Shown one piece after another: positions 1 to 61,082 of a DNA stretch of 61,082 bases (position 1 is the stretch's first letter; each line of letters begins with the position of its first letter). The notes below the pieces were generated by a model. The model ran no database searches. It was given only the letters and a program-made list of their open reading frames with translations, and was not told the origin of the DNA. Source of the stretch: Microcaldota archaeon (GTDB lineage Archaea > Micrarchaeota > Micrarchaeia > Micrarchaeales > Micrarchaeaceae). The position numbers and the translations under genes were made by a program. The stretch covers positions 68,056 through 129,137 of the forward strand of contig JAKACK010000001.1 in the NCBI GenBank assembly GCA_021821445.1, written 5' to 3'.

Positions 1-119
1 TGTTTTCCTGGAGAACTTGTTTCTATATTAACAACCCTGCAGGCTATACCATCTATAATTATATATCTGCCTACATGTATATCTTTCATAGTCATTTTCA
101 TTATATCTTCTTCTGCCAT
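1..119 (-). CDS. eif5A: Translation factor IF-5A (partial, N-terminus)
   Basis: The reverse strand reads MAEEDIMKMTMKDIHVGRY, followed by an IDGIACRVV segment and ETSSPGK at the window edge. This matches the N-terminal SH3-like domain of archaeal IF-5A, where a glycine-lysine loop carries the hypusinated lysine just beyond the visible part. The factor binds the ribosomal E site and relieves stalling at proline-rich sequences. Only about 39 codons are visible, because the gene runs off the left edge. The start is the ATG at 117-119. Divergently oriented to the site-2 protease gene, with about 290 AT-rich bases between them that must hold both promoters. The family call rests on the typical IDG-x-x-CRVV pattern. 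Confidence 0.85.
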   Translation of the reverse strand, partial: MAEEDIMKMTMKDIHVGRYIIIDGIACRVVNIETSSPGK

Positions 120-412
120 CAAAGCACCTAATGTTAATTATATCTTTATTTATCTTTAAGCCTTTAAATATTTTACTATCTTAAAGTCGATTTATATGTT
201 AAAATACAGTAGGTTATTATATACAAATTATAAATACCTTTCTTATTTTAGATATCTATGCTCATAAATATCATAAATCAAATTTGTTTGTTATTTTATA
301 TTATTTTACGAATAATCTATTAACATTTATAATATTTTGTAACGTATTAATTTATGTAAATGTATTACTATAAATTTTTATAGTAACCTATATTGATTTT
401 TGGTTGATAATC

Positions 413-2032
413 TTGGTAAATGCAAAGAAAAATAGTATAAAAAATAGAAGCTTAAAAAATAATAGATTAAGAAGCACTAAAAGTTTAGAGATAGTTAAAA
501 ATAAGAATAACAGATTTAATAAAAAAAACTATAATAACGAAAAAAGCAGTACAAAAAATAAAGATAAATCTTTCGGGATTAAACTTTTAATCTACCTTAT
601 TATATTCGCTTTAGGCATATTTATTATTTACAAATTATATTATGCTTCTTATTTAGGAGTGGTGTTGCAGTGGGGTTTAGCAATAGTTGTACTTTTAGTT
701 AGCGGAATTATTATACAAAAAGTAGATAACCTTGGAGGTAACTATGGCATATATCTACTCAAAACAACCCATGGATTAAATGGTATAAGAAAGATTGCTC
801 ATGCTGATGAAAATTTTTGGAAACTTTTCGCTGCTTGGGGTATGATTTTGGGATTTGGTGTATTCTCTTATCTGATACTTGGAAAAAGCATTAGTAAAAA
901 GATGTATGCATTTGGTTTTATTTCACTTATAGTAATTACATTTTTTGTTCTTCCATATATGACTTATGCCGCAACTTTTATAGATTTACCACAACTTCAA
1001 AATAGAGTTAGTTTTATAACCTCTATAAAAGTACCTGGACTATTTACTCTTTTAAATGATACAGCACATGAATCTCCTGTATTGATGATATTGAACATAG
1101 TAACCTTATCAACAGGTTTTGCAGGATACGTTTTAGGTGCAATATTTTATAATGCAGGTTCTATATTACTTTTAGTTGTTAAATCTATAGAAGTAACATC
1201 TGTAAAGCCCCTTTCACATGGTGTTCCAGGAGTTGCTCCTGTAATTCCAGGTATAGATTTACCATTAGTTGCTGGATTAATCGCACTTGCATTATTATTA
1301 GTATTTCACGAATTTTCACATGGAATATTGGCAGAGATATCAAAAATAAAACTAAAATCTATAGGATTGCTAATGCTTGGTATAATACCGATGGGTGCTT
1401 TTGTAGAGCCTGATGAAAAGGAGGTATCAAAACTTGATGATTTATCACAGAATAAGATATCAATTGCAGGGGTATCTGCAAATTTTGCATTAATGCTTAT
1501 ATTCTTTATACCTATGATATTAATGCTTCCTTATATAATGACCAGTGTTTATCACACTAATGTTGTTATAACAAGTACAATAAATGGATATCCGGCTTAT
1601 AAGGTAATTCCAAATGATACCTATCTTTATAGCTGGAATGGGCATAATGTATCTAATTTAAACCAATTAGAGGTATATGCAGATAAAACTAAACCGGGTG
1701 AACTTGTTAAACTAACTACAAGTAATGGTAACTATAGTTTTGTCGCAAAAGCTTACAATAAAACTAGTGCATTAATAGGAATTTATGTGTCTCAAGTAAC
1801 ACGTCCAATTACCAATACATTGGGTAAAAGCATAGCATTTTTCTTTTATACATTATTTGCATTATCATTTATGCTTAATTTCTTAATTGGGGCAGTTAAC
1901 TTACTTCCAATACCAGGATTTGATGGATGGAGAATTTATTCTACTTCAATAAAAAATAAGAGAATGATAAATTTCTTAATAATAATGATATTGATAGCAC
2001 TTTTATTGAATGTTCTTCCATGGTTTGGTTGA
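413..2032 (+). CDS. Site-2 protease (M50 intramembrane metalloprotease)
   Basis: A multi-pass membrane zinc protease that cleaves within transmembrane segments of regulatory or signal-peptide substrates. It shows HEFSH (first histidine about residue 299), a PDZ-like insert after it, and the second metal-binding motif NLLPIPGFDG near the C-terminus, the M50 equivalent of NxxPxxxLDG. The first 50 residues are very Lys/Asn rich and precede the first membrane helix. I chose the TTG at 413 because it stands 4 nt after TTGAT, matching the spacing seen before many starts here; a TTG at 404 is the alternative. There is no neighbour that names its substrate. It is one of several membrane proteases in this window, with the presenilin homologue, the Lon-like protein and the prepilin peptidase. 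Confidence 0.85.
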   Translation: MVNAKKNSIKNRSLKNNRLRSTKSLEIVKNKNNRFNKKNYNNEKSSTKNKDKSFGIKLLIYLIIFALGIFIIYKLYYASYLGVVLQWGLAIVVLLVSGIIIQKVDNLGGNYGIYLLKTTHGLNGIRKIAHADENFWKLFAAWGMILGFGVFSYLILGKSISKKMYAFGFISLIVITFFVLPYMTYAATFIDLPQLQNRVSFITSIKVPGLFTLLNDTAHESPVLMILNIVTLSTGFAGYVLGAIFYNAGSILLLVVKSIEVTSVKPLSHGVPGVAPVIPGIDLPLVAGLIALALLLVFHEFSHGILAEISKIKLKSIGLLMLGIIPMGAFVEPDEKEVSKLDDLSQNKISIAGVSANFALMLIFFIPMILMLPYIMTSVYHTNVVITSTINGYPAYKVIPNDTYLYSWNGHNVSNLNQLEVYADKTKPGELVKLTTSNGNYSFVAKAYNKTSALIGIYVSQVTRPITNTLGKSIAFFFYTLFALSFMLNFLIGAVNLLPIPGFDGWRIYSTSIKNKRMINFLIIMILIALLLNVLPWFG

Positions 2033-2054
2033 TTTTTTTAATTTACTTATTTTA

Positions 2055-2807
2055 TTATTCTGTTAAACCTTTTTTTAATAAATCTACGGTACCAAAATCC
2101 ATAGTTGAATCATACCCAACTATAAAAGCTTTCATAGAGTCTACATTTATATATTTAAACAGAGGAGATAGCAGCAATTCTTTTGGAATAACATTTACAT
2201 CTGTACCCCCTGAAAAATAACTCATCGCTGGAAGTACAAGAATCTTTTTGCCTTTGTAATCCCCATAAAGAAAACATTTTAATTTTTCTTTTGATCCTGC
2301 ATTATTATATATGCTTATGGCAGGATGCTCATGCCCCATTATGAGCATTTTAACATTTTTTAAATCCTTTTCGTCTGGAAGTTCTTCACCGTGAAGGAAT
2401 AGATATTTGCCTATAGCAACCTCTTGCCTGTAAACTTTTAGATTGAATGCGTCCTTATATTTTTCAACAAAATTATCATGATTTCCTTTAATTAAAATTA
2501 TAGATAGATTTTTTGATTTAAGAAATTTTATAAAATCAAGTAGCTCATTAAACTCTTCCACATCAACTTTTGAGAAATCATTTTTTATATCTCCATCAAC
2601 TATTATTTCTGATGCATCTACCTTTTCTAATGCTTTGTTTATGTATTTTTCTATTGTGATTAAATTTACTTTAGGTATTAAAATACCTTTTTCGGCCATC
2701 ACACCTTCATAGCCTAAGTGTATATCAGCAACGACTAATGCTTTCAGTGATTTCACATATGCTACAGGAATTCCGTCTATTAATATTATATCGTTATCCA
2801 AATTCAA
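2055..2807 (-). CDS. Archaeal calcineurin-like phosphoesterase of the Lhr-associated family
   Basis: A metallophosphoesterase of the SbcD/Mre11-related archaeal family. The metal-binding motifs appear in order: ADIHLGYEG (about residue 27), DGDIKNDF, IKGNHDN, LFLHGEE and MGHEHPA. The gene overlaps the stop of lhr by 4 nt (TTGA), so the two are translationally coupled. This pairing of a phosphoesterase with an Lhr-type helicase is conserved across archaea and suggests a joint nucleic-acid processing role, although the substrate is not established. The start is a TTG at 2807; another in-frame TTG two codons in is possible. Length 250 aa is normal for the family. Confidence 0.85.
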   Translation of the reverse strand: MNLDNDIILIDGIPVAYVKSLKALVVADIHLGYEGVMAEKGILIPKVNLITIEKYINKALEKVDASEIIVDGDIKNDFSKVDVEEFNELLDFIKFLKSKNLSIILIKGNHDNFVEKYKDAFNLKVYRQEVAIGKYLFLHGEELPDEKDLKNVKMLIMGHEHPAISIYNNAGSKEKLKCFLYGDYKGKKILVLPAMSYFSGGTDVNVIPKELLLSPLFKYINVDSMKAFIVGYDSTMDFGTVDLLKKGLTE

Positions 2808-5491
2808 ATTATCTTCCTCTCAATCAACCTATGCATTACAAGTTTATGCAGCTGTATAAGATAATCTTTCCTGTCTTTCATCATTACTATATCTGTATGC
2901 CCATAGGTTAACATGCTATGTGCAAATGGGGATGGAGATGGTGTATTTATGAATTTATACTTCAACTTTTTCTGCTTAATCTGTTTTAATAAATATTCAG
3001 TTCTGGGTAAATCCATCACATCATTTAAAATTTCACGATAGGTCTCTTTTATGATTGGAAAATTTGGATCTATCTCTTCAACTGCTTTTAATATCAAATT
3101 TGAACTTATCTGTTGTCTCAATACAGATATCTTATTCCCTTTATAATTTCTCAATATCATAAAGCTACGAGATGCTATTTGCCTGAATTTACGCTTCATG
3201 AGTTCAGTATTATTTATATTTGCTGATAAAAGCTGATAAGCATCCTCTTCAATTATATTGTCCATAAGTTTCTTTATCAGCTGTTGCGTTATCTTATGCC
3301 CTCCTATTAATAATACAAACCCATTGTCATTCACCATTGTTCCTATATCTTCATTCAGCATTTTTCCCAATACCATCGCTATTAATCTTGATAACGTATC
3401 GTTTATCCTTCTACCGTAAAGAGAATGGAATATGAGATAGTTTTCATCTTTCACCTCATCATTTGTGAACTCTATCAACATCAATTTATCATTAGGGACT
3501 ACCCCTGCAAAGAGTTCCTGCTCTGTAAAATACCCCATTATTGCGTATTTTGCGTACTCATTTATAGGTAATTTTGACAAATAGGTATTGACCTCTTTTG
3601 GGAGTAAGTCTCCAGATACTATCTTTTTTAACTTTGGTTTGCTGTATTTTAAATAAGGTTTTATTAATTTTGAAAAATTACGCCTAAATTCACCTATTTC
3701 AACCGCAAGTTCATAACTCAATGGCAATGTCTCTGAAAACCAAGGTGGAATTGTTGGTGTTTTTGATGATGCATCCGACACATAACAGCTCATCCCCTTT
3801 GAATATTCGAATTTATAAAGTTTACCTCCTAATGTGAAAATATCCCCTGGTTTTAATCTTACTAAAAATCCCTCTTCTAAACTTCCTATGATTGAATTTG
3901 TATCCTTGTTGTAAACAGATATTGATACAGAATCGGGTATAGTTCCAAGATTCAGCATGTATATAACTCTTATAAACATACCTCTTTTGCCAAATTTTTG
4001 TTTTTCTTCATCATACCATATTTTTCCGTATATGTGCCTGCTTTCAAGTCCAACGTAGTTACCCGCTAGGTAGTTCAAAAGGGACATAAAATCGTTTTTC
4101 TCAAGAGAATTGTATGGATATGCTTGCTTTATCAGATTATAAGCTTCATCAACATCCCATTCCTTCGTTATAGCCATACCAACTATATGCTGAGCGAGCA
4201 CATCAAGTGCGTTCATTGGAATAGAAAACGAATCTAAATGCCTTTTTAAAGCTGCATCAAGCATTATGCTGCATTCAACTAAATCGTCCCTATTCACAAC
4301 TATTATTTCACCTTTCGCTATCTCTCTGAATGAGTGACCACTTCTTCCTATACGCTGTATTGCACGAGTAACACTTTTAGGAGAACCTAATTGCACCACA
4401 TTATCTATATCTCCTATATCAACCCCAAGTTCTAAGCTTGTTGATGAAACAGCACATTTAAGATTTCCTTTCTTTAAATCTTCTTCTATCTTAAATCTAG
4501 AACCTCTAGATAATGAACTATGGTGAGCACCTACCTCTTCATCCGTGTAATTGAATCTTTTCTTTAAGTTGAATACAACACGTTCAGTACCACTTCTAGT
4601 ATTTGTAAAAATTAGAGTTGTTTTACTTTTCTTTATTATCTCATTTATATCTTTGTAAATTGCACTTTCTATCTGCTCACCTGTAGAATAAAGCATATCC
4701 TTTACAGGGCTTATCGATTTTACAGATAGCTTTTTACTCCAGGACGCATCAACTATATAACATGACCTAGGTTTGCCATTTTCATAACCAACCAAAAACT
4801 TTGCTGCCTCTTCCAATGGGTATAGGGTTGCACTTAAACCAACTCTATTTACATGTTTTCCTATTATATTATCCAATCTTTCTAAAGATAGTGAAAGGTG
4901 TACACCCCTTTTGTTGTTAGCTAATTCATGTATTTCATCGATCACGACGTATTCTAATGAATCTAAATTTTTTATAAAAGAGGTTGAATTTAGTAATATG
5001 GCGAGGCTTTCAGGTGTAGTTACCAAAATATTTGGAGGACTTGTGAGCTGTTTCCTCCTTTCCTTCGCTTCTGTATCCCCTGTCCTAACCCCAATACTCA
5101 CACTTTTTATATTGCCTTTCACTATGTCGATTCCTTTATCTTCCCTTATCATATTATATATTCCTTCAAGGGGCTTCTCTAAATTTCTCAATATATCATT
5201 GTTCAATGCTTTTAATGGAGATATATAAAGGCAGTAAATTTTATTGTCAAGTTTTCCATTAAGTGATTTATTGAAAAGTTCATTTAGTATTGATACAAAA
5301 GCAGACATTGTTTTTCCAGAACCTGTTGGTGCTGTTATGAGTATATTTTCTCTTTCTGATATCAGCTTAAAACTGAATTTTTGTGGCGGTGTTAACTCTG
5401 AAAAATTAGATGTGAACCATTTTCTGACATAACTGTTTAGTACACCTAAACTCTCTTCATCCTTAAATGGTTTGTTAATAATCTTTATCAT
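2804..5491 (-). CDS. lhr: Lhr-like superfamily 2 DNA helicase
   Basis: ATP-dependent 3'-5' helicase of the archaeal Lhr family, implicated in DNA repair and recombination. Motifs in order: Walker A APTGSGKT, motif II DEIHEL, motif III SATLYP, motif IV IFTNTRSGTERVVF, and motifs V/VI with SSTSLELGVDIGD and QRIGRSGH. A long C-terminal region carries the Lhr winged-helix and beta-sheet bundle. An open frame continues upstream to 5575, but those extra 28 codons are encoded by the right end of the adjacent transposable element, including its terminal hairpin. The genuine start is therefore probably the ATG at 5491, giving 895 aa. The element sits only about 25 nt upstream of that ATG, so the native promoter has probably been displaced. 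Confidence 0.88.
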   Translation of the reverse strand: MIKIINKPFKDEESLGVLNSYVRKWFTSNFSELTPPQKFSFKLISERENILITAPTGSGKTMSAFVSILNELFNKSLNGKLDNKIYCLYISPLKALNNDILRNLEKPLEGIYNMIREDKGIDIVKGNIKSVSIGVRTGDTEAKERRKQLTSPPNILVTTPESLAILLNSTSFIKNLDSLEYVVIDEIHELANNKRGVHLSLSLERLDNIIGKHVNRVGLSATLYPLEEAAKFLVGYENGKPRSCYIVDASWSKKLSVKSISPVKDMLYSTGEQIESAIYKDINEIIKKSKTTLIFTNTRSGTERVVFNLKKRFNYTDEEVGAHHSSLSRGSRFKIEEDLKKGNLKCAVSSTSLELGVDIGDIDNVVQLGSPKSVTRAIQRIGRSGHSFREIAKGEIIVVNRDDLVECSIMLDAALKRHLDSFSIPMNALDVLAQHIVGMAITKEWDVDEAYNLIKQAYPYNSLEKNDFMSLLNYLAGNYVGLESRHIYGKIWYDEEKQKFGKRGMFIRVIYMLNLGTIPDSVSISVYNKDTNSIIGSLEEGFLVRLKPGDIFTLGGKLYKFEYSKGMSCYVSDASSKTPTIPPWFSETLPLSYELAVEIGEFRRNFSKLIKPYLKYSKPKLKKIVSGDLLPKEVNTYLSKLPINEYAKYAIMGYFTEQELFAGVVPNDKLMLIEFTNDEVKDENYLIFHSLYGRRINDTLSRLIAMVLGKMLNEDIGTMVNDNGFVLLIGGHKITQQLIKKLMDNIIEEDAYQLLSANINNTELMKRKFRQIASRSFMILRNYKGNKISVLRQQISSNLILKAVEEIDPNFPIIKETYREILNDVMDLPRTEYLLKQIKQKKLKYKFINTPSPSPFAHSMLTYGHTDIVMMKDRKDYLIQLHKLVMHRLIERKII

Positions 5492-5516
5492 AGTATCATT
5501 TAGAATAAGTGGATAT

Positions 5517-5690
5517 GTGACATCCTCCCACCCATAAATGAGTGGGCTTTTAGAGTGGCTATAATTGGTTGTCATGATGCCACCCGTGTAGTTCCTGCTT
5601 CATTGGCAACTGCCTCCCTTGCGGAAGGTCTTACATCGTCTCCACCGGCTTGACTTCCCGAATGTCCTTCGGTAGTTTTGACAGATTTTC
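5517..5690 (-). ncRNA. Predicted reRNA (omega RNA) at the tnpB 3' end and right end
   Basis: TnpB nucleases use a guide RNA made from the 3' part of their own mRNA through the transposon right end, with the guide just beyond. Here the last roughly 110 nt of tnpB are unusually GC-rich and encode a low-complexity Gly/Ala/Arg tail. They contain CCGAAGGACATTCGG (a hairpin) and a TGAAGCAGGAA motif often seen in these RNAs, then the terminal hairpin CCCAC-loop-GTGGG. If the right end is at 5517, the guide would be the minus-strand bases from 5516 downwards, starting ATATCCACTTATTCT. The RNA and its 5' end are inferred, not demonstrated. Confidence 0.55.
5527..5546 (-). repeat. Right-end terminal hairpin of the TnpB element
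   Basis: The sequence CCCACCCATAAATGAGTGGG folds into a 5-bp stem (CCCAC/GTGGG), a C-A mismatch, then CA/TG closing a TAAA loop. It lies between the tnpB stop codon and the lhr start codon, where the right-end hairpin recognised by a Y1 transposase would be expected. Confidence 0.7.
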
Positions 5691-6816
5691 CGTCAAAATT
5701 TGAACTCTTTGAGTTCAAAGATCTATTTAATATATTAACACTTGCATTTATATCTCTATCCTTTTTCATACTGCACTTCTCGCAGATGAATGTTCTCTGC
5801 GATATTGATATATTTTGCACATTTCCACAATTGCTGCAAGTCATCGTGGTATATTTTGGATTCACTGCAACTACTGCGCAACCAGCACTTTCAGCCTTGT
5901 ATTGCAGAAGTTGTGTGAAGTTTCCCCAAGAACATTCTTCTATTGACCTTGCGAATCTATGGTTTTTTACCATATTTGGTATTTCAAGTTCCTCATATGC
6001 GATTAATGAGTATGAATTTACTAACTGATGCGAAATCTTGTGAAGTGTGTCCTGTCTTATCCTTGATATATATTCTGAATATCTTGCAAATCTTACTGCT
6101 GCCTTCTTTCTGTTTTGAGATCCTTTATCCTTTTTTGAAATATTCTGTTGAAGAACTCTTGCGTGGTTCCTCTGATGTTTTGTTATCTTGGCATTCTGTA
6201 TTATTGTATTATTTGAAAGTGCAACATACTGTTTTATTCCTAAATCAATACCTATTTTTGGTTTGCTGTTCGATATGAATGGTTTATTATCCTTTTCAAC
6301 TGAAATTGTGATATGCCATTCCTGCGACCTTGTTTTTTTAATGGTAAGTGTCTTGACCTTTCCCTCTATTTCTCTATGGTTTACAAAATTTATCCTTCCT
6401 ATCTTTGAAAGATTTACCTTTTTCTTTTCAATTTTGAAAGCATTTACTTGAGGATATGTTAAAGATGGCACGAATTTCTTATATCTTGGAAATCCAACTT
6501 TTACTTTATTTCCCTGCTTCTTTTCCTTGCATCTCCTGAAAAAGTGTTTGTAAGCATCTGATACTCTTTTTGAAACGTTCTGGAGAACCTGTGAATGCAA
6601 TTCTGCAAATTCTGGTTTTTCCTTCTTAATCTGCGTGAGCCATACATTCATTCTATATTCTGTTAGCGTCTTGCCTGTTTCCTTGTAGTATGTCTTTGAT
6701 TTCTCAAGGAGAAGGTTGTAGAGTTCCTTTGCGAAAAACATCTGCCTGTTTATTGTTTCCTTCTGTTCTTTTGAAGGATAAGCTCTGTATTTGTACGCAG
6801 TTTTCATGAAAACCAT
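5572..6816 (-). CDS. tnpB: TnpB RNA-guided endonuclease (IS200/IS605 OrfB)
   Basis: TnpB, the compact ancestor of Cas12. The N-terminal half is the helix-turn-helix/OrfB domain beginning KTAYKYRAYPSKEQ. The RuvC-like domain carries all three acidic residues: D in GIDLGIKQY, E in YEELEIPNM and D in KKDRDINASVNI. A complete zinc ribbon (TCSNCGN then FICEKC) lies between the last two. All key residues are intact, so it is probably active. The frame is open to 6867, but a TATA-like GTATATAAAT about 25 nt upstream of the ATG at 6816 argues for that start, giving a leaderless message; the ATG at 6807 is also possible. The stop overlaps the artefactual upstream extension of lhr. The C-terminal tail is rich in Gly, Ala and Arg, as expected where the gene doubles as guide-RNA scaffold. 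Confidence 0.9.
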   Translation of the reverse strand: MVFMKTAYKYRAYPSKEQKETINRQMFFAKELYNLLLEKSKTYYKETGKTLTEYRMNVWLTQIKKEKPEFAELHSQVLQNVSKRVSDAYKHFFRRCKEKKQGNKVKVGFPRYKKFVPSLTYPQVNAFKIEKKKVNLSKIGRINFVNHREIEGKVKTLTIKKTRSQEWHITISVEKDNKPFISNSKPKIGIDLGIKQYVALSNNTIIQNAKITKHQRNHARVLQQNISKKDKGSQNRKKAAVRFARYSEYISRIRQDTLHKISHQLVNSYSLIAYEELEIPNMVKNHRFARSIEECSWGNFTQLLQYKAESAGCAVVAVNPKYTTMTCSNCGNVQNISISQRTFICEKCSMKKDRDINASVNILNRSLNSKSSNFDGKSVKTTEGHSGSQAGGDDVRPSAREAVANEAGTTRVAS

Positions 6817-6865
6817 AACTATTATATAATTCAAATTTATATACTTTATGATGGACTTATATCCC

Positions 6866-6885
6866 AACTCTGAAGAGTGTGAGTT
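6866..6885 (-). repeat. Left-end hairpin of the TnpB element
   Basis: Bases 6866-6870 (AACTC) pair with 6881-6885 (GAGTT), or alternatively ACTCT-GA-AGAGT forms at 6867-6878. The position upstream of the tnpB promoter suits a left-end subterminal hairpin. The exact left boundary cannot be fixed without an empty site for comparison. Confidence 0.5.
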
Positions 6886-6935
6886 TTACGCCCACATTGA
6901 TAATTAAAATGTTAAAAAAATAATAATAAATCAAT

Positions 6936-7298
6936 TTACGCGTAAATTGATTTATATTCTGCTCCTGTATCGTCTTTTATATTGATACATTCACCTTCAC
7001 ATTCAATTAAGCACGCTTGACACAATATGCAGGCTTCTCCACTTACTGCAACGGATATTCCACCGCTTGTGCCATCATTGTCATCTGCAAAGTGCCTATG
7101 ACCATCTTCAACGTCCTTCCATTTTTTTACAACTTCCGGATCAGAAACTCCTTCCCACTTTTCATTCTCAGGTGCAGGATCTCCACTATTGACTTTATCC
7201 TTTTCCTTTCTATCCATTAATTCAAATACGCCCACTGGACATACATCTTTACAATGCTGACATCCTGTACATTTTGGTTTATCTACCCATACCTCCAT
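6936..7298 (-). CDS. Two-cluster 4Fe-4S ferredoxin with a long insert
   Basis: A 120-aa electron carrier with two ligand sets: C10, C13, C16 and C20 followed by proline (CTGCQHCKDVCP), and C90, C93, C96 and C100 (CILCQACLIEC). The second set lacks the usual proline and is followed by an extra C104. The clusters are separated by roughly 70 acidic, hydrophilic residues, much more than in ordinary 8-Fe ferredoxins and reminiscent of the long ferredoxins of Thermoplasmatales and Sulfolobales. It stands alone between the TnpB element and the ribosomal operon, so the redox partner is unknown. Confidence 0.8.
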   Translation of the reverse strand: MEVWVDKPKCTGCQHCKDVCPVGVFELMDRKEKDKVNSGDPAPENEKWEGVSDPEVVKKWKDVEDGHRHFADDNDGTSGGISVAVSGEACILCQACLIECEGECINIKDDTGAEYKSIYA

Positions 7299-7382
7299 TA
7301 AATCATCTTATATTATTATTTTTTGAGTAAGAAATAAAAATACTTAACTTACAAAAATTAACATAATTGTATGATTATGCAA

Positions 7383-8105
7383 TCAAGCATCTGATTTTAC
7401 ATCCTCAACTTGAGGGGAATTCATTTCAGACTTGTACTCTATATCTTTATAGCTCAAGTTCTTCATACGTATTGTGCTCTCCAATGCATCTTGAACTGCT
7501 AAAAGGGTATTGTGCTTTGATCTAGTTCTTCCTTTTGAGAAACTCCAGATATCCTGCACACCTGCTAATTCAAGCATTTTCTTCACTGGTTTGCTTGCAA
7601 CAATTCCAAGACCTCTTGGTGCTGGTTTTAATGTGACAACAACACTCCCACATTTTCCGCTAACATTGAAAGGAAGGCTGTGAGGAAGACCACAAGTACA
7701 CTGCCATGATCCACAACCCATAACAACAGGTATTATGTTCAATTTTGCATTTCTTATTGCATTATCTATAGCTTTTTTAACTTCTACATCCTTGGCTGCT
7801 CCGACTCCAACGTGTCCATTAGAATCTCCTACGATAACAGTTATTTTAAATTTCTGCTTTCTGTTATTTTTTGTCATTCTTTGAACACTTGAAATATCTA
7901 TTACCTCATTCTTAAGATTTGGAAGAAGTACATCAATTATTTCTATCTCTTCTATATGCTTTCCCATATTGAATATCTGTTCAATTGATGTTATTGTTTT
8001 ATCTTTGACCATCTTTCCTATTTTTGTCTTAGGCTCCCATGCCTCAACATCAACAAAATTATTCTCATTATTATTTTTTTTGTAGGATTTCTTAAACATG
8101 ATCAT
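7383..8105 (-). CDS. rpsE: Ribosomal protein uS5
   Basis: Small-subunit protein at the mRNA entry side, involved in decoding accuracy. The conserved archaeal core is clear: VGDSNGHVGVGAAKDVE, then the Cys-rich loop GCGSWQCTCG, and KPAPRGLGIVASKPV. It is the last gene of the minus-strand ribosomal run and overlaps the uL18 stop (ATGA). In most archaea uL30, uL15 and secY follow, but none of them follow here. Start ATG at 8105; an ATG two codons in is the alternative. Confidence 0.95.
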   Translation of the reverse strand: MIMFKKSYKKNNNENNFVDVEAWEPKTKIGKMVKDKTITSIEQIFNMGKHIEEIEIIDVLLPNLKNEVIDISSVQRMTKNNRKQKFKITVIVGDSNGHVGVGAAKDVEVKKAIDNAIRNAKLNIIPVVMGCGSWQCTCGLPHSLPFNVSGKCGSVVVTLKPAPRGLGIVASKPVKKMLELAGVQDIWSFSKGRTRSKHNTLLAVQDALESTIRMKNLSYKDIEYKSEMNSPQVEDVKSDA

Positions 8106-8647
8106 GCACCATTAATTTTAATTTTTACCTCATCAAAAAGCTTTGACATATTTGATATATCAAATTTTTTCTCTTTGTAACTGGTTAATGTTTCCTTAAA
8201 TTTTTTATCCTTTGCAGCCTCTTCTATATGCTTTCCAGAAATTCTATCCTTATCAAAATCTATATTTGAATTCAGTTTTAATCCGGAGTCCATACATCCC
8301 TTTGCTCCTGCGAAGATAACGTTGTTCTTTATAGGTTTATATAAACCTGTATCTAGTATTAGATTTGAATCAAATTTTTTCTCCTTTGCTTTCTTTGCAA
8401 GCAAAACACCTGTTAGATAAGCAGTAGGAATATTACTATGTGATACCCAACCCAATTTATCGAGATCCTTTGAATTCGCTGTGGTGATTATTTTATCACC
8501 TATTGGAGAGTATTCTGCAATCTCCATTATTATGTGCTTGTTTGTTTTCCTTATCACTAATCTTGGTATACCACTCTTAAGAAGTGCTAACCTTCTTTTG
8601 TAATTGGTAACTGATTTTTTTCTCCTTCTCTGTATCATATGTCTCAT
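8102..8647 (-). CDS. rplR: Ribosomal protein uL18
   Basis: 5S rRNA-binding protein of the central protuberance. The N-terminal RRRKKSVTNYKRRLALL and SGIPRLVIRKTNKHI segments are typical of archaeal uL18. The start is the ATG at 8647, 4 nt after ATGAT; an upstream ATG overlapping the eL19 stop at 8659 would add four residues. The gene lies in the conserved spc order between eL19 and uS5. Confidence 0.92.
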   Translation of the reverse strand: MRHMIQRRRKKSVTNYKRRLALLKSGIPRLVIRKTNKHIIMEIAEYSPIGDKIITTANSKDLDKLGWVSHSNIPTAYLTGVLLAKKAKEKKFDSNLILDTGLYKPIKNNVIFAGAKGCMDSGLKLNSNIDFDKDRISGKHIEEAAKDKKFKETLTSYKEKKFDISNMSKLFDEVKIKINGA

Positions 8648-8655
8648 AATAATCA

Positions 8656-9129
8656 TCATATGTGCTTTAATTTATCGTACATTTCATCATTTAGCATTAT
8701 ACCATGTGTTTTTATGTGATTCAAAAGTGAACTCTTGTTCGCAAAAGTACCTCCTTTTACCAGTGCATAAAACTTTTTAAATGTTAAATTATCTATTACT
8801 TTATCCTCTTTAAGCTGCTTTATTATCCTACGTTGAGCTCTAATCTTCTTCATATAAAGATCTCCTGTTCTAGCTTTTGTAGTACCTCTTTTTCTTCCAG
8901 GACCTCTTGCTCTACCTTTTTTTCTTTTCTCTTTTAAAAGCTTTCCATGAAGACTCAGAACTTTTTTCTTGGGTTTTGCATAAACTGCATTCTTCTTTAT
9001 AAGATCTCTGACATCTTCTCTTGTTATAGCTTTGGTTGCATCTTCTAAGCTATCCTCTTTGATACGTACCGCATTTTTACCTCTTTTCATCAAATCTGCT
9101 GCAACACGCTTTGTAAGTTTTATACTCAT
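8656..9129 (-). CDS. rpl19e: Ribosomal protein eL19
   Basis: Archaeal/eukaryotic large-subunit protein that forms bridges to the small subunit. The family pattern is plain: LTKRVAADLMKRGKNAVRI at the start, and KGRARGPGRKRGTTKARTG in the middle. Its ATG overlaps the eL32 stop codon (ATGA), implying coupled translation. At 157 aa the length is normal. Confidence 0.95.
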   Translation of the reverse strand: MSIKLTKRVAADLMKRGKNAVRIKEDSLEDATKAITREDVRDLIKKNAVYAKPKKKVLSLHGKLLKEKRKKGRARGPGRKRGTTKARTGDLYMKKIRAQRRIIKQLKEDKVIDNLTFKKFYALVKGGTFANKSSLLNHIKTHGIMLNDEMYDKLKHI

Positions 9130-9491
9130 AATGAAACACCATTTGTAACTTTTATTTTATGTTCATTTGCAATTTTCATAAAGTCAAGTTTTTTCCTTTT
9201 CCCTAATGCTTTTGCAAATGTTATATCGACTTCTTTTTTCTCTGAAATTATATTATTTAACTCTGTTAAATTATGTACAACTACTGCACGCTTACCGTTT
9301 GCTCTTATACCATTAAGCTCTTTTGGATTTTTGTACCCTATTGTAGGTTCAGCACCTGCAAAATTCCTTTTTATCCTTTTTTTATTATCAATTCCTCTTT
9401 GTTTTCTCCATCTAGCCTTAACTCTTTTTCTGTTTTTTGATCCGAAATTAGGAACATTGAATTTTGGATGCTCTTTTTTTATTTTTACCAT
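9126..9491 (-). CDS. rpl32e: Ribosomal protein eL32
   Basis: Archaeal/eukaryotic large-subunit protein. Recognised from HPKFNVPNFGSKNRKRVK, WRKQRGIDNK, and PTIGYKNPKELNGI. The start is the ATG at 9491, which follows the uL6 stop as TGATTATTATG; the stop codon itself forms part of the GTGAT ribosome-binding motif. A start at 9500 would add a spurious MII prefix. Confidence 0.94.
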   Translation of the reverse strand: MVKIKKEHPKFNVPNFGSKNRKRVKARWRKQRGIDNKKRIKRNFAGAEPTIGYKNPKELNGIRANGKRAVVVHNLTELNNIISEKKEVDITFAKALGKRKKLDFMKIANEHKIKVTNGVSL

Positions 9492-9496
9492 AATAA

Positions 9497-10018
9497 TCAC
9501 TCAATTGAAAAGTATATACCATCTTGGAATACTCTTTCATCTTTATTTTTTACTTTTGTTGTATTACGTATGTTAGCAGCTGTCTGCATTACATCATCAA
9601 GTTTGGTGCCATATATTCTTAAAAGTTTATCCTTTATTTCTATTTTTGAGTCACCGACTATACTGCTATTTCTTGGCACTCTTTCACCAAGCATATTCTT
9701 TATTATTAAATTTTTTCCTTGAACTTCTAAAGTAATTGGAAAATGTGAGAATACTGCTTCCATATTTGTTTCAAAGTACTCGTTTACTCCTTTAAAATCA
9801 TTAGTTATCTCTTTTGTAAATGCTGCTATAACATTTGATGCTTTTTTGTCAAGTTTTTTGTAATTGGTTTTTATTATTACAAGTTCACCATTTTCTATCT
9901 TGACCTGCATTAATCCATCATTGAATTTCCTTTCGTTTGTGCCTAAGCTTCCAGTTACCTTTACCAAATTTCCGTTTATTTCTGCTTTTACTCCTTCAGG
10001 TATTTTGATACTTACCAT
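9497..10018 (-). CDS. rplF: Ribosomal protein uL6
   Basis: Large-subunit protein near the sarcin-ricin loop and factor-binding site. Two repeated alpha/beta domains are visible, beginning VSIKIPEGVKAEINGNLVKV, with the conserved segment VIAAFTKEITNDFKGV and a second domain around KNMLGERVPR. The start is the ATG at 10018, 4 nt after GATGAT; upstream in-frame codons would only add MMIY. Its stop TGA overlaps the ribosome-binding motif of eL32. Confidence 0.94.
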   Translation of the reverse strand: MVSIKIPEGVKAEINGNLVKVTGSLGTNERKFNDGLMQVKIENGELVIIKTNYKKLDKKASNVIAAFTKEITNDFKGVNEYFETNMEAVFSHFPITLEVQGKNLIIKNMLGERVPRNSSIVGDSKIEIKDKLLRIYGTKLDDVMQTAANIRNTTKVKNKDERVFQDGIYFSIE

Positions 10019-10035
10019 ATAAATCATCAATTAAA

Positions 10036-10419
10036 TTAATATACATACATTATTACAGATCCGCCAATTCCTTTCGCTGTTGCCTCCTTGTTGGTTAATA
10101 ATCCTTGATTTGTAGTTAGTACTACTATTCCAAAATCTTTACTTGGAATGTATCTTTCTTCATACTTTGATATGTCATCTTTTGTTACTGAGAATCTGGG
10201 CTTTACCACACTTATCATGTTTATTTTGTTTAGGAGTTTTATTTTTAGAAATTTATTATACCTAACAGTGAATTCTTCAAAATCTCCTATATACCCATTT
10301 TCTTTCATTATTTTTAAAATTGATTTTATTAACTTATTAGATGGTACAGTGCACTCTGCTCTACCGATTCTTTCATTTGTTTTTATCGTGTTAATTGCAT
10401 CCGCTAGTTTATCTACCAT
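10036..10419 (-). CDS. rpsH: Ribosomal protein uS8
   Basis: Small-subunit assembly protein that binds the central domain of 16S rRNA. It begins MVDKLADAINTIKTNERIG and ends with the conserved FGIVVLTTNQGLLTNKEA segment and a glycine-rich tail (GIGGSVI). The ATG at 10419 follows the uS14 stop TGA with the usual TGATTATTATG layout; the TTG at 10428 is less likely. Confidence 0.94.
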   Translation of the reverse strand: MVDKLADAINTIKTNERIGRAECTVPSNKLIKSILKIMKENGYIGDFEEFTVRYNKFLKIKLLNKINMISVVKPRFSVTKDDISKYEERYIPSKDFGIVVLTTNQGLLTNKEATAKGIGGSVIMYVY

Positions 10420-10424
10420 AATAA

Positions 10425-10583
10425 TCAACCATATTTTCTAAAGTTAAGGCTCTTTGCCACTTCTCTAAAACATCTTCTGCATATATATAAGTTGTGAGAT
10501 CTTATTAATCCTCTGCTAGTACCACATCTTTTACATTTTCTGGTACCCTTACCCTTAAATTTTTCTTCGTTTTTAACCATCAT
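10425..10583 (-). CDS. rpsN: Ribosomal protein uS14 (zinc-binding)
   Basis: A 52-residue gene between uL5 and uS8. The product is MMVKNEEKFKGKGTRKCKRC, then GTSRGLIRSHNLYICRRCFR and a basic tail ending FRKYG. Four cysteines (17, 20, 35, 38) form the zinc ribbon of C+ type uS14. The ribosome-binding motif GGTGA lies in the last codons of uL5 (GGT GAA TAA). Two adjacent ATGs, at 10583 and 10580, are both possible starts. Confidence 0.95.
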   Translation of the reverse strand: MMVKNEEKFKGKGTRKCKRCGTSRGLIRSHNLYICRRCFREVAKSLNFRKYG

Positions 10584-10585
10584 AA

Positions 10586-11104
10586 TTATTCACCTACAGA
10601 CACATGATATTTCTCTTTCAAGAAATTTTTAATCTCATCATTTGTTATAGTCCTATGTAAATCACTAATTCTGCCATATTTAATTTTTTTATTAGCAGTT
10701 CTAAATCCGGGTCTTTTTAAACTTATATTTACATTCATACCCAACATTCCGATAGCAGGATCGTATTTAACTCCACTTATATCTATATACTCTCTTATTC
10801 CGAAGTTAATTGTATTTTTTGTTATCGCTTTTGGTTTGAGCTTGTTTTCTACTGCATCAAATAGTTTTGGTAAAACATCTTCTGCATCTTTCCTTCTTAA
10901 AGTTACAAATGCTCCTATTTTAGTCCCTTTAGTTATTTTAAATGTAGGATTTCTCTTTTTTGAAAGGCTATCTGCAGGCTTTTTATTGGTTATTTTTGAT
11001 ATTAACTTTTTTGCATTATCCTGCATTCTTGAATCGCTACCGCTTCCTATATTTATAACTATTTTATCAATTGTAATATTTTTCATTTTATTTATATCTG
11101 CCAT
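10586..11104 (-). CDS. rplE: Ribosomal protein uL5
   Basis: 5S rRNA-binding large-subunit protein that contacts the P-site tRNA. Conserved segments are IDKIVINIGSGSD, FKITKGTKIGAFVTLR, FGIREYIDISGVKYDPAIG and the archaeal SLKRPGFRTA. Starts at the ATG at 11104, one base after the eS4 stop. The 3' end supplies the Shine-Dalgarno sequence of uS14. Confidence 0.95.
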   Translation of the reverse strand: MADINKMKNITIDKIVINIGSGSDSRMQDNAKKLISKITNKKPADSLSKKRNPTFKITKGTKIGAFVTLRRKDAEDVLPKLFDAVENKLKPKAITKNTINFGIREYIDISGVKYDPAIGMLGMNVNISLKRPGFRTANKKIKYGRISDLHRTITNDEIKNFLKEKYHVSVGE

Positions 11105-11105
11105 G

Positions 11106-11789
11106 TTAACTCATCACGATAATATTTTTTTCTTTTGTTTCAAATTTGTTCCCTTTATCATCTTCTATGAGAACTACCTTTTCTATATGCATATTTCCAG
11201 GTTTTATCTCTGTAATTTTACCTGTTGATGCGGCGTGTACCCCATGTACAATGATACATTTAGAACCTTCTTTGAACTTAAAAATCTCACCAATCTCCTT
11301 CTTTGAATTTATTTTTACTGAATCTCCAACATAAATATCCTTGGCTTTATCTGTTGCATCTATTGATTCGCCATCACTTAAACGTATGAATATTTTTCCT
11401 TTTGGAGCTTTATACTTCCCTACAACCTTATATATAAATGAATCATTATCATTGGTTTCATTATAAGATATATGATTGAATTGATCAACACCTACTTTGT
11501 AATGCTTATTATTTACTGTTATAATATCATTTAATCCAACAGGATATTTCTTTTCTTTTATAACTTTTCCATTTATCTTGATCTTTCCCTCTTTTATTAT
11601 CTTTCCAGCATCTGCATAATTTTCAACTATGTTAAGTTGTTTTAATGGAACTACCAATGATACAGAATCATCATAATTGTGTCTTCCTGGATTAGGTCTT
11701 GAAATATACATTTCTTCTTTACTATGTATGTTGAAAAATCTTGGTGCTGCCAAACTTTTAATATGTCTTGTTCCTCCTTTTTTTGCCAT
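11106..11789 (-). CDS. rps4e: Ribosomal protein eS4
   Basis: Archaeal/eukaryotic small-subunit protein with an S4-like RNA-binding fold, a central domain and a KOW motif. It begins MAKKGGTRHIKSLAAPRFF, with ISRPNPGRH and a KOW-like KCIIVHGVHAASTGKI near the C-terminus. GTGATTATGATG precedes it; the second ATG (11789) gives the 4-nt spacing seen elsewhere here, so I prefer it over 11792. The ribosome-binding motif includes the stop TGA of uL24. Confidence 0.94.
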   Translation of the reverse strand: MAKKGGTRHIKSLAAPRFFNIHSKEEMYISRPNPGRHNYDDSVSLVVPLKQLNIVENYADAGKIIKEGKIKINGKVIKEKKYPVGLNDIITVNNKHYKVGVDQFNHISYNETNDNDSFIYKVVGKYKAPKGKIFIRLSDGESIDATDKAKDIYVGDSVKINSKKEIGEIFKFKEGSKCIIVHGVHAASTGKITEIKPGNMHIEKVVLIEDDKGNKFETKEKNIIVMS

Positions 11790-11794
11790 CATAA

Positions 11795-12313
11795 TCACTC
11801 TGTTACTTCTTCAACTGTATCAACAACTTCAGGCTTATTCCCTTTAACATCAGTATCTTTTACTTTCTCTTTATTCTTTGGTATTTCTTCTTTTTTTGAA
11901 TCTACTTCTTTTTTCTGTTCTTTTGTAACTTTTGGTTCTACGACTTGCTTGAGTTTATATTTATTTGCTCTATATTTATCGGTTAAATTTAAATCAATTA
12001 TAGACAAATTGTTCGCTTTAATTGGTATACCTGATTCTTTACCTCTTGAATTCTTTCTTTTTAATGAATCAATATACACTACCTGATTCTTTAAACTTAC
12101 CATATTAACTTTACCAGTTATATTTTTATGTGATCCTACCATTACTTTTACAGTATCTCCTTTACTTACCTGGATAGCCCTATTTTTTAAATTATATTTT
12201 TCCTTAGCTACCTTATCTAAATGAACGTGTACAAAATGCTGTTTCAGATGTAATGGAGCATTATGCCTAAATTTTAACTGCTTTTTTGGTTTACTACTTT
12301 TTAACATTCCCAT
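11795..12313 (-). CDS. rplX: Ribosomal protein uL24
   Basis: Early-assembly large-subunit protein near the exit tunnel. The archaeal form is seen as KPKKQLKFRHNAPLHLKQ, a KOW segment KGDTVKVMVGSHKNITGKV, and IYIDSLKRKNSRGKESG. An acidic/lysine-rich tail of about 50 residues (PKVTKEQKKEVDSKKEE onward) extends beyond the usual domain. The start at 12313 is the ATG 4 nt after GTGAT. Confidence 0.93.
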   Translation of the reverse strand: MGMLKSSKPKKQLKFRHNAPLHLKQHFVHVHLDKVAKEKYNLKNRAIQVSKGDTVKVMVGSHKNITGKVNMVSLKNQVVYIDSLKRKNSRGKESGIPIKANNLSIIDLNLTDKYRANKYKLKQVVEPKVTKEQKKEVDSKKEEIPKNKEKVKDTDVKGNKPEVVDTVEEVTE

Positions 12314-12328
12314 TTTAATCACTAAAAA

Positions 12329-12727
12329 TTATATAACTCTTGAAGCAACTCCGGCAAGTTTTATATACTTCTCTATAACTTCACGTGCCATAGCACCTTT
12401 TACCTCTGTACCTACAGGTAAATTGCTTTCAGTTATAAGAATTGCTGCATTGTCTTCAAATCTCACATGAACCCCATTCATTCTTCTGAAAGGGTGCTTT
12501 TGTCTTATTATTATAGCACGAACCTTTTTCTTTCTATAGGATGGAGTTCCAGTTTTTACACTTGCCATAACAATATCCCCTATACCGGAGCTTGCAAGTC
12601 TTCCTCTTGCACCTGATTTTCCTATTTTATTTATAATCATTATTGTCTTAGCTCCGCTATTATCTGCACAAGTCAATATGCTACCTGGTATTAAAGTTTT
12701 TGATATTTTTCCAGTTATTCCTGCCAT
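12329..12727 (-). CDS. rplN: Ribosomal protein uL14
   Basis: Large-subunit protein at the subunit interface. The conserved pattern GSILTCADNSGAKTIMII, GIGDIVMASVKTG, VRAIIIRQKHPFRRMNG and VRFEDNAAILI is unmistakable. Its GGTGA ribosome-binding motif is encoded by the last codons of uS17, with which it nearly overlaps. Confidence 0.96.
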   Translation of the reverse strand: MAGITGKISKTLIPGSILTCADNSGAKTIMIINKIGKSGARGRLASSGIGDIVMASVKTGTPSYRKKKVRAIIIRQKHPFRRMNGVHVRFEDNAAILITESNLPVGTEVKGAMAREVIEKYIKLAGVASRVI

Positions 12728-13020
12728 TAAGATTCACCTGAGATAATTTTTGTTACAACAAAGCCTTTTGTTTTACTAAGCTTTCTGCAACTTGCTATTA
12801 TTACTCTGTCACCTGCTTTTGCATTTATGCATACAGGGTTATAAGCGTGCATCTTAGAGTTCTTTCTAAGAGATCTTTCATATTTATGAAGTACTGTTGT
12901 GTATACTCTTCTCACTATTGCAGTTTTAGCTGCCTTAGCACTAATCACAGTTCCTTCAAATTCACTTCCGTGTGTCTTTAAATTGCCATGTATTGGACAT
13001 TTAGGATCATTACATTCCAA
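12727..13020 (-). CDS. rpsQ: Ribosomal protein uS17
   Basis: Primary 16S rRNA-binding small-subunit protein. Family segments are CPIHGNLKTHGSEFEGTVIS, RRVYTTVLHKYERSLRKNSK and the OB-fold end GDRVIIASCRKLSKTKGFV. The N-terminus LECNDPKCPIHG fits a TTG start at 13020, 4 nt after GTGAT; the GTG at 13029 lies inside that motif and is less likely. It is the first gene of this ribosomal run after a gap of about 300 nt. Confidence 0.93.
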   Translation of the reverse strand: MECNDPKCPIHGNLKTHGSEFEGTVISAKAAKTAIVRRVYTTVLHKYERSLRKNSKMHAYNPVCINAKAGDRVIIASCRKLSKTKGFVVTKIISGES

Positions 13021-13338
13021 ATTAATCACTTTTATTTATAAATATTGAGTTAAACTGAGAAATTTTTAAGATTTATGATAATAGTTTGATGTTAATAATT
13101 ATAAATCTTATCATTTTGTTTGGGCTAAAACCTTTATAAATTCAGGTTATTTTTATTTAAATAAATTACTAGATTATGTTAACTAATCCTCACATTTAAC
13201 TATTAATTAATCAATATGAAATTATATATATCTTTCGTTATTATTTTTCTAATTTATAACTTCAAATTTTAATTTTATATTTTGATTTTTAAGAATTTCT
13301 TATTTCTGATTTTTTTGATAATTCCTTATTGATACTAT
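13021..13338. other. Non-coding gap between rnp1 and uS17
   Basis: About 318 AT-rich bases with no credible gene on either strand. A minus-strand TATA-like element (TTTATAAAGG, about 13129-13138) could start transcription of the uS17-uS5 run. A short direct or inverted similarity (AGATTTATGATAA at 13069 and ATAAATCTTATCA near 13100) can form a loose hairpin. In most archaea rnp1 and uS17 are adjacent, so the gap itself is unusual. Confidence 0.5.
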
Positions 13339-13680
13339 TTAATCTTTTTTTAATTTACGCTTATTATAGAATTTGATACTCTTCTTTATTCTTTCATAAG
13401 GTCTAAAGTTTATTTCTTCTCCTTTTACTTTGTAAAGATTTTTCCCTATTTTAAAATTAAATTCAGAACCAATTTTTGGTACAGTTTTTATACCACATAC
13501 TGCTTTTATTTTTATCGTATTTTTTGTTTCTTTATAGACTATGCCACTAATCCCGATTTTGTTGATGTCTTTGCAAGAGAACACCCTTACAGGAAGACCT
13601 GTTAATTCTTCAAGTACTATATTTTTGTTGTTATACTCCTTATATAAGTTTTTTAGCTCAGTGCTATTTTCATCTTTCAT
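13339..13680 (-). CDS. rnp1: RNase P protein component 1 (Rpp29/P29)
   Basis: Protein subunit of archaeal RNase P, which removes 5' leaders from pre-tRNA together with the catalytic RNA; it pairs with Rpp21. The Sm-like core is seen in ELTGLPVRVFSCKDINKIG, SGIVYKETKNTIKIK and IGSEFNFKIG, and the C-terminus is strongly basic. Its place upstream of uS17 is the classical archaeal position for rnp1, which supports the call. Two further RNase P subunits are encoded at 58577-59462. Confidence 0.85.
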   Translation of the reverse strand: MKDENSTELKNLYKEYNNKNIVLEELTGLPVRVFSCKDINKIGISGIVYKETKNTIKIKAVCGIKTVPKIGSEFNFKIGKNLYKVKGEEINFRPYERIKKSIKFYNKRKLKKD

Positions 13681-13709
13681 TCTATTCCATCCTACTTTTA
13701 CTTATCATA

Positions 13710-14930
13710 TTATCTTATAATAATCCTATCAGATATTGTTATTATACGATCTATATCAAATTTTAATGATGTCCCATAATCAGTTTTGACTTGCATTGAA
13801 CCCTTCTTTACGTCTACATTTGATACCTTACCTATATAGGCACCTATATCATTTAATACAACTTTATTTTTAAGTTTAAGATTTTTAACAGACTTTCTCT
13901 TAAATGCAAAGCTAGCATAAGTTACCAAATAACCAATTATGAATGCTATTACTGAATAGTATATGAGCTGATAGAAGTATATTTGCCCTACTACCCATGC
14001 TGCAAAGATATAAAGTAAGGAAAGACTTATTACTGAATATCCTATATATACACCTTGATTTACAACTCTATAATACATATGTAGATTGTTTAAATCAATT
14101 ATTCTACCAAGTATATACAAAGAAAGGCTTACAGGTAACAGAATTAAGATACCTTCCAATGCGTAAGCATAGCTATCAAATATGCTATTACCTATACTTA
14201 TATTGGATAAATAAGTTGTATATCCCAAAACTATACTTGATATAAAAAACAGTATTGAAGCTATATAAAATATAAAGCTTATCCTGTTTATACTCATACC
14301 TAAACCTTCAAAAGAATTTATTATTATGTCTTCAAAACCTAATCCTTTAATTATAAAATATATACCGATTAATACAAATGGAAATGCTATTCCCAATTTT
14401 AAATAATAAGATATTGAAAATAGTAATATTAGTACAGCAGGAATTCCAAAAACAATTCTTGCATAATGGGGTTCTTTTAACTTTTCGATTATTGTAAAGT
14501 AGGTATTCTCAAATTCTACCGCTTGCTTCATTCTTACAAAATCAACACTATTTACCTTTAATCTGCTTTTTAAAATTGGAATTACTCGGTTATCACTTGC
14601 ACCATCAGTAACAAGTACGCATGCATCTACTTTAAGTTCATTTAATACATTATCTAATTGTCTTGAAAGTTCCTCATCTGCTATAAATCCTTCAGTTACG
14701 GAACCAGTTATCTCAGCAATCTCAACTTCATAATTTTTTTCTTTTAGCTCATCATATTTTTTAACAGCTTCAAAAAGTGTATTTCCATCAGTATCAAGAG
14801 GATCTGCAAGGGTTAATTTCTGCGCTGCCTCTAATAAATTATCTCTTCCTATTACAGGCCCATTTATACCTGTCTTTTGGAATAAGTCATTGTCTATATC
14901 GACAGCTAGCACCAATAATCTTTCAGTCAT
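13710..14930 (-). CDS. DUF373 family membrane protein
   Basis: An archaeal protein of unknown function. The N-terminal cytosolic domain of about 165 residues begins LLVLAVDIDNDLFQKTG and contains NGPVIGRDNLLEAA, LADPLDTDGNTLFEA and CVLVTDGASDNRVIPIL, a DUF373 signature. About seven hydrophobic segments follow, then a short beta-rich tail. Full length for the family. No function is assigned; its neighbours (rnp1, a small helical protein) do not clarify it. Confidence 0.8.
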   Translation of the reverse strand: MTERLLVLAVDIDNDLFQKTGINGPVIGRDNLLEAAQKLTLADPLDTDGNTLFEAVKKYDELKEKNYEVEIAEITGSVTEGFIADEELSRQLDNVLNELKVDACVLVTDGASDNRVIPILKSRLKVNSVDFVRMKQAVEFENTYFTIIEKLKEPHYARIVFGIPAVLILLFSISYYLKLGIAFPFVLIGIYFIIKGLGFEDIIINSFEGLGMSINRISFIFYIASILFFISSIVLGYTTYLSNISIGNSIFDSYAYALEGILILLPVSLSLYILGRIIDLNNLHMYYRVVNQGVYIGYSVISLSLLYIFAAWVVGQIYFYQLIYYSVIAFIIGYLVTYASFAFKRKSVKNLKLKNKVVLNDIGAYIGKVSNVDVKKGSMQVKTDYGTSLKFDIDRIITISDRIIIR

Positions 14931-15089
14931 CTTATAACCTTTGGTAGTACATATTTATATTTATTTATATTTTTAGATTTTCAAAAATTTATATTTATAT
15001 CAACAAAATACACATATATTTTACATTTATAAAATTTATCACTTATCCCTTTTATAATTTTATTTGTATTTATATTAGTGGGTAATTGA

Positions 15090-15452
15090 ATGGAAAATAA
15101 TAATGATAAGCCATTAGAATTGAAGAAATTAGATCCGAAATATGTAGTTGACCAGCTTATGGGTTGCTTCATAAACGCAAATAAGGAAGTTAGTAAAGCG
15201 ATGAATGAAAAAGTTTCAGATGAGGAGCTTGAAGCCAGAACAAAGATATTTCTTGGAGATGCTTTTAGAAAATGCAATGTTAGTATGGAAAACCCAACAA
15301 AAGAGGGTATATTAAAAGCTATGGATGAATGCAGAGCTAATATACTCAATACTATGGGTGAAAAGGAAGGAAGTGAATTTGTCAACAAATATTATATTGA
15401 AATGAAAGATTTAGTTGATAAGATGGATGACAAAAAAAGTGAAGATAAATAA
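15090..15452 (+). CDS. Small helical protein of unknown function
   Basis: A 120-aa, mostly helical, charged, soluble protein with no family I recognise. It contains VDQLMGCFINANKEVSKAMN and a CNVSMENPTKEGILKAMDEC segment with two cysteines 20 residues apart, and ends in a Lys/Asp/Glu-rich tail. The codon use and clean ATG suggest a real gene. It converges end to end with the next gene (stop at 15452, next stop at 15453). Probably lineage specific. Confidence 0.6.
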   Translation: MENNNDKPLELKKLDPKYVVDQLMGCFINANKEVSKAMNEKVSDEELEARTKIFLGDAFRKCNVSMENPTKEGILKAMDECRANILNTMGEKEGSEFVNKYYIEMKDLVDKMDDKKSEDK

Positions 15453-15719
15453 TTAATTATCTTCTTTTATTGTTTTGTATTTTACATTAATTACACGTGG
15501 ACCCTTAGGAGGTTTAAACTCTTTTTTAATCCTATGAAATATCAAATATTTTATCAGATAAGCAGCTATAATTAGTATTATCAATAAACTTACAAAAAGT
15601 ACCAGATGTGTTAGTATAAATATTATAGCTTCGATGAAAATTACAACTATCAATATTAATATTATAAATGCGATTATCAATAGTATTCCGGATAGATTTA
15701 ATATTTTAACTTGTTGCAC
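15453..15719 (-). CDS. Small membrane protein of unknown function
   Basis: An 88-aa protein with two long hydrophobic stretches (about residues 10-35 and 37-60) and a basic tail (FHRIKKEFKPPKGPRV). The start is a GTG at 15719 preceded by GTGAT with 3-nt spacing, which supports it being translated. No homologous family is recognised. Confidence 0.5.
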   Translation of the reverse strand: MQQVKILNLSGILLIIAFIILILIVVIFIEAIIFILTHLVLFVSLLIILIIAAYLIKYLIFHRIKKEFKPPKGPRVINVKYKTIKEDN

Positions 15720-15892
15720 CCAATCACTTAGTTAAATTTCAAACAATAAATCTTTATCCTATATTTATTGCTTCAACAGAAATGTTTAATCTATTTGTAT
15801 ATTTTATTTAGATTTAATATAAATGTTTGTTTTTACACTTACAAATTTTGGTTATGATAATATAAATAAAAAATAAGATTAAAGAATTACAT

Positions 15893-16555
15893 TCAATCAA
15901 AATGTAATGAATAAATGTTTCTGTATATTGGAATTCCGCCTTTTACTCCGTGCAGTTCATAAGATTTTATAGGTTTAAGTTTTCTATCACTACTAAAAAA
16001 AGCATTTGCGATATCTCTACTTCCTATAAATATATTGACACCATTTTTATCCTCTTTTACCCCAGATACAAAACTTCCATTCTTGTTTACGAAATCCAAT
16101 ATCCTTTTTTCAATTTTGACGTATTTACTGTAAATTCCTCTTAACTGGATTTCAGCTTCATAATATCCAGCTCTTTCTTTGCTGCAAAGTGGACATAATA
16201 TATCAGTAAATTTTATCTTTATATCCTTATCAAATCCAACGAGTTCATTATTTACTTCTTTTTGAAAATGCACTTTTGCAGTATTAGTTGAATCGTCAAA
16301 GCTTTCAAGTGCTAATTCAAAATCAGATCTGTGAATCGAAAAACTTATCGCATCGTCAAGAGATTGAGCATTATATTCAATAAATCCAATATGTGTTTTT
16401 ATCCTTCCACAGGATCTACACAGTGGTATCTTTATTTCTAATGGCAAATCTGCGCTTATTTTATCTATAACACAATGTTCACAGAATTGTCCTATAAATC
16501 TTATGTCATCGCTTGACCTATTACATTTTGGACAGTATTTGGTAATTTTTATCAC
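15893..16555 (-). CDS. nmd3: NMD3-like zinc protein
   Basis: Archaeal homologue of the 60S export adaptor NMD3, presumed to act on large-subunit maturation. The N-terminal zinc-binding region has CPKCN, CEHC, CRSCG and CPLCS pairs, and the diagnostic RAGYYEAEIQLRG segment follows. There is no in-frame ATG near the N-terminus. The only orthodox codon is the GTG at 16555, which lies within the AGGTGAT ribosome-binding motif; the codon at the usual 4-nt spacing is ATT at 16546, so an AUU start is possible. Followed 6 nt downstream by secD in the opposite gene order (secF, secD, then nmd3). Confidence 0.8.
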   Translation of the reverse strand: MIKITKYCPKCNRSSDDIRFIGQFCEHCVIDKISADLPLEIKIPLCRSCGRIKTHIGFIEYNAQSLDDAISFSIHRSDFELALESFDDSTNTAKVHFQKEVNNELVGFDKDIKIKFTDILCPLCSKERAGYYEAEIQLRGIYSKYVKIEKRILDFVNKNGSFVSGVKEDKNGVNIFIGSRDIANAFFSSDRKLKPIKSYELHGVKGGIPIYRNIYSLHFD

Positions 16556-16561
16556 CTATAT

Positions 16562-18139
16562 TTATGTGTAGTGTCTGCTTATTATTGCACCATAAGCAGG
16601 TCTTGTTACTGCAATTCCCATTATAACTCCGATTATTGCAGCTTCAGAGAACCCTATTATTGTAACTAAGGATGTTGAGAAGAATAATGGAAGCATAGCT
16701 ATTATTAATAATCCTGCATCCATCCAAACTATATAAAATGCATGACCTAAAAGGGTCTTTGCTGTACTGGTGTGCCCTTCATTTGATACCATTTCATCAG
16801 TTATTACTATTTGTGCATCAACTCCAGTACCTACAACAGCTATTATACCAGCAAAAGCTGCTACATCTATTGTACCTATTAATCCAATTATTGATATTAT
16901 TATAAATAATTCCATAAACGTTGTCAATAATATAGGCCCTACTAAGAAAGCGCTTCTATACCTTATAGCTATAAATATTGATAAGGATAATATTGCTAAC
17001 CCTAACGCTATAAAGCTTATTTCTAATGCATTTGCACCTAAGGCTTGTGGAGTTGTTGATGGGGTTCCTACAATAATTCCTATAGGTAATGCACCTCCTG
17101 TCAATATACTTGCAATAGTTTTCGTTTCGTTTTTAGCGTATGCTACTTTTGCTGTTAATGGCAATGTTGATGGAGAAGCACCTTGTATATCATAATTTTC
17201 TGTTACATTACCTGTTGTTAATGAAGGATCTAAAGGAGGGGCGGATACCAATCCAACTAAAGGCCATGTTTCTAAACTATCTGTAGTTGAATTTATTTGC
17301 GCATATATAGGAGTCATATTGGCATTGCTTTCCAATTCTACTGTATAATTCAATTTTCTTAGATAACTTATTAATTTAGGATTTATATTATAACTTGCGA
17401 ATATAGTTTTGTATCTATTTTTACTTGAATTGAAGAATAGTTCTGCTGAAGTTATACTTGAATTAGAGTTAGTTACTGATATTACAGGTATAGTTTGATT
17501 ACCATAGCTCAATGCTTCCTTCATATAATTTAAAGATTCAGATTTTGAGATGCCTAGTGAAGAATTACCAAGAATTGAATAATTTATCAATATACTGGAA
17601 TTAAGTGGCCTATCTAAATACATATATAATGGATAATCAGCATCACCATATACGATATGAGCAAATTTTTGCGCAGCGGGTTCAGTTGTAGAAAAAGTTA
17701 CTTCCCAAGTAACATTTGGTCCTGCAACTGCTGGTGGTACCTGACCTATACTGTCTCTTATTATATCTCCTCCATTCACTGCTAATTTACCATCTACAAT
17801 TCCATCAAATCTACCTTGACTTTCAATTATGGATATTGTTTTGTTTATTGATGAGTTAGTTGCTTTTGGTATGGTTACATAAACTTCTGAACTCCCGACC
17901 CCTTCAATCGTAACTTCACTTAAACCAAATGTTGAAGCTCTTTGCTCTAATATACTTATTAAATCAGACATTGTTGTTGAATTCACAGCATGGTCTAATT
18001 GTACCGGTATTTGTACACCACCAACAAAACTTATTCCAAAGTGTAAACCATAGTGTATATCTAACCCAAGCAGCGCTATAGCTAAAACAGCGAGAATTAT
18101 TATCCTTCTATCCTTTAAATAACTAGTTACCTTTGCCAT
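16562..18139 (-). CDS. secD: Protein-export membrane protein SecD
   Basis: Proton-motive-force-driven partner of the Sec translocon. One N-terminal membrane helix is followed by the GISFVGGVQIPV segment (archaeal version of the GLDLxGG motif), a roughly 320-residue extracellular domain rich in Asn-x-Ser/Thr sequons, and five C-terminal helices including GVDAQIVITDEM and GIAVTRPAYGAI. The ATG at 18139 overlaps the end of secF by 13 nt, so they are co-translated. Length 525 aa is normal for archaea. Confidence 0.92.
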   Translation of the reverse strand: MAKVTSYLKDRRIIILAVLAIALLGLDIHYGLHFGISFVGGVQIPVQLDHAVNSTTMSDLISILEQRASTFGLSEVTIEGVGSSEVYVTIPKATNSSINKTISIIESQGRFDGIVDGKLAVNGGDIIRDSIGQVPPAVAGPNVTWEVTFSTTEPAAQKFAHIVYGDADYPLYMYLDRPLNSSILINYSILGNSSLGISKSESLNYMKEALSYGNQTIPVISVTNSNSSITSAELFFNSSKNRYKTIFASYNINPKLISYLRKLNYTVELESNANMTPIYAQINSTTDSLETWPLVGLVSAPPLDPSLTTGNVTENYDIQGASPSTLPLTAKVAYAKNETKTIASILTGGALPIGIIVGTPSTTPQALGANALEISFIALGLAILSLSIFIAIRYRSAFLVGPILLTTFMELFIIISIIGLIGTIDVAAFAGIIAVVGTGVDAQIVITDEMVSNEGHTSTAKTLLGHAFYIVWMDAGLLIIAMLPLFFSTSLVTIIGFSEAAIIGVIMGIAVTRPAYGAIISRHYT

Positions 18140-19290
18140 CTAGCATCACGTTTATTTTTGTACCATAGTACCATAGCTGTATTTCCAAGCCATGCTGTAA
18201 ATATATCGCCTATTAAACCGAACAATACTACACCACTTATTTCAATGTATTCAGGTATAAATGCAATATATGAAACTGCAAATAGCATACCGAATGTGAT
18301 TATTGCTGCACCTGTCATAGTAAGTCCAGTTTTCATAGATTGGAATGCTCTTTCCTCATTAGTTCCATCTGTTCTTTTCAGAACTCTAACTGATGATAGA
18401 ACCTCTGTATCTATAGCGTAACCTATCAACATCAATAATCCTCCTACTGATGCAACACCAAGTTCAATATGGAATATCCCCATAGCACCTAATGCTATTA
18501 TTATATCGTTAGCTGCACCAAATATTATAGCAAAAGATGGTATAGGTGTCCTAAATATGATAAATACCACTATGGCTACAATAATAAATGCTACAATTAT
18601 AATATTTATAACTTTGTTAAGGAAGAACGCACCTAAAGTTGGTGTTATTGTATCATATGAATAGGTGGAAAACGGTATAACTGTTCTTGCAGTTTTAATC
18701 AAATATGCTTTATAAGACGTTGATGCATTATTATTCGCGTTTGTTCCTACATTTAACATATCAGTTGCATTGCTGCTGTTAAACTTATAATAACTACTAT
18801 TTATAAAAGGTTTTAAAGATGATAGTTCCAAAGAAAGAGATTTACTCATATTTATTAATTCAGATGAACTATTAGCTTGATAGGAGGATAATGCTGTTTT
18901 TGCAGTTAAATTGCTAGGATTTGCTGATAATTGACCTTCTTGGATTGCTATATTTGCTTGATATTGCGAATAATTTGAATAATATTTGGTTAAATTTAAA
19001 AGGTATGTAGAACCTGTACTTATACTTTTGTTTGGAAGGAAAACCATAGATATGTGTTTTACTGTACTTATTTTAGATATAGTGACAGACGTACCTGGTA
19101 TAATTGAATCCATAGAAGATGTTAATGCTCTAGGAGTTAACGTAGTATTGCTTGTAAATTCTAAGGTTGTACCTCCGGTTAAAGTTGTATCCATTATTAT
19201 TTTTGGTATAAAGAACAAACTTATAATTAACAATAATATTGGGACTATTACATATAGTTTGTAATTTTTATTGGTGTATATATTATACAT
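18127..19290 (-). CDS. secF: Protein-export membrane protein SecF
   Basis: Second half of the SecDF export motor. It begins with a membrane helix and the SecF-type DTTLTGGTTLEF motif, has an extracellular domain with many sequons, and ends with helices including GYAIDTEVLSSVRVLKR and MTGAAIITFG. It precedes and overlaps secD, the usual archaeal order. Start ATG at 19290. Confidence 0.92.
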   Translation of the reverse strand: MYNIYTNKNYKLYVIVPILLLIISLFFIPKIIMDTTLTGGTTLEFTSNTTLTPRALTSSMDSIIPGTSVTISKISTVKHISMVFLPNKSISTGSTYLLNLTKYYSNYSQYQANIAIQEGQLSANPSNLTAKTALSSYQANSSSELINMSKSLSLELSSLKPFINSSYYKFNSSNATDMLNVGTNANNNASTSYKAYLIKTARTVIPFSTYSYDTITPTLGAFFLNKVINIIIVAFIIVAIVVFIIFRTPIPSFAIIFGAANDIIIALGAMGIFHIELGVASVGGLLMLIGYAIDTEVLSSVRVLKRTDGTNEERAFQSMKTGLTMTGAAIITFGMLFAVSYIAFIPEYIEISGVVLFGLIGDIFTAWLGNTAMVLWYKNKRDARWQR

Positions 19291-19379
19291 TTTATCTTTC
19301 TCAATTGTAATCTACTAATAGTTAGATTAAAAATATCATTAGAGGATTATGCCTAAAAATATTTAAAGGATTACAAAAT

Positions 19380-19691
19380 TTATCCATATTTTTTTATAAA
19401 TTTATAATGTAAAGCTTTTGCAAAACCATATACCATAATGAATATTGCAAATAGCATCAGCATTATTCCAAAATATACACCTAAATCTATTATTCCATTG
19501 GTATAAATTAATATAGCCCCTGATATAAATATAAATACTGCCCAGTATAGAGATTTAAACATCTGCCAACCTGAATGTTTTTCCATATAATGCAAATGCC
19601 TTGCATATTCTTCTTTTGGATCAATCTCTACAATTATTCTTCTTTTTTCAGGTTCTATTTTTTCATCATTTTGTTTTATTTTTGCTACCAT
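19380..19691 (-). CDS. Two-helix membrane protein of unknown function
   Basis: A 103-aa protein with a charged N-terminal half (EPEKRRIIVEIDPKEEYARH) and two membrane helices (about residues 47-64 and 68-90), ending KFIKKYG. No recognised family. It follows the pilin-like gene by 7 nt in the same direction and may be co-transcribed with it. Confidence 0.55.
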   Translation of the reverse strand: MVAKIKQNDEKIEPEKRRIIVEIDPKEEYARHLHYMEKHSGWQMFKSLYWAVFIFISGAILIYTNGIIDLGVYFGIMLMLFAIFIMVYGFAKALHYKFIKKYG

Positions 19692-19698
19692 ACTATCA

Positions 19699-20292
19699 TC
19701 AATTTATCTTTATTGATATGTGACCAACTTCTTCGGTTAAAAATGGCCCTTTAGATACACTTCCTCCAACAGGATTATAAATTTCCCAAATTTCTCCGCT
19801 AGTTGTTGTACCTATACCTTTTGGTATAGCTATTGAATTTCCTAAATTTCCAGATATTGAATTTGTTGATGCGGCTGGTACTGAATTAAGCGTATGAGAT
19901 GAATTAAAAAATACAGTCGCAGTTTCTCCATTATCCTCTAATAATGGTATTATATAACCTGTTGTTGAATATCCTATAACAGATCCTTTAGGGTAATCAA
20001 AAATGCTATTTGGGGAAGTAGTGGGTAATGGAATACTTTGTGGTATAAATGCATAGGTTATGTTATACATCCTATGTGTTAAATCCTGCCCTAAAGTCAC
20101 TCGGAAAAAACCAGGTCCTGTTATTATACTTTTACATGATGCTCCAAATGATGCGATACAACTTTCGCCTGAAAAAGCAGTTCCATTAAAAACTCCCAAA
20201 GCATAAAGAGCAGCAAGAACTATTGCAATAATTAAAATTGCCCACCCATACGTCATTAAATATTCCATGGCGGATTGTAACTTCATAAACAT
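19699..20292 (-). CDS. Type IV pilin-like protein with class III signal peptide
   Basis: The N-terminus MKLQSAMEYLMTYGWAILI is the archaeal prepilin pattern: a short basic leader, a cleavage site just before the QSA residues, then a long hydrophobic helix. The remaining roughly 150 residues form an extracellular Ser/Thr/Gly-rich domain with two cysteines near the helix. Such QSAMEYLMTYGWA pilins are frequent in DPANN genomes. Processing would need a prepilin peptidase; one is encoded at 52994-53461. Start ATG at 20292, or 20286. Confidence 0.85.
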   Translation of the reverse strand: MFMKLQSAMEYLMTYGWAILIIAIVLAALYALGVFNGTAFSGESCIASFGASCKSIITGPGFFRVTLGQDLTHRMYNITYAFIPQSIPLPTTSPNSIFDYPKGSVIGYSTTGYIIPLLEDNGETATVFFNSSHTLNSVPAASTNSISGNLGNSIAIPKGIGTTTSGEIWEIYNPVGGSVSKGPFLTEEVGHISIKIN

Positions 20293-20527
20293 CCCTTTTA
20301 AACATTTAAATTAAAATATATAAAAATATATTTGTTTGCATCATGGTTGTTTTTATTTTAATTATTTCATTTTTATATAATCTAATTTTCTATTTATAAA
20401 AAGAATTTCTTTTAATATTATTATTTTGTATATTTTTAAAATCGTAAACAAATTTTTAATAATATACTCTATAAATATATATTTATGATTAATAATTGTA
20501 AAGATTTATTTGATAATTTGTGATTCT

Positions 20528-21424
20528 GTGAAAAAAGAAATAAGTATAATAATGCCGACCATAAATGAGGAGAGTATTTTTAAATTAATTGATGATATAA
20601 AAAAAGGATTTGGCAATAAAGCAGAAATAATTGTTGTTGATAAAAGTGATGAGTCTTATTATAAAAGATTAGTTAAGAAAAATGTAATAGTTATAAAGCA
20701 GCAGGATTCAGGTTATGAAAATGCTATAATGTTAGGTTTTAAAAAAGCTACTGGAAAATATTTAGCTACGATAGATCCAGATGGAACTTATCCTTATCAA
20801 GATTTAGTTAATGTTTATAATAAAATAAAGAAGGATAACCTAAATGCAGTATTTGGCAATAGATTTGGAGGACTATCTAAAGGATCTATGCAAAATTATA
20901 TTCGTTTTGGTAATAAATCTTTAACTTCCATTTACCAAAAGCTGTATAATCCAAATATAAAAGATGTCCTGACAGGTGTATTTATATTTGATAGAAAAGC
21001 ATTTAATATTATAAAAGATGCAACGCCTTATAGAGCAGGAACGGCATTTTTTGCAATTGAATTTGCTAGGCATAAATTAAATATTGGAGAGATTAGCATA
21101 TTATATTTGAAACGTATTAATGGAAAATCTAAACTTTCTAAATCAAAGCTTTTTTATGGTTTTGGTGTTGCTGGGCATATGGTTAGATATATAAGAGATT
21201 ATAGTCCATTGCTTATATTTGGTTTAATTGGTAGTCTATTAATAATATCTGGAATAATCGTGGGTATATTCGTAGTTTCTAATTATATTGCTACTGGTAC
21301 ATTAATAGAAGTTGGGAGAGCACTGATATCCTTTATGCTTTTGGTAATAGGATTCTTATTCATAATTACAGGACTTATCTTGGATATGTTGAGGGATATA
21401 AAATCCAAATTAAAAGAGATGTAA
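20528..21424 (+). CDS. Family 2 glycosyltransferase with C-terminal membrane helices
   Basis: A GT-A fold transferase resembling dolichol-phosphate mannose/glucose synthases. It begins ISIIMPTINEE, with the metal/nucleotide segment ATIDPDGTYPYQD (DxD-like), and the acceptor-loop segment RINGKSKLSKSKLFYG. Two C-terminal helices (about residues 225-250 and 262-285) anchor it. The likely product is a lipid-linked sugar for cell-surface or protein glycosylation, which would suit the many Asn-x-Ser/Thr sites in the secreted proteins here. The start is the GTG at 20528 after GTGAT; a TTG at 20510 is less likely. Confidence 0.82.
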   Translation: MKKEISIIMPTINEESIFKLIDDIKKGFGNKAEIIVVDKSDESYYKRLVKKNVIVIKQQDSGYENAIMLGFKKATGKYLATIDPDGTYPYQDLVNVYNKIKKDNLNAVFGNRFGGLSKGSMQNYIRFGNKSLTSIYQKLYNPNIKDVLTGVFIFDRKAFNIIKDATPYRAGTAFFAIEFARHKLNIGEISILYLKRINGKSKLSKSKLFYGFGVAGHMVRYIRDYSPLLIFGLIGSLLIISGIIVGIFVVSNYIATGTLIEVGRALISFMLLVIGFLFIITGLILDMLRDIKSKLKEM

Positions 21425-21512
21425 ATTTATCTTTTATTTATATTTGTAGATTTTATTGTATCTATAAAAGTTTATTTGAATAAATGATTTATTTAAAATT
21501 TATTTTTGATAC

Positions 21513-21902
21513 TCACTTTTTATTGATATAGGTATCTAATTCTGCAACAAGTGAATTTAGTTTATTAACAAATTCCATGGATTTAGAGAGATTAAATTCT
21601 TTTTTTAAGCTATCAAAATCTATATGAACTATATAAACCACATTATTCTCTTGATAAATTAGTATTTTTGAAGGAAGTTCTATACCGACATCAGGATTTT
21701 CCTCCATTAAATGTGTTCCAACAATTGGTGATCCAAACATTATTAATTTTTCAGGTCTGAGTGATAAACCTACTTTCATAGCATTTTCATTATGATCAAT
21801 TGTAGAGAACACTCCAATATTTTTAGATTTAAAGAATTCGTATACTCGGTTACAGGTTTCATCAAAACTAAATGCGCTTTTTTCTTTATGTAAATTAATC
21901 AT
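21513..21902 (-). CDS. DUF302 domain protein
   Basis: A small soluble protein with the DUF302 pattern: SFDETCNRVYEFFKSKNIGVFSTIDH, LRPEKLIMFGSPIVGTHLM, and PSKILIYQENNVVYI. Function unknown; members occur in bacteria and archaea, often as single-domain proteins. The start is the ATG at 21902, preferred over a TTG at 21911. It is followed upstream by the tRNA cluster. Confidence 0.85.
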   Translation of the reverse strand: MINLHKEKSAFSFDETCNRVYEFFKSKNIGVFSTIDHNENAMKVGLSLRPEKLIMFGSPIVGTHLMEENPDVGIELPSKILIYQENNVVYIVHIDFDSLKKEFNLSKSMEFVNKLNSLVAELDTYINKK

Positions 21903-22032
21903 TTTTACCAACTTTCTTTAATATACTAAATTTTATTTTTTATAATAATTTCTATATTTATCATATAACAAATTACTAATATATGAATAATAATATTAAA
22001 CTTTTGTTTCTTATCTTATATTGAATATATAT

Positions 22033-22126
22033 GCCAGGATGGCAGATCGGCTATGCAGCCGCCTGCAGAGCGGCTAAGGAGGGTTCGACTTATAGATTAA
22101 ATTATACGAAATTCCCTCTCCTGGCT
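22033..22126 (+). tRNA. tRNA-Cys (GCA) with an intron in the T-loop
   Basis: Acceptor stem GCCAGGA/TCCTGGC with discriminator T, as required for cysteine. The D-arm is GCA-GATCGGCTA-TGC, the anticodon arm GCCGC-CTGCAGA-GCGGC with anticodon GCA, and the T-stem GAGGG/CCCTC. Between the T-stem strands are 30 nt rather than 7, so a 23-nt intron interrupts the T-loop. The mature loop would read TTCGACT and the mature tRNA is 71 nt. CCA is not encoded. A TATA-like TTATATTG lies just upstream (about 22017). Confidence 0.9.
22090..22112 (+). other. tRNA-Cys intron (T-loop, between positions 59 and 60)
   Basis: A perfect bulge-helix-bulge can be drawn. The outer helix is the T-stem GAGGG/CCCTC. The 4-bp central helix is TTCG (22084-22087) with CGAA (22107-22110). 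The 3-nt bulges are ACT (22088-22090) and ATT (22111-22113). The inner helix is TATA/TATA. Cutting each bulge after its second base removes these 23 nt and restores a normal 7-nt T-loop. Non-canonical introns at this position are known in some archaea. Confidence 0.82.
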
Positions 22127-22278
22127 CTCTATGACATTTAATGTTCATAAATTTAATAAGTAATAATTTGTTATAGAAATTCCAAATCTAAAATTCAATA
22201 GTTTAATATATTTTTTGATTATATACTTATGTAATATAATCTGCGGTATTTATTACTTAAATAAATATATTTGTTAAT

Positions 22279-22367
22279 CCCGTTGTAGCTCAATGGTAGA
22301 GCGGCCGGCTGTAGCCTGTAAATAGAAAGAAACCGGCAGGTTGGGCGATCGAATCACCCCAACGGGA
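22279..22367 (+). tRNA. tRNA-Tyr (GTA) with an anticodon-loop intron
   Basis: Acceptor CCCGTTG/CAACGGG with discriminator A and the C1-G72 pair typical of archaeal tRNA-Tyr. The D-arm is GCTC-AATGGTA-GAGC, and the anticodon stem GCCGG/CCGGC. The anticodon loop has 24 nt, which is a 7-nt loop CTGTAGA plus a 17-nt intron at 22315-22331, the canonical 37/38 site. The bulge-helix-bulge is relaxed, with one mismatch. The T-arm is irregular (GGGCG-ATCGAAT-CACCC), with A at position 54 and a C-A mismatch in the stem. CCA is not encoded. Confidence 0.85.
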
Positions 22368-22427
22368 CCTTTTGAAATTCAATAAATAGGAAAAGTTTAA
22401 AGATTTTAAAGGTTAAATAACTTTGAT

Positions 22428-22499
22428 GTCTCGGTGGTGTAGTGGTTAGCATACGAGCCTGTCACGCTTGTAACTCGGGTTCGAATCCCGGCCGAGGCG
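22428..22499 (+). tRNA. tRNA-Asp (GTC)
   Basis: A complete 72-nt tRNA without intron. Acceptor GTCTCGG/CCGAGGC (one T-G wobble) with discriminator G, anticodon arm CGAGC-CTGTCAC-GCTTG, anticodon GTC, and T-arm TCGGG-TTCGAAT-CCCGG. CCA is not encoded. It lies about 60 nt downstream of tRNA-Tyr. The remaining bases from 22500 to 22641 show nothing but AT-rich promoter-like sequence for the next gene. Confidence 0.95.
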
Positions 22500-22641
22500 T
22501 ATTCTGAATAAAACTTATGGGTACATAAATTTTCACTTTAATCCTAATTTTTATTATAAATTTTGCTTATTTGCCTATTTGTTAATTTTTATTTTAACCA
22601 TCTCATTTTTAAATTTGAGATACAAAATAAATTAGATCTGC

Positions 22642-23574
22642 ATGAAACAGTATAGTAAAAAATATTTTTATCTTTTAAAAATCTATAGGGGTGAATTACT
22701 TCATCATTATATATATGCAGAACTTAGCAAAAGTGAAAAGGATAAAGAGATAAAAGATATATTAGAAAAATTAGCAAAAGCAGAAGAAAAACATGCAGAT
22801 TTATGGAAAAAAATACTCCATATAGAAGAAATACATTTAAGAAAAACAAAAGCAAAACCAATGCTTTTTTTTATTAAACTTATTAGAAGAGTTTTAGGAT
22901 TAACCTTATTAATTAGTATAATAGAAAGAGGAGAAAGACAGCTTTATAATAAAATGGATTATATAATATCGGTTGGCGGATTCTCTAAATTAGAAAAAGG
23001 TATAATAAGTGAAATAAAGAAGGACGAAATGAAAAATGAAAAGCCATTAGAAGATAAAATTCTTTATTACAATTCTGTTCTTGATAACATTAGGGATATA
23101 ATATTTGGAATGAATGATGGGTTGGTCGAAGTTGTCGCTGCGGTTGCTGGTCTCGGATCAGCACTTTATTATGCTAATTACATACTTCTAGGTGGTATTA
23201 TAATTGCATTGTCAGGTACAATGTCAATGGCTGGAGGTGCATTTCTTTCTACTGAATATGAAAAAAATATAAATATAAAAAAGGATGGAAAAAAACCAAA
23301 AAGTTCGGCTATGTATGTTGGATTAGCTTATATATTCGGTGCAATGTTCCCTTTATTGCCATTTATATTTGGAATTAGTGGTTATTTGGGTGTTGCTATA
23401 TCTTTAGTTATAACTGCAATAGTACTTTCAATTGTTGCATCAATCATATCAGTTATAAGTGATAAAAGTATACCTAAAAGCATAATGAAAACTCTTTTGA
23501 TATCTATGGGGGCAGCAGCAGTTACAATAATATTAGGTTATTATGCAAGAGTATTCTTACATATAGCAATTTGA
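22642..23574 (+). CDS. Ferritin-like/VIT1 fusion metal transporter
   Basis: A fusion of an N-terminal rubrerythrin/ferritin-like helical domain (about residues 1-135, with ELLHHYIYAEL and KAEEKHADLW carrying Glu/His metal ligands) to a CCC1/VIT1 membrane domain (about 145-310) beginning IIFGMNDGLVEVVAAVAGLG. The VIT1 part has about five helices including GTMSMAGGAFLSTEYEKN. Such proteins move iron or manganese across the membrane and may sense or oxidise it with the soluble domain. The gene stands alone after the tRNAs. Confidence 0.85.
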   Translation: MKQYSKKYFYLLKIYRGELLHHYIYAELSKSEKDKEIKDILEKLAKAEEKHADLWKKILHIEEIHLRKTKAKPMLFFIKLIRRVLGLTLLISIIERGERQLYNKMDYIISVGGFSKLEKGIISEIKKDEMKNEKPLEDKILYYNSVLDNIRDIIFGMNDGLVEVVAAVAGLGSALYYANYILLGGIIIALSGTMSMAGGAFLSTEYEKNINIKKDGKKPKSSAMYVGLAYIFGAMFPLLPFIFGISGYLGVAISLVITAIVLSIVASIISVISDKSIPKSIMKTLLISMGAAAVTIILGYYARVFLHIAI

Positions 23575-23671
23575 TTTTATATTTAATCATTTAAATTTAT
23601 GAAATACACGTTACTAATATATATCTTAATTTCTAATAATAAATGTAATTGCAATTTCTAAGGTGGTTAAA

Positions 23672-23944
23672 ATGGTAGATAACCAAGAGTTAAATGATAA
23701 AATAAAAGAGATAAATGTTCAAATGGATATGTTAATAAATGATACATCAGTACCAAAAAATGTTAGAAGCGCTATATCAGATGCAAAGGTAAAATTAAAT
23801 AAGGATGGAGAATATACAATTAGAATTTCTTCTGCAATATATAATTTAGATTCTGTCAGTAATGACATTAATCTGCCACCGCAAGCACGAACCATGATAT
23901 GGAGTGTACTGAGCATGCTTGAATCAATAAAAGAAGGACATTAA
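23672..23944 (+). CDS. UPF0147 family protein
   Basis: A 90-aa helical archaeal protein of unknown function. The family is recognised from DTSVPKNVRSAISDAK, then YTIRISSAIYNLDSVSNDIN and LPPQARTMIWSVLSMLE. The start is the ATG at 23672, 5 nt after AGGTGG; an upstream GTG lies in that motif. It immediately precedes the PolD operon (1 nt to the DP1 ATG) and is presumably co-transcribed with it. Confidence 0.85.
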   Translation: MVDNQELNDKIKEINVQMDMLINDTSVPKNVRSAISDAKVKLNKDGEYTIRISSAIYNLDSVSNDINLPPQARTMIWSVLSMLESIKEGH

Positions 23945-23945
23945 T

Positions 23946-25457
23946 ATGGATACCTCTGAAAAATTAAAAGAATTTTCAAGTAAACTATCAAAAGTAAAGA
24001 TGCTTCCAAAAGCAGATATAAGTGAAGATCTTATAGACAATACTGATATTGATAAGTTAGTAGAAAAACTTGTTTTCAATATTGGCACTTTTGAAGGTGT
24101 GCACTTTGTAGATTCTAATGAGGTAAAGGAGGCTATATCTGAAGTTAACAAATCCAAGATACCTGTTCGTGTAGAAGTTATAAAGTCTGGAGACTTCCAT
24201 CCAATAGCTGCTGATATAGCTGATAATTATAAAATTGAAACACGAGATGTTGAACATGCAGAGGGTAATGTAGCAGATTTTGTAAATTATTTTAGAAATA
24301 GAATTGAAAGACTAAGAAAGATACTTAATGCAAGACCTTCTCCAGATGGATCACCTGTTGAAAGACTAGATCTGTTAAAGGATTTCATTGGTAGAGATGT
24401 CTATATAATAGGTATAGTTACAAGCAAAATAACTACCAAAAAAGGAAATATAATGGTTGTTATGGAAGATGAGACTGCCGATGTAAAAGTTATATTTTCA
24501 AATAATAATTCAGCTATTGGAAAAAGCTTGTTTAACACCGCTTCTTCCATAATTAATGATGAGGTTATAGCTATAAAAGGAAAACTGATAAATCAATTTG
24601 TCATTGCTAAAGAGATTATATGGCCAGATATACCTATATTAGAGAGAAAAAGCATAAATGAAGATTTAGGAATTGCTTTTATATCTGATATTCATGTGGG
24701 CAGCAAACTTTTTATGGAAAATAATTTTGTTTCTATGATAAAATGGTTGAATGGTAATTCCACAGATAAACGTAATAAAGAACTCGCAGGTAAAGTTAAA
24801 TATATAGTTGCATCGGGAGATATTGTAGATGGTATTGGTGTTTACCCTAATCAGGATAGAGATTTATCTTTACCTGATATGTACATGCAGTACAAAATGT
24901 TCTTTGATTTAATAGAAAATATACCTGATTATATACAAATATTTGTACTTCCAGGAAATCATGATTCAGTAAGAAGAGCTGAGCCACAGCCTGCCTTACC
25001 TAAATCTTTAATAAAAGATTATCATAGAGATAACGTACATTTTGTATCAAATCCTTCTTACCTTGAATTAAATGGCATAAATGTATTGGCTTATCATGGA
25101 ACTTCACTTGATTCAATTATAAGTGCAATACCTGGAATGAGTTATGATAAACCTGAACTTCCAATGGTTGAACTTTTAAAAAGAAGACATCTATCTCCTA
25201 TCTATGGTGGTAATGTTATAGTACCAAGCAAAAATGATAATCTTGTCATAGACAAAGTTCCAGATATACTTGTTATGGGTCATGTACACAAGAACGGAAT
25301 AGCGAGGTATAAGGGTGTAACCGTAATAAATGATGGTACATGGCAAGCTAGAACGGCTTTCCAAGTTAAATTTGGACAATTCCCCACACCTGCAAGAATG
25401 CCTGTTTTTGAAATGAAAAATTATAACATAACTACGGTAAATTTCAGCGGTGAATAA
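23946..25457 (+). CDS. polB: DNA polymerase D small subunit DP1
   Basis: Proofreading subunit of the archaeal replicative polymerase PolD. A helical N-terminal region is followed by an OB-fold (about residues 145-235) and an Mre11-like phosphoesterase domain with SDIHVGSKLF, SGDIVDGIG, LPGNHDSVR, YHGTS and MGHVHKNG. All exonuclease metal ligands look present. The last codons (GGT GAA TAA) supply the ribosome-binding motif for the overlapping DP2 gene, so the two subunits are made in step. Confidence 0.93.
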   Translation: MDTSEKLKEFSSKLSKVKMLPKADISEDLIDNTDIDKLVEKLVFNIGTFEGVHFVDSNEVKEAISEVNKSKIPVRVEVIKSGDFHPIAADIADNYKIETRDVEHAEGNVADFVNYFRNRIERLRKILNARPSPDGSPVERLDLLKDFIGRDVYIIGIVTSKITTKKGNIMVVMEDETADVKVIFSNNNSAIGKSLFNTASSIINDEVIAIKGKLINQFVIAKEIIWPDIPILERKSINEDLGIAFISDIHVGSKLFMENNFVSMIKWLNGNSTDKRNKELAGKVKYIVASGDIVDGIGVYPNQDRDLSLPDMYMQYKMFFDLIENIPDYIQIFVLPGNHDSVRRAEPQPALPKSLIKDYHRDNVHFVSNPSYLELNGINVLAYHGTSLDSIISAIPGMSYDKPELPMVELLKRRHLSPIYGGNVIVPSKNDNLVIDKVPDILVMGHVHKNGIARYKGVTVINDGTWQARTAFQVKFGQFPTPARMPVFEMKNYNITTVNFSGE

Positions 25458-25458
25458 A

Positions 25459-28400
25459 ATGAATATTGATCAATATTTTAAATCCATATCAAATGATGTT
25501 GATAAGGCTTATGAAATCGCAGAAAAGGCTAGATCTGAAGGTTATGATCCAGAAACCTTTGTTGAAATAAGACCTGCACCTGATTTAGCTTCTAGAGTGG
25601 AAGGAATTATAGGTATTGATGGATTGGCAGCTATGATAAAAGAGAGATCCAACGATGTTAAATCAAATGAGGAGTTAGCATTTTCTGTTACTAGAGAAAT
25701 ATGTAAGAATGATAAATTTAACGATATGAAGCTAGAAAAAAGATTACTTTTAGCTGTAAGAGTTGGGCTGGCAATATTAACTGATGGTATATTAGTAGCG
25801 CCTACAGAAGGACTTCAAGGTGTTGAGATACATAAAAACCCAGATGGAACCACCTATGCGGCAATACTATATGCAGGGCCTATAAGAGGGGCAGGTGGAA
25901 CAAGCGCAGCTTTATCTGTAGCACTTTTAGATGCTGCGAGAAGAGTATTTGATATTGGTGAATATAAAGCAACACCAACAGAAATAGAGAGGTATGTTGA
26001 AGAGATAGGTCTTTATAATTCAAGAGTTGCAAGACTTCAATATCTTCCCCCAGATGATGATATAAGGACAATAATAGAAAATTGCCCTGTTTGTATAGAT
26101 GGATTGCCCACAAATGATGAAGAGATTACAATGCATAGAAACATAGAAAGATTAGATGCTAATGGAAATCCAAAACTTATGTCAAATAGGATAAGAAGTG
26201 GTGTTTGCTTAGTTTCTTGTGAAGGTATAGCTCAAAAAGCAAAAAGTGTACTGAAACATACAAAAAATAGTAATCTTGATTGGAGCTGGTTAAATAAAAT
26301 AATAAAGTTGGATAAAGGTACAACTGTTGCTTCTAAAGTAAATACTCCAAAAACGGCAGTATTTTTACAGGAACTTGTTGCAGGAAGACCTGTATTTTCA
26401 TATCCTGATCATCCAGGAGCTTTTAGGCTTAGATATGGGAGATCAAGATTCACAGGAATTGCTTCAAAAGGATTTAATCCTGTTACTATGTCATTGATGA
26501 ATGGTTTTATAGCAACAGGTACGCAATTAAAAGTTGAAAAACCTGGAAAGGGTTGTGTTGCAGTACCGGTTACATCAATTGAAGGACCTTTTGTAAAGCT
26601 CAAAAATGGAGATGCTTTTAGAATAAACACTACTGAGGAATATTTGAAGTATAAAGATAATATAAAAAAGATAATGTCTGTTGGTGACATACTTGTAACT
26701 TATGGAGATTTTAAAAAGACCAACACACCATTACAACCAACCAGTTATGTTGAAGAGTACTGGTATCAGCAGCTATTGGATGCGGGTTATAAAGGGAAAA
26801 TACCTGATTTAAAATCTTTTAAAGATGCTTATGATTATTCAATTAAATATAATGTCCCACTTCATCCAAAATATCTTTATGATTACTCTGATGTTAGTAT
26901 AGGAGATATAAAATTCTTAATAAAAAAAATAAAGGAGTTGAATATAGATACAACAAGTCTGTTTGATTTAGAATCTCTAGTTTTCAATGATTCTGATAAT
27001 GATAGAGTTAGGGATATATTAGAAACAATATGCATTCCACATTCAGATAAATTAAATATACTTACATTAAATAAAGATGATGCACAGAGTTTAATTACAA
27101 CGTTAGGTTTAGCATCTGATGGAGTTATAGATCAGAATAGATATGATCTCGAAACTTATGGTGATAAAATTAATGTATTGGATTTGTTAAATGCTACCAG
27201 CCCTATAAAAATAATGAAAAGATCGACACGTATAGGAGGTAGGATGGGAAGGCCAGAAAAAGCTAAAGAACGTCTTATGAAACCTGCAGCATCTTTATTA
27301 TTCCCTATCTCTGATTATGGAACAAAAGAAAAAAGCATATATAAAGCATATATGCAGCAATCAAGAAACTTTGGATCTAGCGAAATTTCGGTAGAAATAG
27401 CTAGAATGATTTGTGATAAAGGCAAAGAACAGGTAACCTCCTTTTATTGTAGAGAACACAATTGCAGAGCGCACTTGGAAAAAATATGTAGAGATTGTGG
27501 GAATAAAGTAGATGGTGATAAATGTGAAAGATGTGGTGGAACTCCCATAACATATAATTCGGTTAGGGTTGATCTTGTAAAGCTTATATCTGAATCTATG
27601 AAGAGAACTGGAGTAAATGTATTGCCTAAAAACTTAAAGGGAATTGGAAGCTTGGTGAGTGGAAGTAAAATACCTGAGGATATGGATAAAGGTATTTTAA
27701 GAGCTTCACATGAGATAAGCATATTTAAAGATGGAACTGCTAGATTTGATGCAACTGATGTGCCTTTAACCCATTTTTACCCGAAAGAGATGAGAGTATC
27801 GGTTGAAAAGCTTAAAACTTTAGGTTACGAAACAGATTATCTTGGAAATCCACTTGAAAGGGATGATCAACTTGTTGAAATGATGCATCAGGATGTAATT
27901 TTGAATAACCGAGGTGCTGATTATTTGATGAGAACTGCTCAGTTCGTTGACGATCTGCTTGTTAAATTTTACAATCTAGATCCCTATTATAAGATATCAA
28001 CAAGAGATGATTTAATTGGAAACTATGTGATAACTTTATCCCCACATACATCGGCAGGGGTAGTTGGACGTATAATAGGGTTTACGGATGCTAATGTTGG
28101 ATTTGCACATCCATATTATATATCAGCTAGAAGGAGAAATTGCGATGGAGATGAAGATACAACTATGCTGCTTATGGATGCTTTGCTAAATTTTTCAAAA
28201 CATTACCTACCAATAACAATAGGAGGTACTATGGATGCACCTTTAATTTTAACCGTGAATGTAAAACCTGAAGAAGTGGATGATGAAGTTCACAATATGG
28301 AGATAATACGCAATTACACTAAAGACTTTTATGATAAAACTTTTGAATATCCACCACCTTCTGAGGTAAAAGTAAAGATAGTTGAAGATGAACTTAATAC

Positions 28401-28908
28401 ATCCGATATTTATTCTCATTTGGAATTTACCCATTTAAGTGATATAAATTCAATTGATGATGCACCACTTAAAAGTGCGTACACAACTTTAAAAACAATG
28501 CAAGATAAAATAGATAAACAATTTGAACTTATGGATAAGCTTTATACAATAGATAAAAGGGATACAGCGAGAAGGTTAATAATGAGCCATTTTATACCTG
28601 ATTTAATGGGTAATTTACATTCGTTTTCAAAACAGACTGTTAGATGTATAACTTGTAATGCTAAATACCGCAGAGTTCCTTTAGTTGGAAAATGCACTAA
28701 GTGCGGTGGTAGGTTAGTACTCACAATATCAAAAGGAGGTATAGAGAAATATCTCAATGTAACCTTAAACCTTGTTGATAGATATAATTTAGAGGATTAT
28801 ATAAAACAAAGAGTTCTTTTGATAAAGGATGAGATAGAAACTGTATTTGGGGGTATAGGTGAGGAAAGCCTTCCAACAAATCAGTTTAATTTAGCAAAGT
28901 TTATATAG
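25459..28908 (+). CDS. polC: DNA polymerase D large subunit DP2
   Basis: Catalytic subunit of PolD, an RNA-polymerase-like double-psi beta-barrel enzyme found in Euryarchaeota and DPANN but not Crenarchaeota. The catalytic segment is RRRNCDGDEDTTML. Zinc-binding pairs CRDCG/CERCGG and CITCN/CTKCGG are visible, and the C-terminus NQFNLAKFI looks like a PCNA-interacting peptide. No intein interrupts it, unlike many euryarchaeal DP2 genes. The start is the ATG at 25459, 5 nt after GGTGA. Confidence 0.94.
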   Translation: MNIDQYFKSISNDVDKAYEIAEKARSEGYDPETFVEIRPAPDLASRVEGIIGIDGLAAMIKERSNDVKSNEELAFSVTREICKNDKFNDMKLEKRLLLAVRVGLAILTDGILVAPTEGLQGVEIHKNPDGTTYAAILYAGPIRGAGGTSAALSVALLDAARRVFDIGEYKATPTEIERYVEEIGLYNSRVARLQYLPPDDDIRTIIENCPVCIDGLPTNDEEITMHRNIERLDANGNPKLMSNRIRSGVCLVSCEGIAQKAKSVLKHTKNSNLDWSWLNKIIKLDKGTTVASKVNTPKTAVFLQELVAGRPVFSYPDHPGAFRLRYGRSRFTGIASKGFNPVTMSLMNGFIATGTQLKVEKPGKGCVAVPVTSIEGPFVKLKNGDAFRINTTEEYLKYKDNIKKIMSVGDILVTYGDFKKTNTPLQPTSYVEEYWYQQLLDAGYKGKIPDLKSFKDAYDYSIKYNVPLHPKYLYDYSDVSIGDIKFLIKKIKELNIDTTSLFDLESLVFNDSDNDRVRDILETICIPHSDKLNILTLNKDDAQSLITTLGLASDGVIDQNRYDLETYGDKINVLDLLNATSPIKIMKRSTRIGGRMGRPEKAKERLMKPAASLLFPISDYGTKEKSIYKAYMQQSRNFGSSEISVEIARMICDKGKEQVTSFYCREHNCRAHLEKICRDCGNKVDGDKCERCGGTPITYNSVRVDLVKLISESMKRTGVNVLPKNLKGIGSLVSGSKIPEDMDKGILRASHEISIFKDGTARFDATDVPLTHFYPKEMRVSVEKLKTLGYETDYLGNPLERDDQLVEMMHQDVILNNRGADYLMRTAQFVDDLLVKFYNLDPYYKISTRDDLIGNYVITLSPHTSAGVVGRIIGFTDANVGFAHPYYISARRRNCDGDEDTTMLLMDALLNFSKHYLPITIGGTMDAPLILTVNVKPEEVDDEVHNMEIIRNYTKDFYDKTFEYPPPSEVKVKIVEDELNTSDIYSHLEFTHLSDINSIDDAPLKSAYTTLKTMQDKIDKQFELMDKLYTIDKRDTARRLIMSHFIPDLMGNLHSFSKQTVRCITCNAKYRRVPLVGKCTKCGGRLVLTISKGGIEKYLNVTLNLVDRYNLEDYIKQRVLLIKDEIETVFGGIGEESLPTNQFNLAKFI

Positions 28909-28911
28909 TTA

Positions 28912-29313
28912 TTACCCAACTTTCTCTTTATGGGCTATTCTTTTATTTTTTAATCTACTTGGTTTCCTATTCTTTATACCAAGCTTTCCAGATTCAAATT
29001 TTTCATATTGAATTGGACTTACTAATATACCATATTTTGATGGTATTGTTGATTTTAAAAATTGTTCTATAGCAGACGGTTTTGAATCATCAAAGAATTT
29101 TGTTTTTACTAAAATTCCGGAAGCTCCTTCGGTTAGGTAAACTTCTGCTACCTCTTTAAATCCAATTATCTTCATTGATATATCGTGTAGATTTATATTA
29201 AATTTAGGTTTTAATAAATAAAATCTATAGTATACCGTTCTTTTTCTTATACTTGATGTACTCCTTATAACTCTAGATACATTTACTTTGTCTTCGTCTT
29301 TACTCCCTTTCAT
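28912..29313 (-). CDS. Small basic protein of unknown function
   Basis: A 133-aa protein convergent with polC (3 nt between stops). The middle (about residues 22-95) alternates strands and helices, including ISMKIIGFKEVAEVYLTEG and SGILVKTKFFDD, which loosely resembles an Lrp-type RAM or other ferredoxin-like fold; that is only a resemblance. The C-terminus is strongly basic (GIKNRKPSRLKNKRIAHK), suggesting nucleic-acid or ribosome binding. The leader carries a cUUCGg hairpin 21 nt upstream of the ATG. Confidence 0.6.
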   Translation of the reverse strand: MKGSKDEDKVNVSRVIRSTSSIRKRTVYYRFYLLKPKFNINLHDISMKIIGFKEVAEVYLTEGASGILVKTKFFDDSKPSAIEQFLKSTIPSKYGILVSPIQYEKFESGKLGIKNRKPSRLKNKRIAHKEKVG

Positions 29314-29638
29314 TTATTCCCCTCTATATAGAAAAAGCATATACCGAAGTATATGCTTTGTGGATATGGTGGTGGTTTTTATACACCAATATAGTTAATA
29401 TATTAACTTGTATAATAATATTAACTTATTTTTAAACATTATTTTTTTCTAAAAATGTAATTTTTAGCCATTTTTATAAATAATTACCTAATAATTATTT
29501 TTTATAGTTATATAAAATTAATATTTTTAGTTTTATAAAAAATAGTAACATTTAAATACTGAAATTATTTTTTTAGGTTAAAATATTAAAATTAGATAAT
29601 TATTATTAAAATATACCTAATATTGTTAATTATTTATG
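29314..29638. other. AT-rich intergenic region with a hairpin and TATA-like box
   Basis: 325 bp between the basic protein gene and polX, both on the minus strand. It holds the hairpin at 29334-29359 and a minus-strand GTGTATAAAAACC (TATA-like, around 29370-29383). The rest, 29400-29638, is nearly pure A/T with runs of T and no gene. A transcript starting about 25 nt after the TATA-like box would begin at or in the hairpin. Confidence 0.55.
29334..29359 (-). repeat. 11-bp inverted repeat with a UUCG tetraloop
   Basis: On the minus strand AAAGCATATAC and GTATATGCTTT form a perfect 11-bp stem around TTCG, closed by C-G: the very stable cUUCGg tetraloop. A run of T follows (TTTTTC), so it might terminate a short transcript, form part of a small RNA, or be a 5'-UTR element of the gene starting at 29313. 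On the plus strand the loop would be CGAA, so the minus strand is the likelier RNA. Confidence 0.7.
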
Positions 29639-31387
29639 TTAATTTGTAAGCTTTTTTTCTTTTTTTAAAAATTTCAGGAGTTTATTTAAATCAAATGTAT
29701 CTATTACACTCTCTTTAGTTAACCAACCTCTTCTTGCAGTACCAATACCATATTTCATAAAATCCATATTTATTGTACTGTGTGCATCTGTATCTACAGA
29801 ATATAGAGGATTTAATTTTGATGTTGAAAGTATATTGGTATCATTTAGATCTAATCTTGATGGAGAGGCATTTATTTCTAATGCGGTTTTTGTATTATTA
29901 CACGCTTCGGCTATTTTTATTAAATCTATTTGATAAGGATCTCGTTCATTTATAAGTCTACCTGTAGGGTGAGCTAATATATTTATGTATCCTGTATTTA
30001 TAGCCTTTAAAACTCTTGATGTCATAGCATTTTCATCCATATTGGTATTCGTATGCACTGCACCAACGACACAATCCATCGTATCTAAGGTAGAATCCTT
30101 TAAATCAAGTGTTCCATCTTTTAATATATCAACTTCAGCACCTTTCAGAATTTTTAACTTTCCTTTAAGCTTATCATTTAATATATCGACTTTATTAAAA
30201 TAGTTTTCAAATTGTTCGTCTGTTAATCCATGTGCCACTTTTAAGCTTTTTGTATGATTTGTAGTTGCGATATACTGATAAGATTTTTTTATGGCATAAG
30301 CTGCCATCTCTTCTATTGTGTTTATCCCATCAGTCTCCTTTGTATGTGTATGTAGATCTCCTTTAATATCGGATATATCTACAAGATTAGGTATCTGATT
30401 TTTTAATGCAAGCTCTATTTCTCCTCTATCCTCTCTCATCTCTGGTGGTATATACTGCATTCCTAATTTATTATATATTTCTTTTTCATCACTCTCTGAT
30501 ATTATTTTTCCTGATTTGTCAAAAAGTCCGTATTCATTTAATTTATATCCTTTTTCTATTGCAATTTTTCTTACTTTTATATTGTGATCTTTACTTCCTG
30601 TGAAATATTGAAGAGCTGCACCAAAGCTATGGGGCTCGATAACTCTTAAATCACATGTTGTTGCTATGTTTAATGATACAGTTGTCTTTGTTGGTCCTTT
30701 TACAACAATCCCATTAACATCTTCCATATTTGAAAATATATTCATTACATCTTCAGGATAATTTGAAATTGCCAGTATATCCAAATCCCCCAAAGTTTCC
30801 CTCATTCTTCTCGTAGACCCTGATATTACTACTTTTTCCACCTTTCCACTTTTTGAAAGAATAGAGATTATTTTTTCAGCTTCGTTTAATCCATCACTCA
30901 ACAAAATTCTACCTTTATTTGACTCATGCATTCTTATTCCATCTGCTATAACCTGCTCGCTTTTTACACCAAAACCGGGGAGATCTTTTATCTTATGCCC
31001 CTCTAATGCTTTTTTTAATGATTCTAGGTTGGTTATGTTTAATTTTTTATAAAGTAATATAGCAGTCTTTGGTCCTATACCTTCTATATTTAATAAATCG
31101 TTAAAATCTATAGGGTATTCTTTTTTTAATTCTTCATATTTAGATATTTTACCCGTTTTTATATATTCTTCAATCTCAGTTGCTAATCCTTTTCCTATTC
31201 CTGGTAATTCCATCAATGCGTTAATACCGCCCCTTCTATATATATCTGATACATCTTCTTGTAAAGTACCTATGGTTAATGCAGCTCTTTTATAAGCTCT
31301 TACTTCAAACCTAGAGGTAGGTTTATCACTTACACTCAGTATATCCGAAATTTCTTCAAATATATCAGATATATTTTTGTTTTTCAT
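29639..31387 (-). CDS. polX: Family X DNA polymerase with PHP domain
   Basis: A gap-filling repair polymerase. The 8-kDa helix-hairpin-helix region with LPGIGKGLATEIEEY and EGIGPKTAILLY is followed by the nucleotidyltransferase core (SGSTRRMRETLGDLDIL). The C-terminal PHP phosphoesterase domain runs from about residue 340: GDLHTHTKETDG, ATTNHTKS, ILAHPTGR and SVDTDAHS, with metal-binding residues intact. This PHP domain gives 3'-5' exonuclease and AP-endonuclease activities in bacterial relatives. The gene is monocistronic. Confidence 0.92.
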   Translation of the reverse strand: MKNKNISDIFEEISDILSVSDKPTSRFEVRAYKRAALTIGTLQEDVSDIYRRGGINALMELPGIGKGLATEIEEYIKTGKISKYEELKKEYPIDFNDLLNIEGIGPKTAILLYKKLNITNLESLKKALEGHKIKDLPGFGVKSEQVIADGIRMHESNKGRILLSDGLNEAEKIISILSKSGKVEKVVISGSTRRMRETLGDLDILAISNYPEDVMNIFSNMEDVNGIVVKGPTKTTVSLNIATTCDLRVIEPHSFGAALQYFTGSKDHNIKVRKIAIEKGYKLNEYGLFDKSGKIISESDEKEIYNKLGMQYIPPEMREDRGEIELALKNQIPNLVDISDIKGDLHTHTKETDGINTIEEMAAYAIKKSYQYIATTNHTKSLKVAHGLTDEQFENYFNKVDILNDKLKGKLKILKGAEVDILKDGTLDLKDSTLDTMDCVVGAVHTNTNMDENAMTSRVLKAINTGYINILAHPTGRLINERDPYQIDLIKIAEACNNTKTALEINASPSRLDLNDTNILSTSKLNPLYSVDTDAHSTINMDFMKYGIGTARRGWLTKESVIDTFDLNKLLKFLKKEKKLTN

Positions 31388-31467
31388 AGAATCATTATTA
31401 TTATTTATCGGTAATATTTTATATTATATATTAGATTTATATATTATTTATCGATTATTGTGATTTA

Positions 31468-31818
31468 ATGGATAGTGATGCAGATATAAAAAGTAAGATT
31501 AGAACACAACTTTCTAATAAAAGGACATTTTTATCTTGGGTTAGAACAGGAATAGCTCTTATGGGTTTTGGATTTGTAATAGCTAAATTTGAGATATTCC
31601 TTCACATATTAGCTAAAACTACCCCAGGAGATTCTGTAGTATCTGGGGAAGTGATGATAGTTTTAGGCGTTATTACAATAATTTATGGACTTTATGAGTT
31701 CTTGGATGGTGAAAAAGAGATAAGTAATAATAGTTATAAAGATAGGAGAATTGAAGCTATAACTTTTGCTTTCATAATAATAGCAATGGCAATATTGCTA
31801 ACGCTATTTATTGTTTAG
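31468..31818 (+). CDS. DUF202 membrane protein
   Basis: A 116-aa protein with the DUF202 hallmark LSNKRTFLSWVRTGIALMGFG, followed by three hydrophobic segments in total. Members form small inner-membrane proteins of unknown function (YidH type). It lies upstream of the transglutaminase-like gene on the same strand with a 55-nt gap. Confidence 0.85.
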   Translation: MDSDADIKSKIRTQLSNKRTFLSWVRTGIALMGFGFVIAKFEIFLHILAKTTPGDSVVSGEVMIVLGVITIIYGLYEFLDGEKEISNNSYKDRRIEAITFAFIIIAMAILLTLFIV

Positions 31819-31873
31819 ATATAAATAACTTTTATTCTTTTATATATAATAAGATTTTGTATTAGGAATATAT

Positions 31874-32449
31874 ATGGAGGAAAATTTAGAATATTTTAAG
31901 AGATTAAGCCAGTTATACTTATTTATAATTTTGAAATATAGAGGGTATATAGAAAAAGCCGAAACAAAATCCGTTGCTGATTTACCTAAACTTATAACCC
32001 CAAATGATGCTTTTATAAAAAAGATGTCGGATGATATAAAATCTGAATTTGCATCATATTTTTATGATGTTGATTTTTATGCTGCGAGTTTACAAGCATT
32101 TAATAGAGTAAAAAGTAATATAGTAGATTTTTCTTTTCCAATACAATTTTGGTTAAAACCTAAAGATATTTTATCACTTGGTATAAGCGATGAGATCGGA
32201 AAAAATACTTTATTGTGTAGTATTCTTATTGGACTTGGAAATTATTCAAGTAAAGTACTTGTGAGTTTTAAAAATTATCATACTTACGTTTTTACTTACT
32301 ACGAATTTAATTCAAAATTGTTCCTAATGTCTTTTAATGATAGTATAAGAGTATTTGATAATAATAAGGAATTATTTAATTATATAAAAATAGATGAAAC
32401 AACTTCGGCCTATGAATTTAACAATATATCTTACTTTAATATTGCTTAA
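31874..32449 (+). CDS. Possible minimal transglutaminase-like protein
   Basis: A 191-aa soluble protein I do not recognise by name. The middle reads KNTLLCSILIGLGNYSSKVLVSF, then NYHTYVFTYYEF, then a FNDSIRVFDN segment. This Cys (with following helix)...His...Asp order matches the catalytic layout of transglutaminase-like cysteine peptidases (C-x-x-x-x-x-x-L-x-x-L-G, H-x-x-V, D). Whether it is active is unknown, because sequence identity to known members is low. The N-terminal third is helical. Confidence 0.5.
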   Translation: MEENLEYFKRLSQLYLFIILKYRGYIEKAETKSVADLPKLITPNDAFIKKMSDDIKSEFASYFYDVDFYAASLQAFNRVKSNIVDFSFPIQFWLKPKDILSLGISDEIGKNTLLCSILIGLGNYSSKVLVSFKNYHTYVFTYYEFNSKLFLMSFNDSIRVFDNNKELFNYIKIDETTSAYEFNNISYFNIA

Positions 32450-32572
32450 TTACTTTTTCATTCTTACTTTTTTAAGTTTATTTCTATGAACTTTATTTAT
32501 TCTATTTTGCTTTTTTGATCTGTAAGATTCTTTACCGATTTTACGATTGGACTTTGGTATATTCTTTTGCAT
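32450..32572 (-). CDS. Very small basic protein (40 aa)
   Basis: Reads MQKNIPKSNRKIGKESYRSK, then KQNRINKVHRNKLKKVRMKK. Almost half of the residues are Lys or Arg, so it should bind RNA or sit in the ribosome. The ATG at 32572 has GTGAT with 4-nt spacing upstream, the same layout as the ribosomal genes, which strongly suggests translation. Short similarities to eL39 (KQNR, RNKLK) are not enough to name it, since the WVxxKT segment is absent. Its stop directly abuts the stop of the gene before it. Confidence 0.55.
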   Translation of the reverse strand: MQKNIPKSNRKIGKESYRSKKQNRINKVHRNKLKKVRMKK

Positions 32573-32672
32573 ATTAATCACATGTTTAAAAATTAAGACA
32601 TTATTTATTATAAAGGTAAATTATATATACCTTTCACAATATAGAGATATAAAAATCGTTAACAGATAAAAA

Positions 32673-33233
32673 TTAAATAACTATATTTGCTCTTATTGGA
32701 TTTTTTCTATTACTCCTTTTAACATTTAACTCCAATATACCATTTTTATAACTTGATTTTATTTTATCTGGGCTAACTAAAAATGGCATATCAACAACCT
32801 TATGTAATACTACATCTGTTGTATCTACATCAATATATACTTGATCTGCATTTACAGTTATATTTATATCTGATTTATCTATGCTCTTTAAATCTGTTAT
32901 TATTGATACACCCTCGTCCCTTCTCAATACATCAAATAAGGGTTCATTATTCTCGTACGTATTTGATATTAAATTTGGTACTGGATCATTATCTTGGGTG
33001 TTATTCTGGAATATTGGTCCTTTTTGAACCGGTGTGGTATTATTGTCTTTTTTTACAATTGTAGGATCCATTTTTTCAATCTTTATATTTAATACTAAGG
33101 GCTCTTTTTCACCATTGTTCACATTATCAGCTATATTTCCAAGTGCGGATTTTAATAATTCGTTAAATAGTTTATTTAATTCAGACGGATCCTCAGGATC
33201 AAAATTAAAATTTAGATTCTTTTTCTTTGACAT
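32673..33233 (-). CDS. hsp20: Small heat-shock protein (Hsp20/alpha-crystallin)
   Basis: ATP-independent chaperone. The C-terminal half is an alpha-crystallin domain: ITDLKSIDKSDINITVNADQ, then LHKVVDMPFLVSPDKI and SYKNGILELNVKRS. The N-terminal half is unusual in being acidic and Asn-rich (KKNLNFNFDPEDPSELNKLF, then a long Asn/Pro linker). The C-terminal I-x-I anchor (ANIVI) is seen. The start is the ATG at 33233, 4 nt after GGTGAT. Confidence 0.85.
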   Translation of the reverse strand: MSKKKNLNFNFDPEDPSELNKLFNELLKSALGNIADNVNNGEKEPLVLNIKIEKMDPTIVKKDNNTTPVQKGPIFQNNTQDNDPVPNLISNTYENNEPLFDVLRRDEGVSIITDLKSIDKSDINITVNADQVYIDVDTTDVVLHKVVDMPFLVSPDKIKSSYKNGILELNVKRSNRKNPIRANIVI

Positions 33234-33396
33234 TACCATCACCACTACATATTCTTTTGTTTAAATTAATATAAATAGCTTTCCAATTACAAATTTATAA
33301 ATTAATATCAAAAAAGTCCATAACTTTTATATATTATTAATTCAAAAATACAAAAAAATAGCGATTATTAATCTGATTATATTATTAATTAGGATC

Positions 33397-34449
33397 TCAA
33401 TCTATCCATCCTCCAATCCCTGTTTGTTTTATAGAACCTTTAGACTTTAATAATATATTTGCATACTTTGAAATCCTATCTTTTGAGAATTCATGCTTTG
33501 TACACATAAAATCAATTATATTATCAAAATCAGGTTTCATTGAGGTTAATGCCTCTATGTCTGATTGGGAGTATTCTTTTATTTCAGGCTTCATAAATAA
33601 ATCCTCAACTTCACTAACGTCAAATTCGAATTCGGAATTGAACTTTTCTTTTATATATTTTTTAACATCGTATAGAGAATTTGATTGTTTTACTATCTTT
33701 ATTGCAGTCTTTGGTCCTATACCCTTTATACCTGCATTGAAATCTGTTCCCAACATTATTCCAACCCATATTAATTGCTGCCTCGTTATACCTATTGATG
33801 CTAAAGTTTCTTCTAAATTTATTAACTCTGTATTTATACTTATGTAGATATCTTTTTTAGGTAATTTTCTCCTTCCTGATATCGCTATATTTCTTATTAT
33901 ATTCTTAGATCCAAATAATAATGTATCATAATCCTGACTTACTGCTGCGTATACTAAATTTTTCATTGAGAGATAGCTTGCTTCCCCTTCTCCTTCACTA
34001 GGTGCATTTATATAACCAACACCCATATAGTCTAAAAGTTGTTTAGCCGAAGCGACAATATCTTTATTTATCCTGGTACTTCTTTCAGCATAAGATCTCG
34101 CTTTTTCCATATCTCCCTCAGCTACAGCTGTCTGCCATGCTGAGTACGCGGATTCTCTCTTTTGTATTCTCGCTTGTATGGTTTTTTGCTTCAGCATTGA
34201 AGGTATACCGTCAAATACGTATATTGGCTTTATTCCATGTTGTATCAATTCAATTGTCCTATAAAATAAACCAGATAGATGACTTGTTACATCTCCATGA
34301 GAATCAACTAATAAGGAACCATCAGGTTGTCTTATTATGGAAAGAAATTGATATATGGTATTGTATGCATCAATTGCAACTGTCTTCTCTTTTATATCAT
34401 CCAACGTTATTGTTTTTTTTACTATTAATTTACTCAAATCAACTGACAC
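33397..34449 (-). CDS. fen: Flap endonuclease FEN1
   Basis: Structure-specific nuclease that removes flaps at Okazaki fragments and in repair. The N and I domains are complete: VAIDAYNTIYQFLSIIRQ, KPIYVFDGIPS, EGEGEASYL, SQDYDTLLFG and GTDFNAGIKGIGPKTA. The C-terminus IKQTGIGGWID looks like a PCNA-binding motif (Q-x-x-I-x-x-W-I). The start is a GTG at 34449 with GGGAT ahead. Ten nt after mbf1, in the same direction. Confidence 0.93.
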   Translation of the reverse strand: MSVDLSKLIVKKTITLDDIKEKTVAIDAYNTIYQFLSIIRQPDGSLLVDSHGDVTSHLSGLFYRTIELIQHGIKPIYVFDGIPSMLKQKTIQARIQKRESAYSAWQTAVAEGDMEKARSYAERSTRINKDIVASAKQLLDYMGVGYINAPSEGEGEASYLSMKNLVYAAVSQDYDTLLFGSKNIIRNIAISGRRKLPKKDIYISINTELINLEETLASIGITRQQLIWVGIMLGTDFNAGIKGIGPKTAIKIVKQSNSLYDVKKYIKEKFNSEFEFDVSEVEDLFMKPEIKEYSQSDIEALTSMKPDFDNIIDFMCTKHEFSKDRISKYANILLKSKGSIKQTGIGGWID

Positions 34450-34459
34450 TTAAAATCCC

Positions 34460-34915
34460 TTATTTTTTAATATAATCTCCCAAAGTTGGTTCTTTAGCAT
34501 TTTTTATAACGACATTTTCAGGTTTATCTATTTTTGCAATTGTTAATTTTATATTAAGTGCTCTTTCGAGTTTTTCAATTATGTTCTGAGGTGGTACTGT
34601 TTTTTCTTCTTCTATTCTCTTGATATAACTTTCCTGCTCTTTTATCATCTCTGCAAGTACCTTCAATGGAAGTTTTTCGTTTTCTCTAGCGTTTTTTATC
34701 ACATTGCCGAAATGGTTTACCAATTCTACATCATCCTCTTTTTTCTCTTGAGAACGAATTGGTTCCCTGATAATTTTTGGTTGATTTAAGGATATCTTCT
34801 GTATAACGTGTTTTCTTTGTGAACATTTAGAGCATACTCTTAAGTTTACCCCTTCAACTTCCACTATGTATACTGTATCACTTATAGGTTTACCGCATAA
34901 CTCACACTCTTCCAT
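34460..34915 (-). CDS. mbf1: Archaeal multiprotein bridging factor MBF1
   Basis: An N-terminal zinc ribbon (CELCGK ... CSKCS) followed by a Lys/Glu-rich linker and a Cro/C1-type helix-turn-helix (about residues 68-125: NHFGNVIKNARENEKLPLKV, then LAEMIKEQESYIKRIE). In archaea aMBF1 is associated with the ribosome and translation. Length 151 aa is standard. Likely co-transcribed with fen. Confidence 0.9.
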   Translation of the reverse strand: MEECELCGKPISDTVYIVEVEGVNLRVCSKCSQRKHVIQKISLNQPKIIREPIRSQEKKEDDVELVNHFGNVIKNARENEKLPLKVLAEMIKEQESYIKRIEEEKTVPPQNIIEKLERALNIKLTIAKIDKPENVVIKNAKEPTLGDYIKK

Positions 34916-35046
34916 TTGAATTCACCACACATTCACATAATATATTCGCAAATAACATATATAAATTATACTTGAAAATATACACTCCAAACTCAATTAG
35001 GTAATTTTTTAAGTATTAAAGAATTTAATTAAAAATAGAAAAATAG

Positions 35047-36072
35047 TTATAGTTTGTATAATCCAGTTAAGAATTCACTACCATTTGGAGCAGGTTTTGA
35101 AAAATCAACTTTATTGGACAACTTTGGTGTTACACCAGTTACTATTGAGATAACCTTTACTTCATCCTGCATATCATTGGATAATCTTGCACCGAATATA
35201 ACATTTGCCTTTGAATCTAAACCATCAGTTACTCCCTCACCTAACCTTGTTGCATCATCTATGGTGAGTTCTTGGCCACCTATCACTTGAACCAAGGCAC
35301 TTTTTCCACCTTCTATATCTGCGTCCATTAATGGATGCTCTCTATTTGAACGTATAGCCTTTTCTATTTTATCTGGACCTGATCCATAACCTATATTTAT
35401 AACTGCTGTACCACTATTGCTTAAAATTGTTCTCAAATCAGCAAAATCAAGATTTATTAAGCTTGGAAGGCTTATGGTATCTGTTATTGTTCTTACTGAA
35501 TTTAATATTATGTTATCTATCGCTTCAAGTGCCTTGTCTATTGGAAGATTAGGTGCATAGCTCAACAATTTATCATTTTGTATTATTATTGTTGAATCTG
35601 CATTTTTAGAAAGCTCTGCTATTGATTCATTTGCTTTCTCTTTTCTACTTTTTTCTAATGAAAATGGATAAGTTACAAAAGCAACAACTAAAGATCCCTG
35701 CTCTTTTCCAAGTTTAGCTACATATGGGATGGTTCCACTTCCTGTTCCTCCTCCCATACCAGCAACCAAAAATAAAATATCATATCCCTTTATAGCTGCT
35801 CTTATCTCATCTTCACTAGATTCTGCTGCTTTTAATGCGACTTCTGGAAACCCACCTGCTCCTAAACCTCTTGTTGTAGCTTTTCCTATAAGAAGTTTCT
35901 TTCCTGCATGGATTATACTTAGGTGCTTTACATCTGTATTTATTGCTATTGTGTCAGCACTTTTTATCTGAGTGTTGTAAAGGCGGTTAATGGCATTGCT
36001 ACCCATTCCTCCCATTCCAACTATAGCTATCTTTGCAGATATGTTCTCAAAATTATCTTCTTCTGCTGACAC
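35047..36072 (-). CDS. ftsZ2: Cell-division tubulin FtsZ (second paralogue)
   Basis: GTP-binding filament protein of the division ring. The tubulin signature GMGGGTGSGTIP, the N-terminal KIAIVGMGGMGSNAINRL and the T7-loop region INLDFADLRTIL are present. Compared with its upstream neighbour it has a shorter N-terminus. The start is a GTG at 36072 after GAGGTTGA; it follows ftsZ1 by 19 nt in one transcription unit. Naming 1 or 2 is provisional. Confidence 0.92.
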   Translation of the reverse strand: MSAEEDNFENISAKIAIVGMGGMGSNAINRLYNTQIKSADTIAINTDVKHLSIIHAGKKLLIGKATTRGLGAGGFPEVALKAAESSEDEIRAAIKGYDILFLVAGMGGGTGSGTIPYVAKLGKEQGSLVVAFVTYPFSLEKSRKEKANESIAELSKNADSTIIIQNDKLLSYAPNLPIDKALEAIDNIILNSVRTITDTISLPSLINLDFADLRTILSNSGTAVINIGYGSGPDKIEKAIRSNREHPLMDADIEGGKSALVQVIGGQELTIDDATRLGEGVTDGLDSKANVIFGARLSNDMQDEVKVISIVTGVTPKLSNKVDFSKPAPNGSEFLTGLYKL

Positions 36073-36091
36073 AATTTCAACCTCTTTTTAT

Positions 36092-37180
36092 TTATCCAAT
36101 CATTTCCAAATCGGAGTAGGGGTTATCGGATTGCCTTTCTTTTTCTTCTAGTTTCCCGATTATGCTGGATCCTTTTACTCCTGTTACTATTGCAACTATC
36201 TCTATACCATCATCAAATCCAGGTATAATTCTTGCACCCCATTTCACATTTGCTTTTGGATCCATTCTCTCTGTTATTATTTCTCCTGCTTTTATCGCAT
36301 CTCCAATTGAAAGTGTTGCGCCTCCCGATATATGTATTATAGCACCTGCAGCTCCTTCGAAATCTACATCTAAAAGCTTGTTCTTTAGTACACCTTCTGA
36401 AGCTATATTTACCTTGTCTGTTCCTTTTCCAGTTCCTATTGCTATAAAACCAACATCACCATGACCCATTATAGATCTTACGTCTGCAAAGTCTATATTT
36501 ATAAGGCTTGGTTGTGTTATTGTCCATACTAATCCACCAATTGCTTTGGCGATTACTTCATCTGCTAATGCAAATGCTTTATCCATTGGAAGATTTGGAA
36601 CTAATTTTACAAGTCTGTTGTTATCTAATATTATAACGCTATCTGCGTATTTTCTCAATTCTTGAATTCCGGCTTCTGCTTTTACCTTTCTAACTCTCTC
36701 TAAATTGAATGGGTATGTAACCATTGCAATTACAATTGCACCCTGCTCTTTTGCAATTTGTGCAGCTACTGGAAGTGATCCTGTTCCAGTACCTCCTCCC
36801 ATACCTCCGCATAAGAATACTAATTGAGCATCTCTAAATTCATTTTCTATAAGAGGGCGGTCTACTTCAGCAGCTTTTTTACCTATAGCTGGATCACCAC
36901 CTGCTCCTAAACCTCTTGTTATGCTTTTTCCAATCATAATTTTCTTTATACGGTCATCTATTATTTTAAAATGCTGTGAATCTGTATTAAATGAGATAAA
37001 TTCAGTACCTTTTACACCTGCTTTTATAAGCCTATTTATACTGTTAGCTCCACCGCCTCCAAAACCTGCTGTAACAATCTTTATTTCAGAAGATCCGAAC
37101 TCTGAAGTTTCAGACGCATCTCCAACTTTACTATCCACACTTTGATTCCCACCAAGAAGGTCATTTACCAAATCTGTCAT
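36092..37180 (-). CDS. ftsZ1: Cell-division tubulin FtsZ (first paralogue)
   Basis: Second archaeal FtsZ type. Motifs: [55 protein letters not shown], and a T7-type loop. The N-terminal 30 residues are acidic and the C-terminus is a short linker with [12 protein letters not shown]. The two adjacent ftsZ genes probably act together, as the two archaeal FtsZ types are known to do in haloarchaea. A minus-strand TATA-like ATTATATAAT (about 37244-37253) stands upstream. Confidence 0.93.
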
Positions 37181-37286
37181 ACTCTATCGCCTATGAAGAA
37201 TTTAATAAATAAATATTAAAATCTTTGTTATTTTAATCTGCTATTATATAATTCATATTATCGTCGTAAGTATAAAAAAATTATTT

Positions 37287-37928
37287 CTATTTATTGATTT
37301 TATATACATTTATTATACTGCCATCTCTATTACTTATAACGGTTAAATTAAAATTTGCTATTTTTGAAGTATAATTTAAAATCCAAACATTTGTATAAGA
37401 TATATTTTTTGATGGTATTACATAATTTGAATCAAAATTTGTGACGGTAGTTATATTTTTATACCCATATTGAGTTATGTAGGAGTTTAAAGTATAATTA
37501 TTTGAATTGTAAGCACATGCCAATGCAATTGGATATAATGTTATGTTTGATGAGGGATCTCCACATGTATTACTTGCAAATATCTGACAATTTTTTGAAT
37601 ATACACTTATTATAGTTGGTGCTAATGATACAGCAGGATAATTATAGGATTCTATTTCCAATGTTGGACATACCGATTTTGTACGATTTATAACTCTAAA
37701 TGACATATTCCAACTGTTATTTGTTATCTTGGATTTGGATATACTTAACAGGGATATAGTTGAATTGGGATCATTTAATTTTATATCTTTTTCGACTATT
37801 GCTAATGCTTCATTACTTGTTAGTTTTGACGGTGCTGGTTTTGAAATATAACTATGTACAACTAATATAATTCCAAATATAATTATCAGTATTATCGCTA
37901 TTAATGCAACTTGTAGTAAAATATCCAT
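37287..37928 (-). CDS. Membrane-anchored surface protein of unknown function
   Basis: 213 aa with a single N-terminal membrane helix (about residues 5-28) and an exported Asn/Ser/Thr-rich domain with many Asn-x-Ser/Thr sequons and four cysteines (C88, C113, C121, C136 approximately). No family recognised. The position between ftsZ1 and a small soluble protein gives no clue. It may be a surface structural or sensory protein. Confidence 0.55.
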   Translation of the reverse strand: MDILLQVALIAIILIIIFGIILVVHSYISKPAPSKLTSNEALAIVEKDIKLNDPNSTISLLSISKSKITNNSWNMSFRVINRTKSVCPTLEIESYNYPAVSLAPTIISVYSKNCQIFASNTCGDPSSNITLYPIALACAYNSNNYTLNSYITQYGYKNITTVTNFDSNYVIPSKNISYTNVWILNYTSKIANFNLTVISNRDGSIINVYKINK

Positions 37929-37986
37929 ATATTAATATGGTTCAATAAGCTTTAAAAATATTGTATGAAATTACCAAATTAAATGT

Positions 37987-38451
37987 TCATCCGAATAGAA
38001 AACCAACACCTGCATTTGCGTTTGACTCCTCTTCATTTAATTTAGTTATTATCTTTTCTTCAGTTTCAGGATTTGCCCTTTTAATTGATTTGAATTTTCT
38101 TTTTAATAGTTCATCCGCTTTATCTAAAAATTCGTCGGTTGCTTTTATGTATAAATAGTAATTATCATCACTTAAACCTAAAGCAGCTCCTTCTCTGAGC
38201 TCACATTGCTCTCTCGCAAATATTATATTTAGATCTTTATCTGTTTTAAGATGTTGAAGTGCCTCCTCTCTCTTTTTAGTAAGTTCCTCTACTTGTTCTT
38301 TCATCTCTGGATGTTTAGTTAAATAATCATCTTTTGTCCATTGTTCTGGTATTGAAGGTATAAGGCTATTATCTAAATAAGGATCATAATTTATAAGATC
38401 ATTTATAGGTTTAAAATCCTCTTTACTTAATTCGTAAACTCTTTCTGACAT
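37987..38451 (-). CDS. Unknown protein downstream of eS8
   Basis: A 154-aa charged protein, helical in its second half (about residues 68-140), ending in a small-residue tail (NANAGVGFLFG). No recognised family. The ATG follows the stop of eS8 by 2 nt, so it is co-transcribed and possibly co-translated with a ribosomal protein gene, hinting at a translation-related role. That is inference only. Confidence 0.6.
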   Translation of the reverse strand: MSERVYELSKEDFKPINDLINYDPYLDNSLIPSIPEQWTKDDYLTKHPEMKEQVEELTKKREEALQHLKTDKDLNIIFAREQCELREGAALGLSDDNYYLYIKATDEFLDKADELLKRKFKSIKRANPETEEKIITKLNEEESNANAGVGFLFG

Positions 38452-38453
38452 AT

Positions 38454-38852
38454 TTATTCATCTATTATTTTAGCATTTACAAATCCTTCTCTTCCTGGTC
38501 TATTCAGTACCATTGCTTTTCCAGCTTCGGTATTTATTATAGTTCCTTTTGTTATAAGGTTTAATCTAGCAAAGTTTCTGTTATCCTTTGATTCCATAAC
38601 CGCTGTTATCTTCACTTTCTTATAACCCTCTTTTGTTATAACATTAGCAGTTGCAGCTTTCTTTAATTTATTGATTCTCTTTCCACCTCTGCCTCTATAT
38701 TTTACTTGCTCATTTTTATCTGCTAATTTTGTGGATATGAAATAGTTACCAATTTCATACCTTTTTTTATCTCTAAACTTTATTTTGTGTTTACCATTAC
38801 CATTACGCTTTGTACTTGATTTTCTATGTGTTTGCTTACTCAAAATACTCAT
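38454..38852 (-). CDS. rps8e: Ribosomal protein eS8
   Basis: Archaeal/eukaryotic small-subunit protein. Recognised from SKQTHRKSSTKRNGNGK, YEIGNYFISTKLADK and the C-terminal GTIINTEAGKAMVLNRPGRE. ATG at 38852 with GTGAT 3 nt upstream. First of a two-gene unit. Confidence 0.93.
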   Translation of the reverse strand: MSILSKQTHRKSSTKRNGNGKHKIKFRDKKRYEIGNYFISTKLADKNEQVKYRGRGGKRINKLKKAATANVITKEGYKKVKITAVMESKDNRNFARLNLITKGTIINTEAGKAMVLNRPGREGFVNAKIIDE

Positions 38853-39045
38853 TTTATCACAGTCTAACTATTATATAAATTACCCTAATCAGAATTAAAA
38901 TATAAGATATCGGATAGTATTATTATTTATAATAAATTATAAATACTTTTCATTTAGTTGAATTGAATTTATGTTATATATTTATAAATAATTGGAGATA
39001 ATATTTATTGTTAAAACTTTTGGTTACTTATAAATTGATGATATA

Positions 39046-39372
39046 ATGGCTACGATAGATGAATTTAAAAATATAGATTTAAGAGTAGGAAAAATAATAG
39101 AAGTAGAAGTTCACGAAAAGGCAAAAAAACCCATATATAAGTTTAAAGTAGATTTAGGTGAATTAGGTATAAGAGATATAGCCTCCGGAATCAGGGATGA
39201 TTATACAAAAGAAGAATTGATTGGTAAGGAGGTTGTAGTTGTTGCAAATTTAGAACCTAAGGATATAGCAGGTTTTATCTCAAATGGTATGATACTGGCT
39301 GGGGAGGATGATGAAAAGATAGCTCTTTTAACTTTAGATAGAGAGTTAAAGCCAGGAAGTAAAATATTATAA
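39046..39372 (+). CDS. Stand-alone EMAP/TRBP111-type tRNA-binding protein
   Basis: A 108-aa OB-fold protein: FKNIDLRVGKIIEVEVHEKA, then ASGIRDDYTKEELIGKEVVVV and ANLEPKDIAGFISNGMILA. This is the domain often fused to the C-terminus of methionyl-tRNA synthetase or found as CsaA. The MetRS of this genome (51354-52997) lacks it, so this protein may act with it in trans as a general tRNA-binding module. The start is the ATG at 39046. Confidence 0.88.
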   Translation: MATIDEFKNIDLRVGKIIEVEVHEKAKKPIYKFKVDLGELGIRDIASGIRDDYTKEELIGKEVVVVANLEPKDIAGFISNGMILAGEDDEKIALLTLDRELKPGSKIL

Positions 39373-39408
39373 TTATATAAAATTTTTAGATTTTGTTTAA
39401 AACTATTT

Positions 39409-42168
39409 TTATAATTCTAATATTTGAGTTGGATTATTAGTTGATTTATCTCTTTCTAATTCATAAATCTTCGCAAAATGCACGGATTTAAGATTTTCAT
39501 CATGTGTTATTATGAATATTTGTTCTACTATATTTGGCAATGTTTCACTGAATATTGATATTAGTTTATTAATTCCAGCGGAATCTAAATTGTGAGTTGG
39601 TTCATCCAATATTATCCATTTTAAATTTGGTACGATTACCATCCCTAAAGCTATCCTCAAAGTTAATGATGCTACACTTCTTTCTCCGCCACTAGCAAAT
39701 GAATCAATTGAAATAGTTTTTTCTTTTCCATCTCTTATTATAATCCCTTCAAGATTATAATCATCTTTATATACTTTCAGTAATATGGATTGATAATCAG
39801 TATATGGATATATTTCAGGCCATAAATTATACATCACTTCATTCACAGATGTGATGAGCTTTTCCCTCAAACCAGATTCTGTTTCTATTATTGCAGTTTT
39901 AAATTTTTCCAATTGAGATATCATTTTTCTCCTTTTTTCGGTTCTTTCACTTGTTTCTTCAATTCTTGTTATTTGCTCTAATTTATCTGAAATTTGTGAT
40001 ATCAAACTATTGAAATATTTTTTATCAGATTCATACTCTACCTTTATACTATTAACTTTTGAATAAACTTCATTATAGTCTGATTGGACTTTTTCTAATT
40101 GCTCTTGAGATACGGTTATTTTATCAAATTCATCTTTTTTAGCTTTTAATTTTTTTGTATCCTCTTGTATTTCAAGGTTTATCGTTTTTCTTCTTTTTAT
40201 ATATTCAATTTTTTCTTCTATGGCTTTAATTTCATTTCTAATTTTATCTAAAATCTCAGTTTCTGTTTTTATATTTGAATTTATCTCATTAAGTTTTGCT
40301 GTATTTTTTTCTATTGAATCCTTAGATTTAGATATATCTGCTTCTATTTCTATAGGATTTACCCTTCTTTTATATAAATCATTTAGACTTTTTTCTTTGT
40401 TGGAATATACTATTTGCTCTCTTTTTATAGATTCAACTTTTTCTTCTATTGATTTAATCTCTTTTCTCAATGTATCAATTTCTTTGACATTTTCATCAAT
40501 GCTTGCATTTATATTTGCTAACTCTTTTTCATTTTTTTCGCTGTTTTTTGTAAGCAATAAAATTATTTTATTTATTGATTCAGTATCCTCTAACTTTTCC
40601 TTTAATACCTCTAATTTATTCTTTTTCAAGTTTAGTATATCATTTTCAGATTTTGTGTTTTTTAATAATTCCTTATCATCGGATATTGCTTTTTTTGTAA
40701 CTAAAATCTGTTCCTCCTTTTCTTTAATCAACTTGACTTTTAAATCCGTATCAATATCCCTGTCGCATACGGGACATTTACTTATATCCTTTTTTAGTTC
40801 TACAATCCAATTTGATGTTTCTTTCAATACACCTTCATTGGATGCTATTTTGATATTTAGGTTTTCAATTTCCTTTGATTTACCTTCTAATTTTTCTTTT
40901 ATATTCTCTTTTTCAAGTTCTTTTATTTGAGATTCTATCTTCTCATTATCCTCTAATCTTTTTTGATTTGACTTTATCTCTGAATTTGCTGTTGCTATCT
41001 CTTTTGTCAGATTGATTTGTTCTTTTCTAAGTTCATCTAATTTATGGTTTAATTTATCTGCTTTTTCATTTTTTTCTGGAAGTGTCTTCTGGATTTCTTC
41101 TATGTTTTTGTTTATATCTGATAATTTTTCTTTTATATTCTCTTTTTCAAGTTCTTTTATTTGAGATTCTATCTTCTCATTATCCTCTAATCTTTTTTGA
41201 TTTGACTTTATCTCTGAATTTGCTGTTGCTATCTCTTTTGTCAGATTGATTTGTTCTTTTCTAAGTTCATCTAACTTAATAGATATCTCATTTACTTTTA
41301 ATTTTTTTGAATTGTATAAATCCTGTATGCCCTCTTCTTTAATTTCTGGGATTTTTGATACTTCAGATTTAAGTGTTTCTATCTTTGATGATATATTTGT
41401 TAACTCATTATTCAATTTATTTTTATTATCCAGCTCTAACTTAATTTTTTTTAGAGATTCGTTTAATTTTATGAGATTTGATTTATTGATTGCGTAATCT
41501 TTTTTTAGTTTATCTATCTTTTTTGATGTTTCCTCTTTTTCTAATGATAATTTTTGAAGTTGCTCTTTAAGCGCTGTTATATTTGATGAATTTAATATCT
41601 GCTCATCTTCTTTTAAAACTCTATTTATCATACCAATAACTGAAGTTGTGTTTTCTTCAACAGATGAAAAGTGATCTAGTCCAAGCATTTCATCTATTCC
41701 TTTTTTCCTTTCTCCTTTTCTCATATTGAGAAAAGAATCTAATTTATTTTGTTCTGCATAAATTGCTTTTATAAAGGTATCATAATCTATTTTTAAAAGT
41801 GATTCAATTTCCTCATTTACTCTTTTTGGTTGAGTTTGCAAATATTTTCCGTCCTTTTCTATTAATGCATCCGCACCCTTTTTCTTATTGATCTTTCTAG
41901 TAACAGAATAATCCACATTGTTGACATCGAATACAAGAGTTACAGATGCTTCTTTTAGATTTGGATTTGTATTCGAGATTAATTCTTCTAATTTTACTCT
42001 ACCTGAATTCAATGCAGGAAATGTACCAAAAAGAGCGAATGATATGGCATCTATTATAGAGCTTTTACCGGCACCCATAATTCCTAAAAGGATATTTACC
42101 CCTTTTGAAAAATCAATGGTGGTGTCGGAATGAACTTTCCAATTTTTTAGGTGGATGCTCTTTATCAT
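39409..42168 (-). CDS. rad50: DNA double-strand break repair ATPase Rad50
   Basis: SMC-like ATPase that works with Mre11 in end processing. Walker A GIMGAGKSSI (about residue 30), a zinc hook CPVCD (about 467) in the middle of a long coiled coil, the ABC signature FASGGERSVASL (about 823) and Walker B WIILDEPTHNLD near the C-terminus. Mre11 is not adjacent here; the exonuclease DP1 and the Lhr phosphoesterase are other Mre11-like proteins but not its partner. The coiled coil contains an exact internal duplication (separate entry). Confidence 0.93.
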   Translation of the reverse strand: MIKSIHLKNWKVHSDTTIDFSKGVNILLGIMGAGKSSIIDAISFALFGTFPALNSGRVKLEELISNTNPNLKEASVTLVFDVNNVDYSVTRKINKKKGADALIEKDGKYLQTQPKRVNEEIESLLKIDYDTFIKAIYAEQNKLDSFLNMRKGERKKGIDEMLGLDHFSSVEENTTSVIGMINRVLKEDEQILNSSNITALKEQLQKLSLEKEETSKKIDKLKKDYAINKSNLIKLNESLKKIKLELDNKNKLNNELTNISSKIETLKSEVSKIPEIKEEGIQDLYNSKKLKVNEISIKLDELRKEQINLTKEIATANSEIKSNQKRLEDNEKIESQIKELEKENIKEKLSDINKNIEEIQKTLPEKNEKADKLNHKLDELRKEQINLTKEIATANSEIKSNQKRLEDNEKIESQIKELEKENIKEKLEGKSKEIENLNIKIASNEGVLKETSNWIVELKKDISKCPVCDRDIDTDLKVKLIKEKEEQILVTKKAISDDKELLKNTKSENDILNLKKNKLEVLKEKLEDTESINKIILLLTKNSEKNEKELANINASIDENVKEIDTLRKEIKSIEEKVESIKREQIVYSNKEKSLNDLYKRRVNPIEIEADISKSKDSIEKNTAKLNEINSNIKTETEILDKIRNEIKAIEEKIEYIKRRKTINLEIQEDTKKLKAKKDEFDKITVSQEQLEKVQSDYNEVYSKVNSIKVEYESDKKYFNSLISQISDKLEQITRIEETSERTEKRRKMISQLEKFKTAIIETESGLREKLITSVNEVMYNLWPEIYPYTDYQSILLKVYKDDYNLEGIIIRDGKEKTISIDSFASGGERSVASLTLRIALGMVIVPNLKWIILDEPTHNLDSAGINKLISIFSETLPNIVEQIFIITHDENLKSVHFAKIYELERDKSTNNPTQILEL
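40888..41274 (-). repeat. Exact 153-bp direct repeat within rad50 (period 234 bp)
   Basis: Bases 40888-41040 and 41122-41274 are identical (153 bp), separated by 81 bp of unrelated sequence. The repeat is in frame. It encodes a 51-residue segment starting LDELRKEQINLTKEIA twice, at about residues 299-349 and 377-427, in the first coiled-coil arm. The perfect identity points to a recent duplication or gene conversion. Confidence 0.9.
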
Positions 42169-42221
42169 ATTATCAATTAGAATAATTATAATTATTATAT
42201 TTTTAAATCTATTAACAATTT

Positions 42222-42731
42222 ATGAAACATTTAAGGGAAACGATTGTTGCAGATATAATGATGGTAAAGGTTGCAAGATGGCTTAGGCTGATGGGAATAA
42301 AAGTGAGTGATGCAAAATATATAGATGATACCGACATACTTAATTATGTTAAAAAATATAAACACCCAGTTTTACTTACAAGTGATGTTGAATTTTCAAG
42401 GAGAGCAGATAAAGTTGGTATAAATGCAATATGTGTACCTGCAAAATTGGAATTTCAAGACCAAGTCGCATATGTTATAAAAAGATTGGATTATAAATTA
42501 GATAAAAATAAAATAAGTACATTATGCACTAAATGTGCGCATAGACTTCAAATTTTAAATAAAAGTGAATTAAAGGATTTAAAAAATTATAATATACCAA
42601 ATAATTCCTATAATTCATATTCTAAATTTTATTACTGTAAATACTGTAAAAAAGTTTATTGGCATGGTTCACACTGGAATCATATAATTGAAAGTATAAA
42701 ATTAATAGAGAAAAAGGCTTATAAAAAATAA
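42222..42731 (+). CDS. Mut7-C RNase domain protein
   Basis: A 169-aa Mut7-C (DUF82) protein: a PIN-like N-terminus (ETIVADIMMVKVARWLRLMG and a VLLTSDVEFSRRADKVG segment) and a C-terminal zinc ribbon (CTKCAH ... CKYCKKVYWHGSHW). Found widely in archaea as a stand-alone predicted RNase. The ligands look intact. It is divergent from rad50, with about 53 bp between them. Confidence 0.85.
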   Translation: MKHLRETIVADIMMVKVARWLRLMGIKVSDAKYIDDTDILNYVKKYKHPVLLTSDVEFSRRADKVGINAICVPAKLEFQDQVAYVIKRLDYKLDKNKISTLCTKCAHRLQILNKSELKDLKNYNIPNNSYNSYSKFYYCKYCKKVYWHGSHWNHIIESIKLIEKKAYKK

Positions 42732-42733
42732 AA

Positions 42734-42988
42734 TTATATCAAAGATTCTTCTGAAACTTCTGTCTGAGCAACTCCTTTTATTTTATTTAATTTAGCTTCT
42801 ATATCAGAAGATCCTTCTCCTTCTCTGTCATCATATGTGAAGAATACTTTAATTACCTTTATTCCAAAAGCTATAACTTCTGCACTTATACTTATTGGAT
42901 TAAGTTCTGATTTTATTGTATCCTGAAGTTTATCTACATCTACATCCTGTTCCGGGTATACTTTATATACTACGCCTACTTTTGCCAT
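42734..42988 (-). CDS. ef1b: Elongation factor 1-beta (EF-1B)
   Basis: Guanine-nucleotide exchange factor for aEF1A. The 84-aa sequence KVGVVYKVYPEQDVDVDKLQ through AEVIAFGIKVIKVFFTYDD matches the archaeal family of about 85-90 aa. The ATG overlaps the stop of the zinc-ribbon gene (TAATG), so they are co-translated, a conserved archaeal pairing. Confidence 0.93.
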   Translation of the reverse strand: MAKVGVVYKVYPEQDVDVDKLQDTIKSELNPISISAEVIAFGIKVIKVFFTYDDREGEGSSDIEAKLNKIKGVAQTEVSEESLI

Positions 42989-43158
42989 TACGGTCCCTCA
43001 AATCCACATTCTGGGCATTTATATGCATTTGTAATTTCTCTGCAATGATCACATCTTATTATATTTGCCTTCCCACATTTAGGACATTTAAATTCGCTGT
43101 ATTTATGTGTAAGTCTCCCACATGATATACATGTCTTACCTGGTAATATTTCACTCAT
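42988..43158 (-). CDS. Zinc-ribbon protein paired with EF-1beta
   Basis: A 56-aa protein with four CxxC pairs: C10/C13, C25/C28, C36/C39 and C48/C51, beginning MSEILPGKTCISCGRLTH. It belongs to the small archaeal zinc-finger family regularly encoded upstream of EF-1beta (the HVO_2753 type). The function is probably translation related but unproven. A GGAGAT ribosome-binding motif precedes the ATG at 43158. Confidence 0.85.
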   Translation of the reverse strand: MSEILPGKTCISCGRLTHKYSEFKCPKCGKANIIRCDHCREITNAYKCPECGFEGP

Positions 43159-43216
43159 TTCTATCTCCTTTTTGAATTTTTAATTAATTAAAATAGAAGT
43201 ATTTAATAATAATTCT

Positions 43217-45079
43217 TTATTTCCTATTATTTTTATACCTTTTGGTATTTTTAGTTTTACTACTCCTTATTTTTTTAATTTCAAACTTAAGTTCTTTGAC
43301 TTCGTTATTAAGCTTTAATATAATTGCTAACATTATTAACGATAATACTAACACTACTAATATTATTATGGTAAATAATGTTATTAATGCCGATGCACCT
43401 ATATGACTTATAACTTTGGTTGTGATTGTTGGTTTATATGGTATTAGGTTGTTAGATATAATTTTTGAGTAGTTACTCAACCTATTCGCTAATATTGCAG
43501 AATCATACGATTCTTGTGCATAAAGATTAGATTGAGTACTGTTTTTTGTTGAATTTGATTCATAATAATAAAACATAGCTTCGTTTCCAAACTGGGTAGC
43601 CCATATACCATATGTTGAATTGTATGCTAACGATTTAGCTTGACCTAATAATTGAGATTTATTGAGTCCTTCTCCTGGATTACCATATATAGTATATGCA
43701 TATATGCCATCATAAATTGCGAGATTGTAATTTCCCGATTTATAAGCCTCTTTTGCTGTTGTTGTATATATGCTTGGATATGCTGAAGCTTTACTTATTA
43801 TATCCGATGCTATAACTGAAAGATTAGAATCTGGCATATACTGTTTTCCTCCTATATTATTTGATGTATTGAATAGATAGTTGGAAGCTTGACACCATGC
43901 ATTTGCTATACCTGCTTCGTACATATTTCTTATAACTCCATCACTATCAACAGCTGTTTGATTATATGTTGATATTAAAGAGTTAATTGTGTATGATCCC
44001 CAAGAATTTCTTAATTGTCCTCCTATAAAGTAAGGGTAATTAAGATTAGATAATTTTGAGGATACAGGATTTCCGCACTCATTTTTTATATTTTCTAATG
44101 TGCTAAAACCTCCACTTATTGAGTTATTTCTATTTGCAAACATATACATATTAGCATAATCTAAAAATGCTATATCAGCACCTGCATAGTAATATCCTTT
44201 GGATGATATTTCTTCTGATTCATTTAATAAACTGGAAAATTGTGATGTTGCATTAGTCAAATTCTTATCTTTACTAATTTTAAGAATTTCGTTATGGACC
44301 ATACTAAAGGTGGAATTTGACAATCCTTCAAATGATTTATTATAGCAATCTCCGCTACAAGATAATGGTGCATTAGGTATATCGCTTAGGTTATAATTTG
44401 TATAAAAGTTGTAATATGTTTCTTCATTTTTTATACTTTTATTATACAGCGCATACTGAATTGCTGTAGTTATATTATTTACCTGTATCAAAGGTATATC
44501 AAAATTAGACTGTACTAAATAATAAAGTTTATTTTCGAATGATGTATTTGAGACTTTTGGTACTAATGCAAATTCCATACCATCTCTTTTTGCCGCACTC
44601 ATTTTATCGTAAACTCCTCCTATTTCCCCTATAGTTCCATTTGGCAGTATTTCTCCAGTTAATGTAAAATCTTTAGGGATTGTTTTATGTGTTAATGATG
44701 CTATAGCAAGAATAGTCATCGCCATACCTGCACTAGGTCCTGATACAGAGACGTTATGGTCATCTATTTCATATGTAAAATTATATTTTTTTTCGTTTAT
44801 ATGCAAATAGTTTGTTGCATATGCAACGGCAGCTTTAGAAGAATTTAAAGTACTGTTTCCAACGCTTATAGGTCCTATTATAGTTACATTACCATTTCCA
44901 TTTGTAACTTTAAGATTTATAGTTGTCAATGTACCTGTATTATTTTGTAATATAACTGCAGGAGCATGTATTGATGCAGTTCCTACCAAACCTGCAGTTG
45001 ACATACCACTAATTAATAATAAAAGTATCATAGATATGAAAGCGCTTAGTTTATAAAATTTTAATATTTTTAACCCCAT
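43217..45079 (-). CDS. Secreted, membrane-anchored Lon-type (S16) protease
   Basis: An N-terminal signal/membrane helix (about residues 11-32), a Lon-like S16 domain (about 45-205) with the catalytic Ser in GPSAGMAMTI and the catalytic Lys in GGVYDKMSAAKRDG, a roughly 330-residue helical, sequon-rich exported domain, and a C-terminal membrane helix with a basic tail. There is no ATPase domain, so it is not classical LonB. Surface S16 proteins of this kind occur in euryarchaea. The substrates are unknown. Confidence 0.8.
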   Translation of the reverse strand: MGLKILKFYKLSAFISMILLLLISGMSTAGLVGTASIHAPAVILQNNTGTLTTINLKVTNGNGNVTIIGPISVGNSTLNSSKAAVAYATNYLHINEKKYNFTYEIDDHNVSVSGPSAGMAMTILAIASLTHKTIPKDFTLTGEILPNGTIGEIGGVYDKMSAAKRDGMEFALVPKVSNTSFENKLYYLVQSNFDIPLIQVNNITTAIQYALYNKSIKNEETYYNFYTNYNLSDIPNAPLSCSGDCYNKSFEGLSNSTFSMVHNEILKISKDKNLTNATSQFSSLLNESEEISSKGYYYAGADIAFLDYANMYMFANRNNSISGGFSTLENIKNECGNPVSSKLSNLNYPYFIGGQLRNSWGSYTINSLISTYNQTAVDSDGVIRNMYEAGIANAWCQASNYLFNTSNNIGGKQYMPDSNLSVIASDIISKASAYPSIYTTTAKEAYKSGNYNLAIYDGIYAYTIYGNPGEGLNKSQLLGQAKSLAYNSTYGIWATQFGNEAMFYYYESNSTKNSTQSNLYAQESYDSAILANRLSNYSKIISNNLIPYKPTITTKVISHIGASALITLFTIIILVVLVLSLIMLAIILKLNNEVKELKFEIKKIRSSKTKNTKRYKNNRK

Positions 45080-45169
45080 AATTAAATTTTTGAAGTTAAT
45101 ATTATTATAATTAACTTAAAACAATCATTACAAAATGAATTTTTATTAGTAAATATTGAATTTTATTTA

Positions 45170-46132
45170 TTAAAGATTTTTATTAAAATTTTCATACTTT
45201 TTTGCATTATTCCATATTTTATTGAATCTTTCTAAAGCTTCTTCGTATTCAATTCCCACTATATGTTCACTTTTTTTGTTTATTATATTTATAGGAGGTA
45301 TTTTGAATGCTTTCTCTGAATCCATCATTATTCTTTCATGTTGTTCTGAAAAATCGTTTTTATCCATAATCCTAAGTTGAAAATTTATGTTCCTATTCTC
45401 AACCTCATTTTTAAAATCCACATAACCTCTACCAAATCCTCTACTGTTATTATCTAAATATGTTAATATGTATATTGATTTGTAATTTTTCATGTTATTT
45501 ACTATTAGTCTACTCAAATTATCAAATGAGGTATTATCAAAATGAGTATCAATTATTCTTATATCTCCACTTAAATGTTTCATGAGCTTATTCGACAGAT
45601 TAATCATGTTTGAATAGGGAGTTAATGGATTTATCTCTATGGATATATCAGATTCTGAAGAATACATCAATGATAAGATAGAATATATAGATAAGATTAG
45701 CAATAAAAATCCAGTTATATATGGCACTAAAAATGAATATAAAAATTTATTGAAATGAAAATTTGATTGAAGCAGATATATTAACATCAAATACACTATA
45801 GATCCTACCGCCAATATTGATATGCTCCATTTGCTATACATTTTGGAAAACATCCATAATATTGACATTGAAAATACCATCAATGATATAGGAACCATCA
45901 CATAAATTATGTCAAGTGCTATCTCAACTGATGGTAATGATACTAAACTTGCTTTTATTGCGCTGTTCAATGACACGTTATATAATATTGATATTTCTGA
46001 TATGCCTTTATATAAACCTATAGAGTACGATAGATCAACCAGGTAATAGAATGTATAAAGTATCATTATGAAGCTGAGTACAACTACGATTATACCTATA
46101 TAATTATTGTATTTTGTTGTAAATTCTAGCAT
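45170..46132 (-). CDS. Four-helix membrane protein with a PLD-like cytosolic domain
   Basis: Four membrane helices (about residues 12-30, 70-95, 100-122 and 132-155) followed by about 165 soluble residues. The soluble part has IRIIDTHFDNTSFDNLSRLI, SIYILTYLDNNSRGFGRG and HERIMMDSEKAFKIPP, which resembles a phospholipase D-type HxK/R-x3-4-D half-site. The motif is imperfect, so the assignment is tentative. It is followed by the Lon-like gene in the same direction. Confidence 0.5.
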   Translation of the reverse strand: MLEFTTKYNNYIGIIVVVLSFIMILYTFYYLVDLSYSIGLYKGISEISILYNVSLNSAIKASLVSLPSVEIALDIIYVMVPISLMVFSMSILWMFSKMYSKWSISILAVGSIVYLMLIYLLQSNFHFNKFLYSFLVPYITGFLLLILSIYSILSLMYSSESDISIEINPLTPYSNMINLSNKLMKHLSGDIRIIDTHFDNTSFDNLSRLIVNNMKNYKSIYILTYLDNNSRGFGRGYVDFKNEVENRNINFQLRIMDKNDFSEQHERIMMDSEKAFKIPPINIINKKSEHIVGIEYEEALERFNKIWNNAKKYENFNKNL

Positions 46133-46289
46133 AATATCTTTTATTAGATTAAAAGTTTAAATATTAGATTATTTGTTTTTATATCCATACCTATCAAAAC
46201 CTTTTTATTTGTAATGAATACCACAAAATGTATATATACTTTTTAGGATAATTACATTTTGTAATATTGAGTTATTGTGAGCTAAGATT

Positions 46290-48149
46290 ATGAAATTTTT
46301 ATTTAGATTTGACAAGCCAAGAGACTCTCAAGTAGATATGATGAAAGATATATATACTGCACTCTCAAATGGCAAAAATATACTTATGAATGCACCTACA
46401 GGAATTGGTAAGACGGATGCTTCTTTAAGTGCAGCTATAACCTATGCTATTGATAACGATAAAGATATATTCTTCTTAACACCTAAAATATCTCAGCATA
46501 AAATAGCCATAGATGTTTTGAAAGGACTAAGAGATAAGTTCAATTTGAATATAACATATGTAGATGTAGTTGGAAAGAAAAATATGTGTATAAATCCTGA
46601 AATAAACAACATATCAGATTCTTCATTTTATAATGCATGTGAAGCTCTTATAAAAAAGAATAAATGCCCATATTTTAATAGAATTAAACATTATGATTTG
46701 GATGAGGATAAAGATATGATAGATGCTTTTGCAAGTGGACATAATGAAATATTCCAGCAATCATATAAGAAGGGTTTATGCCCTTATGAGGTTTCAATGA
46801 AATTTGCTAAAAAAGCTAATATTGTAATAGCAGGTTATTCTCATATATTAAATCCTTACACTAAGCAGACATTTTTGAAAAAATTATCTAGGGATCTATC
46901 TAATTCTATTGTAATATGGGATGAAGCACACAACATATTCAATTCAGCGGTATCATATTTTAGTTCATCTTTATCTGAAGTTGTGATAAATAGAGCTGCA
47001 GCCGAACTTGAAGCTATAAATAGTGATATTGATATAAGTTTTTTGAGCTTTGAACTCAGTAAATTAGCATCAAAAAAATTAACTCTTGAAAAATATGAGT
47101 CTTTTGTTGATCCTGAGGACTTCCTTGCGGATGAATCAAAACTATTTGGAGATATGATTCCAGAAATAGAAAAGGCAGGGATGATGTACATAGAGAATAT
47201 GCATGCTAAACGTTCTGCTCTTATGCATATTGCATCATTTTTAACAGGATGGGAGATGGGTGATGAATCAACTACTCGTATAATAGGAAGATTTAATGGA
47301 AAGGTAGAATTGAAACTAAGCAACCTTTACCCTGAAAAAGCTTTATCTGTATTCAAAGAGGCTTATTCTAATATCTTCATGAGCGGTACTCTCATACCAT
47401 TAGATATGTATAAGGATCTTTTTGGAACAATTAATGCAGATACTAAAAGTTATAAATCACCATTTTTAAAAGGAAATCAATTTGTAGCTATAGATGGAGA
47501 GGTTTCAACTAAATTCAGTGGTAGAAATACTGATTTATATAAAGCGATAGCCAAAAAAATAAATAAAATATACGAATCAATACCTGGCAATACTTCGGTA
47601 TTTTTTCCAAGTTTTAGCATACTTGATAGTACCTATAGATATCTAGATTTATCAAAGATAAATAGTGTTTTTATACAAAGAGGTAATATGAGCAACATTG
47701 AAATAGAGAGAATAATAAAAAACTTTAAAGTATCAAAAAAAGGTTTGATGCTTGGAGTTATGGGAGGTAGTCTGAGTGAAGGTATAAATTATGATAATAA
47801 TTCTATAAAATGTGTGGTAATTGTTGGTATACCTTTGACAAAACCAGATTTAGAATTACAAGCGAGAATAAACTATATGAACAAAAAATTTCATAATAGT
47901 GGTAATGAGTATGTATATACAATTCCTGCTGTAATACGTGCTATACAAGCGGCAGGTAGAGCGATTAGAAGTGAAACTGATAAAGCTTCTATAATATTTA
48001 TGGATAACAGGTATGAATGGAAGAACTATAAATTCCTTTTAAAGAATTTTTTTACACTTTACGAAGGTGATGATTACCTATCGGAAATTGCTAAATTCTG
48101 GGAGAAAAATATTGATGTTGATAGTGACCTGTCACACCACAATATTTGA
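46290..48149 (+). CDS. xpd: XPD/Rad3-family FeS helicase
   Basis: 5'-3' superfamily 2 helicase with an iron-sulfur cluster, linked in archaea to repair. Motif I NAPTGIGKTDAS, motif II WDEAHN, and motif VI RAIQAAGRAIRSE. Four cysteines of the FeS domain are present (KKNMCIN, YNACEAL, KNKCPYF, KGLCPYE). Length 619 aa fits archaeal XPD. Start ATG at 46290. Confidence 0.92.
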   Translation: MKFLFRFDKPRDSQVDMMKDIYTALSNGKNILMNAPTGIGKTDASLSAAITYAIDNDKDIFFLTPKISQHKIAIDVLKGLRDKFNLNITYVDVVGKKNMCINPEINNISDSSFYNACEALIKKNKCPYFNRIKHYDLDEDKDMIDAFASGHNEIFQQSYKKGLCPYEVSMKFAKKANIVIAGYSHILNPYTKQTFLKKLSRDLSNSIVIWDEAHNIFNSAVSYFSSSLSEVVINRAAAELEAINSDIDISFLSFELSKLASKKLTLEKYESFVDPEDFLADESKLFGDMIPEIEKAGMMYIENMHAKRSALMHIASFLTGWEMGDESTTRIIGRFNGKVELKLSNLYPEKALSVFKEAYSNIFMSGTLIPLDMYKDLFGTINADTKSYKSPFLKGNQFVAIDGEVSTKFSGRNTDLYKAIAKKINKIYESIPGNTSVFFPSFSILDSTYRYLDLSKINSVFIQRGNMSNIEIERIIKNFKVSKKGLMLGVMGGSLSEGINYDNNSIKCVVIVGIPLTKPDLELQARINYMNKKFHNSGNEYVYTIPAVIRAIQAAGRAIRSETDKASIIFMDNRYEWKNYKFLLKNFFTLYEGDDYLSEIAKFWEKNIDVDSDLSHHNI

Positions 48150-48188
48150 TTTAATATTATAAAAACGAATTTTATTTAAATAAAAAAA

Positions 48189-49151
48189 TTAAAATATCAA
48201 ATAGTAAATAAGCAAAAATACCAATATACCAAATAGTAATGGAGGTATTGCAGGAAGTGCACGTTTATATTTATTTAATATGAACATGGTCAATAATAAT
48301 CCGAATATTGATCCTATAACTATGAATATACTTAATACAAAATTATAGTGTACCTTAAATGCGGATACTGCTACCATCAATGGAAATATCATATCACCTG
48401 TACCTAAAGCACTACTTGATGGTATTAAAGCGTAACCTTTCTTATCCATCTCTTTTATGATTTTAGTATTTTTACCATTTTTTGGTTCCTCTTTTTTCAT
48501 ATCGTTATATTGTTTCATCTGTTCTTTTGAGAGACTTTTCTTTGGAACTGCTTCTACTTCAGTTGAATCAACTAATAACGCAAGATTATTTTCTATTGCT
48601 GCATTTGCAAGTTTTACCATATGCTTTGTTATGAATACAGATACAAAATCGTATACAGCCATTATTCCCATGAATGCTAGAGCAATTTCAAAGCTAAATC
48701 CCATACCAAGAACAGTTCCGAAACCTATTGCAGATATCATTGCGACCATATTTCTTGTTTTTGCCCATTTTCTTTTTATTAAAATTAATGAGATTCCTAA
48801 AATAAATGCTAAAGCGAGTATTACATATGAAAGGGTATCACTTATCGCTAATGGAGATAGTAATTCCATAAAAAAGTAAAACCCCGTTAAGAATATTACA
48901 AATGTTTCTAATAGTGAGAATATGTTCTTAAATTTCTTCATAACGAATAACAAAATGATAGTGGCTATTATTATGTATATTACGAAATAAACAGCCGTTT
49001 GAGGAGATGTTATCACACTTGTTGTATTTACCGCACTTATGGATATGTCATTGAATTGAAGAGCAATTAAAAATAAACCGAAAAACTGGACTATCATGAA
49101 CATTATGATTATCTGTAAAAATTGTCTCGTACCAAGTAATTTAAAACCCAA
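48189..49151 (-). CDS. Presenilin/signal-peptide-peptidase homologue
   Basis: Intramembrane aspartyl protease (A22 family) with about nine hydrophobic segments. The catalytic aspartates are in MAVYDFVSVF (YD motif) and GTGDMIFPL (GxGD motif). The third motif, usually PAL, is here ALPAIPPLL, a conservative change. The cytosolic loop before GxGD is long and Lys-rich. The start is a TTG at 49151 with AGGTGA ahead. It follows mcm by 10 nt, so the two are probably co-transcribed. Confidence 0.88.
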   Translation of the reverse strand: MGFKLLGTRQFLQIIIMFMIVQFFGLFLIALQFNDISISAVNTTSVITSPQTAVYFVIYIIIATIILLFVMKKFKNIFSLLETFVIFLTGFYFFMELLSPLAISDTLSYVILALAFILGISLILIKRKWAKTRNMVAMISAIGFGTVLGMGFSFEIALAFMGIMAVYDFVSVFITKHMVKLANAAIENNLALLVDSTEVEAVPKKSLSKEQMKQYNDMKKEEPKNGKNTKIIKEMDKKGYALIPSSSALGTGDMIFPLMVAVSAFKVHYNFVLSIFIVIGSIFGLLLTMFILNKYKRALPAIPPLLFGILVFLLIYYLIF

Positions 49152-49161
49152 AATAATTCAC

Positions 49162-51228
49162 CTATTCATCCTCATGTCTAACTATTTTAACAATACCATT
49201 TCTAGGGGTGAATACATCACCATTCTTTAGGAATTCGCCTATATATTTATTTGCAGTATCCTTATCTATACCAATCTTTGCAGATTCCTCAAATATTCTT
49301 TCTAATTTTGCTGAACCTTCCTCTTCCTCTAATTTCTTAATAACGTCAAGAATATTATTTATTTTATCGACTTTTTCTCTTGGCATTCCAGTCAATATTT
49401 TATCTATATCTGTACGTCCCTCTTTATCAACTGCAAGAGTCTTCAACATGTATTCAATCAAATTTATTGCTAATTCAGCATCTTCAACCCCGACTATATC
49501 GTGCAATTTACTTTTTGCACTAGCCTCTGCCATTCTTATCAAACCTTCTATCTGTCTTGGGGTTATCGGTGTTGCTCCTTTTTTAATACCCATCTTTCTT
49601 AAATCTACATAATAATCTTTTATCCTTTTAGATGCTTCATCACTTAACCTTGGATAAACATATTTTTTTGCATAAGCAATGTATTTTTTTAGAAGCATAT
49701 GTTCTATTGGTGGTTCATACACCTTATCATTACTTGATTCATCGTGTGCTATTACCGCACCTGCAGCTTCATGCTGGTTAAGTATATAAGTTGCTATATT
49801 TTTATCAAGCTCTATATCCATAACATCTTTTATTGGGAATATTAGATCAAATCTTGAAAGAAGGGTTGATGGTATGTTGAATTGTTCTGCAGGATATGAA
49901 TGAGGATCAAATCTTCCGAATTTTGGATTTGCAGCTGCCAATACAGATGTTTTAGCATTAAATGTTGCAATTATACCTGCTTTAGCCACACTGATCGTTT
50001 GAGATTCGAGAGCTTCGTGAAGAGATGCTCTATCCTCATCATTTATCTTATCAAATTCATCAATTGCAACTATACCTCCATTACCAAGTACCATTGCACC
50101 TGCTTTAAGAGTCCATCCTCCTTCTGAAAAATCATCTCTCTCGGCAACAGCTGTTAATCCCCCACCTGTTACAGATTTACCGCTTACATATATACCCTTA
50201 GGAACTAACCTAGCCACAGATTGAAGTACTCTTGTTTTAGCACTACCTGGATCTCCAATCAAAAGTATATGAATATCACTTCTTATAGGTCCTCCATCAA
50301 CAAGTTTTTTTCCTGCTGTTCCACCGAATAGCTGTAAAGCAACAGCCTCTTTTATCTCTTCATATCCATAAATGGATGGTGCTACTGATTCAGATATTTT
50401 ATTGAATATTTCAGGATCTTTCGATAATTGTTTTATTTCTCTTTCTTCGTCTGGACTAATATCTATATCAGCAAAATCTTTCTGCTTTGCTTCAAGTGAT
50501 ATTATATTCACAAACATTGAATATGTACTAGGATCTAATTTTCCACGAGAATCCTTTCTTGGTCTTATTTTTAATATACCTGTAAGTTCTATTCTATCTC
50601 CAGGTATTGCCATATTTACCATATCATCTTCAAGCCATGCCTCTAATTGCCAAGTAGGTACACTACCGTTTAATTTTTCTAGTGGATCTTGTATTGCAAT
50701 TTTTTGAGAATTTACAAATTTTGACTCCTCAGGCACTATTTTTAAAGATCTCTTTTTACATTCAGGGCATATCTTTGGTATTTCTTCCTTGTCAAGATTA
50801 GCCTTAACCTTGTTATTACAAAAAGTACATACAAATATACCCTCCTTAATTTTTGGTCTTATATCAGATCTTTTCACAACAAGTGCATCTATTGATATAA
50901 GTTTATTTATGTATGCAGACCCTATCTCAAGTACCATTGGAGTGTTTATGGATTGATTATAAAATCTTATATGAGGTTCATATATTCCGAATTTTATACT
51001 ACCTAATTTTTCTTTTAAGGATTGATTTGCTGCATCTAATATTATTTCAGGATCATTTATCAGATTTAGAGCAAGATCCGGATCGAACTCCTCCAAATCA
51101 CTTATATTTACCATCAAACTTCTTTTATTTGGAAATTTTATGATTATTTCCTCTATATCATCTTTGTAGTATGACTCAAGAAATTCGTCAAACAATAGTT
51201 TTAAAGATGTATTTTGAGGAGCTTCCAT
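49162..51228 (-). CDS. mcm: Replicative helicase MCM
   Basis: Hexameric AAA+ DNA helicase. An N-terminal domain with a zinc ribbon (CTFCNNKVK ... CPECKK), the AAA core with Walker A GDPGSAKTRVLQ, Walker B AIDEFDKIND, sensor 1 AAANPKFGRF and an arginine finger in LLSRFDLIF, and a C-terminal winged helix. 688 aa, with no intein. Orientation opposite to metG, sharing an intergenic promoter region of about 125 bp. Confidence 0.95.
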   Translation of the reverse strand: MEAPQNTSLKLLFDEFLESYYKDDIEEIIIKFPNKRSLMVNISDLEEFDPDLALNLINDPEIILDAANQSLKEKLGSIKFGIYEPHIRFYNQSINTPMVLEIGSAYINKLISIDALVVKRSDIRPKIKEGIFVCTFCNNKVKANLDKEEIPKICPECKKRSLKIVPEESKFVNSQKIAIQDPLEKLNGSVPTWQLEAWLEDDMVNMAIPGDRIELTGILKIRPRKDSRGKLDPSTYSMFVNIISLEAKQKDFADIDISPDEEREIKQLSKDPEIFNKISESVAPSIYGYEEIKEAVALQLFGGTAGKKLVDGGPIRSDIHILLIGDPGSAKTRVLQSVARLVPKGIYVSGKSVTGGGLTAVAERDDFSEGGWTLKAGAMVLGNGGIVAIDEFDKINDEDRASLHEALESQTISVAKAGIIATFNAKTSVLAAANPKFGRFDPHSYPAEQFNIPSTLLSRFDLIFPIKDVMDIELDKNIATYILNQHEAAGAVIAHDESSNDKVYEPPIEHMLLKKYIAYAKKYVYPRLSDEASKRIKDYYVDLRKMGIKKGATPITPRQIEGLIRMAEASAKSKLHDIVGVEDAELAINLIEYMLKTLAVDKEGRTDIDKILTGMPREKVDKINNILDVIKKLEEEEGSAKLERIFEESAKIGIDKDTANKYIGEFLKNGDVFTPRNGIVKIVRHEDE

Positions 51229-51353
51229 AATTTATCATCAATTTATTATAAGTAGTAATAATTATGAATTATTTATATTTAAATATTTAGAATATAATTA
51301 TTTAAGTATCAAAAGCTTATTTAGCTATTTGTATTTTAAAAATTGGTGAATTA

Positions 51354-52997
51354 ATGTCAAAGTATATAGTTACTTCAGCACTGCCTTATGCGGAAGGTGT
51401 ACCCCATTTAGGTAATTTTATAGGTTCAATATTACCTGCAGATGTATATTATAAATACCTTAGATTGATGGATAAAGATGCAATATTTATATGCGGATCA
51501 GATCAGCATGGAACCCCTATAGAGATACAAGCATTAAAAAAAGGTATAACCCCTCAGGAATTATCTGATTCAATTCATGAAAGGACAAAAGAATCCATGT
51601 CAAAATTTGAGTGCACTTTTACCTTTTATGGAAAAACTAATTCAGATAAGAATAAGGAAACTGTTTATTACCTATTTGATAAACTTAACAAAAATGGGTA
51701 TATAGATAAAGTTGATGATATACAACCTTATTGTAATAAGGATAAATTATTTTTAGCAGATAGATTTATAGAAGGAAAATGTCCTGTTTGTGGTGCAGAA
51801 GGGGCAAGAGGTGACCAATGCGATAATTGTGGATCACTTTTGAATGCAATAGATTTGATAGATCCTCATTGTAAAATATGCGGAGGTACAGATATTTCAT
51901 TTAAAAAAACAGTCAATCTTGCACTTGATCTAAAAAAATTGCAACCGAAGATAAGAGAATTTGTAGTTGACAGGATGAATAATAATTGGAGCAAGAATGC
52001 CATAAAAAAGACTTTGAGTTATATAGACGGAGGTTTAAAACCAAGAGATATAACTAGAAGTATAAATTGGGGATTTGATGTTCCTTTAAAAGGATTTGAG
52101 GATAAAAAATTTTATGTGTGGTTTGATGCCGTAATCGGTTATATAGGAATAACAAGAGAGTGGAATGAAGAACGTTGGAAAGATTATTGGAAATCAGATG
52201 AAACAAAATTAATACAATTCATGGGTAAAGACAATATAGAGTTCCATACAATGATGTGGCCTGGTATCTTGATAGGATCCGATGATGGTTTTGTGTTACC
52301 TTATACCATAAAAGCTTATGAATATTTAACTTCTACAGGTATAAAATTTTCAAAGAGCAATAATGTTGGGATAAATGTAGAAAATTCATTGGAAATATTG
52401 GATGCGGATTATTGGAGATTTGTTCTGCTTTATAAACTTCCAGAAACATCGGATACCGACTTTTCAATAGAAGTTCTCAAAGATACAATAGATAAAATAA
52501 TGAATGATAAGATAGGAAACTTCATAAACAGAGTTTTAACAATAGCAAAATCAAATTCAACCCATCTAAAAGAGATAAAAACATCAGGTGATTATAAGGA
52601 TAAAGAGTCAGAATTAATAAAGAACTATGAAGATAATTTTAACAATATAAATATTAGGGAGGCCCTTCATGATTTAATAGATTTAGCAGAACTTGGCAAT
52701 AGTTTGATAAGTACAACAGAACCATGGAAACTTGCAAAAAAACTAGATGATAAAGATATTGAATCTGAATTTAAAGATATACTTGGAAATTTAATAACAA
52801 CTGTATATCATATAGGTATTTTATCTTATCCATTCATACCAAAAGCTAGCTCTGAAATATTATCTTATTTCAATATAGAAGGTATTCCAAAATTTGCACA
52901 GATGGAAGAGGGTATAACAGTGAATTATGAAAAACCTGTAAAACCACTATTTGAAAAACTTTCAAAAGACAAAATAGATAGATTAAGTAAATTTTAA
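51354..52997 (+). CDS. metG: Methionyl-tRNA synthetase (core form)
   Basis: Class I synthetase that charges initiator and elongator tRNA-Met. The signature PHLGNFIGS (HIGH) and KFSKSNN (KMSKS) are seen, with a zinc-binding insert (CPVCGAEG, CDNCGS, CKICGG). At 547 aa it ends after the anticodon-binding domain and lacks the C-terminal EMAP domain, which is encoded separately at 39046. SD GGTGA precedes the ATG at 51354. Confidence 0.94.
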   Translation: MSKYIVTSALPYAEGVPHLGNFIGSILPADVYYKYLRLMDKDAIFICGSDQHGTPIEIQALKKGITPQELSDSIHERTKESMSKFECTFTFYGKTNSDKNKETVYYLFDKLNKNGYIDKVDDIQPYCNKDKLFLADRFIEGKCPVCGAEGARGDQCDNCGSLLNAIDLIDPHCKICGGTDISFKKTVNLALDLKKLQPKIREFVVDRMNNNWSKNAIKKTLSYIDGGLKPRDITRSINWGFDVPLKGFEDKKFYVWFDAVIGYIGITREWNEERWKDYWKSDETKLIQFMGKDNIEFHTMMWPGILIGSDDGFVLPYTIKAYEYLTSTGIKFSKSNNVGINVENSLEILDADYWRFVLLYKLPETSDTDFSIEVLKDTIDKIMNDKIGNFINRVLTIAKSNSTHLKEIKTSGDYKDKESELIKNYEDNFNNINIREALHDLIDLAELGNSLISTTEPWKLAKKLDDKDIESEFKDILGNLITTVYHIGILSYPFIPKASSEILSYFNIEGIPKFAQMEEGITVNYEKPVKPLFEKLSKDKIDRLSKF

Positions 52998-53461
52998 AGA
53001 GATTGGGGTATCAGTAATAAAAGTATTTTCAAAGACAGATATACAATTAATGCAGACATGAAGAGAAATGGGTAAAATGCAACCTCTATTCTTGTTGTAT
53101 GCTTATGCATCTTTTCAAAAATCCATCTTTTAAAAGCAACAATTGGTTTTGAAAGTATGAATGCTATAATTATTATAGCCCATAGAATATAGAACGGATA
53201 GATTAGGAATATCACTGAAAGAACAAGCTTGTCACCCATCCCTAATGGCAGAAGTGTTAATATACCAATTGATATAACTCCTGCTAAAAGATAATACATA
53301 TTTAAAAATATAAAATTATTCGCTGCAATTATAACTATCGCAGCTATTAGTATTATAATTAGATTTATTCTCCTAGAACCCAATAAATCAAAGATTGCTA
53401 AAAATGCAAAAACTACAATAATTGGCAATAAGTTAAAATATAACATAATATATAATTGCAC
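52994..53461 (-). CDS. Archaeal prepilin peptidase (A24-like)
   Basis: A small (155 aa) polytopic protein with two aspartates in the type IV prepilin peptidase pattern: one in FDLLGSRRINL and one in GMGDKLVLSVIF (GxGD). About six hydrophobic segments. It probably cleaves class III signal peptides such as that of the pilin at 19699-20292. Its stop overlaps that of metG by 4 nt on the opposite strand. Small for the family, so the call is by motif. Confidence 0.72.
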   Translation of the reverse strand: MQLYIMLYFNLLPIIVVFAFLAIFDLLGSRRINLIIILIAAIVIIAANNFIFLNMYYLLAGVISIGILTLLPLGMGDKLVLSVIFLIYPFYILWAIIIIAFILSKPIVAFKRWIFEKMHKHTTRIEVAFYPFLFMSALIVYLSLKILLLLIPQSL

Positions 53462-53525
53462 TTTCTGCTTTTATTATTTATGTAGAAAAATAGATTTTAG
53501 TAATTAATAAAAAAATTAAAATATA

Positions 53526-53657
53526 TCAGTCAGTTGATATGTCTCTTGGTATACTTGGCCGTTTTTTAATAACTATCCTAGAGTTACAATAATTGCATGC
53601 AATGAAGTTTTCATTATATTCTACGTCTCTACCACAATTAGCACATATATATTCCAA
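53526..53657 (-). CDS. rpoP: RNA polymerase subunit Rpo12 (RpoP)
   Basis: A 43-aa zinc-ribbon subunit: (M)EYICANCGRDVEYNENF, then IACNYCNSRIVIKKRP, with ligands C5, C8, C21 and C24. The start is a TTG at 53657, 4 nt after GGTGAT. Its place after eL43 in the exosome superoperon is conserved across archaea. Confidence 0.92.
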   Translation of the reverse strand: MEYICANCGRDVEYNENFIACNYCNSRIVIKKRPSIPRDISTD

Positions 53658-53692
53658 TTAGATCACCATAATAATTTTAATTTTTTAAATAT

Positions 53693-54064
53693 TTAAAACT
53701 TGATATTCTTTTTAAGCCACTTACTGAATTCCTGATGTATTGGCGAATTAGATGTATCAATAACTCTTATCTCCACTTTTCCAGAATAATGTTCATCTTT
53801 GAGCTCAAGATTTGGAGAATACTGTTTCATTGGCGTAAAGTGAACTTCTCCCCAATGAATTCTTCCTTCTAAATAATCATCAAGTACCTTCCTAACCATT
53901 GGTAATGATGAGAAAGTGAACAATATACCATTACACCAATATATAGGTATAGTTCCTGATGGAGTAACCCTCTCTCTGAGAAGATCATCCAATGACATGT
54001 TTATAACTTCATGGACTATTATCTCATGTATTGGGGAATAGGTAATATTTACGTTATTCAACAT
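53693..54064 (-). CDS. Unknown protein between eL43 and rpoP
   Basis: A roughly 123-aa protein without recognised family. It begins with VNITYSPIHEIIVHEVIN and contains PIYWCNGILFTFSSLP, a WGEVHFTPMKQY segment and a C-terminal SKWLKKNIKF. It overlaps the eL43 stop, with a TTG three codons in as the alternative start. In other archaea rpoP usually follows eL43 directly, then Brix or Pcc1. This protein does not look like Pcc1, and its context suggests RNA or ribosome biology. Confidence 0.6.
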   Translation of the reverse strand: MLNNVNITYSPIHEIIVHEVINMSLDDLLRERVTPSGTIPIYWCNGILFTFSSLPMVRKVLDDYLEGRIHWGEVHFTPMKQYSPNLELKDEHYSGKVEIRVIDTSNSPIHQEFSKWLKKNIKF

Positions 54065-54315
54065 CACACCTTTTCTGATGCCTTAGACATTGACTCTAAT
54101 GAATGTTTAGAAGTTATACCTACAGGTGTGGTGAATATGTAAGCACCACCTGCGTAAATCTTTCCGCAATGCCTGCATCTCCATATACCTGTACTAACTC
54201 TCTCAACCTTAGTTTTCCCACATGAACCGCATTTATATAGAGTGGTCTTCTCTTTTTTAACAGCCATGTACCTTTTTCTTATTGTAGCTCCGTATCTTAT
54301 ATTTCCACTTGACAT
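54064..54315 (-). CDS. rpl37ae: Ribosomal protein eL43 (L37Ae)
   Basis: Zinc-ribbon large-subunit protein: GNIRYGATIRKRYMAVKK, then YKCGSCGKTKVERVSTGIWR and CRHCGKIYAGGAYIFTTP. The start is the ATG at 54315, 4 nt after GTGAT. It overlaps the unknown gene downstream and follows rrp42 by 5 nt. Confidence 0.94.
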   Translation of the reverse strand: MSSGNIRYGATIRKRYMAVKKEKTTLYKCGSCGKTKVERVSTGIWRCRHCGKIYAGGAYIFTTPVGITSKHSLESMSKASEKV

Positions 54316-54320
54316 TTGAA

Positions 54321-55100
54321 TCACGATTTTTCAATTATACCTTTTAACTCTTTATGTTTATCGAAAGAAATATCTATAAGCTTATTGATTTCATCCATAC
54401 TAAAACTTCCAGATAATCCCTTCTGAAGTGCTCTAATTTGCTTATCATCAATCTGTACTGTGAACCTAGCATCCATAGCGGCCTCTTCATCAGCATTTGG
54501 ATCAAGAATTATCTTATCCCCTATTTTTGCAAAGGTTGTTGATGTAATCATATTGTTTAATTTGAGTTTTGTTTTTCTATTTTCATAATTTGCTTTTCCA
54601 TCTTTATACTCGGGTATTTTTGCATTTTCTAATGCTGCCATGGCTGCTATACTAGATGCATCGAATATGTTACCTGCATAATTTAATACGTATACATCTA
54701 CATAAACACTCCAAACCTTACCTTCTTCAATGAATAAACTGGTAGGATCTATAGCAACCGCTGATCTTATTCCTCTATCAACTACTCTTGATAATTCAAC
54801 CTCTTCAGGAGAGGGTGGACCTGATTCATAATCCGCATTTGCCATTGGGAGTAAACTCACAGAAAGTATAAAATTACCTTCATTTGGTGTATCTTCGTGT
54901 GGTGATTCTAACACCATTTTTACACCTGCTATAACTCTTGTATCTCCTAGATCAACCTGTGCAGATCCCTCTGCATGTGGTATTAGACCTTTCTTTATTT
55001 TTATATCCCTAAAATCGTATAATTCCCTAGAATCCTCTCTTTTACCAGATTCTAATAAATCTCTTATATACTTTGATTTCATAGTTAAAATTGCATCCAT
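54321..55100 (-). CDS. rrp42: Exosome subunit Rrp42
   Basis: Non-catalytic RNase PH-like subunit of the archaeal exosome, which forms a hexameric ring with Rrp41. Features: GLIPHAEGSAQVDLGDTRVI, DYESGPPSPEEVELSRVVDR and a C-terminal region with LDPNADEEAAMDARFTV. Start ATG at 55100 after AGGTGT. In a tight unit with rrp41 (9 nt). Confidence 0.94.
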   Translation of the reverse strand: MDAILTMKSKYIRDLLESGKREDSRELYDFRDIKIKKGLIPHAEGSAQVDLGDTRVIAGVKMVLESPHEDTPNEGNFILSVSLLPMANADYESGPPSPEEVELSRVVDRGIRSAVAIDPTSLFIEEGKVWSVYVDVYVLNYAGNIFDASSIAAMAALENAKIPEYKDGKANYENRKTKLKLNNMITSTTFAKIGDKIILDPNADEEAAMDARFTVQIDDKQIRALQKGLSGSFSMDEINKLIDISFDKHKELKGIIEKS

Positions 55101-55109
55101 TGTAACACC

Positions 55110-55853
55110 TCATTTTTCTTCATACTGCTTTGACACTTCTTCGTATGATTTTTTCAAAGCATCTTTCTGTATCTTTGATATTGTTTTCCCTGCTTCAATA
55201 ACCATATTTTCAGCTTCTTTCATCTGCTCTCTTGTTACTCCTCCATCAAATTGAAGCAACAATACATCGTTATTTCTAGGAGATATTGCAAATGGTATAT
55301 CTGCATCTGAATAATTGTCCTCTATCATATTCACATCAATAGATACCTTATCTTCTATTCTTGCTGCACTGACTGCGTAAACAAGATCTTTCATTGGTAT
55401 ACCTGCATTTGCTAATGCAACTGATGCTGCGGTTATTCCTGCTGCTCTTGTACCTCCATCACTTTGTAATATTTCAATATCTATATCAATTTCACTACCT
55501 GGGAATTGTGCTAAATCAACAACATTTGAGAACACATCAGATGTTACTTTTGATATTTCTATCTCACGTCTTGATGGATTTGATCTTCCATGACCATTAA
55601 GCCCTGAAAATGATGCCATTGAATATTTTGCTTTTATAACTGCTTTATTTGGATCTGCTAAGTATCTAGGTGCCTCTTTTGGGCCGTATACTGCAACTAA
55701 CACTTTATTGTCTCCCCATTCTTCATATGCTGAACCATCAGCATTTTTTAATACTCCCGCTTCTATCTTTAAAGGTCTTAATTCATTAAAATCTCTTCCA
55801 TCTATTCTTTTTCCATTTACTATCAATTCTGGTTTATTTAATGACGATGCCAA
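55110..55853 (-). CDS. rrp41: Exosome catalytic subunit Rrp41
   Basis: Phosphorolytic RNase PH-type subunit that degrades or tails RNA. It shows KIEAGVLKNADGSAYEEWGD, SRREIEISKVTSDVF (Arg residues of the phosphate site) and NMIEDNYSDADIPFA with the catalytic acidic residues. The start is a TTG at 55853, 4 nt after AGGTGAT. Operon order rrp4-rrp41-rrp42 is the archaeal standard. Confidence 0.95.
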   Translation of the reverse strand: MASSLNKPELIVNGKRIDGRDFNELRPLKIEAGVLKNADGSAYEEWGDNKVLVAVYGPKEAPRYLADPNKAVIKAKYSMASFSGLNGHGRSNPSRREIEISKVTSDVFSNVVDLAQFPGSEIDIDIEILQSDGGTRAAGITAASVALANAGIPMKDLVYAVSAARIEDKVSIDVNMIEDNYSDADIPFAISPRNNDVLLLQFDGGVTREQMKEAENMVIEAGKTISKIQKDALKKSYEEVSKQYEEK

Positions 55854-55863
55854 ATTTATCACC

Positions 55864-56469
55864 TTACTCTTTGTTTTCCAACATGTCCTTTATCCTATTT
55901 GTCAATCCTGGAACATGTGCTTCTCTATCTATTCTTAATATAGCTTCTATAGCTCTATTTTTATTCTCTCCCATTATCCATACGTACCCATTCTTTCCGA
56001 CCGCTATTTTAGTATCTGTTAAATCAGTAAGTTCATTTATCATTGTGTTTTCCTTGCCCATTAATCTTGGAATCTTGGCTGTGTTTATTTTCATTAAAAT
56101 TCCATTTTTTAAAAGCATAGGCTTTTCCAATATAACTGTTTTCCTTCTCTCTATCTCCTTTACCGTTCCTTCAACTATATCTCCTATATAGTATCTTTGC
56201 CTATCTCTCCTATCGGTTAGTAAAACCCCTTTTATATATTGATTTATTTCTAAATCGTAGGAACCATTTCTACCTTTACTACTTATAACACCTATTACCT
56301 TATCATTCAAACGAGGTTGCCATATAGATTTTAAAGGAATTAATGAATTTGAGGATTCATCAAAAAGCCCTAATATCTTTGAATATGTCTTATCATCTTT
56401 TATGTAAGTATAGTTTAATTCGCTTGGTGAATTCAATATCATTTCACCTGGAAAAACAAAATGTCTCAT
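55864..56469 (-). CDS. rrp4: Exosome RNA-binding cap subunit Rrp4
   Basis: Cap protein of the exosome. An N-terminal domain is followed by an S1 domain (KVIGVISSKGRNGSYDLEI) and a KH domain (IPRLMGKENTMINELTDLTD). The start is the ATG at 56469 after GTGAT. 2 nt before rrp41's upstream region, in a coupled arrangement. Confidence 0.93.
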   Translation of the reverse strand: MRHFVFPGEMILNSPSELNYTYIKDDKTYSKILGLFDESSNSLIPLKSIWQPRLNDKVIGVISSKGRNGSYDLEINQYIKGVLLTDRRDRQRYYIGDIVEGTVKEIERRKTVILEKPMLLKNGILMKINTAKIPRLMGKENTMINELTDLTDTKIAVGKNGYVWIMGENKNRAIEAILRIDREAHVPGLTNRIKDMLENKE

Positions 56470-56473
56470 TTTA

Positions 56474-57157
56474 TCACGTTAAAATTTTTGTAACCGCTTT
56501 ACCTTGGGTAAGCTGGTTTATTTTATCATAAAATTCAGATTGCATACCTGCTGGAAATTCTACCACAGCTTGCATGCTCCCATCTTTAAGCCACTGCTGT
56601 GACTTCATTCCGTATTGCTTAAGTACGTTAAAACACCTATTTGCAGATTCAGGTGGAACTGTAACTTCTATCTTTGCTGTAGCAAATTTTATAGGAAGAA
56701 TCATATTTATCTTCTTTATAACCTCTTCAACTTGTTCATTTGCGCTTTTAAATGGATCAATTGAAACCTTTGCTTGTTGAATCGCATTTTCTACCCTTAA
56801 TGCTGGTGTAGGTGCATTTGTTCTCGGGTCTATTGAGTTTCTTGCTATTATATTTATTACCTGTTTTCTTTTCTCCTCTGTTAATTTTGCTCTTTGCTCT
56901 GTAGTTATCGGAACATTGCCTTTTTTTAGTATTTGATCTATAACTTTTGCAGAATCTGTTGTCCCGAATATTTTCTTTATTTTATCCTCGCTTTGCCTCT
57001 CTCCCTTTCTTGCGTCTTTAAAAACTTCTTCAGTCTGTACTACTATCAGAGGATCTTTTATTTTTCCAGTTATATAATCATATGCTAAACTTGCATCTCC
57101 TATCAATTCAAATGTAGTATTTGCTGTTTCATATTTTATTATAACTTCCTTTCCCAT
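56474..57157 (-). CDS. sdo1: SBDS family ribosome maturation protein
   Basis: Removes aIF6 from the large subunit together with EF-2. The three-domain SBDS fold is recognised from FELIGDASLAYDYITGK, IARNSIDPRTNAPTPALRVE and IKFATAKIEVTVPPE. The ATG at 57157 is preceded by GTGAA with 4-nt spacing; an in-frame TTG at 57166 is unlikely. Conserved neighbour of the exosome genes. Confidence 0.93.
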   Translation of the reverse strand: MGKEVIIKYETANTTFELIGDASLAYDYITGKIKDPLIVVQTEEVFKDARKGERQSEDKIKKIFGTTDSAKVIDQILKKGNVPITTEQRAKLTEEKRKQVINIIARNSIDPRTNAPTPALRVENAIQQAKVSIDPFKSANEQVEEVIKKINMILPIKFATAKIEVTVPPESANRCFNVLKQYGMKSQQWLKDGSMQAVVEFPAGMQSEFYDKINQLTQGKAVTKILT

Positions 57158-57173
57158 AAGATTCACTTAAAAA

Positions 57174-57869
57174 TTAAATATATGCCTCAATCTCTTTTGG
57201 ACTTAAGAATTTATATCCTTTTGATTTTATTGTTGTTGATATTTCAATATTATCTGAAGTCAAATTATTTTCGTTAATCTTTTTGATTATGCTAACACAT
57301 AATTTTATAGCATCATCCATCTTCATATTATCCTTGTACTCTTTAGCCAGTATCTCTTCAGCAATCTTCTTTCCTGATCCAATCGCATCTGCCTTATAAC
57401 CAGCAAGAGCACCTGCAGGATCTACTTCAAATAGCCGTGGTTTAGTGTCATAACCTCCGATTAAGGTTGTTACTGCAAAAGGTCTTAAACCACCATATTC
57501 AGTTGCGGTTAACATTTCCTCTGCCATTTCTCTTGCTAATGTCTCTACAGGCTCTGTTTCATCGTATATCATTCTATGGCTTTGAGTCTTCTCTCTCATC
57601 ATATTTACAAGATGTAACCCGTCTGATACCATACCGCTATATGTTGAACCAATAAATGGATCTATTTTGAATATTTTTTGTAATGTTTCTGGTACTATAA
57701 GCGCTTCATTTATATTTCTATGAGCCGCAATTACAACACCATCCTCTGCCACAATCCCTACTGCAGTAGCTCCTTTCTTTACAGCTTCTCTTGCGTATTC
57801 AACTTGGAAAAGTCTTCCATCAGGACTGAACATAACTCCTCTATCGTATGCTTGTATATTTGGGTACAT
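57174..57869 (-). CDS. psmA: 20S proteasome alpha subunit
   Basis: Forms the outer rings of the archaeal proteasome and gates the chamber. The N-terminal signature YDRGVMFSPDGRLFQVEYA is diagnostic, along with ATEYGGLRPFAVTTLIGG. 231 aa; no beta subunit in the window. First gene of the minus-strand superoperon psmA-sdo1-rrp4-rrp41-rrp42-eL43-X-rpoP. Confidence 0.95.
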   Translation of the reverse strand: MYPNIQAYDRGVMFSPDGRLFQVEYAREAVKKGATAVGIVAEDGVVIAAHRNINEALIVPETLQKIFKIDPFIGSTYSGMVSDGLHLVNMMREKTQSHRMIYDETEPVETLAREMAEEMLTATEYGGLRPFAVTTLIGGYDTKPRLFEVDPAGALAGYKADAIGSGKKIAEEILAKEYKDNMKMDDAIKLCVSIIKKINENNLTSDNIEISTTIKSKGYKFLSPKEIEAYI

Positions 57870-57874
57870 CTATT

Positions 57875-57920
57875 TCACCTATATGAAAATTAATAAATTG
57901 AGAATTTTCAATATTTATAA
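57875..57920 (-). promoter_or_regulatory. Promoter and Shine-Dalgarno of the psmA-exosome superoperon
   Basis: On the minus strand TTATAAATAT (57911-57920) is a good archaeal TATA box. Transcription would start about 25 nt on, near 57890, leaving a leader of about 20 nt. AGGTGA at 57875-57880 is a strong ribosome-binding motif 5 nt before the psmA ATG. Confidence 0.65.
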
Positions 57921-58100
57921 ATTATAATTTAAACTTTATTAAGTTTTGCTTTTAAAATCTTTAAATTAATTACTTTATGGTATAATTGAATTTATCAATT
58001 TAGATAATTTGTGCTCCTTTTTACAATAAGTTTATAATAACATATAAATATTAAAACTTAATAGGGTATTTTAGGGTTTTAAAAACTTGATTTGATATTT

Positions 58101-58487
58101 ATGTCTGGAGTAATACAAAAATTTATAATAAAAAAGGATCATAAGGAGGATAAAACAGAAGTTAATGATGCAATTGAGTTTAATTATAAACCAAGGCATT
58201 TTGGTAAGGTGTTGGTCACTGCCGGAGGTTCACTTGCATTTATTGCAACAGTTTTGTATGTCAGAATTGAGGAAGTTTCACCTGCTATACATTATAGAGA
58301 TAAGACATTTCCTGCGCAATATATGCATACTAACGGTAACATACCTTGGTTGGAATTGGCTTTTAGTATAGCCGGAATTGCAAGTGTGTATATTACAGCG
58401 ATTGGCTTAAAAAAGATCCTTAGAGATAATAAGGATGATAAGGATAATAAAGATAATGATATTATTAACTTAAAAAAAAGAGATTAA
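58101..58487 (+). CDS. Two-helix membrane protein of unknown function
   Basis: About 128 aa. A charged N-terminus, a helix (about residues 35-55), an extracellular loop with HYRDKTFPAQYMHTNGNIPW, a second helix and an Asp/Lys-rich tail with repeated DNKDDKDNK. No recognised family. The ATG at 58101 is chosen over a TTG at 58092. Divergent from psmA and alone on its strand here. Confidence 0.55.
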   Translation: MSGVIQKFIIKKDHKEDKTEVNDAIEFNYKPRHFGKVLVTAGGSLAFIATVLYVRIEEVSPAIHYRDKTFPAQYMHTNGNIPWLELAFSIAGIASVYITAIGLKKILRDNKDDKDNKDNDIINLKKRD

Positions 58488-58576
58488 ATAAGGAGGTATA
58501 ATTTTTATAACTGAAAAATAACTTTCTATTATATTATAATTTTCAAGTTTTAAAATATGTAAAAATTATTATTATA

Positions 58577-58948
58577 TTATTTATTTTTATCAATAATCTT
58601 ATTTTGATTTAGTCCAGCTGCATATTCCTTTAAGGTACGTATTGTGCCGGATGTTTTAATTGTATAAAATGCTGTATTTACATCATTTATCTGCTTTATA
58701 AATGCTAAAGCGATTATCAGATTTGGTGTACCTTTCAGTAAAGATTTTATTATAAAAAATTTATTATTTAATATAGCTGCCACTTTTGGATTTGCATATG
58801 TGTAGTTAATATCTCCCAATTCAAATAGCAAATATTTGTTAATTACTCTAGAAAAATTCTTTGATGCATTTTCATCATTAAGTTTAATTCCAAATTTTTC
58901 TATATCTTCTGAAGATTCAACTAGTATATATCTAGATTTATCTCTCAT
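58577..58948 (-). CDS. rnp2: RNase P protein component 2 (Pop5)
   Basis: Partner of Rpp30 in archaeal RNase P. The Pop5/Rpp14 fold is suggested by RYILVESSEDIEKFG and the C-terminal KTSGTIRTLKEYAAG, the conserved SGTIR segment. The gene overlaps rnp3 by 11 nt, the typical archaeal pairing. Divergent sequence, so motif plus context support the call. Confidence 0.8.
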   Translation of the reverse strand: MRDKSRYILVESSEDIEKFGIKLNDENASKNFSRVINKYLLFELGDINYTYANPKVAAILNNKFFIIKSLLKGTPNLIIALAFIKQINDVNTAFYTIKTSGTIRTLKEYAAGLNQNKIIDKNK

Positions 58949-59462
58949 TTTCTATCAACTTTTTTAAATTGGTTATATGCTTTATCGCTTCATTAGGATT
59001 GTCAAAAAACAATTTTGAAATTTCAAGTAATTGTATATAAGAACACATGTATTGATCAGTATCTGCAAATGTAACTATCGAAAATTCTATTTTTCTTGCT
59101 TTAATGTACTTTATGAGCCTGCGAATAAAAAGTAAATCTCTTTGTCTTGAAAATCCGGTATCATGCATCAATTTGTTTATCGATATTATTATAGGTGATT
59201 TATTGCCTAAAGTAAATTGTATTAATTTTTTATCCAGATTATAATCATTTATCATCAATCCAGCTGAACCATTCCTCAATCCAGAAATCAATCTACTTGT
59301 ATTGGATCCATATATAAAATACTGATTGAAATCTGATTTTAGTGAATCTACATCTGCAATTTGAATATCATTTTTGTTTTTAAAAATTTTTTTAAAACCT
59401 AAATTAAATTGCATTTTAGGATCTATATTACATCCAGAATCAACTAAATCGTAGTAAAGCAT
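58938..59462 (-). CDS. rnp3: RNase P protein component 3 (Rpp30)
   Basis: TIM-barrel subunit of RNase P. Segments YYDLVDSGCNIDPKM, GSAGLMINDYNLDKKLIQFT and FIRRLIKYIKARKIEFSIVT correspond to the family, although shorter (174 aa) than many. It overlaps rnp2 and lies in the conserved neighbourhood rnp3-rnp2-psmA, here with a short unrelated gene between rnp2 and psmA. With rnp1 this makes three of the usual four subunits in the window. Confidence 0.78.
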   Translation of the reverse strand: MLYYDLVDSGCNIDPKMQFNLGFKKIFKNKNDIQIADVDSLKSDFNQYFIYGSNTSRLISGLRNGSAGLMINDYNLDKKLIQFTLGNKSPIIISINKLMHDTGFSRQRDLLFIRRLIKYIKARKIEFSIVTFADTDQYMCSYIQLLEISKLFFDNPNEAIKHITNLKKLIENER

Positions 59463-59468
59463 TTGTAT

Positions 59469-60698
59469 CTAATCCTCATTTGGAAGATCTTTCTTTTCTT
59501 TTGTATTTGATATTCCGAAAAGCTCTTTCTCGAGTACAACCTTTATCTTGTTTGAAGGATACAGTAATTTTATAAGTTTTGTATGACCTCTTATACCTTT
59601 TCCTGATTCAACCGAAAGTATTAAACCATAGGTTTCAATTTCAAGCATATAATTACGGTACCATCTTTCACTTTTACAGACTTTGTGAAGCCCTTCTGCA
59701 AGAGATTTATATCTATTGTATATTTCACCACTGAATATATAAGTGTCAATTCCATCACTTAGCTTCTTATAAGAACCTCCGCTTTCAGCTATCAAAATTA
59801 TAGCGTATAGCACTAATTTTTGATCTTCGGGAAGAGTGCATATCAAATCATATACTACATCTTCACCAGCTTTTTGTATAGCTTTTTCTGCATCCGCCAT
59901 TGTTATGCTGTCTTGGTTATTTGATTCTGCAAATTCACCCGCTTCTGATATCACGTTTAAAGAAAATCTAGCGTCTCCTCCTTCTTTAGCTGAAGCTGCA
60001 GCTATGTAATGAAGAATTTCATCAGAGATTACATTCTCTTTAAATCCATCTTTTACACGGTCTTTTATTATCGCATAAAGTTCATTTGCATGATAAGCTG
60101 GAAATACCAGCTCAGATTCATATAAAGCTGATAGACTACGAGGATCTAACTCCTCTTTAAATGATATGTTATTTGATACACCTATAAGACTTACTCCCCC
60201 TGATCTTATATCACTATTTATTCTTGTCAATGTATATATTAAATCATCCAGATCTTTTACCATATCAAGTTCATCTAATACAACCATCAGTATTTTGCCA
60301 TCTTCCTCAATCCAATTTATCAATTTTTCATACAAATCAACAGCACCAAAACCTCTTTTTGCATAATTTGGTAGGTGGTCGCTCACAAGCTTGTTTAATA
60401 CTCTGTACTTTGAGTTGTATATCCTACAGTTAACATAGGATATTTTAGTTCTTGAATTAGGGATATCTTTTATTTCATTTATAACATATTTAGCACAAGT
60501 TGTTTTTCCAGTACCTGTTTTTCCATATAGAAATAGATTTCTACCTTTTTCTCCTTTCAATGATGGAGCTATTGCTTTCTCTATATCATTAATTTCCTTT
60601 TCCCTAAAAACTAATTTTTTTGGTATATAGTGAGGGGACAGAACTTCTCTATTTGAAAATATTTTTGATTCTGTTAAAAGATCGTTTAAGTTGCTCAT
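59469..60698 (-). CDS. cdc6: Replication initiator Orc1/Cdc6
   Basis: AAA+ origin-binding ATPase. Walker A GKTGTGKTTCAKYV, Walker B VVLDELDMVKD, sensor 1 GVSNNISF, and a C-terminal winged-helix domain of about 120 residues (YAIILIAESGGSYKKLSDGI). 409 aa, a standard length. Start ATG at 60698. I see no origin recognition repeats in the 97 bp upstream. It precedes rnp3 by 6 nt. Confidence 0.94.
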   Translation of the reverse strand: MSNLNDLLTESKIFSNREVLSPHYIPKKLVFREKEINDIEKAIAPSLKGEKGRNLFLYGKTGTGKTTCAKYVINEIKDIPNSRTKISYVNCRIYNSKYRVLNKLVSDHLPNYAKRGFGAVDLYEKLINWIEEDGKILMVVLDELDMVKDLDDLIYTLTRINSDIRSGGVSLIGVSNNISFKEELDPRSLSALYESELVFPAYHANELYAIIKDRVKDGFKENVISDEILHYIAAASAKEGGDARFSLNVISEAGEFAESNNQDSITMADAEKAIQKAGEDVVYDLICTLPEDQKLVLYAIILIAESGGSYKKLSDGIDTYIFSGEIYNRYKSLAEGLHKVCKSERWYRNYMLEIETYGLILSVESGKGIRGHTKLIKLLYPSNKIKVVLEKELFGISNTKEKKDLPNED

Positions 60699-60795
60699 AC
60701 CTTTCCCCCTTTATAAAAATTAATGCAATCAATTATTTATTAGATTATTAATATTCTTTTATTTAAATTTAAAGTTAAAAAAAATAAATATAAAG

Positions 60796-61082
60796 TCAAC
60801 TTATATAATGCTTATCCTTTAATTTCCCTATATCCATTATGCTGTACTTCCAGATTATGTCTCCTCTTTTATCTGTTTGTACTGTCCAAGGTTGAACTAA
60901 TACAACATCTCCTTCTTTAATCCAAAATCTCCTTCTAAATCTACCTGGTATATCGCATAATCTTTCTTTACCATCATTGCATTCAATGATGAATTTTGAG
61001 GCACCAACTATTTTGGTAACTTTACCTGCTGTTTCGTTTCCTTGTGGAACCCTTAATTGTGGTAAGGGTGCATTTGGATTAT
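60796..61082 (-). CDS. aif1A: Translation initiation factor aIF1A (partial, C-terminal part)
   Basis: OB-fold initiation factor that binds the small-subunit A site. The visible part begins NPNAPLPQLRVPQGNETAG and continues SKFIIECNDGKERLCDIPG, RRRFWIKEGDVVLVQPW and RGDIIWKYS to the stop at 60796. Only the extreme N-terminus is missing at the right edge. It lies upstream of cdc6 with a 97-bp AT-rich gap. Confidence 0.92.
   Translation of the reverse strand, partial: NPNAPLPQLRVPQGNETAGKVTKIVGASKFIIECNDGKERLCDIPGRFRRRFWIKEGDVVLVQPWTVQTDKRGDIIWKYSIMDIGKLKDKHYIS

Follow-up and report, generated by a model that had tools for sequence, protein, structure and literature searches.

Archaeal introns that are delimited by a bulge-helix-bulge (BHB) and lie outside position 37/38 of the tRNA, the T-loop included, are already known (PMC6379350). 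The closest described counterparts of the locus considered here are ARMAN-1 and ARMAN-2 (Ca. Micrarchaeum), which share the phylum of the present Micrarchaeote while belonging to another genus. They possess multiple intron-containing tRNAs (PMC4033280), and their non-37/38 introns are removed via BHB-type motifs by an epsilon-2 endonuclease (Fujishima 2011 and Hirata 2012, cited from the reviews PMC4033280 and PMC6379350). Enzymes of this type are reported to be broad in specificity, accepting relaxed as well as canonical motifs at a variety of positions in the tRNA (PMC4033280, PMC6379350). ARMAN tRNAs with introns at 59/60 are not itemised in these two reviews. The Thermoproteales/Crenarchaeota likewise carry BHB introns beyond the anticodon loop, including in the T-loop; they differ in using an (alpha-beta)2 endonuclease, whose broad specificity derives from an independently acquired Crenarchaea-specific loop (PMC6379350), where the present genome has an epsilon-2 enzyme. 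In Thermofilum pendens and Cyanidioschyzon merolae, permuted tRNAs feature a BHB exactly at 59/60 (PMC3218864), although their gene halves are inverted in order, whereas the gene described below is interrupted by an ordinary intron. The first-pass annotation of this DNA, which had placed introns of this kind mainly in crenarchaeotes and nanoarchaea, thus needs to be widened, as epsilon-2 Micrarchaeota were already known for non-canonical introns (PMC4033280, PMC6379350, PMC12397907).

The window, by which we mean the whole stretch of 61,082 nucleotides analysed from what we call the home genome, contains a tRNA-Cys(GCA) gene at 22033-22126 on the forward strand, exactly the interval previously marked (Table 1). 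We consider it almost certain that the gene is functional and that its T-loop is interrupted, at position 59/60, by a BHB intron removed through protein-mediated splicing. At the level of sequence, this reading is supported by the predicted fold, the comparison with orthologues, the sister tRNAs of the home genome, and the type of its endonuclease, all of which agree with the strict BHB proposed by the first-pass annotation. The acceptor stem (GCCAGGA/TCCTGGC), the anticodon stem (GCCGC/GCGGC) and the loop CUGCAGA, which holds the anticodon GCA, are regular; the discriminator is T at 22126 and CCA is not encoded. The D-stem (GCA/UGC) has 3 bp, as it does in most orthologues. The irregularity lies between the T-stem strands GAGGG and CCCTC (22114-22118), which are separated by exactly 30 nt, so that the earlier reading of an expanded T-loop among otherwise normal arms was exact.

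Table 1. Coordinates of the interrupted tRNA-Cys gene and its neighbours in the window, with divided RtcB matches in related genomes
Feature	Coordinates	Strand	Basis
tRNA-Cys(GCA) 5' exon, positions 1-59, 57 nt	22033..22089	+	sequence, fold, ARAGORN on spliced form
T-stem 5' strand GAGGG, outer helix of BHB	22079..22083	+	sequence, MFE fold
Central helix 5' strand UUCG, tRNA positions 54-57, exon	22084..22087	+	MFE fold
5' bulge ACU; predicted cut AC^U (22089/22090)	22088..22090	+	bulge: MFE fold; cut: inferred
23-nt intron TTATAGATTAAATTATACGAAAT, tRNA positions 59/60	22090..22112	+	fold, splicing test, orthologues
Stem-loop inside intron, TATAG-ATTAAA-TTATA	22091..22106	+	sequence; 4 pairs present in MFE fold
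Central helix 3' strand CGAA, intron	22107..22110	+	MFE fold
3' bulge AUU; predicted cut AU^U (22112/22113)	22111..22113	+	bulge: MFE fold; cut: inferred
tRNA-Cys 3' exon, position 60 to discriminator, 14 nt	22113..22126	+	sequence, fold, spliced-form test
Acceptor 3' strand of tRNA-Cys	22119..22125	+	sequence, fold
tRNA-Tyr(GTA), neighbour, ordinary anticodon-loop intron	22279..22369	+	ARAGORN, Rfam
tRNA-Asp(GTC), neighbour, intronless	22427..22500	+	ARAGORN, Rfam
RtcB split matches	G037:C3:439360-442167, G039:C1:402628-405438, G055:C15:2908-5715, G035:C98:1615-4709		

The minimum free energy (MFE) fold of the unspliced 94 nt is a cloverleaf with the BHB in its T-arm, where a 4-bp UUCG/CGAA helix stands between the 3-nt bulges ACU and AUU, as had been proposed, and is followed by an inner intron stem. 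Its energy of -35.8 kcal/mol (z = -2.84) was equalled in 1 of 200 shuffles, and shuffling of the insert alone produced the full central helix in register by chance in 1.15% of trials. Removal of the intron leaves a 71-nt tRNA-Cys with a canonical cloverleaf and the T-loop UUCGACU. ARAGORN identifies this spliced form as tRNA-Cys(gca) and reports no tRNA for the unspliced gene; within the window, tRNA-Cys escapes both ARAGORN and Rfam (run at its gathering score), which call only the adjacent tRNA-Tyr and tRNA-Asp. An intron-bearing orthologue of the former is also present in G002, a one-contig sister genome of the same genus (L201). Further downstream, an open reading frame at 22642-23574 combines an N-terminal part resembling rubrerythrin, which falls slightly short of the curated cut-off, with a C-terminal part similar to VIT1, and lies near the small and large subunits of DNA polymerase D (23946-28908).

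In a comparison of 60 genomes, comprising the home genome and others from its genus, family and order, the 5' exon of tRNA-Cys was matched in 57. An insert occurs at precisely 59/60 in 19 of these orthologues (again counting the home genome) and is lacking in the other 38, which bears out the earlier placement of the intron outside 37/38. By family, the insert is found in 18/34 orthologues of the home family and in 1/23 of the sister family. The 18 inserts other than our own differ from the 23-nt intron that they replace and nonetheless present the same motif: TTCG, a 3-nt bulge, CGA(A) and a second 3-nt bulge are kept, while the remainder varies in length and sequence, the inserts of the tRNA-Cys orthologues ranging from 13 to 29 nt. 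The intronless orthologues have a 7-nt T-loop equal to the predicted spliced product, and that of G037 is identical to the predicted spliced stretch GAGGGTTCGACTCCCTCTCCTGGCT (GAGGG TTCGACT CCCTC TCCTGGC). Splicing would thus restore TTCGACT, as first suggested. A scan of a genome collection found the same two states, with insert and intronless, among named Micrarchaeota records, including a T-loop insert in a Candidatus Mancarchaeum sp. record (L140). One related genome, G049, has two tRNA-Cys genes (L058, L266), both intronless, one of them with an altered D-stem (GACA/TGTG).

Interruptions of this type are not confined to tRNA-Cys. The home genome has four more inserts at 59/60, in tRNA-Leu(CAA), tRNA-Lys(CTT), tRNA-Arg(CCT) and tRNA-Arg(TCG), all missed by ARAGORN, in addition to about 11 further tRNAs with anticodon-loop introns (ARAGORN combined with inspection). 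In G002 there are six, in tRNA-Cys, tRNA-Lys(CTT), tRNA-Arg(TCT), tRNA-Arg(CCT), tRNA-Arg(TCG) and tRNA-Leu(CAA); the one in tRNA-Cys is 29 nt long and shows the BHB seen in the home gene. The central helix varies in a compensatory manner between tRNAs (Cys UUCG/CGAA, Arg UUCA/UGAA, Lys UCCA/UGGA), and in both genomes the Leu(CAA) insert shows no more than a relaxed motif. A full central helix in register was present in 28 of the 34 distinct T-loop inserts from the home genome and its relatives, where 0.65 were expected on shuffling of the inserts, figures that carry no strict probability since the inserts are related to one another and do not represent independent trials. The Ca. Mancarchaeum acidiphilum Mia14 chromosome was described with 45 tRNAs and mention of three introns (PMC5498576), fewer than the introns read in the present analysis.

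Several other peculiarities of these tRNA sets were observed. In the home genome, tRNA-Met, tRNA-Trp and tRNA-Ser(TGA) (L023, L029, L038) have long introns in the anticodon loop with box C/D-like motifs, for example GCGATGAT, as if guide RNAs were encoded there, and tRNA-Ser(GCT) of G002 (L217, G002:C1:31318-31418, minus strand) has an apparent D-loop insert of about 14 nt. A tRNA-Pro with anticodon AGG occurs beside those with TGG and CGG in both genomes (L032, G000:C6:8393-8465; L293, G002:C1:760427-760499), and no tRNA-Pro with GGG was seen in either. An A34 is unusual in archaeal tRNA-Pro.

A candidate splicing enzyme is encoded in the home genome as one protein (P0001, 401 aa) with two PF01974 matches in a single open frame. 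Its alignment with 4fz2, the epsilon-2 tRNA intron endonuclease of ARMAN-2, extends over 390 residues (E 8.8e-162), and 191 of 309 checked alignment columns are identical (~62%). Tyr250, His265 and Lys296 of P0001 fall on the catalytic positions Y236, H251 and K282 of the ARMAN-2 enzyme, and Tyr174-Lys175 on Y160/K161 of the ARMAN-specific loop, residues named in PMC6379350 and PMC12397907. Judged by its sequence, P0001 is an epsilon-2 (ARMAN-type) splicing endonuclease, a three-unit single polypeptide with its key residues intact; the check on endonuclease type recommended in the first-pass annotation thus came out in favour of the intron. Orthologues of the enzyme occur in 59 of the 60 genomes, both with and without the Cys intron. 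No RtcB ligase was detected in the home assembly, which is 85% complete. A missing ligase was our first impression and was rejected, because RtcB is present in 58 of the 60 genomes, including all that are at least 90% complete; the absence is most likely an assembly gap. In four relatives, the match to RtcB is broken into separate segments that mostly share a single open frame about 1000 codons long, an arrangement that looks like an intein.

From the DNA, which directly gives the predicted motif, the mature product and the enzyme gene, we predict the cuts, their exact sites and the ligation as follows. Bases 54-57 of the T-loop (UUCG) would pair with CGAA close to the 3' end of the intron, displaying the two 3-nt bulges between T-stem and intron hairpin. 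The epsilon-2 endonuclease would then cleave at AC^U and AU^U, and RtcB would join the exons into the 71-nt tRNA-Cys; modification of the T-loop and formation of the elbow would have to come after splicing. Cleavage in a BHB follows the second base of each 3-nt bulge. The predicted cut sites depend on this rule and on the intronless orthologues with TTCGACT, since a shifted cut (A^CU/A^UU) would give UUCGAUU, likewise plausible as a T-loop. Archaeal tRNA genes are transcribed from an upstream TATA promoter and not from an internal B box, so that an intron in the T-loop need not harm transcription; a TATA-like sequence precedes tRNA-Cys in several orthologues.

Other accounts of the insert must be weighed against this one. 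The gene might be a pseudogene or decaying copy that has suffered a chance insertion while another tRNA-Cys does the work, and the incompleteness of the home assembly would allow an unseen copy there. However, every stem of the gene is intact and the motif is retained where the intron sequence diverges, neither of which favours decay. The first-pass annotation had named a second, uninterrupted tRNA-Cys gene as grounds for abandoning the intron. It was looked for, and it is neither among the tRNAs detected in the home genome, 85% of which is assembled, nor among the 42 read in G002: BLAST finds one tRNA-Cys copy in the home genome, no second GCA anticodon was seen among its tRNAs, and the only GCA tRNA of G002 is the interrupted one. 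Nearly all relatives have the gene in a single copy, and G002, G010, G026 and G032, each of which consists of one contig, yield no match besides the copy with the intron. We therefore hold a pseudogene to be very improbable.

A mature tRNA that keeps the insert, its T-arm being enlarged, appears more improbable still, given that the insert measures 13-31 nt, is missing in two thirds of orthologues, has the geometry of a splicing-enzyme substrate, and would occupy the T-loop, which is required to form the tRNA elbow. A split or permuted gene is suggested by the position itself, 59/60 being also where permuted tRNAs are joined in Thermofilum and Cyanidioschyzon (PMC3218864). Gene order refutes it, as the exons lie in normal order on the same strand, 23 nt apart, and we give this possibility as little credence as the enlarged T-arm.

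The intron in the T-loop of tRNA-Cys, almost certainly a spliced one, is accordingly real but essentially expected in this group. As to distribution, introns at 59/60 turn up repeatedly yet patchily in tRNAs for Cys, Lys, Arg and Leu, and no report of such a patchy, recurrent pattern across the Micrarchaeota order was found in the literature examined. On the best tree of the endonuclease protein, the pattern of the Cys intron needs at least 7 changes, of which well-supported branches force 2. As support is low for most inner branches and the tree describes an enzyme, not species, we claim from it only that presence of the Cys intron is patchy across relatives, and not a single or a repeated origin. 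Rather tentatively, and with slightly more doubt than conviction, we suggest that 59/60 may be a second hot spot of BHB introns in Micrarchaeota, repeatedly gained and lost between genera and mostly in Cys, Lys, Arg and Leu tRNAs, such that essential tRNAs would be easily missed in published genomes, that of Mia14 included.

Standard tRNA finders miss genes with introns at 59/60, and the tRNA sets of Micrarchaeota may consequently seem incomplete when they are complete. The locus also offers a clean comparative case, in which a single position, compared over dozens of related genomes, shows a short tRNA intron as present, absent or variable and the splicing enzyme is known, making gain and loss at 59/60 directly testable.
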